Source: Phycomyces nitens
Lineage: Eukaryota; Mucoromycota; Mucoromycetes; Mucorales; Phycomycetaceae
Assembly: GCA_022702545.1 (NCBI GenBank)
Contig: JAHRBC010000004.1
Coordinates: forward strand, 1,798,001-1,862,000
DNA: 64,000 nucleotides
Direction of reading: 5' to 3'
Part shown: positions 1-64,000 of the stretch, piece by piece
How positions within the stretch are numbered: position 1 is the stretch's first letter
How the letters are laid out: every line of letters starts with the position of its first letter
The notes under the pieces: model-generated
Told to the model about the DNA's origin: nothing
Database searches by the model: none
The model's input: the letters and a program-made list of their open reading frames with translations, nothing else
Made by a program: the position numbers and the translations under genes

Positions 1-921
1 GAAGAACCAGCAATCGAAGAAGCTCTTCGCAACCTGACCCGTGAAGATCCCTCTGTTAGAGTATGGACTGACGAAGAAAGTGGGCAAATGTTGATCAGTG
101 GAATGGGAGAATTGCATCTTGATATCATCAAGGATCGCCTTATCAATGATTTCAAGTGTAAGGCAACCATGGGAAAAATGCGCATCAGTTATCGTGAAAC
201 CTGCCAGGCTCCCGGGGCTGCTTCCACTGTATATGAAAAGGATGTTCTGGGAAAGAAGGCCAAGGCAGGCTGTAGTGTGAGCCTTGAACCCACAGAAGAT
301 TCCTCTAATCAGATCACTGTCAACCTACAAGAAGATCTTGTTGATTTAGTGCCCCATCTAACACAACAAGACATTGATCAGGCAATCCAAACAGGCTGTC
401 AATCTGGATTGTCGCGTGGTGCTGTGCTTGGCTTCCCACTTGCTCAAGTGCACATTACAGTCGATAGACTAGATACTTTTGGGGCCGACACTACACTCGG
501 AGCCATATCTGCCTCTGTTTCAAACAGCATACAAGAAGCACTTCGCCATGCTGATCCTTGTCTTCTGGAACCAATGATGGAGGTTCATGCCGAGGTCAAT
601 GAACATCATATTGGAACCGTTGTTAGTGATCTCAGTGGCACAAGAAGAGGCCAGGTAATTGGTCTATATGCGACAGATGACAAGACTGCAGCCCAGGACA
701 CCGAAGTGTATTCTCCTCCAGATGGACTTCATCAGGATGTAGATGCATACAAGGCAAAACAAGTCATCAAGGCACATGTGCCTCTTAGTTCGATGCTTGG
801 TTATTCCAACTCTCTTCGTAGTCTGACAGGAGGCAATGGACAGTTTTCGATGAGGGTCATTGGTTATGGTGCGATGAGCAAGGATCGAGAGAGATCTGTT
901 GTTCAGGAAATGAGAGGCTGA
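1..921 (+). CDS. MEF2: Mitochondrial elongation factor G2 / ribosome-releasing factor 2, 3' part
   Basis: The frame is open from base 1 to a TGA at 919-921, so the N-terminal GTPase domain lies outside the window. The visible 306 residues cover EF-G domains III to V, including the domain III GMGELHLDI motif and a domain IV/V end with LGYSNSLRSLTGGNG. The last residues (YGAMSKDRERSVVQEMRG) resemble the C-terminus of GFM2/MEF2 rather than MEF1 or bacterial EF-G, which end differently. GFM2/MEF2 proteins split post-termination ribosomes together with mitochondrial RRF in the matrix. No intron is needed in the visible part. Family assignment is firm; choice of MEF2 over MEF1 rests on the C-terminal pattern. 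Confidence 0.85.
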   Translation, partial: EEPAIEEALRNLTREDPSVRVWTDEESGQMLISGMGELHLDIIKDRLINDFKCKATMGKMRISYRETCQAPGAASTVYEKDVLGKKAKAGCSVSLEPTEDSSNQITVNLQEDLVDLVPHLTQQDIDQAIQTGCQSGLSRGAVLGFPLAQVHITVDRLDTFGADTTLGAISASVSNSIQEALRHADPCLLEPMMEVHAEVNEHHIGTVVSDLSGTRRGQVIGLYATDDKTAAQDTEVYSPPDGLHQDVDAYKAKQVIKAHVPLSSMLGYSNSLRSLTGGNGQFSMRVIGYGAMSKDRERSVVQEMRG

Positions 922-1086
922 TTTGAACAATTGGATCCCTCATTCGAGCCACCAAATGGCTGAATCTAATTGGCCAGGAATGTGGCAGCATAGAATGGGT
1001 ATAGCAAGGAGGAATGACCCGGGGGTTCAAATAGACAAATTGCAATAAACTGGTCTTTTTTCTCTCCTTCATCTTCATCCTTTATC

Positions 1087-1908
1087 ATGAGTCATACACA
1101 CGGCCCCAACTGCAATCACGATGCACCCCCACAGACAGTTGCGGTCTCAGACGCCAACAAGGCACCACCTCTTTTGAGATCCACTGCAGAATATCTTATG
1201 GATGCCAAGAAGTCTGGACTCAAGGCACGTCAGGGTGTATTCAACGGCAAACGAGTTGAATACTTCAAGGGTAGAGTAGCACAAATAATGAGAACTGGGG
1301 TTTGCTGACTCGTTTTTGTAGGAAAGAGCGCAATCAATGCTCTGCTCAAGGAGAACTTTGGTAAGCTGGTCACAAAGGGTCCTCCTCTGACCGAGAGAGA
1401 GCAAGCTCATGCTGTGATGAACGATCTTGGACGTCATGGCTTCATTCTGCATGTTGACCGTGGAGATTCCATCAGTGGAAAGGGTTCGCCAAAGGTTCTG
1501 CAGCCAAATGCCGTGCAGGAGATTAAAGAAGACAGCTACTACATGTGGATTTGGGAAGGTTCACAGCTAAAGCTGTATGTTGGTGCTGCCTGTCTTGTGG
1601 CTACAATTCTTGCTGCAGTCCTGTTTCCTCTCTGGCCAGATAGTCTTCGTATGGGTGTATGGTATCTCAGTGTGGGAGTATTGGGATTATTGGGTGTTTT
1701 CTTTGGTATTGCTGCCGTCCGTCTTGTGCTTTACGTTGTCTCCATCATCATTCTTCCCCGTGGCTTCTGGCTCTTCCCTAACCTGTTTGCAGACTGTGGT
1801 GTTATTGAAAGTTTTGCACCTTTCTGGGGATGGGATGAGCCAAAGCAGGTAAAAAAGTCTGTCGAAGCAGAGGTACCCCAGACTACAACAGACACCAAAA
1901 CAGACTAG
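1087..1908 (+). CDS. SEC62: SEC62, ER protein-translocation subunit
   Basis: Two exons, 1087-1270 and 1322-1908, with a 51-nt intron (GTAGAG...TTGTAG); joining gives YFKG-KSAINALL across the junction in frame, for 256 residues. Sec62 is the Sec63 partner in post-translational import at the ER translocon. The N-terminal half is the basic cytosolic domain (KARQGVFNGKRVEYFKG), followed by two hydrophobic segments (around LYVGAACLVATILAAVLFPLW and GVWYLSVGVLGLLGVFFGIAAV) and an acidic cytosolic tail. The protein begins with a His/Cys-containing MSHTHGPNCNH stretch. It starts about 165 bp after the MEF2 stop on the same strand. Confidence 0.9.
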
Positions 1909-2057
1909 ACTTTATATTTTCTTCTTTTATTCATTTATCCATGTCCAGCAGGATAGAAAGCATCTTTTGCTGCATCTTCATTTCACTCGGCTTGTCGGTC
2001 ACCCGGAAAAAGGGGACCTTTCGCTATCATTTTACCATTGAATAAAATATTTCCTAG

Positions 2058-2936
2058 TTACATTCCCAACCTTTTTACCTTTTCAAGGATTGTTTGCTGT
2101 CTAGCTCGTTCCCTATCCATACTACGAAGAACATGTCGATCGACTTGCTCCAATTCAGATTTGATCTTTTCTTCCAGAGCCTCCAATTCTTCTGGCTGAC
2201 ATGCGCCTATCAACTCTCTAGAACGCGTCTTTAACATGAAGCCCACAACATCATCATACACATCTAGATCAACAATCTACCTTGCAAACAACCCGTTTCG
2301 CTCTTTTTTCTGACGTTCCTCTATCTTTTGTCTGTGCTCAAACATTTCTTGTTCTTTTTTATCCTAGATCCAGTCCAGATTAGTTTTTTTTTGGGCAGTA
2401 AGAATACTAGTGTATAGTGTATCTTGCCTGTCTATCCTTCATTTCTCTCAGGACATCTAAAATGTCAGTCTCTTTTACCATTCTGGCTACTGCACCCAGT
2501 ACATCGGGTGTAATTGAAGTTGGTGAGCCAAGAGATGTGAGTAGATTATCGAGACTATTATCCGGTTCTTGTTGGTGATGGTATTGAACTTGCTGTTGTT
2601 GTTGTTGCTGAATTTGCTGCTGCTGCTGCTGCTGTTGTTGTTGTTGCTGCTGCTGCTGCTGTTGTTGTTGTTGTTGTTGTTGTTGCTGTTGTGCCCAATA
2701 CTCATTCCTCACTTGAGCAATTACATCTTGATCAATCAAGGCCAGATCAATTGCAGCCGGGACTATTGGTTGCTCTACCACTGGCTAATCTCACATCATC
2801 TGATCAGTCCTCTTTCTGATCTTCTAGCCTTTACTCACCGGTTGAGGAGGAATATTCTGTAGAGAGACGATTAGTTATCAGTGATTCATCATCATACACT
2901 TACTTTGAGGAGAGAGAGGATCTGGTTAATGTCCAT
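2058..2936 (-). CDS. DGCR6 (gonadal) family protein with polyglutamine tract
   Basis: Five exons on the minus strand: 2936-2904, 2856-2839, 2784-2428, 2363-2281 and 2217-2058, giving 216 residues. The C-terminal half is predicted coiled-coil: EELEALEEKIKSELEQVDRHV followed by DRERARQQTILEK, which resembles the DGCR6 pattern (RELEAVEHRI...LDRKVADQQSTLEKA). Human DGCR6 is about 220 residues, so length fits. A glutamine run of about 30, broken by one Ile, lies at about 2590-2690 and interrupts the N-terminal half. Intron 3 (2364-2427) needs a GC donor (CAG/GCAAGA), because the only nearby GT donor puts the next exon out of frame. Exon 2 is only 18 nt. Function of the family in fungi is unknown to me. 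The family call is by pattern, not alignment. Confidence 0.6.
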
Positions 2937-3144
2937 AATTTAGATGAGAAAGAAATAAAACAAGTTTTATTTATTTATTTATTTATTGCGCTGTCCTGTT
3001 CACTTTAGTTATGTAGACCAAATAAAATCAAACGGCAACTGCACTAGGCAAAACAGCCAAGAAATAAAAAAAAATAAAGGCTATCCACCCCCTTTTTTCA
3101 CATTCTACTCCTCTTTTCCTTGTACAGACGCAATTGCTCATCGA

Positions 3145-3999
3145 ATGGAGGAATCAGGAATGGCAAAACAAGGATCAAGCAAGTGACTCTTTTATCCTCT
3201 GTCCATGTCTAAAGAGTATATGTGTAGGTTTGGCAGACAAATACAAGATGCTCAAGAAACGAGTTCGTCAGTCAGAAGAGGTAAATATAGTTATCAATAG
3301 ATCAAAGTGTACTTATGCATCCTGGCAGGAAAGTGTGATAATAAGCACTAAACTTCAAAAAGCACGCAAAAAGGTGGCCTGTCTGGCTCTTGAGCGCACG
3401 TAAGATCATGATGAGACCTTGGACAGACTACTTAACGTTTTCTCAAGTCTTATCCTCGAACAGCTGGAGAAGTATCACCCTCAGCCGTTTGAAAGTGATT
3501 CTGATAGCGACATATTGGATACCGAAGATGGATGGACAAAGGTTTGTAATATGGATCATATGCCCTTATCTGACAGTCGCTTGTCTGCTCTGGTATAGCC
3601 TCAATCTCCTGTGGGTACTCTTGCCAAAGACAACTTGGATTTAAATGAGGATGCAGAAAAGGTAGAAAGGAGATGGTTTTTCCAGACAGCCAAACTAATC
3701 CAACCTTGATTTTGTAGGCACACGACAAACCGCATTATGCAGACCAAATAGACGCTCTCTGTGTAGCCCAGACAGCACCCAGAGTGTCTCTCAAGCATCC
3801 CTTGACACATAGCACATCTGTAACGTGTCCTGAAAAAGATGATTTGGACAGGAATGGGCCCCAAAGGAGTGCCAGCATGTCCATGTCCATGTCCACTCTA
3901 ACCAGGCCATGGGTGCATGATCAGGCCTATTTTCCTGTGCATACATATCCAGCCCCTCACCAGACCATCCTGCCAAGGAAACAAGCCTATAATGATTAA
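3145..3999 (+). CDS. INO80F/TFPT-like coiled-coil protein, start uncertain
   Basis: Exons that fit: about 3217-3280, 3329-3399, 3427-3541, 3599-3661 and 3718-3999. The core DKYKMLKKRVRQSEE joined to STKLQKARKKVACLALER matches the conserved helix of INO80 complex subunit F/TFPT-type proteins (KY..LKR...EE....L..K...A.....RL.LER). The rest is Ser/Pro-rich with an acidic DSDSDILDTED patch and an MSMSMST repeat. The 5' end is unresolved: ATG 3145 reaches the core only through a 34-nt intron (3183-3216) with a poor GAG acceptor, while the core's own frame is open upstream but has no ATG. A 27-nt intron at 3400-3426 or an in-frame TAA must also be accepted, so a decaying gene is an alternative. Confidence 0.5.
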
Positions 4000-4194
4000 A
4001 CTCTTTATATATACATATATATATATACATATATTTTTATTCTTGACAGCACTTGATGGTCCAATTGTTAATAAAGAATAGTAATCATATCCTTCGGCCC
4101 CAGTGCTCGTTTAGGAACCTGCACCTCCTTTGCCACCTTTTATAAACATCTCTAAAAAGTACCTTTTCTAACCATCCTTACTCTTTTATCTCTC

Positions 4195-5194
4195 ATGCCC
4201 CGTAAAGAGAAATCAAGCCTAAATCTTATGGTGGTCGGTGCACCGGGATCGGGCAAAACATCTTTTCTGAGCACCTTGTCCTCCCATCTAAGTACCCATG
4301 GCCGTGGTGCAACAGAACCAATTCAGGTCCAATCTGACAATCTGTTTCGTACTACCCAACTACAATGGCAAGACAACAAAAGCCTAATCTCCCTGACCCT
4401 GGTTGACACACCTGGATTTGCCGAAACAGTCTTGGGCTACCAAGCACGCTATACCCAAAAGTACCTGGAGCATCAATTTGACAGGATATGGATGGAGGCA
4501 AGTCTATTTACGAAATATTAGCCACTTCAGTAATACTAACTTGTTTATTTAGGAGACAAAACTCAAAAGAAACACAAAGGCCCAAGACACTCGAATCCAT
4601 GTCTGCCTCTATTTTATCGATGCGTCTATTACCGACTTTAGCCCGATGGAAGTTACGCTTCTTAGGGAGATGGCTTTGCGTGTATCCGTCATTCCTGTCC
4701 TGGCCAGATCAGACCTTCTTTCTCCCGAGCAGTTGGCCGAAAAGAAGCAGTTTATTCGGAATCTACTGTTTGATACATATCAGATACCTGTCTATGGATC
4801 TAGTCTCATTGATACTGTCGAAGAAGACATGATGGACTGGTGTATTCCTGACTTGACCACTCGTAAATCTACCTGGCGATCCCTTGATAGTTACATGAGC
4901 TGGCTAGAACAACAACATGACGAAAATGATGATATGGACGAGGCAGGTCAATTCAAAGATTACCTTGAGCAGATGCCATTTTCTGTCACTATTCCAAAGC
5001 CTCTTGAAGACTCCAAGAAAATAGAGTCGAACCCAATAGGCTACAGCGATACCATGGATCTGATCCAGCTTTTGTTGACAAACAGAGACACCTTTCGTCA
5101 CCAGACAAATGCCTATTTCTATGAAAAGTACCGTACACGAAAGCTATTTGATGAACGCACAGAACAGCTTTTGGCTGTCCATTCCTGTGACTGA
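4195..5194 (+). CDS. Septin-like GTPase (divergent)
   Basis: Two exons, 4195-4497 and 4553-5194, 314 residues. P-loop GAPGSGKT at residues 15-22, G3 DTPGF at about 71-75, and the septin-style G4 as ARSD at about 152-155 (usually AKAD). The segment CLYFIDAS...FSPMEVTLLREM matches the septin core. The protein is shorter than typical septins (350-450 residues) and has no obvious C-terminal coiled coil, so it may be a group 5-like or mucoralean-specific septin. The intron (4498-4552) uses a GC donor, GAG/GCAAGT; the GT two bases downstream would break the frame. Septins form filaments at hyphal tips, septa and branch sites. Confidence 0.8.
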
Positions 5195-8100
5195 ATAGAA
5201 TCTAGAATCCCCTATAAATATTATCTTTATGTACTTATATAATCATATTCCTTACCTTCGTATATATTAGTATCTACTACCTGTCTATATTTTAAATAAA
5301 TAAATAAATTATCTGCTATATTATTTAAATCACTACAAAACACAGATAAAGTCTTGCTATAGGGAAAAGGTGGATGCAATGGCCTTGGAATGCATATGAT
5401 CGATTCTCGTCCTTTGTCAAGATGTAAGGTTATGTTTTGATTAAGGATAGCTTTCCTAGAATGTACCAATCTTCGGCCATGTTTGTTTGGTGATCAAACA
5501 TGGCTAGTATATGACACTTTGGACTATAGTACAATGTCCGGATATTCTTACATGTGTCATATATACAGCAAACAAAAGAAAACGCCTGGTTTCCTTATTA
5601 GAACAGGTTTCCTATCAACTCTATTTATCTAGGAACAAGCTGCAAATATTATATATATAGCAATTTTTTTTGGTCTTTAAAGAATACTTGCTGACCATGC
5701 CTCAGCGATTGTAAACATTAGGTACGATATCAATACATGGAATAAATAAGATAAAAAGGTTATAAAGGCCCAGTTGATTTATTTCTTAGTTTGCCATAAT
5801 GCATAACTGACTAAGGACACACTTTATCTACAATGTATTCAAGATATCTTTACACTGTAATTCAGAAAATAATAACCCATGTCTAGACATGTCTGGGCCT
5901 TTCTTTATATCTCTAGAGCTTATGGTGATTTTCAATATATATAAATCTAGTTGCTGTACTGTTATGACTGTAAATAGAATATATAAAATGTACAACATTT
6001 GGTAGTTCTGTTGTATGGAAAGAGGGACATAATCTGTTTTAAATCACACATACTTTGTACTGAAGATACATGCATAAATTGTTCATAAATAACAGAATTA
6101 GTTGCTTTGCGACTCTTCTCTTGATATCCTTTCTCTTTCTAGACTTTATACATAGTGCTCTTGACCTTTAGTCTGATACTCAAGGGAATAATTAAAAAAA
6201 GTAAGATTGAACAAAGATTTGGTACCATCAGTTTCTGGCTGCAATACTTTGGTCTAATGTTCATCATCAATCATAGGATTTAAGTAAGCTACAAAGTTAC
6301 TATATGTATGAGATATGATGGCTAGTTGCATGTATACAATGGCTACCGTCTATTACCCAAGTTACTTTACTCCAGATTATATTTAAGCTTACCTTTGAAA
6401 TCATAAATTCTCCAAAAGTAAGTTATCAATAAAACATGCTAGCTATCACAAAAACTTGCATTCAAATAGCCTCTTACAATACAAGACCTGAAACACTGAA
6501 ACATACCTTGTATAATATTTGCCCCTGGCCAAGTAATTCATGAGCTATAGAGCTCTTTTAAAAATGTTTCTCTATACTAGTTGCCTTAATATCCGCAGCT
6601 CCCAAAAAAAAACTTTGTAATTTGTCTTGAGCCTATTAGATTCAGGCATCAAAAACATCTTTCTTTCTAAATGATGAAATACAATAATGACTCTTGAATT
6701 TTAAAATAGTTTCCATGACAATGACGAAACTGCTCATAGAGGTTTATGCAAAATTATCTTTATTTTACTTTTTACATAATACGCTCTACAGATCTATCAA
6801 GAGACCTAGTTTGATTATCACATTCCAACCATTCTCTTTCGCTTTGGCTTTATTATAAGAGCACAAAATTCTCTATACTAGAGACTTTGTAAAGTATGTT
6901 TGTGGATTGGTTAGATATATAATATAGTACCAAGCAAAAACCTGGATTATTGATAATGGATAATAATGGTAGATTTCTATATATTATTCAGCTGTTTCTT
7001 GTTTTGCTTCAAGGATCATAAAGCCAATCATAAGGACATATGCAAAACTATCTGTCTCTATGTTCTTGAAACATTCAAAAGCCATATACCTCACTTGACA
7101 GAAAATTGAGAGCATTCTAAGGACAAGATATCAGAAATAGTTCAAAGAGTTTACATTATATAAGCTGACGATTCTTTGAGAATTTACAAGTTGACATTTC
7201 AAAAACTATTGCTAGTACATGTTCTTTAATGTTCTAAGGGCTGCAACCAAATCCTGTTGATCTTTATGTAAAACTACACGACTTTTAGGAGCTAGATACG
7301 TACTTTATATATATAAATATATAAGCCTACTAGTAAATGTTTAATTATGATAAAGAGAGGGCTAATTTATCTCTATCATATAGGCTGTTTACTCTTTCTC
7401 TAGTCTAATTATGCTGGGGAAAAGCTAATTTTGTACATGGCATAGCGTCCAACTATTATCTCACTTGTGGATCAGATATAGTAACATGATGCTATGTACA
7501 TATCATATACACTTTACATATTATAATAAATCAACTATTCAGGACTGCATATACTGAGAGTCATGGAGGATAAAGCACTGAAAATTATGTTACTAAACTC
7601 TCCGAAATAAAGAGAATGATCAAAGTGCACATCTATTTTAAAAAAAGTGTCTATACTTTAGTAATAAAATCCAAAGTTCTAGATTGTCAACTTCAAAAAC
7701 CTTGGTTATAAATCTAACTTGTTTAGAATAGTCTCGCTCTTTCTTTAATATCTTTTTTTATAATGATTCTGAAATGTAAACGTGCTCTGCAAAAAAGGTA
7801 GAATAACTTTTTTAAACAGTAATTTTAAAATATTCTATTTTGTATAAAGCTTTTATGAGAAATAGTTGGCATGTTGACCGATTGGATACAAAGTGTATTT
7901 TATCCAAAATAAATAATTGTAGGCTGTTGTCTATAAGATTAATAGATGGTTAGATTTATAAATATGTCACCTTGGGCTTGTAAAGTGTATAGAGTATTAT
8001 TTATGATACGTATTGACATGGAACTATGACTAGTAGAGTAGAGATCCTCAAGATTGCCATGTCTGGCAAGAGTTTGATGATTACTATGACTATAATTTAC

Positions 8101-10601
8101 AAGTGCTTTTTGAGGTTCGTTGGAAATCTCTGTAGCCAACAGTAATGAAAAAGTCATTGAATGATCTGTGCATCAGGTATTACGCAACCTATGGCTGCTG
8201 TAATGTGAACAGAAAGCGTGTGAATAGACAGTCTCTGTATCCTATTTTTATTTATATGCATTGGTAAAAATAAAAAAAGTAGAATGGTCAACTTGACCGT
8301 ATCTATTGGGGTGATAGCATTTCTCGTAGACATGTATCTGTTGACCAACAGATCAGAAACTGATTCCATTTCGAGCTTAATCTTCTGATTATAAAGATGG
8401 GAAAATGGAAAATCCAAGGCTTTATACTTTTATTCAGAGCTTAGTATATATACTTGGGATCCACCCTTTGTATCTGTTTTATGCTTATTACATCAAGTAT
8501 CAAATAGAATTCTAAACAAACAAACAAACAAAAACACAACACTCCTATACGTCTATAGATCTCGGTTTAAAGTTATAGTCTCCGTTTATATATTTAGAGA
8601 GGCTATTGTATATTCTCGGAATATCAAATAGCTAAATAGGAGAGCACAATGTCCTGATTTATCTAATTTTTTGATCCGAAACTTAATATTCTCAAAGCCA
8701 TTGATAAGTTCATTATCCATCTTTTTTTAGTTGAACCAAATAGTTTGTGCAACTGGTAGTAGTATATTAATTTTGTACTGAATATTGGCAAATATTAATA
8801 TTGCATAAACCTTATTGCCTAGCTAACAACAGAATCTCATCCATTCAAAAGCTTTGAACAATTAAACAAATTAGACCCAATCGTATACATCTTAGTTTTA
8901 CGACTATACGCAACAATTGTGCTTGGATAAATACAAGCTATAGATATCTGAATATGATAAGAGCTTGTTCTCAGCTGGTTAATTACCTACTAAAGCATAA
9001 AGTTAAACACACGAGATGATAGTATTATTATAATAAAACATCAAAAAATAACTTTATACTGACAAATAAAATGTTTATGGTAGATAAATTGTATCATAAA
9101 GCTTTATTAATCTGTCTCCTATTTTTATTGAAGAAATAAGTTTCAGTATGTTGAGTAGAGCCTCATTGGAATATACTCTGCAAAGATGGATAAGAATGTA
9201 AATGTATAATTTGAATTGAAAAAAGATTGTACGACCATTCAATTAACCATGTAACCTTGGCTGGTGATTTATCTTATCTTGTAGTATAATATTGGTGATT
9301 GCTAGTAGATATATTTTATTTATTAAAGGCCCAAGATTGGTATATAATTATCCGTATTTGACGCCTTTGTAATTTACGAGTCAAAAAGTAAAGTATAAGC
9401 AGTTATCTATCAAAATATATTCTTGCCATGTATTCTTGGATTACGATAAAATACATAATCCCAAAATTCAAGATATTTTTACATGTCTTTACAAAACATC
9501 CAGCAAAGACTGTTTTCATCATAAAAGCCATCTTGATGGTGTCAAAAATGTTCTATAAAATCCTAGATAGACATACGACACATTCTTTAAAAAAAAAGAG
9601 CAAACCAAGTACATCAAAGATCAGCAGGACAAAGGGCTCTGGAATGGGGCAAAGGTCAATTTTTAAGACCTTTTGGATAGGGTATGGTTTGCTATATAAA
9701 GTGCATGGAAACGCAGAGGTGGATCAGGACAGCCAAATCCTGCTCTTGGTAAAATAGATACAAATAATTCAATAGTCAAAGCTCTCTCTTTTTTTGGAAT
9801 ATTTATCCAAATTATCTAATGCTATCTACAGTTTAATGCTGGACTTTTGTATATGTCTTTAAATAAGCCTCAAGAAACCTAAACTGACGGTGCGCCTATC
9901 AGAATATTCAGGATATATAACCTTTAAATAACTGGAAAGTTTTCTGTTTTACATGGGCTACAGAGTCTACAGCCATAATTAATTTTTGCAAGTCCTCTCC
10001 ATGGCAGTGAAAGACGATTACTGGACCACAAAAGATAGCTTTGTAGATCTTGTATCCAAGACAACTAGTAAAACAGAATGGGCTATAGACTCCTCACTTT
10101 TAGCACATAATTAAGTATTTTTAGGGTTTTATAATAATCAACTCTTCCTGTTTATTTTAATAATAGCAAGATTTTGGTTCAGATGATACGTGTAAGTATT
10201 CTATATGATCAGAGCGTAACTGTTTTCCCTTTATTGCGGCCTTTTAAATGAGAATGACTGCATCGCTTTGGGGTAATGAAATTTCTCCCCTCTCCTGCCT
10301 CAAAGCTGCTCCTTGAGTAAGGTGCATACAGCATCTTAAAGACTTAATCTTGGTAAAAGACGCCCACCCACATAATATAATACACTAGTTTTGGATAAAG
10401 ACCCAAGGACTCACAAGTACAATTATTATCCATCCACCGGATCAACATAGCCTACAACTATAAATAAGTGTATATATATACATACATATATACAGAAAGA
10501 AGAATAAAAGCGACTCTATACAGCCGCTCATCTGAACACACGAATAAGGAACATCATACCTACAGCAGACCGTGTTATCATTTCTCCAAAACACACTCGC
10601 C
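5195..10601. other. Gene-poor AT-rich region
   Basis: About 5.4 kb with no credible gene. Reading frames are short and stop-rich on both strands. The longest (9428-9757, plus, 109 codons, basic) matches no family I recognise and has no splice-supported extension. TA-rich runs occur at about 5650, 7310 and 10470. The last 150 bp before 10602 is the likely promoter and leader of the GBF1-like gene. I see no RNA gene, LTR or terminal repeat. Confidence 0.6.
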
Positions 10602-13600
10602 ATGTCCGCTCAAATCCACGGATCCCTTGTCTTACCAGCCAACTCACTCCTTTTAGCAGATGAACAAATAACACCTGGAAGCACTGGCTATAATGATGTA
10701 GATAGCAGAATCAAATCAGAATTAAACTGGTCTCAACTTGTCCATGCAGAAATCATTGGTATGGATTATCTGTAACCCCATTTCATCCTCTTGGCTCATT
10801 TACCTTGCTTGCAGCTGTAACAACGGCTATGCGTAAGAATGCACGATGGTCTGGAATGGCTGTCAATGGTCTAAACATGGGCAATCTTGGGCAGCGGATG
10901 GGATTGCGTACCCCTAGATTCGCAAAAGAGAATCATGCACAGAATGAAGTAAATATGAAGAGCCAAGTCCAGACAACGTTTGCTCATCTTGTACACCTTA
11001 GGAAAATCCTCTCATGTTGGGATTCAAGAGACTAAAAGAAGCCATTGAAAAATTTGATGGTATTTATCCTTGGGCCAGAGATAGATACTTGTCTTGATAG
11101 TCTTGTTAATTAAAACATCTCATTCTTGTTCTGCTTCTCTCAAGACGTTAGAGACATGGATACATTGACACTTGTAACCCCATTCCTCGACGTTGTTCGA
11201 TCGGGAAATACCACTGGATCAATTGCTGGCACTGCTCTTGGAAGCATAGAGAAATTCTTACATTATGGAATTATTGGTAAGTAACCGATGTTTTCCTTAC
11301 AGGATCTGTGCCACATGTTCCTAAACAAAGATCCACAACAGGTCTCCAGTCTCCTAACATTGGCACTGCAATGAATGCTCTGGCAAAAGCTGCTACTCGA
11401 TGCAAGTTTGAGGCTTCGGATGCTGCGTCAGACGAATTGGTCCTTTTGAAGATGCTTCAATTGCTTCAGATTATTCTAACAAGTGAATGTGGACAAGTGT
11501 TGAGTGATGAGGCCGTGTGTGAAATGATGGAAACTGGTCTCAGCATGTGCTGTCAGATGAGATTGAGTGGTATGTACTATATATCAAGGCCCTTTCAAAG
11601 CTTTATAATTGATCCATCTCTATAGAAATGCTGCGAAGATCTGCTGAGCATGTCATGATTAATATTATAGTGGCCATGTTTGAAAGGTAATATAGAAAGA
11701 GAGGTGTACAGTATATCTAACCATATAATAGATTAAAGGTACTTGAAGACGAATGGCAGTTTGTGGATCTGCAGACAGAGATAAACGAAGACGAAAAGGA
11801 ATCATCTTCAAATGCTCCCCACATGAAGACACCACGACCTACATTCTCACCTGTATCTAAATCCGAAGACTCTCAAAAGGTCAAGGAAGATTCTAATACA
11901 GAATCTTCAGATGCAGATCAATCCTTGTCTGAAAAAACAGAAGAGGAAACACTGGCAGAAGTCCCTCAAGACTCGGCAGCAACCGAAGTTTCTGAGAAAG
12001 CAAAAGATGAAGAAGAGAGCCTGGAAGCACAGAAATGTAAGTCGACAAGGATTGTAAATGTTTTAAAATATCTTGCAAACCAACTCACAAAATATAATAC
12101 TATTAGCAAGAGCCTATGGTCTTCCATCTATTCGAGAATTACTTCGTGTATTGATATCCTTGCTTAACCCACACGAACACACCCACACTGATTCTATGCG
12201 AATGATGGCACTTAGCATTCTAAATGTTGCCTTTGAAGTTGGAGGAAGAAGTATAAGTCGCTTTGAAACATTAAGAAGTCTTGTAATGGATGAATTCTGC
12301 AAATATCTTTTCCAAGTAAGTTGCTCATTTTCTGCCCAACATAAGATCTGGTTTCTTATTATATGCACTTATTTAAACCAAAGCTCGCGAAAACAAACTC
12401 TATACAACTTCTTGCTTCTACACTACGTGTTATATCGACCGTTTTTGATACCATGCGCCCTCACCTTAAACTTCAACATGAACTCTTCTTGTTCTTCTTG
12501 ATCGAACGTCTATCACCACCACCTGGTGCCGGAAACAGGACAATCGTAGCTGATGTGGATGACAATGGAAATGTTGGGTTTATTCCAATCAGCAGAGACC
12601 ACTCTCTAGAAACTCGTGGTGCAGGTCATGTTGAGATCCGAAGCGCATCACCAAACATGTTCTTGGGAAGAACCAATGACTATCCAAAACCTGCCAAGGG
12701 ATATCAACAGGATAATATGACTGTATCTGGTGAGGCCCGCGACCTCTTATTGGAATGTCTTGTCCAATGTTCAAGGACACCAACCTTTCTGATTGACATT
12801 TGGTACAATTACGATTGCGACATATCCTGTGGAGATTTATTTGAAGAACTGGTCCAATTCTTGAGCAAGGTAAATGGTTTCCAAAACAATACAAAGAGGA
12901 TGAGATCAAAGTAGTATGAGCATTTATTCTAATACATCTCAAAAGAACTCTTTTCCAGATCCTCAGAACTATTCGCTGACAGGTTTCCACATCACTTGTT
13001 TCGATACACTTTTAGGCTTTATCAAACAAATGGTGAAGCGTCTAAATGATGAAGTACGTTGAATTATTGGGTTTTTGAGAAAATGCTGATTTTATTCATC
13101 AACCTATAACTTACATGGGATCCTTAGGTGTATAGTGATGTCGAAGAAGATAATGTAAGTTCCCCATGGTAATATACTGACTTTGTCTGACCAATTATTA
13201 TTTTTATTAGGAGCTTATACCTGTAGATGAACTTTTAAGACGAAAGGCAAGAAAGAAGATGATCTTGAGCGGTGCTGCTTTGTTCAACGAGAGTCCTAAA
13301 AAAGGCATACAATACCTCACAGGTAAAAGGACAGCAAAGATCCTGGAGATCTTGTCATATATACTTTAATTTGGCTAATGGCATTATAAACTCTATAGAA
13401 AATGGTATAATCGAGGCTGACAAGAACAATGATACCAAGGAAAGCTTGGCTTACTTTTTGAGATCCACACAACAGTTGAATAAGAAGAGTCTAGGAGAGT
13501 ATCTTGGAAAACCCGACAATTTTGAGTTGCTTCAAGTATTTATGCGCCAATTTGATTTCAAAGGAGTAGGTCACTATGCTTGATTTAAATGGTACATGGT

Positions 13601-15709
13601 TTATTAATTATCTAAAATATAGAAACGCATGGATGAAGCACTTCGAATCGTCCTCGAGACATTCAGACTTCCTGGAGAATCTCAACAAATCATGCGAGTC
13701 TCTGACACATTTGCAGACGTATTCTTTGAGCAGAAACCACCCCAGATTGCAGACAATCTGGCTGCTCAGATTCTTGCCTACTCTATTATTATGCTCAACA
13801 CTGATCAATATAATCCTCAAGTTCGAGTAAGTCATCGTGTATCATCTGGATACACGTATTCTAATTACTGAGGACTTTTAGGGACGAATGACACTACAAG
13901 AATACATGCGAAATCTACGAGAAGTAAATGCAGGCCAAGACTTTTCTAAAGAGTACCTGGTGTGTAATCGTATTTGGGGTTTTCTCATGGTTTATGGCTT
14001 GATACTTATAAACATGACCAACTATGTAGAAAGATATTTATGACGCCATTCGTCAAAATGAAATTGTCATGCCAGAAGAGCATGAAGGTCGTCTAGGATT
14101 CAACTATGCATGGAAACAGCTTTTACATAGAGCAAACTTGGCTGCTCCATTCACATCCTGCGATACTCCTGCCTATGACAAGGCTATGTTTGAACAGACT
14201 TGGAAACCTATCGTGGCATCAATTTCATATGGTAAGAGCAAATGAAGACACTAGGTTGCAAGACTAATAACAAATGTGTAATGGAAATACAGCTTTCGGT
14301 ACTGCTCAAGATGACACTACCCTTGAAAAGGCCATTGAAGGATTTCACCATTGCTCCCTGCTTGCTTCCAAATTTGGATTGCACAATGTTGTTGACAGCA
14401 TCGTTTCAAACCTTGCAATGATGTCAGAGCTCTTGACAAAGACAGACAGCTATGATTCTTTGCCTGATCCTATTGTTGAGGTGGCTGGTCGAAAATATGT
14501 TGTTAGTCGGTTGGCCATTCGATTGGGACAGAATTACAGAGGTCAATTGGCTGCTGTTACAATGTTTACTATTGTTAACAAACACAGCAACTCTTTGAGA
14601 GGATCCTGGGCAAAGGTAAATAGTTGTATCTATAGACATACGAGCCAACAGTCTGACTAGATTGTGTTGTAGATTCTACAAATCATTCGCAACCTTTTTG
14701 TCAATTCAATGTTGCCTGATTCCATGCTTCAAGTGGAAGACTTTTTGTCTGGTACAATTAGTATCCCTCTGAAACCCAAGAGCCCAGTCCCATCAAAACA
14801 GCCTAACCGAAGGGACGGATCTCTTTTGTCGACCTTGTCATCATACCTATTGTCTCCATACTCTAGTGACGAATCTTACAGATCTGATCCAACAGAAGAA
14901 GAGGTTGAAGCTGCAATGGCTGCAATGCTTTGCGTCACTGCCTTTAAATTAGAACAGCTTTTTACGGACATTAGGTAAGATGAAAAGAAAAGCCAAAGGG
15001 GTTTTGCTAACTGGGTTATTGTATTTGATTAGTAATTTGGAAACGGAGCCAATGATCTGTCTTATGGAAGCTATGAAGACAGTTGGATATGATAGCAAGG
15101 CAATTGAAAGCACCACGACTCCTATTCCCTATGATCCTGCTACAGTTTTGTTCCTTGAGTTTATGGTTACAATTGCAGTCAGAAACACAGAAAGGATTGA
15201 TATACTGTGGTAAAGTATTTCATACATAATAGGATTCCTTGATACTCATGTGTTTCTATTTCAATTAGGCCATATGCTACAGAATATGCATTTGGAATTC
15301 TGGACTACGCTGAAAGACAGAGTGTACTGGTTGTAGAGCGGACAGTGGTTGGACTTTTGAGACTCTGTATTCACATTGCTGCCAAGGTACATGCGATTAT
15401 AATCTACAGCTATTCTATGAGTTGGTTTGTATGACCAGTATACTGAATTTTCTTTTCTCTTAGGACAACACACAAGAGGAAATTCTCAAGTGCCTGAATC
15501 TTTTGAGGGATTTCCCACCCACTGTAATGCAAGCAGTAGCTGAACAGATGATGGCAGGAATATACAACCTGTCTTCTGCAAACTCTGAAAATTTAAAGTA
15601 AGTTTCAATACCAAATTTCATAAACTCGTCAACTCATCTTCTCAACAGCAACTCTGATTTCCTGAATACGATCCTTGAAATAAAGCAAAAGGTTGCAAGC
15701 GCAATGTAG
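10602..15709 (+). CDS. GBF1/Gea-type ARF guanine-nucleotide exchange factor, C-terminally short
   Basis: Twenty-two exons reconstructed with continuous frame: 10602-10758, 10815-10948, 11002-11059, 11145-11276, 11303-11569, 11626-11686, 11732-12036, 12107-12315, 12384-12869, 12946-13053, 13128-13154, 13211-13322, 13399-13565, 13623-13826, 13882-13959, 14030-14231, 14293-14615, 14673-14974, 15033-15209, 15269-15386, 15464-15597, 15649-15709; 1273 residues. Order: DCB domain, HUS domain (ends near RTPTFLIDIWYNYDCD), Sec7 domain (catalytic region FRLPGESQQIMR and AYSIIMLNTDQYN, with the conserved Glu), then HDS1 and HDS2 (VVERTVVGLLRL). Activates ARF GTPases for COPI coat formation at the cis-Golgi. 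Gea1/2 and GBF1 are about 1400-1860 residues; this one ends at KQKVASAM, where HDS3 should begin. Intron 4 (11277-11302) is only 26 nt. Confidence 0.92.
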
Positions 15710-16079
15710 AATGATAGGTTTCTTTAAGAGACTCCAAGATATCCAAATATCTCAAATAAACAAGATTACACCAGGATTTATATTCATTATTGTCTTGACA
15801 TGAGACACTTTATTAAATAGTCCTACAGGCTTAAAGCACAAGGGAAAAGTAGGAAAGACATATATTAATGACCAGAACAAGGATCACTATTAGCCATCTT
15901 TGAATGCATAAATCCCAAAAGCTCATTTTATTGAGTAGTTTGGAAATCCAGAAGCCGGGGGGTGTCAATGCAGATTTCACGATCCACAAATGTGTAGCCT
16001 TTTTAGTATAAACTCCAACACAAAAAGTCTTTGCAACACATAAAATTGACGCACTTTGTTTTTGCATTTAATATTAAAA
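15710..16079. other. Intergenic, GBF1 3' flank
   Basis: AT-rich, with AATAAA-like sequence near 15754 suitable for the upstream gene's 3' end. I found no continuation of the GBF1 reading frame (HDS3) here. A TGTCAATGCA motif near 15966 could be a remnant of the left end of the Tc1-like relic that follows. Confidence 0.5.
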
Positions 16080-17235
16080 CCACATTAACAAAATCTTTGT
16101 ATCAGCTAAAAACAAAAAGACTTAAAAAGACTGTACCTTGGCAGGAGTTGTCAGAGTTGCTTTGTAGGAAAATTGTTTTCCTTCAAAAGAATAGACATTC
16201 CTCAGGAGATAGAGTCGTTATGGATATCCCTCAATTGACAATGACCATAATTAAACGTTGGTAAAAAAAACTGGTTCAATCTTACCAGAACACAAGTCAG
16301 GATAATATAAGAAACTCGGTACTACTGACAATACTACCCTTTGCTCGAATATGAGGAATCATCTTTTTTAAAAGACTATCGATGTCACTAGAAATGTTTA
16401 TTACTTACTGGTGCATTTGTATGTAGATGATTAGCAACCATTTTTTTCAAGTTTATTTGCTCATTATATCACAGTATCTATGTCAAGATTGATATCTTAA
16501 CAGAACTAGAATTGGATTTGTTGTACGATTGAGGACTGATGAAGGGTTGTATGATCAGATGAGTTCAGGTTTATGATAGATTATAATGATTCAGAGCCAT
16601 CTGCACTATATGTTCTTAAAAAACGCTTCTAGGATAAACATGTGCTTTAAATTGAAAGGATTGGAAAATATTCAGTGATGATGTGTGGTTAATTGTGGGT
16701 TGGATGTTCGAATCTTTAACAGTACTTGTCTCGGTTAATCAAGTTGTGTATTTCAGTTGGTTGTCTCACAATTTTATCTCTTGGTAACAAATGTTGAACG
16801 ATAAATATGGTATTACTTTTATCTTTCAAGAAGACGGCATCAGCTATCATAATGGCTCATACACAACATGATGAAAGAATCATTGGCAAAGCAAGCACAT
16901 CTAGAACTGGCCCTCTCAGAACCCTGATTTAAATCCAATTGAGTATATCTGAAAGGCTATAAGAGGTCATAACGTATAGAAAAAGGTGTATAAACCATGC
17001 TAAACATCGCAAGACTTCCATTATCAAGAAGTGAGAGCATGTGGATCATGAATCTTGTACAAGGCTTGTGGCATATATGCCTGATATAATTAATGCTGTA
17101 ATTTCTGTTTATGATGGAAACACCCGATCTTATTCCCTAGCTATTTTTTATCTTCAAAAAATATACACTATTTATTATTGGAATATAAAGTCTCAAGTCT
17201 TTACATTAAATAGGTTAAAAATATTTGCTACATAA
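16080..17235 (+). mobile_element. Tc1/mariner transposon relic
   Basis: A heavily mutated transposase can be read in pieces on the plus strand. Near 16160-16264 is an HTH-like segment ending MDIPQLTMTIIKRW. Near 16825-16870 is FQEDGISYHNGS, the segment holding the second catalytic Asp in Tc1 proteins (FQQDNAxxH). Near 16910 is SQNPDLNPIEYI, the diagnostic Tc1 motif, followed by a stop. At 17041-17130 is CTRLVAYMPDIINAVISVYDGNT, matching the C-terminal LVxSMPRRIxAVIxAKGGNT region. Stops and frameshifts throughout make it inactive. The right end may be the ATGCATTGACTTTACAAAG region near 17266. It lies just downstream of the shortened GBF1-like gene. Confidence 0.75.
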
Positions 17236-18317
17236 GATAGGGAGGATAATTCCAAGGTCCAAAAATGCATTGACTTTACAAAGTCTCTTTTTCTGTGAGT
17301 GCATAGTTTTCTTTTATACACCATTTATGTTTTTTATGTAATCATTGTATCCATTTTTTACTACATATATTTCTACTAATATTTCTCGCATGTATATGTG
17401 TAAAAGGTTCGCCCCAATATACCTCTCCTTTCTTGGAAGTAAGACATGTTGTTTGGGTGAATCAATAAACTTTTGCCTCATACAAAAAAGGTCTCATCAA
17501 AAGTGTAAATATTCTCGTAAAAGGCAAGTTCACCAGAACATAGCTCACTAGATCTCTTGGGAAGCTGCTGGACCGATAAATATCATTGTATTGAAATGCA
17601 TCTACACTTGACATTAACAAGGTGTTTTAAAATTACTATAGGCTAAATTCATTCTTGTTGATCATATATATTCATTCCCATGTTATATTTTGCATTTGTC
17701 TCTTCTTGTGTAGTATAACAGTTCGTTAATTGTTAAAATTGTGTTTGCTGTGTTCGATGATTGTTTAATATATATTCTGAATATCTATTGTCAATATTTG
17801 AATAATGTATTTTACGGTTTTGAGCTTGTGTTAGAAAGTAGCTGGACTCAGATTGTTAGGAGCCTATTAAACAATGATATGGATTATACGAATAAAGCAT
17901 AATAGAAATATATACAAGGAAGACATTATTTCAAAAAAGTACGATTACAGACAGCCTAAATATGACTGTAAAGACGATCAAGAGTATGGTGAGTATGAGT
18001 TTCAGCCAATTATTTATTCCTGAGCATATTTATTAAAACCAGTATTTCAAACGCTACTCTTATCCGGAACTCTAAAGCAAGCAAAAAAAAACACATTACT
18101 GTATTCACATTTGAGTCTATTAGCCATGCCATATGAGGTATATGGTTTGTTAGTATCTTTTAAGGGAAATAAGAATACTGTGAGAGTGTTATTTATTGAA
18201 GAAAGAATACTATTATTCAAATTCCCTTGTAATTAAAGTCCCCGTCGTGTAATGGTTGGTTATCACTGTAGCAGTGTGAAGTGTATGAGTGCCTGGTGTG
18301 TAACTGTTCCTGAGATG
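17236..18317. other. AT-rich intergenic sequence
   Basis: No gene recognised. Stops are frequent in all frames. A stretch at about 18240-18272 (CCCGTCGTGTAATGGTTGG) resembles the 5' half of a tRNA with an A-box-like sequence, but no B box or acceptor-stem complement follows, so I do not call a tRNA. Confidence 0.5.
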
Positions 18318-19190
18318 TTAACTTTCCAGGGTCATTAGCAAGTAGTAACTGGAGATCGGTTGTGGAGTCTGTATTTCACTCAACTGTGGTGTGTATACCA
18401 CAATAGTATCCCTATCAGTAGGAACAGAAGGTGGGGGATGTGCTGGTATGGCAATGGTTACAAAAGCGCTGTCTGGGACATTTATGCCCCGGCTAGTATA
18501 AGAGTACTTACTGGACTTGGAAAATGTGCCAGTATGATCTACCATCTCGGTATCGATATCACCAGCTGCGAGCTTGCTGTATCCAAGCTTTCTTCTGCTC
18601 CTCTGTCATGCCCGTAGTGGCCTCGCCAACCTGAACGATTTTGGTGGTGGGTGACGTGGGGGAAGTCCCAGTGGGGAAGGGATCGTCTAGGATCTCCACA
18701 TCTTCATTATCCAGTGTGGAGTTTGTTGCTGTGGAGACAGCTGGTACATCTCGGGTGAGAGATGATGGCATTGATGGGTGATGCACAACGTGCAAGTTCT
18801 GCAGCGTCAATGTCCGCAGTACGTTTGGTGGTGAAAACTTCCTTTCGGGTAACAGTGGTAGGGTGTGTGGGACAAGTCAACTCTTCAATGAGATGACCGA
18901 AGTCTCCGCATCGATGACAGCGAGGTGTCAGAAGTGGTCATACTGGACAGACCAAGAAGACATACCCTTCCTGACACAGTACCGACAGTGAGGTAGCATA
19001 GCTTTGGAGCGAGCTAGGGTGAGGGCGTTAAATTCACTACCAAGGTGGATGCGGGGTCGAATCATACGGGGATTAGGGACGGCGGAGATGTTAAGAAAGA
19101 CAGCAGCTTGACCCCGAAAATGGTTAATTGTACCTACTCGTACAAAAAATAATCCCTCTTGAACAGATGCACGGGCCAGCCCATATTACC
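18318..19190 (-). pseudogene. Retroelement gag/ORF1-like relic with zinc knuckle
   Basis: On the minus strand from about 19190, a frame reads RASVQEGLFFVRVGTINHF and continues to a cysteine cluster (LPHCRYC). One frameshift later comes CHRCGDFGHLIEELTC, which fits a CX2CX4HX4C zinc knuckle. A further frame change is needed to reach the Ser/Thr-rich acidic segment at 18810-18559 (DVEILDDPFPTGTSP) and another for 18545-18318. This order (RNA-binding-like region, zinc knuckles, acidic tail) is common in fungal LINE ORF1 or gag proteins. No reverse transcriptase or LTR is visible nearby. At least two frameshifts make it non-functional. Confidence 0.5.
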
Positions 19191-20487
19191 TAAAAGATAA
19201 ACATAAACTAATCGCCGTTCAAAGATGTACTCTGTATTTAAAGTTATCACTAAACCGATAAAAACCAACCTTTAACATGCTGTCTAATGCTCTACTTCTT
19301 TACTTCCATTATTTTAAAAGCTTTGATCTTTAGAGTAATATACTTATTTTTGCCATGCCAAAATATATTCCCAGACCGGATCACGTCATCACCAAAATTC
19401 GTGGTGACCTCACACCTGCAAAATATTTGTCTATAAAGACAGGGGCTTTGGGCGCGTATTGTTGTTTCTGTTTCCTTACTTCTCTTTCTGTTACCATTTC
19501 TCTTTCTCAAGGACATGTCAAGGTAAGCAAATTTTCACTTCATCCACTCCTAGTTTCGTCAACTATGGCTCCGCCTTTATGACTGACGGACTTTTAATGA
19601 TGGATGGATGTGTTTTATGATGTTTTTGAACCATCAAACTAACGTGTCATTCAGATGTAGTGAACACATGATGGTGTCAAAAAAAATTTTCAAACCAAAA
19701 ACCGTCTACTCTACATGCTACTGGTGACCATTCAAATGACCTGTCAAAAAGTGCTAGCAAATGCGCGTTGTCTAATGACCATCCCAGTCAAACATGGAAA
19801 TGACCCTCATTTCACCCTCCTAGCTCATTCCCAAGCCTGACACGGTTGTCTCAATCCCTGGTAGCTGCTCCCATGTGGCTAACAACAAGACCGCTACTCT
19901 TTGTGATATTGTCTTCAGTAATCCACATATTGAGTAACAATTATACAAGCCAGCCGCAAGACTCATTCCTTATGGACCAAGGAAGTCGGAAATCCAGAAG
20001 CCAATAGTACAGATGAACAAACTCAAATAAAAAAATAAATCAAGCATACTCTACAAGCAGAGATTACCTTTAGTCCAAAAGTCCAAATTGATAGTCAAGC
20101 ATCTTCCATTCCGGAAAATATCTAAACCAAAGGATTTCATATTAAGGATAAGCAAGATATCCGCATGTGCCAAATGTCAACAGTAGTCCAGAAGATAGTT
20201 TTGACAGTCTTTCAATTGATCCACTCCTCATAAACACTGGAATATTCATGGCAATTCCCAGTATGTTGTTCTATCCATGGCTACTACCTTTCATGATCTC
20301 TTGATAAAAGCCAACCAAGAGTGTATTTTGTTTGGTAAGATAACCCTTGATTACAACTGCAAGTTTCCGTTGTCAACCGTTCGTACTATCGGCGGTCAAT
20401 TACAACTGAAATATGTTTGTTGGTTCCAATATGCTTATCACCAAATGACCAATAGAAAACCGAGGTGAACCTTCCATTCCGGACAAT
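19191..20487. other. Intergenic sequence before the tandem array
   Basis: About 1.3 kb without a recognisable gene. Short frames such as 19355-19582 (plus) match nothing I know. Base composition becomes less AT-rich towards the array at 20488. It could be part of a longer degraded repeat, but I see no terminal repeats. Confidence 0.45.
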
Positions 20488-22680
20488 GAATCACTCCATG
20501 GTCTGCTGGGCTACTCGGTCGAGGTGAGCATATTCCAATGGCCTGCTCCTAAACGTCAAGAGTTTCTGAGCTCCCATTCACGGCGGTCAAGGTTGGTCAT
20601 GATGCGTCTGTTGGTCCCGATATCCGCCTCTCTTTATCATACCAACTGTCTGGAATCCTGGTAGACTCAAGAACATGGATGTGATTCGGTTGTGCTGGTT
20701 TCCGTTGCCAGTGGGATAGGGTGGGCGACCGGTCAGTTTTTTGGCCGGTGAATCACTCCATGGTCTGCTGGGCTACTCGGTCGAGGTGAACATATTCCAA
20801 TGGCCTGCTCTTAGACGTCAAGAGTTTCTGAGCTCCCATTCACGGCGGTCAAGGCTGGTCATGATGCGCTCTGTTGGTCCCGATATCCGCCTCTCTTTAT
20901 CATACCAACTGTCTGGAATCCTGGTAGACTCAAGAACATGGATGTGATTCGGTTTGTGCTGGTTTCCGTTGCCAGTGGGATAGGGTGGGCGACCGGTCAG
21001 TTTTTTGGCCGGTGAATCACTCCATGGTCTGCTGGGCTACTCGGTCGAGGTGAACATATTCCAATGGCCTGCTCTAAAACGTCAAGAGTTTCTGAGCTCC
21101 CATTCACGGCGGTCAAGGCTGGTCATGATGCGCTCTGTTGGTTCCGATATCCGCCTCTCTTTATCACACCAACTGTCTGGAATCCCGGTGGACTCAAGAA
21201 CATGGATGTGATTCGGTTGTGCTGGTTTCCGTTGCCAGTGGGATAGGGTGGGCGACCGGTCAGTTTTTGGCCGGTGAATCACTCCATGGTCTGCTGGGCT
21301 ACTCGATCGAGGTGAACATATTCCAATGGCCTGCTCTAAAACGTCAAGAGTTTCTGAGCTCCCATTCATGTCGGTCAAGGCTGGTCATGATGCGTCTGTT
21401 GGTCCTGATATCCGCCTCTCTGTATCAAACCAACTGTCTGGAATTCCGGTGGACTCAAGAACATGGATGTGATTCGGTTTGTGCTGGTTTCCGTTGCCAG
21501 TGGGATAGGGTGGGCGACCGGTCAGTTTTTTGGCCGGTGAATCACTCCATGGTCTGCTGGGCTACTCGGTCGAGGTGAACATATTCCAATGGCCTGCTCT
21601 AAAACGTCAAGAGTTTCTGAGCTCCCATTCACGGCGGTCAAGGCTGGTCATGATGCGCTCTGTTGGTTCCGATATCCGCCTCTCTTTATCACACCAACTG
21701 TCTGGAATCCCGGTGGACTCAAGAACATGGATGTGATTCGGTTGTGCTGGTTTCCGTTGCCAGTGGGATAGGGTGGGCGACCGGTCAGTTTTTGGCCGGT
21801 GAATCACTCCATGGTCTGCTGGGCTACTCGATCGAGGTGAACATATTCCAATGGCCTGCTCTAAAACGTCAAGAGTTTCTGAGCTCCCATTCATGGCGGT
21901 CAAGGCTGGTCATGATGCGTCTGTTGGTCCTGATATCCGCCTCTCTGTATCAAACCAACTGTCTGGAATTCCGGTGGACTCAAGAACATGGATGTGATTC
22001 GGTTTGTGCTGGTTTCCGTTGCCAGTGGGATAGGGTGGGCGACCGGTCAGTTTTTTGGCCGGTGAATCACTCCATGGTCTGCTGGGCTACTCGGTCGAGG
22101 TGACCTTATTCCAATGGCCTGCTCTAAAACGTCAAGAGTTTCTGAGCTCCCATTCACGGCGGTCAAGGCTGGTCATGATGCGTCTGTTGGTTCCGATATC
22201 CGCCTCTCTTTATCACACCAACTGTCTGGAATCCTGGTAGACTCAAGAACATGGATGTGGTTCGGTTGTGCTGGTTTCCGTTGCCAGTGGGATAGGGTGG
22301 GCGACCGGTCAGTTTTTCGGCTGGTGAGTCACTCCATGGTCTGCTGGGCTACTCGATCGAGGTGAACATATTCCAATGGCCTGCTCTTAGACGTCAAGAG
22401 TTTCTGAGCTCCCATTCACGGCGGTCAAGGCTGGTCATGATGCGCTCTGTTGGTCCCGATATCCGCCTCTCTTTATCCCACCAACTGTCTGGAATCCTGG
22501 TGGACTCAAGAACATGGATGTGATTCGGTTGTACTGGTTTCCGTTGCCAGTGGGATAGGGTGGGCGACCGGTCGATTTTCGGCCGGTGAATGACACTCCA
22601 TACTCTTGATCCACTGGGCTACTCGGTCGGGGTGAACATATTTGAATGGCCTGCTCCTAAACGTCAAGATTTTCTAATCA
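20488..22680. repeat. Tandem array of 262-264 bp units (8 full copies plus a partial)
   Basis: Unit starts, marked by GAATCACTCCATGG or a close variant, are at 20488, 20750, 21014, 21276, 21539, 21801, 22064, 22326 and 22588; spacings are 262, 264, 262, 263, 262, 263, 262 and 262. The ninth copy is truncated near 22680. The units at 21014 and 21276 recur almost unchanged at 21539 and 21801 (offset 525 bp), which is a two-unit higher-order repeat. The array is clearly GC-richer than its AT-rich flanks. Unit length varies mod 3, so the reading frame is not kept between copies and the open stretches are unlikely to encode a repeat protein. Confidence 0.95.
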
Positions 22681-23502
22681 CATAATTTATCCGGCAATGT
22701 TGATATAAAATAAAAATGCATTGACTTAACGAGACTGAATGTTATGATAAACGTGGACTTAAAGGCTAAATTCAAGTGTATGGTTGTAAAAATTGTAAAT
22801 GGTTATATATATAAATTTATTAAAGAAAAAGTGTACCTGAATCATAATGAGCTTTTTAAAAAATCGCTAATATTATGGGCACGACGTTTCTGGATTGGGC
22901 ACGACGTTTTGATTTCAATGGATATTTTAATTGTGACTTGCTGTCCGGTGTCGAACAAATATATCTGGTCCCTAATACTTCGTCATTTCTTCTATAAATG
23001 ACATGCTTTAAAAGCGATTTTAACTTATAACGGATGTAATATATTAAATGTAGCTCATACCCTCAATGTGTTTTGGTACCATTAAGTGTATATTGTGATA
23101 CAAAATTTTAAAACAATATGCAGACACCATAACATCTAAAAATGTTTTACCCCATCAATAAACGCCGTGTCCGGAGAAACGTCGTGCCCCATCTGTAAAC
23201 GTCGTGCTCTTAAGATCGCTGAAAAAGAAAAGAGAAAAGGTGTAACATGGCATAGTTGTTAAGAATAGCCATTTTGATTGTATAATTGAAACACCATTTT
23301 AAGACGGTCCTTGTAACAAAAAAGCCCTTTTTCGGCAATAATTTATAAAGCAAAGATGAATCACTCTATTAAAGCGTGCAAAACGGCTAAATTGTTCGTC
23401 ACAACCCAAATTTTAATGTTCAAAGCCTGAACTCTCTAACTCTCTTTATAAATCGTTTTCATTAGTTGCATAGTAACTAGTAGCTCAGTACGCGTCAAAA
23501 CA
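22681..23502. other. AT-rich spacer carrying a paired direct/inverted repeat
   Basis: No gene recognised. The notable content is the repeat cluster at 22877-23209, listed separately. The remainder is AT-rich with short frames on the plus strand (for example 22744-23001) that match nothing I know. Confidence 0.5.
22877..23209. repeat. Inverted pair of 20-bp-spaced direct repeats
   Basis: GGGCACGACGTTT occurs at 22877-22889 and 22897-22909, exactly 20 bp apart. Its reverse complement AAACGTCGTGCCC occurs at 23177-23189, and with one mismatch at 23197-23209, again 20 bp apart. A weaker third inverted copy (AAACGCCGTGTCC) sits at about 23160. The geometry could be subterminal repeats of a small non-autonomous transposon or a symmetrical binding site. 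No target-site duplication is obvious. Confidence 0.8.
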
Positions 23503-25486
23503 ATGAGTATTCCAGAAGAATATAAAAACCACAAACTTGATAAAGAAGTCAAAGGTTCCAAAGAATGTTTTGAGAGCAACATCCCAGAGTCTTGGACTTT
23601 CGAAAACTAACTTGACAAAACTTTCTATAAGCTGCCAAAAAGCAATATAATAAACATTAAATACATATGTAGCTGTTTTCATAATGACTTGGATTGGCTA
23701 TTGAAGTTGAAAGAGGTTCCTAATGACATAAAAAATTACATCTCTGTTACTTTGGCACCCAAGGAACACGTAAGAACAAAGAAGTATGTTTCATCAGAGA
23801 ACATTACGTGCTCATATTTTTTAGTATACAAAAAAGGAATTGAAGTCGTTTTTACAAAGTGAAAAAAGGGCACCAGTCCACAAGACATTTATCACAAAAA
23901 ATTATACTAAAAATATATTTAATTCGGGCGTAAGTCATGTCAAACTTGGGTTGGACCAGAAGGACTAAATATGTGTCAACTTCATAACAGAGCACACAAA
24001 ACACGTTTTATTTTTGGGGACAGCTTTAGCTCCAAAAGAAAGCACGACCAAGTCTCAGATGATAATGATAGTATTAGTACCAACTTTGATGAAGATAGCC
24101 ATGAAGTAAATATACGGTTGACATATAAGCAATTCGCTTCGATTACTAACGCATAATATTCGTAGGAATAAAATGTATGGAAGAATTGGTTAAAGTTCCT
24201 TACTGCTGAAAAAAAAAATGACACAAACTTCCATCTTTTCAGGTATATATATTCGCAAGAAAAACTCTCTTGCTAAAAAGAAATAAATCTCCTGTATGTA
24301 TTTTATAACATCTAGCCTTGAAAAACACAAAATCATTCGTTGCGACCATGGCATATCGCCCTGCCCTTATTTAGACCCCAATCTTTACAAGAAGCATCTA
24401 AAAAGACATATAGTACAAAGATTTCCCTTGTCTGTAGAATGCACAGCTTACATTGATAATGTTTTGGATAGTGTAAGTTCCTTTGAGAAATTGTTGTTTT
24501 CAGATTGAATTATTAAAGTGCATGACATATTTAGAACACTATTTGAATATTTGAAAAAACGATAATGGCCATTCCTGAATTTGAAGATGACGATATTCAA
24601 AATGCAGTTGATTTTCTCAGTGATATATTCTTATCCATGTAATATTAAAAAAGAAATCCCAATGCAATAGGAACAAGACAAAGACTGATATCTTTGTTTA
24701 CCTAGATTGAGACTGTATAAGTCTAAGCAAGATCTGACTTCAAATGAATCTGTGTTCAGCCATCTTTTGGTTTATAGATTCATGGATTCAGTGGCCATAT
24801 CAATTCAAAACAACCATGACTGTGGAAGTGACTTTATCCCTCGTGAAGTCTACCTCTCTGTTGTTAAGAAACGATTGAGAGACATCGGCAGCTATAAGGG
24901 TGATCGATTTCAGTACAAGGCTGATGGTATAATCAAGATGATCAATATCAGAGGTCTTGAGCTATTGCTGGTTGAAACTTCCGGTCCCTATGGAAGCATA
25001 GACAAAACCAAGTCGAACTTTGACCATCACAAATGGACTTTTGGTACATTAGCTATGCTGAAAACAATCGCCGATGAGTTCAACTACGCTGAAATCAGTG
25101 TCTTTGCAAACACCAAAGTTTTTTTTGTTTACGCTACAGGTAATTAAATAAAATCATATATATTTAAATGTAATATTATTAGATACTGATGCAAATATAC
25201 GAAATAGAGAATTCAATCTACCTCTGGAGTCTTTCCTTCAAAAAAAAAGGCATTTACGAGTTGTGGAGGGAAGAGAGCGTGGACATCAAACCTTTGTTCA
25301 CCGAGCATAAAGACATGCTCCAAGATACCATTCTGTTTTTTTATCATAAAGGTAATTAATATCGTTTGTACCTCATGTAAAGGTGTACTAATATCTATAA
25401 TTTTATAGATACTTCTTGAGGAAGCGATCGACAACATCGTTTTATTACGGAATAGTCATGATATGAATACCGATTTAACGGTTTAA
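23503..25486 (+). pseudogene. Degraded member of a mucoralean multicopy family of unknown function
   Basis: From ATG 23503 the frame reads IPESWTFEN, then an in-frame TAA at 23608-23610, then continues DKTFYKLPKS...DLDWLLK. Fragments follow at 23971-24156 and 24296-24508. The best-kept part is 24707-25147: FQYKADGIIK...LELLLVETSG...DHHKWTFGTLAMLKTIADEF...VFFVYAT. A 68-nt intron then restores ENSIYLWSLSFKKKGIYELWREE to about 25366, and a last exon may end at 25486. The ADGIIK...LLLVETSG core and FGTLAMLKTIAD are hallmarks of large uncharacterised families I recall from Rhizopus/Mucor-type genomes. The D...ExS spacing is loosely like a PD-(D/E)XK nuclease fold with the Lys lost, which is inference only. 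Confidence 0.55.
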
Positions 25487-25815
25487 CACTCAATTTCAAA
25501 AACAACATTTTTTTTCAATTTTATAATATTTAACCCACTTTGATTGTTAGGACAGTGTAATGCCTCTTGGCTTTGTATTGCTTCTAACCATTCAGCTTTC
25601 AAACGATCTTTATATGAATTTTAATGCAACTAACTGGCTGCCAAAATAATTATCACCAATTACCCCCCTTTTTTTGACCTCTAAATCCATAAATCCCAAA
25701 CTGCGGTAAGTGTATGTTGGCAGACCTGATGCTAGGCTCACAAACACTTGTGCAATTCTGTATGCTTAAAATTTCCCTTTTTTTTAAAATAAAATAAAAT
25801 AATGATTTGATTTCT
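25487..25815. other. Short intergenic region
   Basis: AT-rich spacer between the degraded family member and the 3' end of the CHY zinc-finger gene. It includes an AAAATAAAATAAAATAATG stretch near 25787-25805. No gene seen. Confidence 0.5.
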
Positions 25816-26442
25816 TTATCCAATGGTCTCTGAGAATTCAAGATCATAGATACTTGTTGGATCCTTGGCTAACCGCATACGCTGATCCTTTACAACTCTA
25901 CAGGATTTACGGCAAATGTCATGGTAAATAAATGAAAATCTCTTGATCTTTTACAAGACACACACACACACTCCCCCCTCCCCTCCAATCATCAATGACA
26001 TTTACCTGCTGTCAATACGCAAATCTCCAGTCTCGATACCCAGTCTGGCCTCGGGAGTCAAGGCCTCAATTACGTACTGGTTGTCGCAGTGAGGGCAAAA
26101 CTCATCTTCTTCCTCGTAATCACTAGATGGCAGTTTAGAATATCAAATGTCAATCTAATAGGCACCTACGTCATGTCTTTGCGGAACACCTTTTTGCATT
26201 TTTTGCACCCAAAGACCATCTCATCTGTCTTTCTGAGACCATGGTCAGAGTTTTCTGCATGGCATTCGGCACAATCGTACCATTTCTTGCAGCATTGTGC
26301 TCGAATAGAGACCTGTGATGAAAGTGTCAGTAAACAAATGTCCAGAGGTCGATTGTCTAATTCTATTGAATAATCCGGCCAATCAATCGTAACTTTGGCA
26401 CTAGAGTGTAATTACCTGTGCATTGAGAACGTGCTTGCACAT
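25816..26442 (-). CDS. CHY-type zinc-finger protein
   Basis: Four exons: 26442-26416, 26312-26170, 26122-26006 and 25897-25816; 122 residues with frame kept at each junction. The sequence begins MCKHVLNAQVSIRAQCC and continues KKWYDCAECHAENSDH, then FGCKKCKKVFRKDM and DEFCPHCDNQYV. These are the ordered Cys/His pairs of a zf-CHY domain, with the conserved C-terminal basic tail (VVKDQRMRLAKD). Fungal one-domain CHY proteins are about this long. The family includes Hot13/Rchy1-like zinc binders, but the role of this short form is not established. It lies head-to-tail with HUS1, about 290 bp from its stop. Confidence 0.88.
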
Positions 26443-26731
26443 GATGAGGTATAATTATAATGTTAAAAAAAAAAAGATGATCTGGCAGCTGTGTTGGTAA
26501 AACCAAAGACATGCTGATTTTGATATCCGACAATGACGTCGAGTCTTAAAAGGTAGTCGAGAACGAGGTTTTCTTGGTCGATATAATGCACAAATGTAAA
26601 ATGTAAAGAAGGTATTCATTCAATATAGCAATGAAGCCTAGACTTTATTATCTGGCCACTTTAAACAAACAAACAAAAAAGACTAGAAATGTATTTAATA
26701 ATACCAACTGTTGTGTTTTTACCAAAGACCT

Positions 26732-28001
26732 CTAGTACTCTTGACAGACAGGCACAAAGCATGTCATGATGGTTTGGTCTACAGCACTTGGTCTTGCAAA
26801 ACTAGTGTCTGTTTGATGGGGTGGATCGTTGTTGATATAGAGATAAAAGGCCAATTGCTGGTTGTCCGTAATTGCTACAGACGTTTTAATTCTGTCAGTC
26901 AAGACTAGGCCAACCAATGTGTGTGTGTTTTTTTTTACTTACAGCAAATGACATTGTCTGGCTCGAGTTGATAGCTATTCATAAAGTTGACAAAGTCCTC
27001 GGTTGTTATCCGGACAGAGGCAAACGCACGGACATCTTCTGGCTGGTAATCAGCTTTGGATATATCTGGTTAGTTTGGTTGGAAAGCAAAAGACGATTTC
27101 TTACATATCCTTGGATTCTCTAGGCGACTGTAGGCTGTCTCACATTCAGCAACATCATTTGCGACATTGAGCTTTAGTTCACCCCCCATGTTTGCAGAAA
27201 TTGTTACATATTTTCCAATCTGCTTTAACCTGTCGGCTACTGGCTTTAGGGAATGCATGGTAGGCAAAAAGATAAAGACCTAGGATTGACAGATGGAATA
27301 AATGTGCCTATAACATAATGAGGCTTACATGAGGCGACTCTACAGCAATTGGATCTCTGATTCCTGGCATCGTCAATTGGGATACTGCGACCACATTTAT
27401 GTTTTGGACAAGTCGACAATATCTCCCTTCTCGATTCTGATGGCAAGCGAATAAGTATATTGCTTAAAATGAATATGTGGGGACTTGCCTCTGTCATCAT
27501 GTCCCAGGACAAATAGACTTGGCTATCTATACGCTTTAAAGATATCTTTACGTCTGATGCGCTCTGGGCAATTCGTGTTATAGGCAATAAAAACTCGAGC
27601 TGGAGTGTCAAGGGGATCTCGCAGCCCTCGAGTTTGCTTTGGATACGATAGTTTGAAAGTAAAGAAGACTTTATAAAAAAATATATGTCAGGATTGGTAT
27701 GACGATGAGTTTTTTGTTATCTACCGGCTGTGCTTTACTATAATGCCAGGGTAAGAGAGATTCAGAGGCTGGGCTAGATCTACTTACACCCAGGCACGAA
27801 TGCTGCCCATGCGTTCATCATGACTGATAAAACGAATGGAATCTGTTGAGAATGAAATGACGCATATTGAACCAAACTTCTCCAGTGTCTGGGCGATTCC
27901 TGTTGAAGATCAACAATAAGCCATAAAAAACAATGATGATCTATTGTAGCCAACATACGATGAAGGCCAACAGGATTATGAACAGCAGCCTTTAATCGCA
28001 T
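26732..28001 (-). CDS. HUS1: HUS1, subunit of the 9-1-1 DNA-damage checkpoint clamp
   Basis: Eight exons: 28001-27959, 27899-27788, 27737-27725, 27668-27489, 27436-27329, 27279-27105, 27065-26943 and 26904-26732; 308 residues (human HUS1 is 280). Matching landmarks in order: RLKAAVHNPVGLHRIAQTLEK (first helix), FISHDERMGSIRAWV, PLTLQLEFLLPI, FLPTMHSLKPVADRL, ISANMGGELKLNV and the terminal CFVPV. HUS1 forms the PCNA-like ring with RAD9 and RAD1 that recruits ATR/Mec1 signalling. Exon 3 is 13 nt and is required for frame. Intron 4 (27437-27488) has a GC donor (GAG/GCAAGT). A CHK2-like kinase of the same pathway lies 25 kb downstream. Confidence 0.88.
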
Positions 28002-28238
28002 ATTCTACAGTGGCAAGTAAAGGATATCAAAAACCGGCTTGGGCGTCACATTTGACACAATAGAAAATTATTGCTATTATAAAAATATATATGTATATAA
28101 AGTGGCAATCAAGGTTACACCTATTTACCCAGATAGTCCTTACTTGAGGTTCCTCGATTGCCACTGTAGAATCCACTGCTTCTTTTTACTCCCACCTTAT
28201 TCAAACGAGGAGAACCGAACCAAGAGTTGACTAGTTAA

Positions 28239-30275
<2,037 letters not shown>

Positions 30276-30590
30276 AATCATATCATCTAACAAACTCTAG
30301 TCAGGTTTATTCAATGTTGGCTGTGCCCCTTTTTGGAATTGTAAAAGAAGCGTTCCTTCTCTTCTTTATAGCCGGGAAAGATACCGAGGATTTGTTACAG
30401 CATTAACCTTTGATCGCTGACATGTAATCTATTAATCTAATTTCGCTCGATTTTTGGGGGACAGTAAAGGAAAATCAAAGATAGCAATGGACCTCTTTTA
30501 ACCAAACCAATCTTCTCAAGACCTGTTTTTTTTACAAGGCCAAGTTTAAGAATAAAATAAATGAATAAATAAATAAATAAATATGTAATT
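30276..30590. other. Convergent 3' intergenic region
   Basis: Lies between the MAP kinase stop and the stop of the minus-strand membrane protein. It contains TGAATAAATAAATAAATAA at about 30560-30578, which could serve 3' processing. No gene. Confidence 0.55.
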
Positions 30591-32129
30591 TTATTTTGGT
30601 AGATAGCCAATAACTGTTCCTGCAATAAGACACCCAAAGCCGGCAAATAGGTAAAGAATGACAAGCCAGCTGTAGATTCTAGTGGGATTTCCACTTGATA
30701 CCATTACATAATTCGCACCTACTGAACTTATGATCCACAAAAACACCAAGGCTTCTGCTGTACTGCGGTTGCCATAGTCTGCCCAGATACAGACAAGCAG
30801 AGGCACTACTATTCCCCCAAGTATGGAAAACATGGCAATCAAGTGATGGGTACGATCAGTTATTACATCTTCAGATCCATTCTTGAATTCACATTTCTCG
30901 AGAATAAAATGCAAAAAGCTGCCCTTGTACAACAAGTCTCGTCGGCTGTCTCTCCAGCTGTTGCTGACCCGTGTGTCCTTTGGAAGATACATTTTACTTG
31001 CAAGTTTTGGAGTATAAACTTCATGGTCTTCCACAATCTCTTTCCAGGGTATGTCTGAATCGTATTGGAGACTAAATGGCGTGGCTTGCTTGTGTAAGAG
31101 ACCAAGGGAAACTGTCTGGAGAATTGACATGGCCGTGTAGATGAACAGAGGAACCCTGGCCCATCTGTCTCCATTGTCATAGACACATATGATCGTAACA
31201 CAGAACAGTTGTGCAATCGCAACCAATGCTCCTGTGTAGGGAACAACGTCTACGTTGTGAGCTGTTTGGAGTTGGCTGATCATATCAATTGACAGATAGC
31301 GGACCAACCCCACACCCACAGGAGATTGGTATCGTGAATGTACTCCTGGGCCATTGACCGAGATATGCTTGGTTTCCTGTTGACCACAATCCGGGAAGCT
31401 CGAGCACTTGATAGAGTCGAACCCCAAGAGTAAATTGTTATTGATAATACAGTCCTTTACTTTTCTGGCCTTTTTGGGTCCAATGGTGTACAAGAGAGCT
31501 GCGAGGTAGGCCGCATTGTCATAATTTTTGAACTGGATATTATCGGTTTCTTTTATATAATCTACTAGCCAGTCTCTCAATTGCTCTGCATTTGCCAGTT
31601 TGTCGTCTGGATTGGGTATCTTTTTATGGTCCAGATATCGATCTGCTTCTAGTTTGTAGGATTCTTTTGAGAGCGATGGAATTGATGAAATCCGAGAAAA
31701 TGATTGCAGAGATGGGGGTAGTGGAGGAGATGGCGGGGGAACCGGTTGAGGCGGGGAATAGTGGGTTTCCTTGGTGCGAATTCGGTTCTCGTACTTTTCC
31801 AATGGGATCCTGAATTGGTCTATTCCAAGGAGTTTATCGCCATAGTACCGTGAGTATATTGACAAGATGGCCATGTATATCCCGGACATTGGAAATATAA
31901 CTAGCAAGAGGTGGAAAATATTGGCGTCCAACTTCCCAAATGGCTTTTGAGGTCGAACGGTTAGGACGTGAGCCAGGTAGCCAATCACGATTGTCAATAC
32001 AATTGAAAATATTGTTATTCCAGTAGATGGCATGCCATTCTCTTGTTGTAGGGGTAGCGCACGGCACCTTGTTATAAAGTTTAATAGAATGATGATTACT
32101 AGGGTAAATAATCGGCTTTGCTCAAACAT
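30591..32129 (-). CDS. Multi-pass membrane protein of unknown function
   Basis: A single uninterrupted frame of 512 residues, unusual here for lacking introns. The first 25 residues are a hydrophobic leader ending at RCRALP, possibly a cleaved signal. Predicted membrane segments: about 36-56, 70-92, 298-317, 327-345, 428-450, 457-477 and 485-510, seven in all. Between segments 2 and 3 is a soluble region of about 200 residues with a Pro-rich stretch (residues 126-139) and several Cys. A second soluble loop at 350-425 is charged. I recognise no family. Seven segments invite comparison with 7TM receptors, but the 2+2+3 spacing is unlike classical fungal GPCRs. Confidence 0.75.
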   Translation of the reverse strand: MFEQSRLFTLVIIILLNFITRCRALPLQQENGMPSTGITIFSIVLTIVIGYLAHVLTVRPQKPFGKLDANIFHLLLVIFPMSGIYMAILSIYSRYYGDKLLGIDQFRIPLEKYENRIRTKETHYSPPQPVPPPSPPLPPSLQSFSRISSIPSLSKESYKLEADRYLDHKKIPNPDDKLANAEQLRDWLVDYIKETDNIQFKNYDNAAYLAALLYTIGPKKARKVKDCIINNNLLLGFDSIKCSSFPDCGQQETKHISVNGPGVHSRYQSPVGVGLVRYLSIDMISQLQTAHNVDVVPYTGALVAIAQLFCVTIICVYDNGDRWARVPLFIYTAMSILQTVSLGLLHKQATPFSLQYDSDIPWKEIVEDHEVYTPKLASKMYLPKDTRVSNSWRDSRRDLLYKGSFLHFILEKCEFKNGSEDVITDRTHHLIAMFSILGGIVVPLLVCIWADYGNRSTAEALVFLWIISSVGANYVMVSSGNPTRIYSWLVILYLFAGFGCLIAGTVIGYLPK

Positions 32130-32900
32130 TTTATGGGTATAGATGATTAGTGGTTAAAGAAAGAGAGAGTTAATATTAATTGTGGCAAGTAATGGCTAAT
32201 AAACCCAACAAAAGGCTTAAAATAAGAATGGGGCTTGAGTAAACTTTTTTTATGAGTATAGTCTAGTAATGCCCTGCTAATGCCATGGTGCTATCTACCT
32301 ATAATTTGAGAGTATTTTTTATTACTATTATTTTTGCTTAATTGATGTATTGGTTTCATTCTATAGGATCCATTACACAATTCTCTACAAGATTCTACTG
32401 AAAAGGTTGATGTTACTTTTTCGTATGGGCTCATCAAATAAACTTCTAAGCCTTGTGCACAATACACAAGGATAAGCTTTTTGACAATAATTGAGCTAGA
32501 ACTGTTTGTATTAAACTTGAAAACAAACCTGAAAACGTATCAGAATATCTACCAAATCCATTTGCGATACATTAAAAAAACGCATCTTATCAAGTTTGTG
32601 TAGCTTTTTTTCTTTTCGGGCGAGTACAAAAGACCCTTGTACAGTTTTATCCCTTGATACCAAAGTAAGGAATCAAGACAGTACTCCATTGAATGCAATA
32701 CCATCAATCAATAGACAGATACTGTCCTAGAGGCTACATTTGAAGTCCAAACTTCTTTATGATATTGTGAGATTATTATTATTATTATTATTATTATTAT
32801 TTAATGCTTATTATCTTGAGCACCGTCACGTACCTTTATTTTTTGTTTTTTAATCGTTATTTATCAATCTTGCATAATTCAGTGTTTTTCATTGTACTCA
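32130..32900. other. Divergent promoter region with ATT microsatellite
   Basis: About 770 bp between two divergently transcribed genes (membrane protein and Yme2). Contains an (ATT)n run at about 32774-32810 and A/T-rich stretches. No gene seen. Confidence 0.6.
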
Positions 32901-35900
32901 ATGTTGGCACACATTAGCACTTGTAAATGGGTGCAATGCAATTCATTAGTCAGTCCATTCCGCCATCATACCACCTTGATTGGCCGTACTCATGCATTTA
33001 GAAAACCTCAATCATTCCGGGGATTCCAAACTGCACGCCCTAGACTCGAGGAAATAAAGTCTGGTGTCCCGGTGAGTCCTGAACCGATATTTGCAAATGT
33101 TTGCAGAGTGCATATATCCCAATATTCTTACTTTATGCTTCCAAGACACAGGGCCTGACCACAGAAGTAGCCCAGCTGCAGACAGCCATGCTTTATCTGG
33201 ACAATGTGTTCCCTCTTAGACTGAATAAGCTGGACATTCGCCAGCTCTTGTTTCGGTCCACCAAGCATTCACTTGAAGCAAAGGCCCACAAATCGATACC
33301 CACCGAAGGCATGCCTCACAATTTCAAAATTGCTGATGTGATTCCTAGGTAAGGATTTACCGTGTAGGACCATAATTTAAACAGCTCGATAGAAAGAAGG
33401 ACGGAGGAGCAATCGTAAGGTTCACATTTACGAGCACTCCATCTGATAAAAAGGAGGCTGGAAAGGAGATTACGTCCAAAGTGTTTAGTTACATTGAGAA
33501 CCACAGCACCTTGGCTGCCTTTAACTTTCAACCCATGCGGGCCTTTTATGTCAAAGGACAGCCGTTTATGGAGGACCTGGTTGCACGTTATCCCACTCAG
33601 CGTTTACGCGTGGAATTTCAAGGTGCTCCAGTGGAGATTGAAAAGCTATACAAGCAAATGCGCACCTATGGACGCATCTATGATATTTCCATGTATCCAA
33701 ACCCAATCGTATCAAAGGATCCTGTGAGATATGCGATAGTATCGTTTACAAAGATACGGTCAGCCACAAGTGCACGCAACTGTCTTCATGGCCATACGGT
33801 TGGAGGCACACGTCTCAATGTGCTTTATGAGCAGCAACTGGTATGCAAACCTGTTTAATTGCAATCGCTAATCGTTCTTGAATAGAATACCAATGTTGTC
33901 AAGGACTGGATAGTTGGCCACCCTCGTATCAGTATTCCCATCATCGCTGCTTTTGTGGCCACGGTTACTTATGCCGTCTTTGATCCGATCCGAGTCTTCT
34001 TTATCACCTCAAAGATCACCCACAGATTCAACTTGGATGAATATGCTTTCTATCGCTGGCTACGCAGTGAGACATGGGCACGATTGGTCCCCACTGACCG
34101 TGAGCCTATCAATCGCCAGTCGGTCTGGACAGAAGATTCAGAACAGATTGAGAGACTCAAGTCCTGGGTGCAAGAGAAGCCTGGTAACTCAATATTGTTT
34201 ATATATATATATAGCAAACATTAAAGCATCTAATATTACCCCTCCTTAGAAACCTTTGGAGTCGTCTCGGGTCCAAAAGGAAGCGGAAAATCAGCATTGG
34301 TAATGACGGCAATGGAAGGTCGACGGTAGGTTAAAAAAAAGGCAAAAAGGAGGATAAGGAAAAATTAGATTGGCTAACATTGCAACTATTTCAAAATCTA
34401 TCAGCAACAAGATTCTCATTGATTGCGAGGAATTATCAAATGCTCGCAACAAGTCTGAACTTACCAAAATGCTGGCCAAAGAAGTCGGGTATTTCCCTCT
34501 CTTTACCTGGATTTCATCCATGAGCGGCTTGATAGAGACCCTGGTGACGGCAACTACGGGCCAAAAGGCCGGTCTCTCGACATCTCCTGATTCTCAGATC
34601 CAAGACATTCTCGAGACCCTGGCCATCTCATTGAGAGAGATTGCACCCAAGCAAAGGCCAGACAAGAGCCAAAAGGACAAGCCTTCTGGAAAAAAGGGAA
34701 TCTTTGACCAATTGCTAGATTTCATTAATTTCTCGGATGCCAAGGAAAAGGTCCATACTCTCGAAGAAAAGGCCAGTCTTCACTCCAACAAGGAAGATAG
34801 CTACAATAAGGAAGATATTCCTGTTGTTATCATTGACAACTTTATGTACCGCGAAACAGCAAAGAATTCCAGTCTGTGGGAAGAGTTGGCCGACTGGTCT
34901 TCTATTCTGATTGAAAACGAGATTGCTCATGTAATATTCATCACTGCCAACCCCAGTGCTACAAGACTGTTGAGCAAGTGTAAGCAAACAAAGTGATTGT
35001 GGTTGGCAGGAAACTAAATATGTAGATAGCTTTGCCTGGAAAGAGCTTCTCTTCGATCATTCTAGCAGACGCACCTACAGAAATGGCCCTCATGTTCATA
35101 ACCAAGCAGCTTGGTATGTTTATTGTATTTATATATTGACCCAACTTAAATGTCTTTTTTTCTCTCTCTCTTGTAGGAGACGACGTGGTCGATGACAAGC
35201 TGACTAGCATCGTCAATGCACTAGGCGGGCGATTGACTGAGCTGGAGCTATTGACAGCAAAGATGAAGGCCCACATGGAACCTGAAGGTAACAGAGGCCC
35301 AAAATCAATAACAACTTATATATATCTTGAGTTTTTAGTTGCGTTTAATGAGATTGTCAGCAGAAATGTAATCGAGATCCTCAAATATGGCCTTGGAGAC
35401 ATCTCTATTTCTCAAGACAACCGGGCAGAATGGTCTCCATCTCAGTTCTGGGCTATTGTAAAGGGCCTGTCCGACAAGAAACATGTATGTGATTCCTAGG
35501 CCTGTACCCATCCATATTCACACTTGAACTTTAGATGAACTACGATGAGCTAAAGTGGACCCCTCTCTTCAATGGAGACGAAAAGCCATTGAGAGAAATG
35601 GAGCGAGCAGAAATGATTACAATCATTCACCACGATGGTAGGAGGAATAGGATGACGTTCTGTTTGACGATATTGATATGATGGCCGTCCTTACTTAGGC
35701 CGTCCTTACTCTATTCGTCCTGGAAAGCCGGTGTTTTATACGGCCTTTAAGCGGCTGACAGCCGACAGTGTATTCGCTGCATCCATGGACATTGAATACA
35801 ACACCCAGCTTAGAAAGATTGCCGAAGCAAACATTGCAAAGTATGAAGACAACATTATTGCGCTCTCAAATGTATACTATGGAAGACCTCCTCGAGAGAT

Positions 35901-36021
35901 CAATGACCGGATCCGTGCACTGCTGGCTAAGGTTGCAAAGACACAAAAACTGATTGAGGAGTATGAAGCCAATATCAGTGAAGCCAAGAAGATTATCTCA
36001 AAGGATTGGCAGGACGAATAA
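32901..36021 (+). CDS. YME2: Mitochondrial escape protein 2 (Yme2/Prp12) homologue
   Basis: Eleven exons: 32901-33071, 33152-33348, 33393-33840, 33886-34183, 34250-34325, 34405-34979, 35030-35113, 35177-35287, 35339-35484, 35535-35637, 35699-36021; 843 residues. The N-terminus is basic and Ser/Thr-rich, as expected of a mitochondrial presequence. An RRM-like domain follows (YGRIYDISMYPNP...YAIVSFTKIRSATSARN), then a single membrane segment (ISIPIIAAFVATVTYAVF) and a P-loop domain with GPKGSGKSAL and a Walker B-like VVIIDNF. This order is diagnostic for Yme2, an inner-membrane protein affecting mtDNA nucleoid structure and escape. The C-terminal end is coiled coil (KLIEEYEANISEAKK). Confidence 0.92.
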
Positions 36022-36350
36022 CAAATAATACGATCAAGGGAGGGGGATCGTATATGGCCCGGAAATATAAAAATAAATAAAGAGCCTATATTGATAAAAC
36101 AAAAAAGTCTATTGATTCGGTTAACTAACGGCACAATACAGTTGGCTTGGAGACCCGAGGAGATAACAAACAAATGAAGACTATTGCTTATTTCCCCCCT
36201 CGGGTGTGTTGAGGACGATCTTCCGAAACAATACGTATTAACCTTCTTTCTTTTCTACCTAATCATTTTGCTCTTCTTTTCTGTGCTGCCCATGTCCCAA
36301 TCTTCATCTACCTTGAAGAGCCTTAGATCATAATCAAGAAATCACACGCA

Positions 36351-37889
36351 ATGCTACAGACAGAGACCGAGAATCCTCCAGATCCATTCAACTCAGGATT
36401 AGCAACCCACTGTATAACAAAAGGAATCCTGGACAAGCAGCACATAGCCGGAATGCCATTCGATGAGAAGCTGGATCAACGAGAGGCCATTACTTCCCCA
36501 CTTGCCTGCCAAGTAAATATACACTCTGAAATATGGCAAGTACCGCATGAAATAAACCCCAAAAGGTCCCTCGCGTCAACCTCTTCTGGATCAAGTCAAT
36601 CAGGATGCAATGAGGCCATGCCATTAGAAGGATTTGACTCTGATACACACTCACAAGCCCCATCTTCCCATCCCACCGCGCCTCGGACAGTCGAGCAAGT
36701 CCACAAGATGTGTGAGCGTGCACGGGCCACTGGTGATTCGCGTGTTCAGCTGGAACTGTGCAATGAATTTATAGATATCTGCCTACTCAAATGTCCAGAT
36801 GATTCGCCTGGTGCGTTTTCATCCTCACCATCCTTTCCCAAAGATTCAAAGAAGCCAAAGAAGAAGAAGGAAAAGACGGTGAACGAGGTGATGCTCAAGG
36901 AAGCCCTACGGATCCTTGAACGCCTGGCTACAGTGGGCCAGGGAATCGGCAAGTGTGCCAACAGTGAAGCCCAGTATATTCTTGCCAACTTTCTGGGGAT
37001 GGGTGGCCTGGGCTTAAAGGTCAATCACGACAGGGCTTTTCAACTGTACATCCAGGCCTCCAAGCAGTGTCACCCTGATGCTACCTACCGTGCTGCAGTG
37101 TGCTATGAATTAGGACTTGGTACACGAAAGGATCCTTCACGGGCTATGATATTCTACCGCAAGGCTGCCCATCTCTGCCATCCTGGAAGTATGTACAAGC
37201 TTGGAATGATCATGCTACGTGGTTACTGCAATCAAACCCCTGTTATGCGCGAAGCAGTCTGCTGGCTGCAACGGGCTGCCAAACATGCCACAGCCCAGGT
37301 TCCCCATGCCCTCCACACACTGGCAATGATCCAAATCACAGGCGAACTTGGTGAATCTACGAGCATGCTGGCAGATACAGCCTACGCAATTGAATTGCTA
37401 CTCAAGGCCGCGACTTTTGGATATGCCCCCAGTCAAGTGAAGCTAGGTGAATGCTACGAGACAGGCGATCTGGTTGAGCCAGACGACAGGCTATCTATCT
37501 TATGGTATTCCCGTGCAGCACAGCGAGGAAGTGCAGAGGGTGCACTTGGGTTATCTACTTGGTATCTCACAGGGTCAGAGACCAGAGGTTTGTTGGACCA
37601 GTCGGATCTGCAGGCCTTACTGTGGGCCAGGAAGGCTATAATTGTAGCAATGGCCATGGAAAACGATTCCAAGCGGTGGACACTGGCAAAGGCATGTTAT
37701 ACAGTTGGGTTCTATATGGAACACGGTATTGGACTCGAGGTGCCGTCAATAGAGGAAGCCATTGAATGGTATAGGCAATCGGCAGACAATGGACATTATG
37801 ATGCAGCAAGACGATTAGAGGAGATTGAGGCAAACACAAGATCTCGGGAAGCCGAGCAAAATGGGAATTCGCGTTGCCATATTATGTAA
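36351..37889 (+). CDS. Sel1-repeat protein, Skt5/Chs4-like chitin synthase activator
   Basis: Intronless, 512 residues. The N-terminal 150 residues are low-complexity, followed by a lysine run (KKPKKKKEK) and then tandem Sel1-type repeats (for example NHDRAFQLYIQASKQCHPDATYRAAVCYELGLG, split here by motif; ALHTLAMIQ; GLSTWYLTG; DNGHYDAARRLEE). The protein ends CHIM, a CaaX box, the same kind of prenylation signal as in yeast Skt5/Chs4, which anchors chitin synthase III activity at the membrane. Yeast Skt5 is longer (about 700 residues) but shares repeats plus CaaX. It sits 6 kb from the cell-wall MAP kinase; a functional link is inference. Confidence 0.82.
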   Translation: MLQTETENPPDPFNSGLATHCITKGILDKQHIAGMPFDEKLDQREAITSPLACQVNIHSEIWQVPHEINPKRSLASTSSGSSQSGCNEAMPLEGFDSDTHSQAPSSHPTAPRTVEQVHKMCERARATGDSRVQLELCNEFIDICLLKCPDDSPGAFSSSPSFPKDSKKPKKKKEKTVNEVMLKEALRILERLATVGQGIGKCANSEAQYILANFLGMGGLGLKVNHDRAFQLYIQASKQCHPDATYRAAVCYELGLGTRKDPSRAMIFYRKAAHLCHPGSMYKLGMIMLRGYCNQTPVMREAVCWLQRAAKHATAQVPHALHTLAMIQITGELGESTSMLADTAYAIELLLKAATFGYAPSQVKLGECYETGDLVEPDDRLSILWYSRAAQRGSAEGALGLSTWYLTGSETRGLLDQSDLQALLWARKAIIVAMAMENDSKRWTLAKACYTVGFYMEHGIGLEVPSIEEAIEWYRQSADNGHYDAARRLEEIEANTRSREAEQNGNSRCHIM

Positions 37890-38383
37890 ATATAGATACT
37901 ATTATTATTGTTTTTTAAACTTTTTTTTTTACTTCTTCTTCTATTACTTCATCTATTACTTCTTCTTCTTTTGCAAGGTACAAAAGAAGCCTCTTTTTGT
38001 TTGTAATTTGTTTTTATTTTTCATTTTCTTGTAAATAATTTATAAATTGAAATGTCACCCAGGCAAGTGAATCGTCCGTCACCATTAAAGGCAATGGTCG
38101 AATAAGGAGGCTCACCAAACAGATTGTTCTTCTCTCTGCCGTACAATCCTCAGACAATCGTGAAATTTCTGAATAGTCGAGGAAATCTTTCCCAAAAAGG
38201 GAAAAACAGATTATGAAATTGCATTTTGTCCAAAGATGACTGGGCTATATCACCTTGGGGACCCAAGTGTTGAGTTGTGGGTAATTTTGATTTGTGAAAT
38301 TATTCATTGCCTTCTTTTCTTTTTCTCTTTTGTGTGTGTGTTTGTGTGTTTGTGTTTAAGCAATTGTTCCCTTTTTTCTTAAC
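37890..38383. other. Intergenic region
   Basis: T-rich with TTCTTCTT and GTGTTTGTGTGTT runs just upstream of 38384. It is probably the Sel1 gene's 3' end and the promoter of the DUF962 gene. No gene seen. Confidence 0.55.
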
Positions 38384-38929
38384 ATGAGAGTAGTGGCCAA
38401 TCCAAACTATTCATTAAGAAGCGAACCTACTGGAGGATTCAAATCATTCGAAGCATTCTACCCATTCTACTTGGGAGAGCATTGCAATCGCACTAACCGC
38501 AGACTGCATCTGATTGGTACATTAGTCTTGAGATCAAGGATCATATTAAATCCAGGCTTGTTTTTGATTCGATAGGCACTACGATTTCAGTCATTCTGTT
38601 TCTAGTTGCACTTTTAAAGAGAAATAAAAACTATTTTTTTGCCGGGATCTTGCAAGGTATACATGTATTCAAACCCGTATTTGTAATTAGGATCAATTAA
38701 GCCAAATATATATATATATAAATATATATATTCATATCTAGGGTATGTTTGGGCATGGACCGGGCACTTTATATTTGAGAAAAAGTAAGTTGGCCAAATT
38801 GACTAGCACAAGCTTATATATATATATTTGTCTGCCAGTAAGCCTGCCACATTTCGATATCCAATTTGGTCTCTTTGGGGCGACTTTAAGATGTGGTCCG
38901 AGATTGGATTGGGAAAACGGGCTCTGTGA
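38384..38929 (+). CDS. DUF962 (Mpo1-like) small membrane protein
   Basis: Four exons, 38384-38516, 38576-38656, 38742-38784 and 38839-38929; 115 residues. Landmarks: FEAFYPFYLGEHCNRTNRRLHLIGT, a hydrophobic segment (ISVILFLVALL), GYVWAWTGHFIFEKNKPATFRYPIWSLWGDFKMW. The conserved His residues in EHxNxxxRxLHxxG and GHxxFEKNxP are the presumed iron ligands. DUF962 includes yeast Mpo1, an ER dioxygenase for 2-hydroxy fatty acids; this short form is the common one in bacteria and fungi. It is not shown that it has Mpo1 activity. The last two exons are overlapped antisense by a long open frame. Confidence 0.88.
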
Positions 38930-39321
38930 TGGCCACACATGAAGATTACCAAATGGCACAATAATTGAAGATTTGATAATGTTATTTTTATTTTTATTAA
39001 TAATAATTGAATATTGGGTAATTGGCAATATTTGGTGTGGATAGAGTCTAGATCTTGACCCAAAGGACCTTGCCAGTCTATAACATTGATTTGAGATAAT
39101 TTGAAAGCCACAAGTAAAATGGAATGCACAAAACACCTATTTCTGACTAGTTCAAGTGGAATATTTAAACATTGTGATTGTAAAAGTGTAAATTCAAAGT
39201 TAAAGGTGCCTGCAGTCTAGAAGAAGAAGAAACATTTTATAAAAGTAATAATTGGATTCAGTGTACTCGAGAAATGATTATTGCGAATTGGTAGACGGAA
39301 ATAAAGAGCCAAGGTCTTTAC

Positions 39322-39489
39322 CATGTTATCCTTGACAGTTTTTAATAGTGAATATAAAAGGTGTAATATTTGCGTAAAGACAAAGGTGCTATAGCCAACT
39401 GCTAGCCACCCAACACAGTTTAGTTTGGTCCAGACCGAGCTATCTGCTACTCCAACCCGGACAATATTCACAATAGCTGTAAAAGACAT
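39322..39489 (-). CDS. Candidate hydrophobic small protein, first exon
   Basis: ATG at 39489 opens a frame with one hydrophobic segment (LNCVGWLAVGYSTFVFTQILHLLY, split by motif). A good splice donor follows at ATG/GTAAAG (39322/39321) and an acceptor TTCTTCTAG at 39217, after which the frame stays open from 39216 to 38803, antisense to the DUF962 gene. Unspliced, the frame reads to 39217 (90 residues). I recognise no family. The splice signals and TATA-rich upstream sequence favour a real gene, but nothing in the protein confirms it. Confidence 0.3.
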
Positions 39490-39602
39490 TCTCTTGTCGT
39501 AGTACACAAATATATATATATTTATATTATAATGAATTAGGTATTCTATGTTTTATAGATTGAAGAAGAAGAAGAAAAGCAGGCTAGTCATATATAAAGG
39601 GT

Positions 39603-41368
39603 TTATCCTTGCAAGAGGCTTTGGGCCTTTTGCAAAAATGCGTCAATGTTGTGTGTCATGATATCTTGGTTCTCAAGGTACATATTCAGTCTACCCAAGA
39701 GTTCCACTTGTTCTCTCTGAGACAAGTTGTTGATGACCAAGGCCAGGATTGTTCCAACCGACACATTGTACATCTATATTGAACATGAGCATCTATGTTT
39801 TTTTATTTGTTCAAGACTTACTTTTATAAAGCTGTGATAATACATGTGTGCAAAGAAGCCCATTAAGAACTGACAGTCCATACGATCAGTCAAGCCACCG
39901 TGGCCAGGGATGGTGTCTCCGAAATCCTTGATCTTAAAGGCACGTTTGACAGCACTGGCAAAGAATCCTCCAACGGGTGCAATCAAAGAAGCAAAGCAGG
40001 CCATGAGGATTGTATGGAGCTGAACAGGAGCAATCCAGACCTCATGTACATCTTGAAGGGTCTATAGGATATAGAATATAGGTAAGCAAAAAAAGAAAAA
40101 AGTGTGTATTGATTGACTGACTGTAATCTTGATCAAATAGCGAACTACGGATGGAAGGCGCCATGGAGCAGCCGTGAATACTGGGTTCTTTGGCTCACAG
40201 GATATATTGGACCATGCAGAGGCAGCAAGGTCCTAAGACGAGGTAAATAGCAATTCATTACGGATCACTCTTACCTGAACTGGACATGTGAGGTAGTCAA
40301 ACCGCATCAAGAGGGTAGTGACCTATGTAAACACAAATGAGGATCTCTATACTAACATGATGATCCCTCCTTACAAAAAATCCAAGCACAAGAGTGCACA
40401 AGAGAGCACCCACAAAGCCTTCGACGGTCTTCTTGGGACTGATCTGAATAAGAGGAGTCTTTCCCCAAAAGAATCCACAGACATAGGCAAATATATCATT
40501 GATAACCACCAGAGACGCAGGCATGACAAACCTATGACCAGGTTAGGATGTTGAATATCTGGTGTGTGCGTGTGTGTGTGTGTGTGTGTGCAACGTACCA
40601 AATCAAGCCTTCCAAGATGTTATCGACAATAAAATGGCTTTGGACGACGATCAAGAACAAGGACATATGAGTCCATCCAAACTGTGCCATCTGTGCCTTG
40701 TATTCGCCCTTTTTCAAGTTTGTCACAAAAAATACGAAGCCTGCCATGACATCATCTCAATATCCACACTTGTAATCCATTTTTGTTTTTTAGCCCTTAC
40801 CAAGAACGTAGAGCATGAAGCTGATAAATCGGTGATGAGTAGCAAATGGCAACAAGAACGCGTCAACCATGACGATTTCCTTGAAGTAATAGATGATGGA
40901 TTCGCCATAGAGAAAGTATTCGGTTGTAATTAAAAAGTACCTAGATTTCAGAATATATAGATATTTAAGACATGTATATGTGTGTTGAACACTGTCAATA
41001 AAGAAAGGGGTCCCCTACCAGCTCATCGTCTTGAACCATCTCAAATTCTTGCTCTTGGCTGGTACATATGCAAGCTGAATAACTTCGCGGTAGACGAGAA
41101 CCGTGATGATCATCACTGCTGCAATCGACCAAATGTAGCCGGATGCCAGGGTAAAGAAAAAGGCACTGATCATCATAAAAGTCGTCGAGGTTCTTATGGC
41201 CATGTTGCGCCATTTAGTAGAGGATTTCTCGGCAGCCAAGAGAACTGGTTCTTTTTCGGTGCCTTCTCGTGGTTGTGTTTTCTTCTTGTCATTGATTCCC
41301 GAGTTGGTTCTGGCGGGTGATTCTGGAGACCTTTCGGATCTCTGGGAGTTTTTCTTTGCTTTTGCCAT
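39603..41368 (-). CDS. CDS1: CDP-diacylglycerol synthase (phosphatidate cytidylyltransferase)
   Basis: Eight exons: 41368-41019, 40940-40801, 40740-40599, 40531-40375, 40322-40275, 40232-40122, 40061-39822, 39773-39603; 452 residues, similar to yeast Cds1 (457). Converts phosphatidic acid and CTP to CDP-diacylglycerol in the ER, the precursor of PI, PS and cardiolipin. The CDS signature is clear near the C-terminus: [21 protein letters not shown] followed by LTDRMDC. FGKT-like segment is [20 protein letters not shown], also conserved. Several membrane segments precede it. The N-terminal 50 residues are Lys/Ser-rich. Intron 3 contains a (GT)n run at about 40561-40590. Confidence 0.95.
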
Positions 41369-42444
41369 TCTTTAGTTGAGCCTGTCTAGGCGATCAAGGG
41401 CATAAAATATGTATATGTATATATGTATATATATATATAAGTATCTATATATATATGAGAAAGAAAAGCAAAAAATAATTGCAAAATAATTGGCTTGTAA
41501 ATTGAAAATCCCTAAATTATAGATTAATATTCAGGGATCATGATAGGTCGGATTATCGGCAGAATTATAAGCGAGGACATGCTATTGTTAAAAAATGAAT
41601 TGGGGCATATTCTGTGATAATATGAAATATCCTTTATATTGAGAAATTGCTATTCAATTATGAATGTTTGACCTGGTTTCTCTGATTGATTGATTATTAA
41701 TGGTATAATTTTAAAATAACAAGGAAGATTGTCTTTTCTATAGCCAAGATGTTCAATTGCAGCCAACAAAGATTAGTTCTGATATAATTGAAACCGGTTT
41801 TTCATTGGATTTTATGCCAAGAAGACCTTGAAAGCAATTGAAACAGATTAATTGAACATGTAATGAATAATAGCAAGCTCGGATTTACATGAGTTTCCCC
41901 ATCATTTATATTTGCACCCAAACCCAAATCATCAACCATTAATCATCGTTTCTAAAAAAACTCTTGTTAATATAATAAACCCAGGCTGAGTGCAATTTTG
42001 CTCTGTTACCATTCAGAAAACAAAAACATTAATCCCAAACACATTTGATCAGCTAACTTCTTTTGTTTTTTTTTGCTCTTGAATAATCATCAGATTCTTT
42101 ACCAACATCTCAAAAGACAACCTCGTCTACTTATCCTTGGCACCCAAAATAAAATCGCATCGATACCATTATCACATGATATGCATATCCTGAAGATCGG
42201 TTGGAATCCTCGAGGACAATACGATTTGTACCACATATGATTCCTGCTCAAGAAATCCCTGCTCTTCTTTTCCTTCTGTGTGGAGGTTAAATTTGTCTGG
42301 AGCCTCAACTTACAAAAAGCCACAGTGTGTCCGTAGGTCTTGAACATCCTACTTTTGGCTAACCAGAAGCAAACAGCAGCAGGATATAAAGAGGGCCTGG
42401 ACCTTTCTGCCTTATTTGCCATCCCAAGAGACAATGAAGGGAAG
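41369..42444. other. Divergent intergenic region upstream of the methyltransferase
   Basis: About 1.1 kb between CDS1 and the methyltransferase, transcribed away from each other. TATATATGTATATATAT runs lie at about 41407-41455 near the CDS1 start. The methyltransferase frame is open upstream of ATG 42445 to about 42340, and a possible acceptor CTAACCAG lies at about 42360-42367, so a leader intron or an extra 5' exon is possible. Confidence 0.55.
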
Positions 42445-45400
42445 ATGACCGAACGAGCGTCCTCCAACCTAGAAGATCAGTGCTTTCATACCATAGATCA
42501 AGCCTTTATTATCACTGATGATTCCTATGGCAATCCAGCTTTGGATTACTCTCATCCATCTCCCAATTGCACGACCAATTACTACAATCACTTGATGTCC
42601 CTCAATTCCTCCTCATCTCATTATACCCCCATACTTCTCGATACCTTGACTCCCCCCTATGAAACAAATAATGCATTGATGCACGGACCACACTGCACCG
42701 CAACCCTGTCAAATAGCGACTGTATAGATCATTTTCCGGGTATTAAGCGCAAACGCCAGAATACTATAAGCGACCAATCAACAAGCTTGCCAATCTATTC
42801 TGGTGCTTACCAACCCAACCATACCAGCCATACAGAAACCAACCACACCAATGGGTTCCAAGAGTATCAATCTCCAATATCTCTTGTCAATTCAGAATAT
42901 TACAAGAATATACCCTCTGATGGGCTCCAGGACACTCATATATTATACCCCGAGCCAAATCAAGTCTGCAAATCAGAATCATTCGAGAGCCTCGTCTTGA
43001 ACGAATCAGATGCCAAAAAGGTCGTTTATATTCTGGGCAACATGCTCTCTATAGTAAAAGATGATGTATCAAATGAAGTGTCAAAGAGAGTCGCCAGTGC
43101 AGGTAAGTCTATCTATATGTTATGTGTGCTAGTCTGGGCCATTATACTCAACTCTTATTCTTGTTAGGCTGGTCATATATGCCAGACTCTGCTCTCGACT
43201 ATCTGTTTCGTTCCCTAGAGTCCGAAAAGGTCTCAAGGGACATGTCTGCCATTCGAGATACGGTCAAGCAACAGACGATAGATATCTACTGCCTCATGAC
43301 TGGCTTCATGACAGTTTACCTTGTCTTTATCGAGATCCTTTTTCAAGACTTGATTGGCAATATGAATCAGAGTTCTTTTATAGAGTACTCGAGTCTCTTT
43401 TCAGAACAAGACGACATCTTTAAGAAATCTGATGATATATTTCTATGGCACCATTCATACACTCGTCACAACACCAACATTCTGTACTCTCTAGGGAACC
43501 AAATCCAAGCAGCTGGCATAAAATTTCATTCTCTTCAACTCATTGACACCATATTTTCACAATTCTACACCCTTCATTTTCTCGAAACCTCGGCACAAAA
43601 GCATCAAAAAGACCATGGTCAGTTCTATACCCCCCAAAGCGTGGTTCAATTCATGTGGACAAGGTGCATGTCAGACCAAACTCTACGGGACGCACTAAAG
43701 ACAGGCAGAGTACCACGCGTACTTGACCCATGTATGGGTATAGGTACCTTTCTTTGCGAGTTTCTTGCCAGGCTTACCAGTCAGAGCACAAGTATACCTC
43801 TCTTGTGGAATGATCCGACCATGCTGAAAAACATGCTGTCTCGGACAATCCCAGACACCTTGTGGGGTGTAGAGATTGACCCATTTGCATGTAACCTAGG
43901 AAAGTTGAATGTAATGATTCATTTGTTTCCGCTTTATAAGAGACTAGTTGAACTCGGCGAATCCGTAACACCACGAATGATCAACCGGCTGCGGATCTTT
44001 TGCAATGACACTCTCAAGTTGACGGTGGAGAGCAAGCCGATAACAGAATCAGGAACAGAAGCACAGCGTTGGGAGAAGGAGCAGCTGGAAAAGCTCAGGG
44101 ACGCAGCCCTATTCAAATTCGACTATGTTGTTACCAACCCACCATATATGATCCGAAAGACTGGATTTATTTCTGTACCAGACCCAAAGCTATACGATGA
44201 TAGTATTCTTGGTAGAGGAAGCCAGGCATACATGTACTTTTTATGGATTTGTCTTCAAAGATGCGAAGAAACCAACGGTCAGATCTGCTTCATCACACCT
44301 AGTCAATGGATGGTTCTGGAATTTGCCCAAGATCTCAGGTGAGAAGCATATGGTAGTGATGAGATTATAGTGACATTTTGTTGACAATACTATCGTTCTG
44401 ACAAACAGAGCATGGATTTGGCAGCATTTTGAAATGCTAGAGATCTTTCAGTTTGAGCCCTACAAGGTCTGGCCAAAGGTTCAAACGGACTCTCTTATAT
44501 TTAACCTACGTAAACGTGCTCCTGGTCGTGTACCAGAACAGACGCTGTTTCTGAGGCATATGTCTCGAAAACATAACCTGGAGAGCATCATCAAGTCTTA
44601 CAATATATTCGATCGCTCTCGCTTGGAGATACAGGACCCGCTCATCAAGTACAAGCTGACATCTACCCAACCAGTGGATTATATACTCCAGATCCCCCAC
44701 GCCTCGTTCTCTTTCCTGTCTCCTACATCATCTGTCTCTGACCAGCTCATGAACCTAACAAAGAGTCTACCCCGTCTGTGTGATGGAGAAATGTGTTTGA
44801 GCACATCCTCGTGTGCTCCTCTTGTCTGGAACCGCGGACCAAACACAAACCCAGTGTATGCACTGGTTGTGCGGACGCGGTGGGCCCTTGATGTGTTTGG
44901 GAAAGAATGCTGTGATCAATGGCTTCGGCCGGTATTTTACTGGAGTGGTAAGTCTTCTAGCGCAAGCCGACGAAGAAAAACAAGCGAGTGCCCGATCATC
45001 AGTAAAGAAGCCGTGTTTTGGCAAGATCGCGACCCTCTGCGCCTGACAAAAAAGGAGAATTCCCCTGCCGAAGCCTATGTACCTCTTTGCCGCCCTGACC
45101 CAGACGATACCAGATTATCGTTCTATTCAATGATACTGGTCGACAAAGACGGGGCTCTTCAGTTGGAAGAAGAATACAAACGATACGGCAGCACTGCCAG
45201 CTCATCTGCGCTCTATCACTATTTACTTGACGCCCGAAATGCTCTTCAGACTACAAAAACCGACCGGAATATTGCATATTGTCATTACAGCAAGTGTGGA
45301 ATCGAAACACCCGTAAAAATCGTCCATCCCATAAATTTCGGGTATTTTACTCGCACACAACCACGGCAACGGTTCTTTATTGATACTGATCGACGGTGCG

Positions 45401-46113
45401 TAACAAACCAATGCATGTACTTTACCATCAAGTCTGAGTATCCTTGGCAATCTGCAGACTTCTTTTGTGGTCTGCTGAATTCCAGTACCCTGCAGTTCTT
45501 TATACGAGACACATGCTATTATGACCAGCAAGGGCGCACACGGTTCTTTGGAAAGCACATGGCCAAGATTCCGTTCACACCACCTCGTTCGACTATAGAC
45601 GTTGAAATCATGGCTATGTTTGTCCGACACCTAACCACGGCCCGTGAATGGATATATGGAATCATTCAGCTTTCCAATACACTGAATGTTATGGAGCAAG
45701 TCAGAGGATGTACATGGCATATACCTGTAGTCGATCAGACGTTATTGTCTCTATGCGAACAAAACAAACCCAACTGGCGAATTGATTTGTGTAGGACATC
45801 ACAAAATGCAAATGACTGGATAAATATAAGAATACAATCAAGATTGCACACAAGTGTGGGTATGTATGAGGAGCTAAGACGACTTCTTAAAGTGGCGTCC
45901 TTGTTTCAATATTGCATTGATCAGCTCGCCTATGACATCTACAGTATACCAAAAGAGCTGCAAAAAGGGCTTGAGCAGGAACTTGGGCTCATATTGACTG
46001 AGACATGGAAAACAATTTTATTTGAGGAGATGAGCGTGAAAGAGCACTGTCTAACCTGGGGGCTGTGTATGGAAGAGGTTGCAAAGAAGATATTCGACAA
46101 AGAAGATTGCTAG
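42445..46113 (+). CDS. Eco57I/PglX-like adenine-N6 DNA methyltransferase
   Basis: Three exons, 42445-43102, 43168-44338 and 44409-46113; 1177 residues from the first ATG in frame. Residues 1-220 are low-complexity with a KRKR nuclear-signal-like patch near 100. A helical region follows, then GQFYTPQSVVQF (about 370), SAM-binding motif I DPCMGIGTFL (about 406), GVEIDPFACNLGKLN, and catalytic motif IV NPPY (about 542). NPPY in this context means amino-group (N6-adenine) methylation. The last 570 residues resemble a TaqI/type IIG target-recognition region (FFCGLLNSSTLQFF...GRTRFFGKHMAKIPF). Order and size match bacterial type IIG or BREX PglX enzymes. No nuclease motif is seen. Introns and eukaryotic neighbours exclude contamination. 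Confidence 0.85.
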
Positions 46114-46607
46114 CTGAATACGACCCCTCTTTATATACTTTATTCTTATTATCTACTGTAGTACCTTTTTCTTTTTCTTTTTTTTTTGTACATATTAACT
46201 TGGTGACATAAAATTTAGCAAATTCCCCTTCTTCTTTTTTAAAAAATAATAATCTAGTCAACTAACAGCTTTACATTTGATCTACCATGTAGGTTCTTAT
46301 ACCAGGTAAATTATCAACATGTATTCTGTGGAGGATAGTCAAGCACATTGAAATAAAGAGTAGAACAGATTGCAATAATTTCTAGGCCAGCTCAAGTTTT
46401 ACAAGCATTATAAAAGGTATGACACAGCATTGTTTAAAAAAAAAGAAAAGGGTGTATATTATTTAAATAACAGCATAGAAGGTTGTTAATCGCAAAATCT
46501 CCATTCTTTCGACTTTCTTTTCTATAAAAAAAACACTTGTATATTTTATATTTATATTTTTATATATATATTTATATTTATATATCTATATTTATATATA
46601 TCAAATC
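46114..46607. other. Intergenic region
   Basis: AT-rich spacer between the methyltransferase stop and the Nudix-like gene, with TATATTTATATTT repeats at about 46539-46600 directly before the next ATG. No gene seen. Confidence 0.55.
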
Positions 46608-47780
46608 ATGTCGAATGACAGCTCTCAGAAAGACCCAGATGTCCTTGACACAGTAAAGAGCACAGCTGTCAATAAAGGAAATATTGCTTTCCAAGGAAAT
46701 ATCAATATTCGAAATCTTGTCGGCTGCATAATCATTGAGCCAAGAACAAAGTGCTTTATGCTAATATCCACTAATAAACCAAAGAAAACATGGGTCATTG
46801 TAAGTGTCTTGAAATGCATGTTGTGTCTCTTTTTTGATGCCTAAGAAACCTATCTGTTCAATGTCTGGAGCCAAAGTCAATGTGGACTGAGGGAGACGAC
46901 GTCAAGGACATTGTCAAAGCTGCGACTTGGGAAGAAGCCGGTGTGGTGGGGATCGTAAGACGACGAATAGGAAAATTTGTCGAAAGGGTGAATAACCGCA
47001 TAAAAGCTTATCACTTGATGTACGAGATTGAGTCCCAAGAAGTTTCCGAGATTTATCCACAATCAAAGAAGCGTGAACGACGATGGGTAAGGGGCATATG
47101 TGCAAAAAAAAACAAAAAAAGAACAAATGTATTGACCAAAATTTGATTAGTTTACCTATCAAGAAGCAATGATGATCGTAAAAGATAAACACATTAGAGA
47201 TGCATTAAGAATGTCTAGTGTCTGTCCACCGATCCTCGCACTCCAGACGTCCAAAAAAATTGAATATCAAGAAAGCCAGATTGCTGTGGAAAAGAAGAAC
47301 AAGAAGAAGAAGAAGATCAAACAAGAGCTTGGCTATAGTGTTGATGAAGCATCGGTGCCTGAGAATCCTGCTGTCAGAATCAATGAAGCCTTGAGAATGA
47401 CAAGGAGCGAGATACATGCTCAGATGAACCCAGTCAATGGGCGCTCGCTTAGTGATGTGTGCACAGAAACATTGAAAGGATTGTCCTTGGCACCATTGAC
47501 TCAAAATCCAATTGACACTGCTGGACCAAGCTGCCCAGTCAATGTACAGCCCATTTCTACCCATAGCAGCATCTCAAAGAAAAGTCAAAAGTCGGAAACG
47601 AGCAACACTTTTACAGAAGATCAATTGTCGCAATCAACAGGAAAGACGAGTTGTAGAGATTCGGCAAGCTCGGATAGAAGGAAATCATGGACAAAGTTCA
47701 TTCCTTTGTACAAATCTAAAAGCAAAAACCAAGAGCAATCCAATCTCGAGGAAATGCAAGATATGAATTTGGAAAACTAA
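46608..47780 (+). CDS. Nudix-fold (DIPP/Aps1-like) protein with degenerate Nudix box
   Basis: Exons 46608-46799, 46871-47086 and 47151-47780; 345 residues. The N-terminal part follows diphosphoinositol-polyphosphate phosphohydrolases: LVGCIIIEPRTKCFMLIS, KTWVI, then ATWEEAGVVG, HLMYEI and a KRERRWFTYQEA end. The Nudix box GX5EX7REUXEE is damaged: the PKGG(W) position reads PKSMW and RE reads AA, leaving only the final EE. At least one metal ligand and the conserved Gly are therefore missing. The C-terminal 190 residues are a Lys-rich then Ser-rich tail not found in Aps1/Ddp1. The intron 1 acceptor (GGAG) is weak, so an error in that junction could explain part of the box. Confidence 0.65.
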
Positions 47781-48167
47781 TAAAGAGTAAGCCTTGAATA
47801 TCATGGAATATCCACGTACTACTACATTTATCCTTGTGGCTGTTTCTATTCCAACTATCTAGCTCCAGAGAATGCAGCTTTGGTTATAGTGCATTCTTCT
47901 AGTATCTTCCAAACAGTTGTATTGCCATAAATTTAGACCAGATCTTTCCAATTTGCCAACACAATCCAATTATCTAGTTTAGCAAGATATTGTTTAATAA
48001 AAAAAAAGGTAATATACTATCATCATACATGGTTGAAAAGTATGAAGATTGGTATAGAATATTAAGTAAGATATAAAAATACACGATTTAGATTCCTTTG
48101 GGTTACAAACTCAAGGATCATTATTGTTTTCAAGTTTTTTTTTTTTTCATTTAGAGCAAGAGTCCTC
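47781..48167. other. Convergent intergenic region
   Basis: AT-rich spacer between two gene 3' ends, with a T13 run near 48136. No gene. Confidence 0.5.
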
Positions 48168-48928
48168 CTACTCCATCTTCCAATAGAGGCTGGTGTCCTT
48201 TGTGTTGTATTTGCAGCTCTTGAGTATGGTTCCACCTCGCTTGCCTTTACCGCCAGTTGCCTTGTGGGATAGGCATTTAGGTGTCATATCATACAAGTGG
48301 TCTACGGCAAAGATCTTGTATGTCTTTGATTTACCGGCGACAGGGATAAACACCCAGACCTGTTTAGTCCACACGATTGGGTCGTAGCGTCTAGAGAGCG
48401 TATTGTTGGTTTGGCTATTCTCAGAGTCTTCATTGTAAGTAGAGACATCTCCAAGAGATCTTTTCATGTTCTTGAGTTCGCACTGCCACATTACACCTGC
48501 ATCGTCAACTCCCTTGGTCTATCATAAGAATTGAACGAATAGGACTGTTAGTGATTATTGTCTTGAGATTCCGTATAAATTAAAAATGTCTATTATGGAC
48601 TTACCCAACGAGCAGACAAGCATTTCTTTGCAGTTCCATGATCATGACGAATCTCAAAGTACTTGTTGGCATATCGTTTTACGATCCACAAGTTGGTAGC
48701 AGACTTCTTTTTGGCAATGGGTTCGGCCAGGTTGCCTGGCAAGAAATCAAGATACTTCCCAGTCTTGATATTCTTGAAATGAAACTTGCCTTGGGGGATA
48801 TTTACGCCCTTTTTAAAGATTGCATTGCCGTCCGTCTTTCCTGTTCTGCTGACACCCTGTGCATGGGCCAATTGGACATTGCATAGGAATGCAAAGGTTA
48901 AAAGAGAGAGAAGCCAAATGTACTTCAT
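48168..48928 (-). CDS. Secreted beta-trefoil (ricin-B-like lectin fold) protein
   Basis: Two exons, 48928-48605 and 48518-48168; 224 residues. A clear signal peptide (MKYIWLLSLLTFAFLCNVQLA) ends near AHA. The body carries repeats of the trefoil pattern: FHFKNIKTGKYLDF, LWIVKRYANKYFEIRH, KCLSARW, VWVFIPV, YKIFAVDHLYDMTPKCLS and GTILKSC...YW. The spaced W/F, KCLS and L-x-S-C elements are typical of a RICIN-type carbohydrate-binding module, but the QxW motifs are not kept, so sugar binding is uncertain. It has no catalytic domain; I do not suggest it is a toxin. Possible roles are cell-wall binding or an environment-facing lectin. Confidence 0.6.
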
Positions 48929-50449
48929 TTCTCTGTATATAGATCTCTAAAAGAAAGAAACCCTAGTTAAAACGCTGTATTTATATGGAGAAAATAATTC
49001 AATATAGGCAAATTACTTATTTTAGCTTCTTGGCTCGGATTCAAGCAACCGTTAAGTAACAATCATTAAATTGCGTGTAACAATGCTGTGATATAATATT
49101 ATTTTCTTTTAGAGTGCTCCAACTATATATCATTATTATTATTGACTTGAGAATTATCATCAGGGTAAATTATTGGCCCTATTATTTCGGTATTTTTGAT
49201 ACTCTTTTCTTTTTTTTTTTACATTTTCCAAAGTATCGAAAATATATATCCAAGTATTTCCTTTATGTTCCAAGGGCATTTATATTTGTGCAAGTGTCTC
49301 TAGATATTCATATTTTGGGTGATTTTATTCCAAGAATACAAAACTACATATAGAGAATACATCCTCAAGATCCTGTTGAGTAACCAGGAGTTTTCTTTAG
49401 ATCGGTGCCTGTATTTGGCCTGTCTAGTTTATCTTATATAATCTTTTTTATTTATTTTCGCAAGTCGTATTATATATCTTTACTTGGCCAACTATCCGAT
49501 CAAGGGTTGTAGGGTTGTGTTACAAGATATTCTGGATCCACAGATTTGGGTATTTGCCAATTAACTTTATCTACATTTTCTTACAACTATAACCATGGCC
49601 ATCTCTGCAAGATGATCATCGTATCAAAGTGTTCACAGATAGACATTTTCATAGCTGAAAGAAGAATAATAGGGACAATCCCTGTGAGATATTGTTTGTC
49701 TTTTCTTTTTTCGAGTCTATTAAAGAATAAGATTGACTCTTGGCTTTCAATGGGCTGTTGGATATCATCTTGTCCAAAGTACAATTACTTGATTCTGTAC
49801 TGTCAATATTCCAACTAAAACTCTTGGAATATTAAAGACAGACAATTAGTGATACTCTTTTATCCAGATTGTGCCATATTCAGCTACAATGCAGAAAATC
49901 GAGGGCGTTGATCCACGGTATCCATGTCATATATTCTCTCCATTTTGCGTGTAGTATTACAAGCTTACCGACCGATCATTTATAGTATAAACTACTAATC
50001 ACCATCTATTTCTTTTCTTTTTTAATAAAAAAAAGACCAATTGGGTAAAATTAGATGCTTTTGAATAACCATAGAGTAAACTGGTGAAAGATGACTACCG
50101 ATCCTTATCTTTGGTTACCAACATTATGCCAACCAATGAATAGTCCAATATTCTTTTGGAGGTGGTCAACAAACAGCCTTTATTTTATTACTGAAATGCA
50201 TTACAATTGCCAAGAGTACCTCCACCCCAAAAAAAAAGATTCGCAGAAAGTGGTTGTACAATTTAAAGATAACGGTCTGTGGGGCGTTTTGATTCATTAC
50301 AATCAAGTCTGGTTTTATAGAATTAAGGAAAATGAATAAATCAAGTAAGTTGGTCATTAAGAGCTTCTTTTTTTTTGTACATTGTCTACAAAACGAATAT
50401 TCTTTGTTTAAATATTCCAAGAATCCAAGAAAGAGAAACACGCATGAAC

Positions 50450-50497
<48 letters not shown>

Positions 50498-51107
50498 GGT
50501 TTTTGAAACCTCTGAATAAAAGAATCGTTGTAATTAAGCTAGAACATGATACCACTTTTTAACATTCGTCTTGAAAGTCGTGAAAAGAGTGGTAATTAAT
50601 AAATAACATCTTTTTTTATATGTAAAATATTGGTTATTCATGTTCCATTGCCAGGAATATTGCATAAATGTTTTCATTTAATTTCATGGCAGAATAGCAA
50701 CTCTTTATATGTATATATATATAAGAAGAATCAAATGCGACCAAAGATAGATTGAGGCCATGTTTTAAATATACAGATAACAAACACTCGCTCTTGATAT
50801 AAACTATCTGGACACTGGAAAATATTATGTTGTATCTTTCTTGATTTTGTATTGTATACATTTGGGGAATTTTTATAATGAACAATATACATCTTTGAAT
50901 GTATATTTTGTACAAGGTGTGTGTGTGTGTGTATAATATATATATATATAAAAGAAAGATGTGCCAACTAATCAATTGGGTGCTTTGCGTGACCGTAATA
51001 CACCAAGATTGTTCAATAAAGCAGTCAAGACATCTTTCCCAGGACTAACCTTTATACATTGCATATAGTGAAAAAGAGAAGAAGAAGAAGAAAAAAGTTA
51101 CTAGGAA
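48929..51107. other. AT-rich intergenic region with microsatellites
   Basis: About 2.2 kb without a supported gene. It contains an (ATT)n run at about 50451-50496, (GT)n at about 50917-50932 and TATATA at 50937-50950. Short frames such as 50091-50339 (plus) match nothing and lack splice support. Confidence 0.55.
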
Positions 51108-52513
51108 ATGGAGGAATTTATGGACGTTGATGGAATTGAATTCATCAATCAAGTGAATCAAGAGATTGCCAGTCTACGTGCTCATCAAACCAACAGTTAC
51201 CAATCCCCCCATGGCGATTCCCTTTCAAATCTCTTGTCAAATGAATCACAATATAATCATTCTTCACAAGCTCAATTCCAACCGTTGGGTAGGAACCATG
51301 GAACCAAACCTCTCTAGACTTACTCATGAATGTATGAATCTCAACATATGAATTAGCTTCTCCAACAGGGTTAGAGGAGCCTGGTCAAGTAATCGTATTG
51401 GATACCAACTTCTTGATCTCCCACCTTGGCTATCTACAATCTCTTTTGACAAAGGCTGCCTTGCATCCCAAAGTGGTCACCCTGGTAGTCCCATGGGCCG
51501 TTGTCCGAGAATTAGACGGATTAAAGGTACTATGAAATCGATTTGGTATTAAACTATGCCTGTCATTGATGGCCCTGACTTTCTTTTTTACTTTTTTCTA
51601 GATGAGTTCAAAGCAAAAGACAGGGGGTGCTTCATTGGGAGAGTTGGTACGGACTGTAATGAGATTTCTTGAAAGAGAACTTCGTAACAAGACGCCTTGC
51701 TTGAGAGGCCAAAAGAGCTACGAGATTTACGATCAAAAGACAAAGAACGTAAGTTATCCTGATTTTGCCTCTAGTATATTATTATTATTATTATTATTAT
51801 TATTCTGACATGCCATGGTGTATAGGGACTTGGAGATGACTCTATCTTGGATTGTTGCATGTAATTATACAATGGAAAATAACATCAAAATGTGGGCTAA
51901 TAACATATAATGTCTTGTTAGGTACTTTATGCATAATCTATCAAAGCCGGTAACTCTTTTTTCGAATGACAGGAATCTTTCTATAAAGGCCATGATCCAC
52001 GGCATCGACGCTGTTTCATCAGAAACAAAGACCAAGATGGATCAATACCTCGCGTGCGTATCAAAAGGCGTCTTGCCGATTCTAAATGTCGAGCAACCAA
52101 AACCACGGACCCTCCAAGAATCAAAATGGACCCCAAAGCCAAAACACGTAAAGCCAAAAACTAGACCTATAGAACCACAACCGATACAAAACCATGTAAG
52201 CAAACTTATAGTCGTATTTCTGGCCGTAATTAACCTTTGTAATCCCCACAAGTCCATGGAAATAGACTATGGACCTCCGATTGAACACGTTCGATATATC
52301 GATGAAGACATTGATATGCTAGATGAAGACACACAAAGCCCAGAAAACGGCGAAGAATGGAGCGAACTTCCAAAGCCAAGTGTTCCAGACAATATAATAT
52401 CTCATCCTCTGAACAGTCTGGATACCTCGAGAGAAGATCGGTCTATCTGGACCTCTAAATATGCTCCTAATCAAAATTCACGTAGGAATAATACATACAA
52501 CGTTCGCAGTTGA
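51108..52513 (+). CDS. PIN-domain protein, SWT1-like RNA endonuclease
   Basis: Exons 51108-51288, 51369-51526, 51602-51748, 51826-51860, 51922-52195 and 52253-52513; 351 residues. The PIN core begins VIVLDTNFLISHL (first catalytic Asp) with VVPWAVVRELDGLK (conserved Glu), GDDSILDCCMYF (third acidic cluster) and VTLFSNDRNLSIKA (fourth, NDxN). This matches Swt1/C1orf26, a nuclear-pore-associated quality-control endonuclease. Yeast Swt1 has an extra C-terminal domain; here the end is short and acidic (YIDEDIDMLDEDT). The last intron (52196-52252, 57 nt) is in frame and stop-free, so it may be retained in some transcripts. Confidence 0.75.
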
Positions 52514-52790
52514 ATGCTGGTCTCGAGCAAACCAAACCAAAACAAACCTCTTATGAAGCCAATAATTGATGGCAGTATGCTATATACAAACTATATATAT
52601 ATATATATATATATTTAAAGAAAAGATTGCATATTTTAATATACAAAACAATTGATCCTTAGACTTGTCTTGAACTTTTTCTTCTTCTTCTTCTTCTTCT
52701 TCTTTATTGATGCTACATAAAAACAAATTATTGATAATAAATAAATAGAAAGCAAGAGGACTTTCTCATATCCAAAAACAAGTATGGGGA

Positions 52791-55387
<2,597 letters not shown>

Positions 55388-56146
55388 TGGCGTTCTACAA
55401 AGAGTTTGTTCGGGATGAACAAAAATAAAGTAAAAGAAGGCATGGTACTCGCAAGTGGGGTACAATATGAAAAGTAGGTGTGTGTATACCAGTCACGTCC
55501 ATGCATCTTACAATCACTGCAAATGGCGTTTTTATTTGGTATTTGGGTTATCAATATTATTTGTTTGTTCAAGAGAACAATATTTTCTCTCTCCCCTGAG
55601 ATATTCAGATGGCTATGCATTAAAAAACAAAAAGTGGTGTCAATTTGGTCCAAATGCATTATAAAAGGTACAACTTTGAATAAACCAGACGACAAGCACA
55701 TGATGTTTTAACTCAACTCATCAACCCAAATGGACCAGCCATTTTATTATAATAATAATAATATTAGGCATTATAGGGTGTATTTTGAGGAAAGAATAGT
55801 AAATTCTACTTGTTCAAATCAAAGTTCTGCCACCCAACAAGACGTTTATTTTATTTTGAATATCCTGCAAATTGAACTTTTTGGTGGCCAGAGTTTATTA
55901 AAAAAATACCTGTTTTTAAACTTGCGCAAAATGGACACACCAATATTATATTTTATATTCTCATCGCCGTTGAAAATATTTTTTTTTCCAAAAAGAATAC
56001 TGAGTTAAATTCACATCTGTTGCTGATCAGGATAATTGTATATTTTACTAGGGATGAGATTGGACGGTTTTTATAGTGCTACCTCTTCTTTCAAAAATCC
56101 TGTACTTCTTTTTACTACTATTATTATTTTATTCTATTCTTTAAAT
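55388..56146. other. Divergent promoter region of CHK2-like and bZIP genes
   Basis: About 760 bp. Towards the bZIP gene it holds a 25-codon upstream ORF (55931-56008) and an in-frame upstream ATG at 56054. An (ATT/ATA) run lies at about 55747-55763. No other gene seen. Confidence 0.55.
55931..56008 (+). promoter_or_regulatory. Candidate uORF in the bZIP leader
   Basis: ATG 55931 to TAA 56006-56008 encodes 25 residues and ends 138 bp before the bZIP ATG. GCN4/CpcA-type genes are translationally controlled by uORFs, so the position is suggestive. Whether the transcript covers it is unknown. Confidence 0.3.
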
Positions 56147-56968
56147 ATGAACAATTCATTTCAAAACTACATCTACCCAGACCCACAACAGGCCAATCCA
56201 GATGTCAATGCCATGCTGGACGACTGGCTCACCACAGACTTGGCTCAGTCTGGCTTCCTTGGCAGCACAAAACCCAGCCCTGAAATAGACTCTCTAAACA
56301 TCTTCTTTGGATCTTCTATTCATCAGCAAGACAATCCAGGCCATACAGGCCATACAACCCAGGCAGTAAAGAAAGACTATGACTATGAAATGGACTCTTG
56401 CATATCATCGCCCCAACCATCACTATCCCACCCACCACCCCCCAGTCCAAAGCCATTTACTCTAAAGTTCGTTTCCCCACAACCCTATCAAGGCGTCGTT
56501 GAATTTGATCAGCGGCCAGACAATAGGACCCGGTCAGTACCCGCCATGTTCATCCCTCAGCAGGAAACAAGTGAGGCGACCAAGAGCAGCAGCACATTCA
56601 CAATCATGCCTTCCCACACCCTCAGTGCCTCCACCCCTGTATTCTCTGCTGGTCCCCGGTCGAGGAAGCAAACAAACTGCTCTGATTCCGTAGACGACGA
56701 CAGTGTTGTAGATGATATTGCGGCCAAACGGCAAAAGAACACTGATGCCGCGCGTCGTTCTAGACTCAAAAAGGTGATGAAGATGGAAAGCCTAGAAAAG
56801 CATGTTGCCGAACTAGAACAAAAGAACTCTGCGCTTATGCTGCGTGTTGCTGTTCTTGATACCGAAAAAGCCAATCTATTGGCAAAAGAAGTCGGCTTTC
56901 AGAGCAGAATTGCTACCCTTGAAGGCCAGTTGGCAGAGGCCCATAGAATATTGGCTTCTCGAACTTAG
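56147..56968 (+). CDS. Gcn4/CpcA-like bZIP transcription factor
   Basis: Intronless, 273 residues from ATG 56147; an in-frame ATG at 56054 would add 31 residues of hydrophobic character, which is less likely. The C-terminal basic region KRQKNTDAARRSRLKKV has the NxxAARxSR pattern of Gcn4. It is followed by a leucine zipper (MESLEKHVAELEQKNSALML, then VAVLDTEKANLLAKEV). The N-terminus has an acidic patch (VNAMLDDWLTTDL) and the middle is Pro/Ser-rich, both typical of activation domains. Gcn4-type factors bind TGACTCA-like sites in amino-acid biosynthesis genes. Assignment to Gcn4 versus other bZIPs rests on the basic region only. Confidence 0.82.
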   Translation: MNNSFQNYIYPDPQQANPDVNAMLDDWLTTDLAQSGFLGSTKPSPEIDSLNIFFGSSIHQQDNPGHTGHTTQAVKKDYDYEMDSCISSPQPSLSHPPPPSPKPFTLKFVSPQPYQGVVEFDQRPDNRTRSVPAMFIPQQETSEATKSSSTFTIMPSHTLSASTPVFSAGPRSRKQTNCSDSVDDDSVVDDIAAKRQKNTDAARRSRLKKVMKMESLEKHVAELEQKNSALMLRVAVLDTEKANLLAKEVGFQSRIATLEGQLAEAHRILASRT

Positions 56969-57732
56969 TTTTAAAAGGAAAGAAAAACGTTTGAAGCAAT
57001 CCATTTGACAGTCAAATCTCAGTCTTGCAAAAAAATTTATGTCTTTTTTTTTTTTTACTCAGCCTCTGGTAAAATAAATAGCCTTTTTGTGACTGTGGAA
57101 ACCATAAATTTTTTTTTCTAGGCCAATTGCTATATAAAAGAGCTGTCCAGGCGTGTACCTTTCCTTTCTCTCTACAACACTCAACAGGCAAGTAACTCTT
57201 TTACATATTTATTATTATAATTTTTATTGGATTTGATTGGATCATTCTTTATAAATGATGAGAAAAATTACAGACCTGTTCTGCACTTTTACTGAAGACA
57301 ACCATATATTGCCTTTTATCTGAATAATGATGATTTCAATCAAATAATTGTTATAAAAAATAATTACAAGAACAAAATATCTGCAAACAATTTTTGCTAA
57401 CTGTTTGTTTCTTTGTATTACAGATCAAAATGATTCATGAGCAAGCAAAAAGATACTTTAATAAATAATAATAGTAATGATAATAATAATAAAAACTTTA
57501 TAATAAACTATAATTTCTTTTTGAAACTATATAATTTGGCGTCATTTCCAATCATCATACCACTTGTCGTACCATAGACCTCTTTTGGGCCTTTTTTGCT
57601 CAGCATTTTTGTCTTTTGGAAGCACCCGCACGTCTATTATAAAAATAAGGGTGTCATGTGGATTAGACTAATAGTGGTGTATATATAAACCCTTTGGTTT
57701 ATTTCATTCCTTTACTTTACCCTTTTAAAAAA
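56969..57732. other. Intergenic region with an orphan promoter and intron signals
   Basis: Contains a TATA-like box at 57132-57139, a CT-rich initiator region, a CAG/GCAAGT donor at 57187/57188, a CTAAC branch site and TATTACAG acceptor ending at 57423, and a 12-codon frame at 57430-57468 followed by AATAAATAATAATAG. No longer protein can be made. See findings. Confidence 0.4.
57682..57689 (+). promoter_or_regulatory. TATA box of the PB1-like gene
   Basis: TATATAAA lies about 44 bp before ATG 57733, leaving a very short leader. It is the only good TATA match in the 150 bp upstream. Confidence 0.5.
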
Positions 57733-58157
57733 ATGTCTAACCGCATCGTTGGCACCAAGGCATTTCTGGTAAACATTGGTTGGCTGGTCTCTCTGATGAA
57801 CAAACATCGTATTCATTCCATATCATATCTTTCAATATATATATATAGACCACAAACCCTCCTCCCTATGAGAATGACACTAAATACTACCTCCGAGTAT
57901 ACTATGAAAACACCCTGACCAGCACAACCGAACAGCGCATGGTTGCCCTTCTTTCCACCGAAACATGGAATGGATTTATCCATCGCCTCAGAAGCAAACT
58001 CGAGATCAAGTCTATCCATGGCCTAAAGTACCTTGACGTCAATGGCAATTTTGTCGTAGTCAGAGATCAAGAGGATATTGACATTGCAATCCTGATACAC
58101 GGCCAGAGTGCCAAAGATCCCAGTGTAGGCTTGGATGTGTGGGTCCTGGTGGATTGA
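57733..58157 (+). CDS. Small stand-alone PB1-like domain protein
   Basis: Two exons, 57733-57768 and 57849-58157; 114 residues. The C-terminal 70 residues follow a PB1 pattern: WNGFIHRLRSKLEI, then IHGLKYLDVNGNFVVVRDQEDIDIAI. In PB1 domains the acidic OPCA motif (D-x-D/E-G-D-x-V-x-I/L-x-D-x-x-D-L) sits exactly here, as YLDVNGNFVVVRDQEDID. The N-terminal part (KYYLRVYYEN) supplies the first strand. PB1 domains drive heterodimerisation in kinase and polarity scaffolds; this gene has no other domain. A TATA box is present upstream. Confidence 0.6.
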
Positions 58158-58312
58158 TAAACGAATAAAGATTTGTTCATTGTAACTGCCCAATTTTTAT
58201 TATTATTATATATATACATATATATATATATATTCTTTATGAAAAGACAAGTGACTGTCAGCACCTTTTCCTTCTTCATTTTTTGTTTTTTTGCTTCCAG
58301 GGTCATCACAAT

Positions 58313-58633
58313 ATGAAAAACACTCCAAAGGCTGTTTTGCTCGGCTGGTGAGATTATTATGCTAAAGTAAATCAATTTTCTCTAACCAATCTTTGCAGGA
58401 CAACACTTGCTGTCTGTAAGTCTGGTTGAAATCAATCGCAATTGCTCACATTACTAGGTGCCTTTGGTGGATTCACATTTGCAAAGGACTATACAAACAA
58501 CAAACTCAAGGATTACACTGAGAATGTCGGATCCGTAACATCAAGCACAGGAAAGGCACCTGCCATTCAAGTAGATCAGACGGATGCAAATGGAAACAGG
58601 ATCCTTCGCAGATCTGTAGACCGCTCCCTCTAA
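58313..58633 (+). CDS. Small single-pass membrane protein
   Basis: Three exons, 58313-58347, 58399-58415 and 58458-58633; 75 residues. The middle exon is only 17 nt; without it the frame is lost. The N-terminus is a membrane anchor (AVLLGWTTLAVCAFGGFTFA) followed by a polar tail (DYTNNKLKDYTENVG) that ends RRSVDRSL. No family recognised. Size and topology are like small mitochondrial or ER membrane subunits. Splice signals are good (GTGAGA...TTTGCAG, GTAAGT...ACTAG). Confidence 0.55.
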
Positions 58634-59334
58634 AAGACATTTGTGTTTTGGCTTATTGATCACCCCCAAAGCCGCCGCCACCACCACCACCACCACTACT
58701 ACTAGTAGTAGTAGTAGTACACTTGTGAACAAGGAATTGGTAGCATGACAATATTGCAGCTTGATTATTTAAATCGTGTCGAAAAAATAATAATAATAGT
58801 AATAATAATAGTAATAGTAATAATGACCTTGTTCTAAAAGCAATTGCTGTCATTTGGGGGGCGTCTTTTGATCGACCAATACTCTTGTAATATGATGTTT
58901 TGCTTTATTATGAAGCTCCAAGGTTGAAAGGTTATTATTAGAATTAATATATATTTAGCTGAGAACAAATATAGATAAATATATATACATATATATATAT
59001 ATAAATGAAAATAGTTGGCCAACAAACTGTTTATTCAAACAAAATAGTGATAATAATGATGGTGATAAAGAGCGAATGTTTCAATTATATTTTGCATTTA
59101 TACATTTATATATATATATATAAAGGTTGTGAAAGTAACAAGATGTTAAATAAAAATAAAATAGTTTGAAACTAATTACGGCTAGTTAGCCAATATAAAA
59201 CTAGAGTCACACACAATATTGCAGCACTTGCTGTTCTATTTACGGCTCTCTTTTGATAACTTTACCCCCTTCTCTCCTCTCCTCTCCTTTCCTTTCCTTT
59301 CCTTCTCCTTTTCCTTTCCTTTTCTTTATTTCCA
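58634..59334. other. Intergenic region with trinucleotide and TA repeats
   Basis: Contains a CCACCACC/ACTACTAGTAGTAGT stretch at about 58676-58720, an AATAATAGT-type run at 58785-58822, TA runs near 58980 and 59107, and a CT-rich tract (TCTCCTCTCCTCTCC and onwards, about 59272-59320) just upstream of the protease ATG. CT-rich leaders are common at highly expressed fungal genes. Confidence 0.6.
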
Positions 59335-60642
59335 ATGCGCTCACTTACCTTTGCTATTGGTCTTGTCATATCATGTTTAGCCCATGGAGCCACCAGTGTA
59401 CCAATACGCACAGAACCTTCAGTCATACGCTTCCCTCTCCGTCGACTCAAGAACTATTCTCAGGCCAGCCACCATCTCACCAGACGCCAAGCTGATCTCG
59501 ACGCCATCCTCGATGGACTATCTGATACCAACGACCTTGTATCTCACAGCGCTCCTCTCCTAAACGATCTCGATATTTGTGAATTGGGCATCGATATTGA
59601 AATCGGCTCTCCTCCAAAGAAGTATCTATTGCTCTTTGATACCGGCAGCTCAGACACCTGGATCCCTTCTCACGACTGCACGCCAACTCAGGGTTGTCAC
59701 TCAAAAAACGGCTACAACCCTGCAGAATCATCAACCTACAACCCCACAAGCTTCCCTCTCAATATTACTTATGGAAAAGGAAGTGCAGTTGGAAAATACT
59801 TTGTGGACCAAATGAGTGTTGGAGACCTCACTGTTCCCAAGCAGCTCATTGCCTATGTAGATTCAAATGAAGGCCCAATTGCGACCCAGAATGCTTCAGA
59901 TGGATACACCATGGATGGTCTGTTTGGTGCTGGATATCCTGGTGGAAGCATCATGTACCAGAACTTTGGAAAAACCTTCTACCCATTTCCCATGTCTCTG
60001 TGGCACGACAAGCTTATTCCTGAACCTGTCTTTTCTGTCTATGTCGGCAACGGCAACAAGACCGAGTGGTCAGGCGAAGTCATCTTTGGTGGAACTGATC
60101 TTTCAAAGACATCTGGAAAGATGGTCTATACCAATGTCATACCATACAGTGGCACAGATGTCAGTGGCTCTATTTACACTCGCTGGAGAGCCGGTATTCA
60201 GGGATTTACCTTTAAGAACTCCACAAACCAAGCAAAGGTTTCATTCACCAGCGCTCAGTCATTCACCATTGACACCGGCTCCAATTTTATTTATCTGCCT
60301 CAACACCAGGCAGAACTACTTGCAAAGCATGTTGATCCAAAGGCTACTCTTAAAGGCGGTCACTATGTCGTAGACTGTTCCTATCTGACCTCTAGCGATG
60401 TATTCAGTGTCTATTTTCCTGCCGAATATGATCCTGCTAATCCTGACAGCAAGGCGTCAGTATTCATCAGCGTCCTTATTTCTGACATTGTTGGCCGAAG
60501 CAACAATGAGTGTATCCTGTTTGTCTTGCCCTCAAAGAACTATATCATCGGTAACCTCTTTTTGCGCAAGTTTGTCACCTTGTTTGACTTTGGAAAGAAT
60601 CGGATTGGATTTGCACCAGCAATCACCAACAGCAGCAATTAA
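59335..60642 (+). CDS. Secreted pepsin-type aspartic protease (family A1)
   Basis: Intronless, 435 residues. Signal peptide (MRSLTFAIGLVISCLAHGA), then a propeptide of about 70 residues rich in basic residues (KNYSQASHHLTRRQ, with a possible dibasic cleavage at RR). The mature enzyme has the first catalytic motif DTGSSDTW and the second DTGSNFIY (usually DTGTT/S), plus the flap YGKGSAVGKY. The final IIGNLFLRKFVTLFDFGKNRIGFAPA is the standard pepsin C-terminus. The long A1 fold resembles saccharopepsin/rhizopuspepsin-like fungal enzymes. Several N-glycosylation sites are visible (NITY, NASD, NKTE, NSTN). Intact and likely active. Confidence 0.93.
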   Translation: MRSLTFAIGLVISCLAHGATSVPIRTEPSVIRFPLRRLKNYSQASHHLTRRQADLDAILDGLSDTNDLVSHSAPLLNDLDICELGIDIEIGSPPKKYLLLFDTGSSDTWIPSHDCTPTQGCHSKNGYNPAESSTYNPTSFPLNITYGKGSAVGKYFVDQMSVGDLTVPKQLIAYVDSNEGPIATQNASDGYTMDGLFGAGYPGGSIMYQNFGKTFYPFPMSLWHDKLIPEPVFSVYVGNGNKTEWSGEVIFGGTDLSKTSGKMVYTNVIPYSGTDVSGSIYTRWRAGIQGFTFKNSTNQAKVSFTSAQSFTIDTGSNFIYLPQHQAELLAKHVDPKATLKGGHYVVDCSYLTSSDVFSVYFPAEYDPANPDSKASVFISVLISDIVGRSNNECILFVLPSKNYIIGNLFLRKFVTLFDFGKNRIGFAPAITNSSN

Positions 60643-60971
60643 ACACAATAGCCATCCCTACAATGTTACTTTATCCACAAACAAGAAAAAAAAGTACTAT
60701 ACATACAGAATACATGTCTGACAAAAAAAAACAAAGGTGTAAAATGCTCGTTTTCATGGCATGCGTACGAATGGCAAGCTTAGAATATGCACTGTAAATA
60801 ATGCATTGGTGAATATACAGAGTTTAGAACATAGATGATGGCAATGTAAAGTAGTGTATCTGGCAATATTAAACTCAAGGCTTATATTAAACAAAAAAAC
60901 AACTCACGAATGGCTCGAGACAATTTATATATAATTAACAAAAAAGAAGAAGAAAAAGAAAACTTGTGTTC
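60643..60971. other. Convergent 3' intergenic region
   Basis: AT-rich spacer between the protease stop and the cyclophilin stop. Several A-rich runs; no gene. Confidence 0.55.
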
Positions 60972-61907
60972 TTATTCGACACGGGCATGAACAATGCGGA
61001 CAGAGTCCTTGGGTCTATTGATCGAATATCAGTATACATAGATAAACACTTTGTAATTCCATTTATACCTGTCATTAGAATCAACTGGAACCAAACCCAT
61101 TCTCTTTACAATGTTCATTCCATCGCTTATACGACCAAAGATCGTATGTTTGCCTAGTATACCACACACACATATGTATATATTCATACAAATCCTCTTA
61201 CAAACTTGACTTACCATCCAACCACGGGGTAGGGGCAAGTGTGATAAAGAACTAACCCAACCCAACCCATTTATCAATTACTCTGTTGTTGTTGTTTTTT
61301 TTTTGTACTCTTTTGTATCATTCTTGCTTACCTGAGATCCATTGGTGTTGGGGCCAGAATTGGCCATGCTCAGGATACCAGCACCAGTGTGCTTGAGCTC
61401 AGGGTTGATTTCGTCCTCAAACTTATTTCTGAGAATCCACACCATATAATGTCAGTAATATGATTACTAGCAAGATGGTGTATAGATCCTCTTGTCCCAT
61501 TCCCATTCCCATTCCCAACTCACCCATAAATAGAGGCTCCTCCACGACCTGTACCTGTAGGATCACCACCTAGAACAAATATACAAACATGTTGGTGAAA
61601 TCTGCTCGGCTATTTTTCGTCCTTGATATTCCGTCGACTCTTGCCTTGGATCATAAAGTCCTGTATTTTTTTTTAAAAAGAAAAAGAAAGCACAATTGGG
61701 CGGTTACAGTGAATCCAATGCGTCTTGACCATAACATGAACTTACGGCAATAATGCGGTGGAACTATAGGCAAATGCAAGAATTCAAAAAAAAAAAAAAG
61801 AAGAAGATTCCTATTAGTGTCTATATTTGACTCCATGGTAATCCTTACGCTAATGCCATCATAGTAGCCACGCTTTGCCTAATCATAACAAGCATGAGCA
61901 TTTATCT

Positions 61908-61947
<40 letters not shown>

Positions 61948-62120
61948 TAGCCAACTCATCGTACAAGTTCATAAAAGTTGGTGCAAGTCCTACAGAATCA
62001 TGTTAAGATCATCAAGAGTTGATTCCTTCAACTTTACTTTGGTGCATGATCCCAGTAGAGCTCAATCTGGACCAATCCCATTGATGTTTCCAGTACAACG
62101 TTTCCTCGCTGGTTGGACAT
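60972..62120 (-). CDS. PPIL1-type spliceosomal cyclophilin
   Basis: Ten exons: 62120-62038, 61989-61965, 61878-61849, 61763-61746, 61660-61645, 61569-61524, 61428-61332, 61251-61215, 61153-61069 and 61014-60972; 159 residues (human PPIL1 is 166). Active-site residues are present: FHRII and [15 protein letters not shown], then [26 protein letters not shown]. The short N-terminus ([23 protein letters not shown]) is specific to PPIL1 rather than CypA. It is a prolyl isomerase of the activated spliceosome. Exons 4 and 5 are 18 and 16 nt. Intron 5 (61570-61644) needs a GC donor (CAAG/GCAAGA), since the GT 8 bp downstream would insert residues into IQGGDP. Confidence 0.93.
61910..61946. repeat. TA dinucleotide microsatellite in PPIL1 intron 2
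   Basis: A near-perfect (TA)n run lies inside intron 2 of the cyclophilin gene (61879-61964). Length polymorphism is likely but should not affect coding. Confidence 0.8.
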
Positions 62121-62320
62121 GCTGTTTTGTAATAAATAAGGATTTAATATATATATATATAAAAAGAGCGAGAGAGATCTAATGCTTGCAAACAAACGCG
62201 AGTTTTTTTCCTTGCTATATACCTCTCTTCTGAGTTTAGATTCATGACGTGTTTTTAAAGATGCCTTTGTCTATCTCTGTGCTTCTTGCTTGATCCTCCT
62301 TTTTAGTGTTCATTCTACAC

Positions 62321-63285
62321 ATGCCATCCCCACGTCAAGGCCGTAATCATCGCCGATCGCGCTCTAGATCACCTCGCTATAGACATTCTAGATCTCCACC
62401 TCGCCATCGAGGACCTCGGCGATCATCTCGTTCTCGCTCTCGTTCTCGTTCTCCAGCCCGGCGTTCATCAAATCAACGACGCAGCTCTAATGATCGACAT
62501 GATCGCCGTCCGGAAGGAGGAAACCGAGGAAGAAAATACGAATGGGGACGGCCAGGAGACAATGAGCCCGAAAAAGAAGAACCCGTGGAGGAGAAACAGG
62601 AGCCAAACTTTGGATTGTCTGGAAAACTTGCGTCCGAAACCAATACCTTGAAAGGTGTCGAATTAAAGTACAACGAGCCTCCCGAGGCTGCAAAACCCAA
62701 ACAACAATGGCGCTTTTATGTCTTCAAGGGAGACGAACAGATTGGTGAGATGCTTTTTTTTTTAATTTTGGCTTGGCTTTGTGGATGGGTTTATTCTGAA
62801 TGTTTGACTTGGCTTAGAGTTGCTTCACATCCATCGACAGAGTGCGTTCTTGATAGGACGGGACCGTGTGGTATGTGCCAATAAAAGACGATGTGGGAGT
62901 TTTATGGGTGCTAAGATGATAGATTGCTCTTCAAGGTAGTGGATATTCCTGTAGACCACCCTTCTTGTTCAAAACAGCATGCGGTTCTCCAGTATAGGCG
63001 TGTGGCCGAAGCAGATGGCAAGAGTAATAACGTTCGCCATGTTGTAAAGTATGTATTTGGCTGGAGTGGTTGTGCCTAGGATAACTAATGAATAATTGGG
63101 CGCATTATTATTATTATCATGTTAGACCATTTATTATTGACCTTGAGTCTACCAACGGAACCTTCCTTAATGGGAACCGTATCCCAAGCACACGATATGT
63201 GGAACTTCGTATCAAGGATGTTCTCAAGTTTGGAAACTCTACTAGAGAATACGTCTTGCTTCATAGTGAGGCTGGTAGTGAATAG
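62321..63285 (+). CDS. SNIP1/Pml1-like FHA protein with RS domain
   Basis: Exons 62321-62744, 62818-62870, 62936-63048 and 63126-63285; 249 residues. The first 70 residues are Arg/Ser-rich (RRSRSRSPRYRHS), as in SNIP1. After an acidic linker comes WRFYVFKGDEQI and an FHA domain: FLIGRDRVV, HPSCSKQHAVLQYR, FIIDLESTNGTFLNG, RYVELRIKDVLKFGNSTREYVLL. This is the layout of SNIP1/DAWDLE and, without the RS part, of yeast Pml1 in the RES (retention and splicing) complex. The divergent neighbour is a PPIL1 cyclophilin, also spliceosomal, 200 bp away; a shared promoter is possible. Confidence 0.9.
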
Positions 63286-63935
63286 TCATCTGGTTAGACC
63301 GGAAAGAATAGAGGAAGGGGAAACAAGGGAAACCTTTTGGTTTGTTGATATCATCTTTAAGGCCAAATGCTCAGCAAAGGTTCACTTTTGGACCCATTAG
63401 ATCTAATGGTTTCTCTTGAGGAGCCAATATTGAGCTCTGTGTAAGCCAAGTGGAATAAAACTGAACACATAAATAAAGCCAAATCTATATTGCTCAGGCG
63501 TAAGGGTACGTTTCTGCCAAGCGTATTGGTTATACTGCTAAATAAATAAATAATAATAAAAGGGCACACGGTGTATTTGTGTCTATGTTTATAGATTTAG
63601 GGCACAAATTTGAATTGACATGATTTTTGCCCTTTCACATAAACCCTTTTAATTAAGCTAGTTTTTCTAATAATTGTTGTGTATGTTTGTTGTACGATGA
63701 ACAGCCACTGGTGATCTGGCTTCGTGTGTATTATGCTCGGAAGAACCCTTGCTGGGTGGGTAAAGGATGACTATTGAGATGTGAGAATACTTGAATAAAT
63801 GATAATCAACGCGTCCATTATTATTATTTTGGAAATACTATAGGGATCCCAAGCCATGTCTGGAGCACCAAGGTGCCTACTCTTTATTGTTAATGATAGT
63901 TCTTTTAACTCTAGCTTTGCTGCTGAGCATTAGGC

Positions 63936-63984
<49 letters not shown>

Positions 63985-64000
63985 GTATAAACAAACGGGA
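63286..64000. other. Terminal intergenic region
   Basis: No gene recognised. Contains a long (TA)n tract at about 63940-63980 near the window end and ATTATTATT at about 63818-63828. The window ends inside this spacer. Confidence 0.55.

Follow-up and report, generated by a model that had tools for sequence, protein, structure and literature searches.

MetB was named by Lax et al. 2024 (PMC11258239), who deleted its gene in Mucor. In their passages on MetB, the protein is placed in the PF02384 family, is conserved in Mucor and Phycomyces, belongs to a separate fungal clade that goes back to an ancient transfer from bacteria, and carries an MmeI-like recognition domain (PF20466) by HHpred. According to the same passages, metB deletion lowered 6mA by 70–75% and removed the AAA-6mA-CA motif, symmetric 6mA persisted, and the mutants were hydroxyurea-sensitive, contained more lipid, and showed lower virulence in Galleria. 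The authors say there that asymmetric 6mA is entirely gone in the mutants. The symmetric share is given as 0.32% in the Mucor wild type and merely triples in the mutants; therefore, most of the remaining mutant 6mA calls in these data are not symmetric, and they could be noise or the product of another enzyme. The MetB finding is restated in the relevant passages of a 2025 Nature Genetics paper (PMC12695648) and a 2026 review (PMC13297926).

MT-A70 writers (Mta1/AMT1) also carry out adenine-N6 DNA methylation in these fungi, but they belong to another family, with DPPW in place of NPPY, and produce a symmetric ApT mark, whereas that of MetB is asymmetric. In the Mucor data presented by Lax et al. 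(PMC11258239), symmetric 6mA needs the MT-A70 gene mta1 together with p1, and MetB is needed for AAA-6mA-CA. For P. blakesleeanus, the same source reports 91.72% of 6mA sites as symmetric and 97.70% as lying in ApT. The main text of the Rhizophagus irregularis methylome paper (PMC8298701) deals with MT-A70 only, and PF02384 does not appear in it. In these sources, the methylation output of MetB is known for Mucor only, and the 6mA of P. blakesleeanus is nearly all symmetric ApT.

The gene described here, from Phycomyces nitens, is a MetB orthologue, so it is not new: what kind of enzyme it encodes and what that enzyme does have already been published, and this locus brings one further orthologue to a characterised family. 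What goes beyond the published MetB passages is the nearest solved fold (CamA), the conservation of the recognition domain, and the distance of the best bacterial relative.

Gene structure, motifs and locus

The window (the whole stretch of DNA analysed) comprises 64,000 nt of contig JAHRBC010000004.1 (GCA_022702545.1). The MetB gene lies on the plus strand at 42445..46113, and conceptual splicing, join(42445..43102, 43168..44338, 44409..46113), gave one open frame of 1177 aa with its sole stop at the end. Intron 1 (43103..43167, 65 nt) has the ends GTAAGT...TTAG, and intron 2 (44339..44408, 70 nt), inside the catalytic domain, has GTGAGA...ACAG. Exon 1 (42445..43102) encodes a low-complexity N-terminal region with S, T, N, and P among its commonest residues, which is weakly conserved upstream of about residue 185 in the protein alignment. 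A KRKR basic patch at 42745-42756 (residue 101) in this region is NLS-like by inference. The spliced frame thus bears out the earlier note, made from the letters of this DNA, which had described a 1177-residue protein with two introns, a low-complexity N-terminus, and KRKR.

P. blakesleeanus P0001 aligned with the window protein at 91.6% identity over 952 residues (window residues 224-1175), in agreement with the intron 2 junction and with the reading frame after intron 1. As P0001 starts downstream of intron 1, the junction of that intron rests on Apophysomyces P0002, whose alignment spans it (window residues 185-262). The P0001 record has no exon 1, its first residue corresponding to window residue 224. 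Because window residues ~185-222 also align to the Apophysomyces protein, the public P0001 gene model is probably 5'-truncated.

Within the protein, helices of the P0001 model define an N-terminal helical domain at residues ~246-347 (43245..43550, +), where the HsdM, BsaXI, DrdV, and MmeI chain matches start. The catalytic adenine-N6 methyltransferase domain (residues ~348-648; 43551..44523, +) was identified by Pfam and by the fold match of the P0001 model. Pfam Eco57I (E 9.3e-21, residues 451-631) and N6_Mtase (PF02384; E 3.4e-15, residues 348-601, 56.6 bits against a cut-off of 20.4) were both above cut-off. This domain holds GQFYTP at residue 370 (43617..43634, +), found as GQ[FY][YF]TP in 54/54 aligned relatives, and DPCMGIGTFL (motif I) at residue 406 (43725..43754, +), whose D, P, and C do not vary among the 54 aligned sequences. 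NPPY (motif IV) at residue 543 (44136..44147, +) is present in all 54. Motif I binds SAM and motif IV is catalytic in this family. The target-recognition-like domain covers residues ~743-1002 (44806..45585, +), with a TaqI_C-like part at 925-998 that stayed slightly under the Pfam cut-off (E 2.2e-5, 25.1 bits against 26.5); 17/20 fungal MetB-family members scanned gave a TaqI_C match at E<=0.1. All three motifs were recovered in the spliced protein; of the profiles suggested beforehand for checking, Eco57I and N6_Mtase passed their cut-offs and TaqI_C fell just short. PF05063 (MT-A70) was absent from its Pfam matches at E<=1, and its motif is NPPY, not DPPW. A writer class different from MT-A70, as proposed earlier, is borne out by these Pfam results and by the Mucor genetics in the published passages.

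The contig that carries the gene is 6.56 Mb long, one of 11 that make up the 49-Mb assembly. P0001 matched this assembly at two exon pieces of the MetB locus and nowhere else, so the gene is single copy. The second PF02384 match of the genome (G000:C1:188538-188822) has NPPY in what we take to be a HemK/PrmC-like context and is not a second MetB. All 18 other window ORFs of at least 150 codons were scanned with Pfam. Nine exceeded a cut-off (Sec62, septin, Sec7-like HUS, RNA12, Sel1, PIN, bZIP, aspartyl protease, and RRM), one matched Hus1 under the cut-off, and eight matched nothing. Contamination or an assembly join is ruled out by the two introns, the single locus in a large contig, the named fungal orthologues, and the ordinary fungal neighbours. 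The protein is domesticated, as had been supposed, and its relatives occur in related fungi, the best in P. blakesleeanus at 91%. Elsewhere in the window, a 520-codon open frame at 30594-32153 (-) had no Pfam match, and Rfam placed a C/D box snoRNA, snR56, at 57251-57325 (+) with 55.8 bits against a gathering score of 54.

Family, predicted fold and conservation of the recognition domain

A search of ~5.8 billion proteins gave 93 relatives, the best from P. blakesleeanus, and all 83 that carry organism names are early-diverging fungi by genus name (Mucorales, Umbelopsis, Jimgerdemannia, Glomeromycotina, Mortierellales, Calcarisporiella, and Basidiobolus). P0001 and Mucor circinelloides P0019, used for the comparison instead of an M. 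lusitanicus record, shared 48% identity over 924 columns, which shows full-length orthology to the Mucor protein. When a profile of 20 fungal proteins was scored against the 7986 candidates sharing most words, it returned 89 rows, 84 at >=344 bits followed by five at <=61 bits. At the head of these five was a Bdellovibrio protein, the best-scoring named bacterial relative, which aligned to just 28% of the query at 22% identity and is thus too distant to point to a donor. Two conserved peptide patterns run against 84,980 prokaryote genomes gave 22 pattern matches and no relative; since the scan depends on those two peptides, it is weak evidence of absence. The endosymbiont donor that Lax et al. 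propose for the main fungal clade, in the part of PMC11258239 that treats it, is neither confirmed nor excluded.

For the tree, 39 catalytic domains were chosen and L020 was dropped, as it has no NPPY motif. In the resulting maximum-likelihood tree of 38 rows, all 20 fungal rows fell on one side of a branch (100/100); the four glomeromycotinan rows grouped with 100/100, and the two mortierellan rows likewise. The fungal stem is 2.57 changes per column as drawn; it and the Bdellovibrio-type stem are both long, so their joining may be false, and letter composition deviates in five rows. The phylogeny separates the fungal clade from bacteria, as looked for; the bacterial acquisition suggested in the earlier note stands through the published passages on the clade.

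The closest solved structure to the P0001 model was the orphan methylase CamA (PDB 7lt5), ahead of PglX and MmeI, and the match ran across both the methylase and recognition domains. CamA is the orphan adenine methyltransferase of Clostridioides difficile, with the target site CAAAAA (PMC8187626). The two share 17-19% identity in the structural alignments listed, and unlike CamA, MetB has an additional N-terminal helical domain, a low-complexity N-terminus, and introns. The sequence alignment of the recognition domains (1.5 bits) was too weak to compare base-contacting residues. The type IIG/IIL enzymes MmeI, DrdV, BpuSI, and BsaXI have the same helical, methylase, and recognition order as MetB, with the BsaXI likeness reaching only model residue 454-456; they differ in that MetB is without a detected nuclease and its recognition domain is conserved, whereas theirs is variable. 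In type I M subunits, the 3ufb match stops at model residue 493, ahead of the recognition domain, which MetB, unlike 3ufb and the others, carries in the same chain.

Over 54 fungal proteins, the catalytic domain had a mean conservation of 0.666 and the recognition domain one of 0.676, with NPPY invariant. The recognition/catalytic identity ratio averaged 1.06 over 1326/1431 fungal pairs, compared with 0.57 (0.49-0.69) for the 15 pairs formed by the Bdellovibrio protein and its five relatives. For a wider bacterial control, a second genome scan gave two loci only, and further loci were added. L011 and L041 (the Halobacteriovorax gene of P0108) were excluded, as were loci without an ORF >700 aa holding NPP[YFW], which left 29 bacterial proteins and 195/406 scorable pairs. 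Among 31 scored pairs above 0.5 catalytic identity, 13 were dropped that involved L017 or L042, which represent a single gene near-identical to P0099. Under a uniform rule, the 18 non-redundant bacterial pairs gave ratios of 0.50-0.84, including 0.57 for the one BREX PglX pair. The fungal median was 1.04 (5th percentile 0.88, minimum 0.77; 237/250 sampled pairs), so that the ranges touch, the bacterial pair L025/L032 at 0.84 exceeding the fungal minimum. Because of common ancestry the pairs cannot count as independent, and few bacterial pairs entered the comparison. The direction of the difference is plain: in fungi, the domain that reads the target is preserved as strictly as the active site.

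Proposed role and competing explanations

We favour, with a probability of about 0.88, the reading that the gene is a MetB orthologue which goes back, by long vertical inheritance, to a bacterial type IIG/IIL/CamA-like methylase, has no nuclease, and writes on one strand at an A-rich site. Most likely, the C-terminal recognition domain would bind a short non-palindromic A-rich site, one adenine would presumably be flipped into the NPPY pocket, and the methyl group would be moved to it from SAM. Because the site is non-palindromic, only one strand would be marked (AAA-6mA-CA in Mucor) and every daughter duplex would need marking anew after replication. Symmetric ApT 6mA would be the task of a separate MT-A70 (Mta1) complex. 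The present analysis establishes the gene structure, motifs, orthology, predicted fold, and frozen recognition domain; we infer that the window copy is active, nuclear, and directed at the same target.

The earlier note had seen a type IIG/BREX PglX layout and had allowed for a genome-defence enzyme acquired from bacteria. Such an enzyme, of a restriction or BREX-like kind, would have been retained to label the fungus's own DNA as distinct from incoming DNA, and remote resemblance in sequence to models of BREX PglX, MAD2, and type IIG enzymes speaks for it. The identification as PglX is rejected by score, MetB being far under the model cut-offs of 400-900 bits: PglX models gave 14-40 bits on five MetB proteins and 20.7 and 25.7 bits on window exon 2, with no match on exon 3. 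The predicted structure, too, is nearest to CamA, not PglX. As stated beforehand, no nuclease family was detected by Pfam in the window protein, nor in 20 family members, and the model's matches to MmeI, BpuSI, and DrdV start at their residues 175-199, apparently past the nuclease. The expected lack of a restriction or BREX family nearby held among the 18 other window ORFs of at least 150 codons (Pfam), and the BREX family PglZ (PF08665) had no match in the whole genome. With the recognition domain frozen instead of diversifying, and neither a nuclease family (Pfam) nor PglZ found, a defence role is not favoured and we regard it as very unlikely. A recognition domain conserved like the catalytic one makes the target look fixed; judged from these sequences, a fixed epigenetic writer fits the conservation and a diversifying defence enzyme does not.

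That MetB writes most of the abundant ApT 6mA of its host is very improbable. In favour of this are the completeness of the adenine methylase and its nearest relative, which comes from P. blakesleeanus, a species rich in ApT 6mA in the published passages. The P. nitens genome, however, has MT-A70 matches at three places, two with DPPW, which by motif context presumably resemble METTL4-type, Mta1-type, and perhaps Mta9-type proteins. The proposal is rejected on the Mucor genetics given in the relevant passages of PMC11258239, where symmetric 6mA needs mta1 and p1 and is still present once metB is deleted. Slightly less remote, but still improbable, is that catalysis is conserved and the DNA target was changed or lost in Phycomyces, or that the substrate is RNA or mitochondrial DNA. 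The little non-ApT 6mA reported for P. blakesleeanus in the same source (PMC11258239) would suit a changed target; against it, the recognition domain is conserved like the catalytic domain across fungi, P. blakesleeanus P0001 included. A mitochondrial role is opposed by the basic NLS-like patch and by a sequence, read by eye, with no evident mitochondrial leader.

On the favoured reading of a one-strand writer, MetB clearly exemplifies the conversion of a bacterial DNA methylase to an epigenetic writer in a eukaryote, and the likeness to CamA supplies a solved structure on which the reading of such a site may be modelled. From the frozen recognition domain it is predicted that the same asymmetric motif carries methylation in Mucoromycotina, Glomeromycotina, Mortierella, and Basidiobolus alike. 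A broader proposal, which we hold only tentatively and at somewhat under even odds, is that MetB forms a second 6mA system common to all early-diverging fungi, its target fixed since the common ancestor and read by a CamA-like squeeze-and-flip on A-rich non-palindromic sites, with the one-strand mark in Phycomyces hidden under symmetric ApT.

Gongronella butleri has two diverged MetB copies (P0046 and P0095) with QNRLTG and LTRATG, respectively, in the loop after NPPY, compared with MIRKTG; such a change in the loop could reflect a shift in target or in role. For both copies the longest contig is given as 933,292 bases. In Mortierella and its kin, many MetB relatives (among P0056-P0094) have 1300-2250 aa and are longer than most of those in Mucorales.
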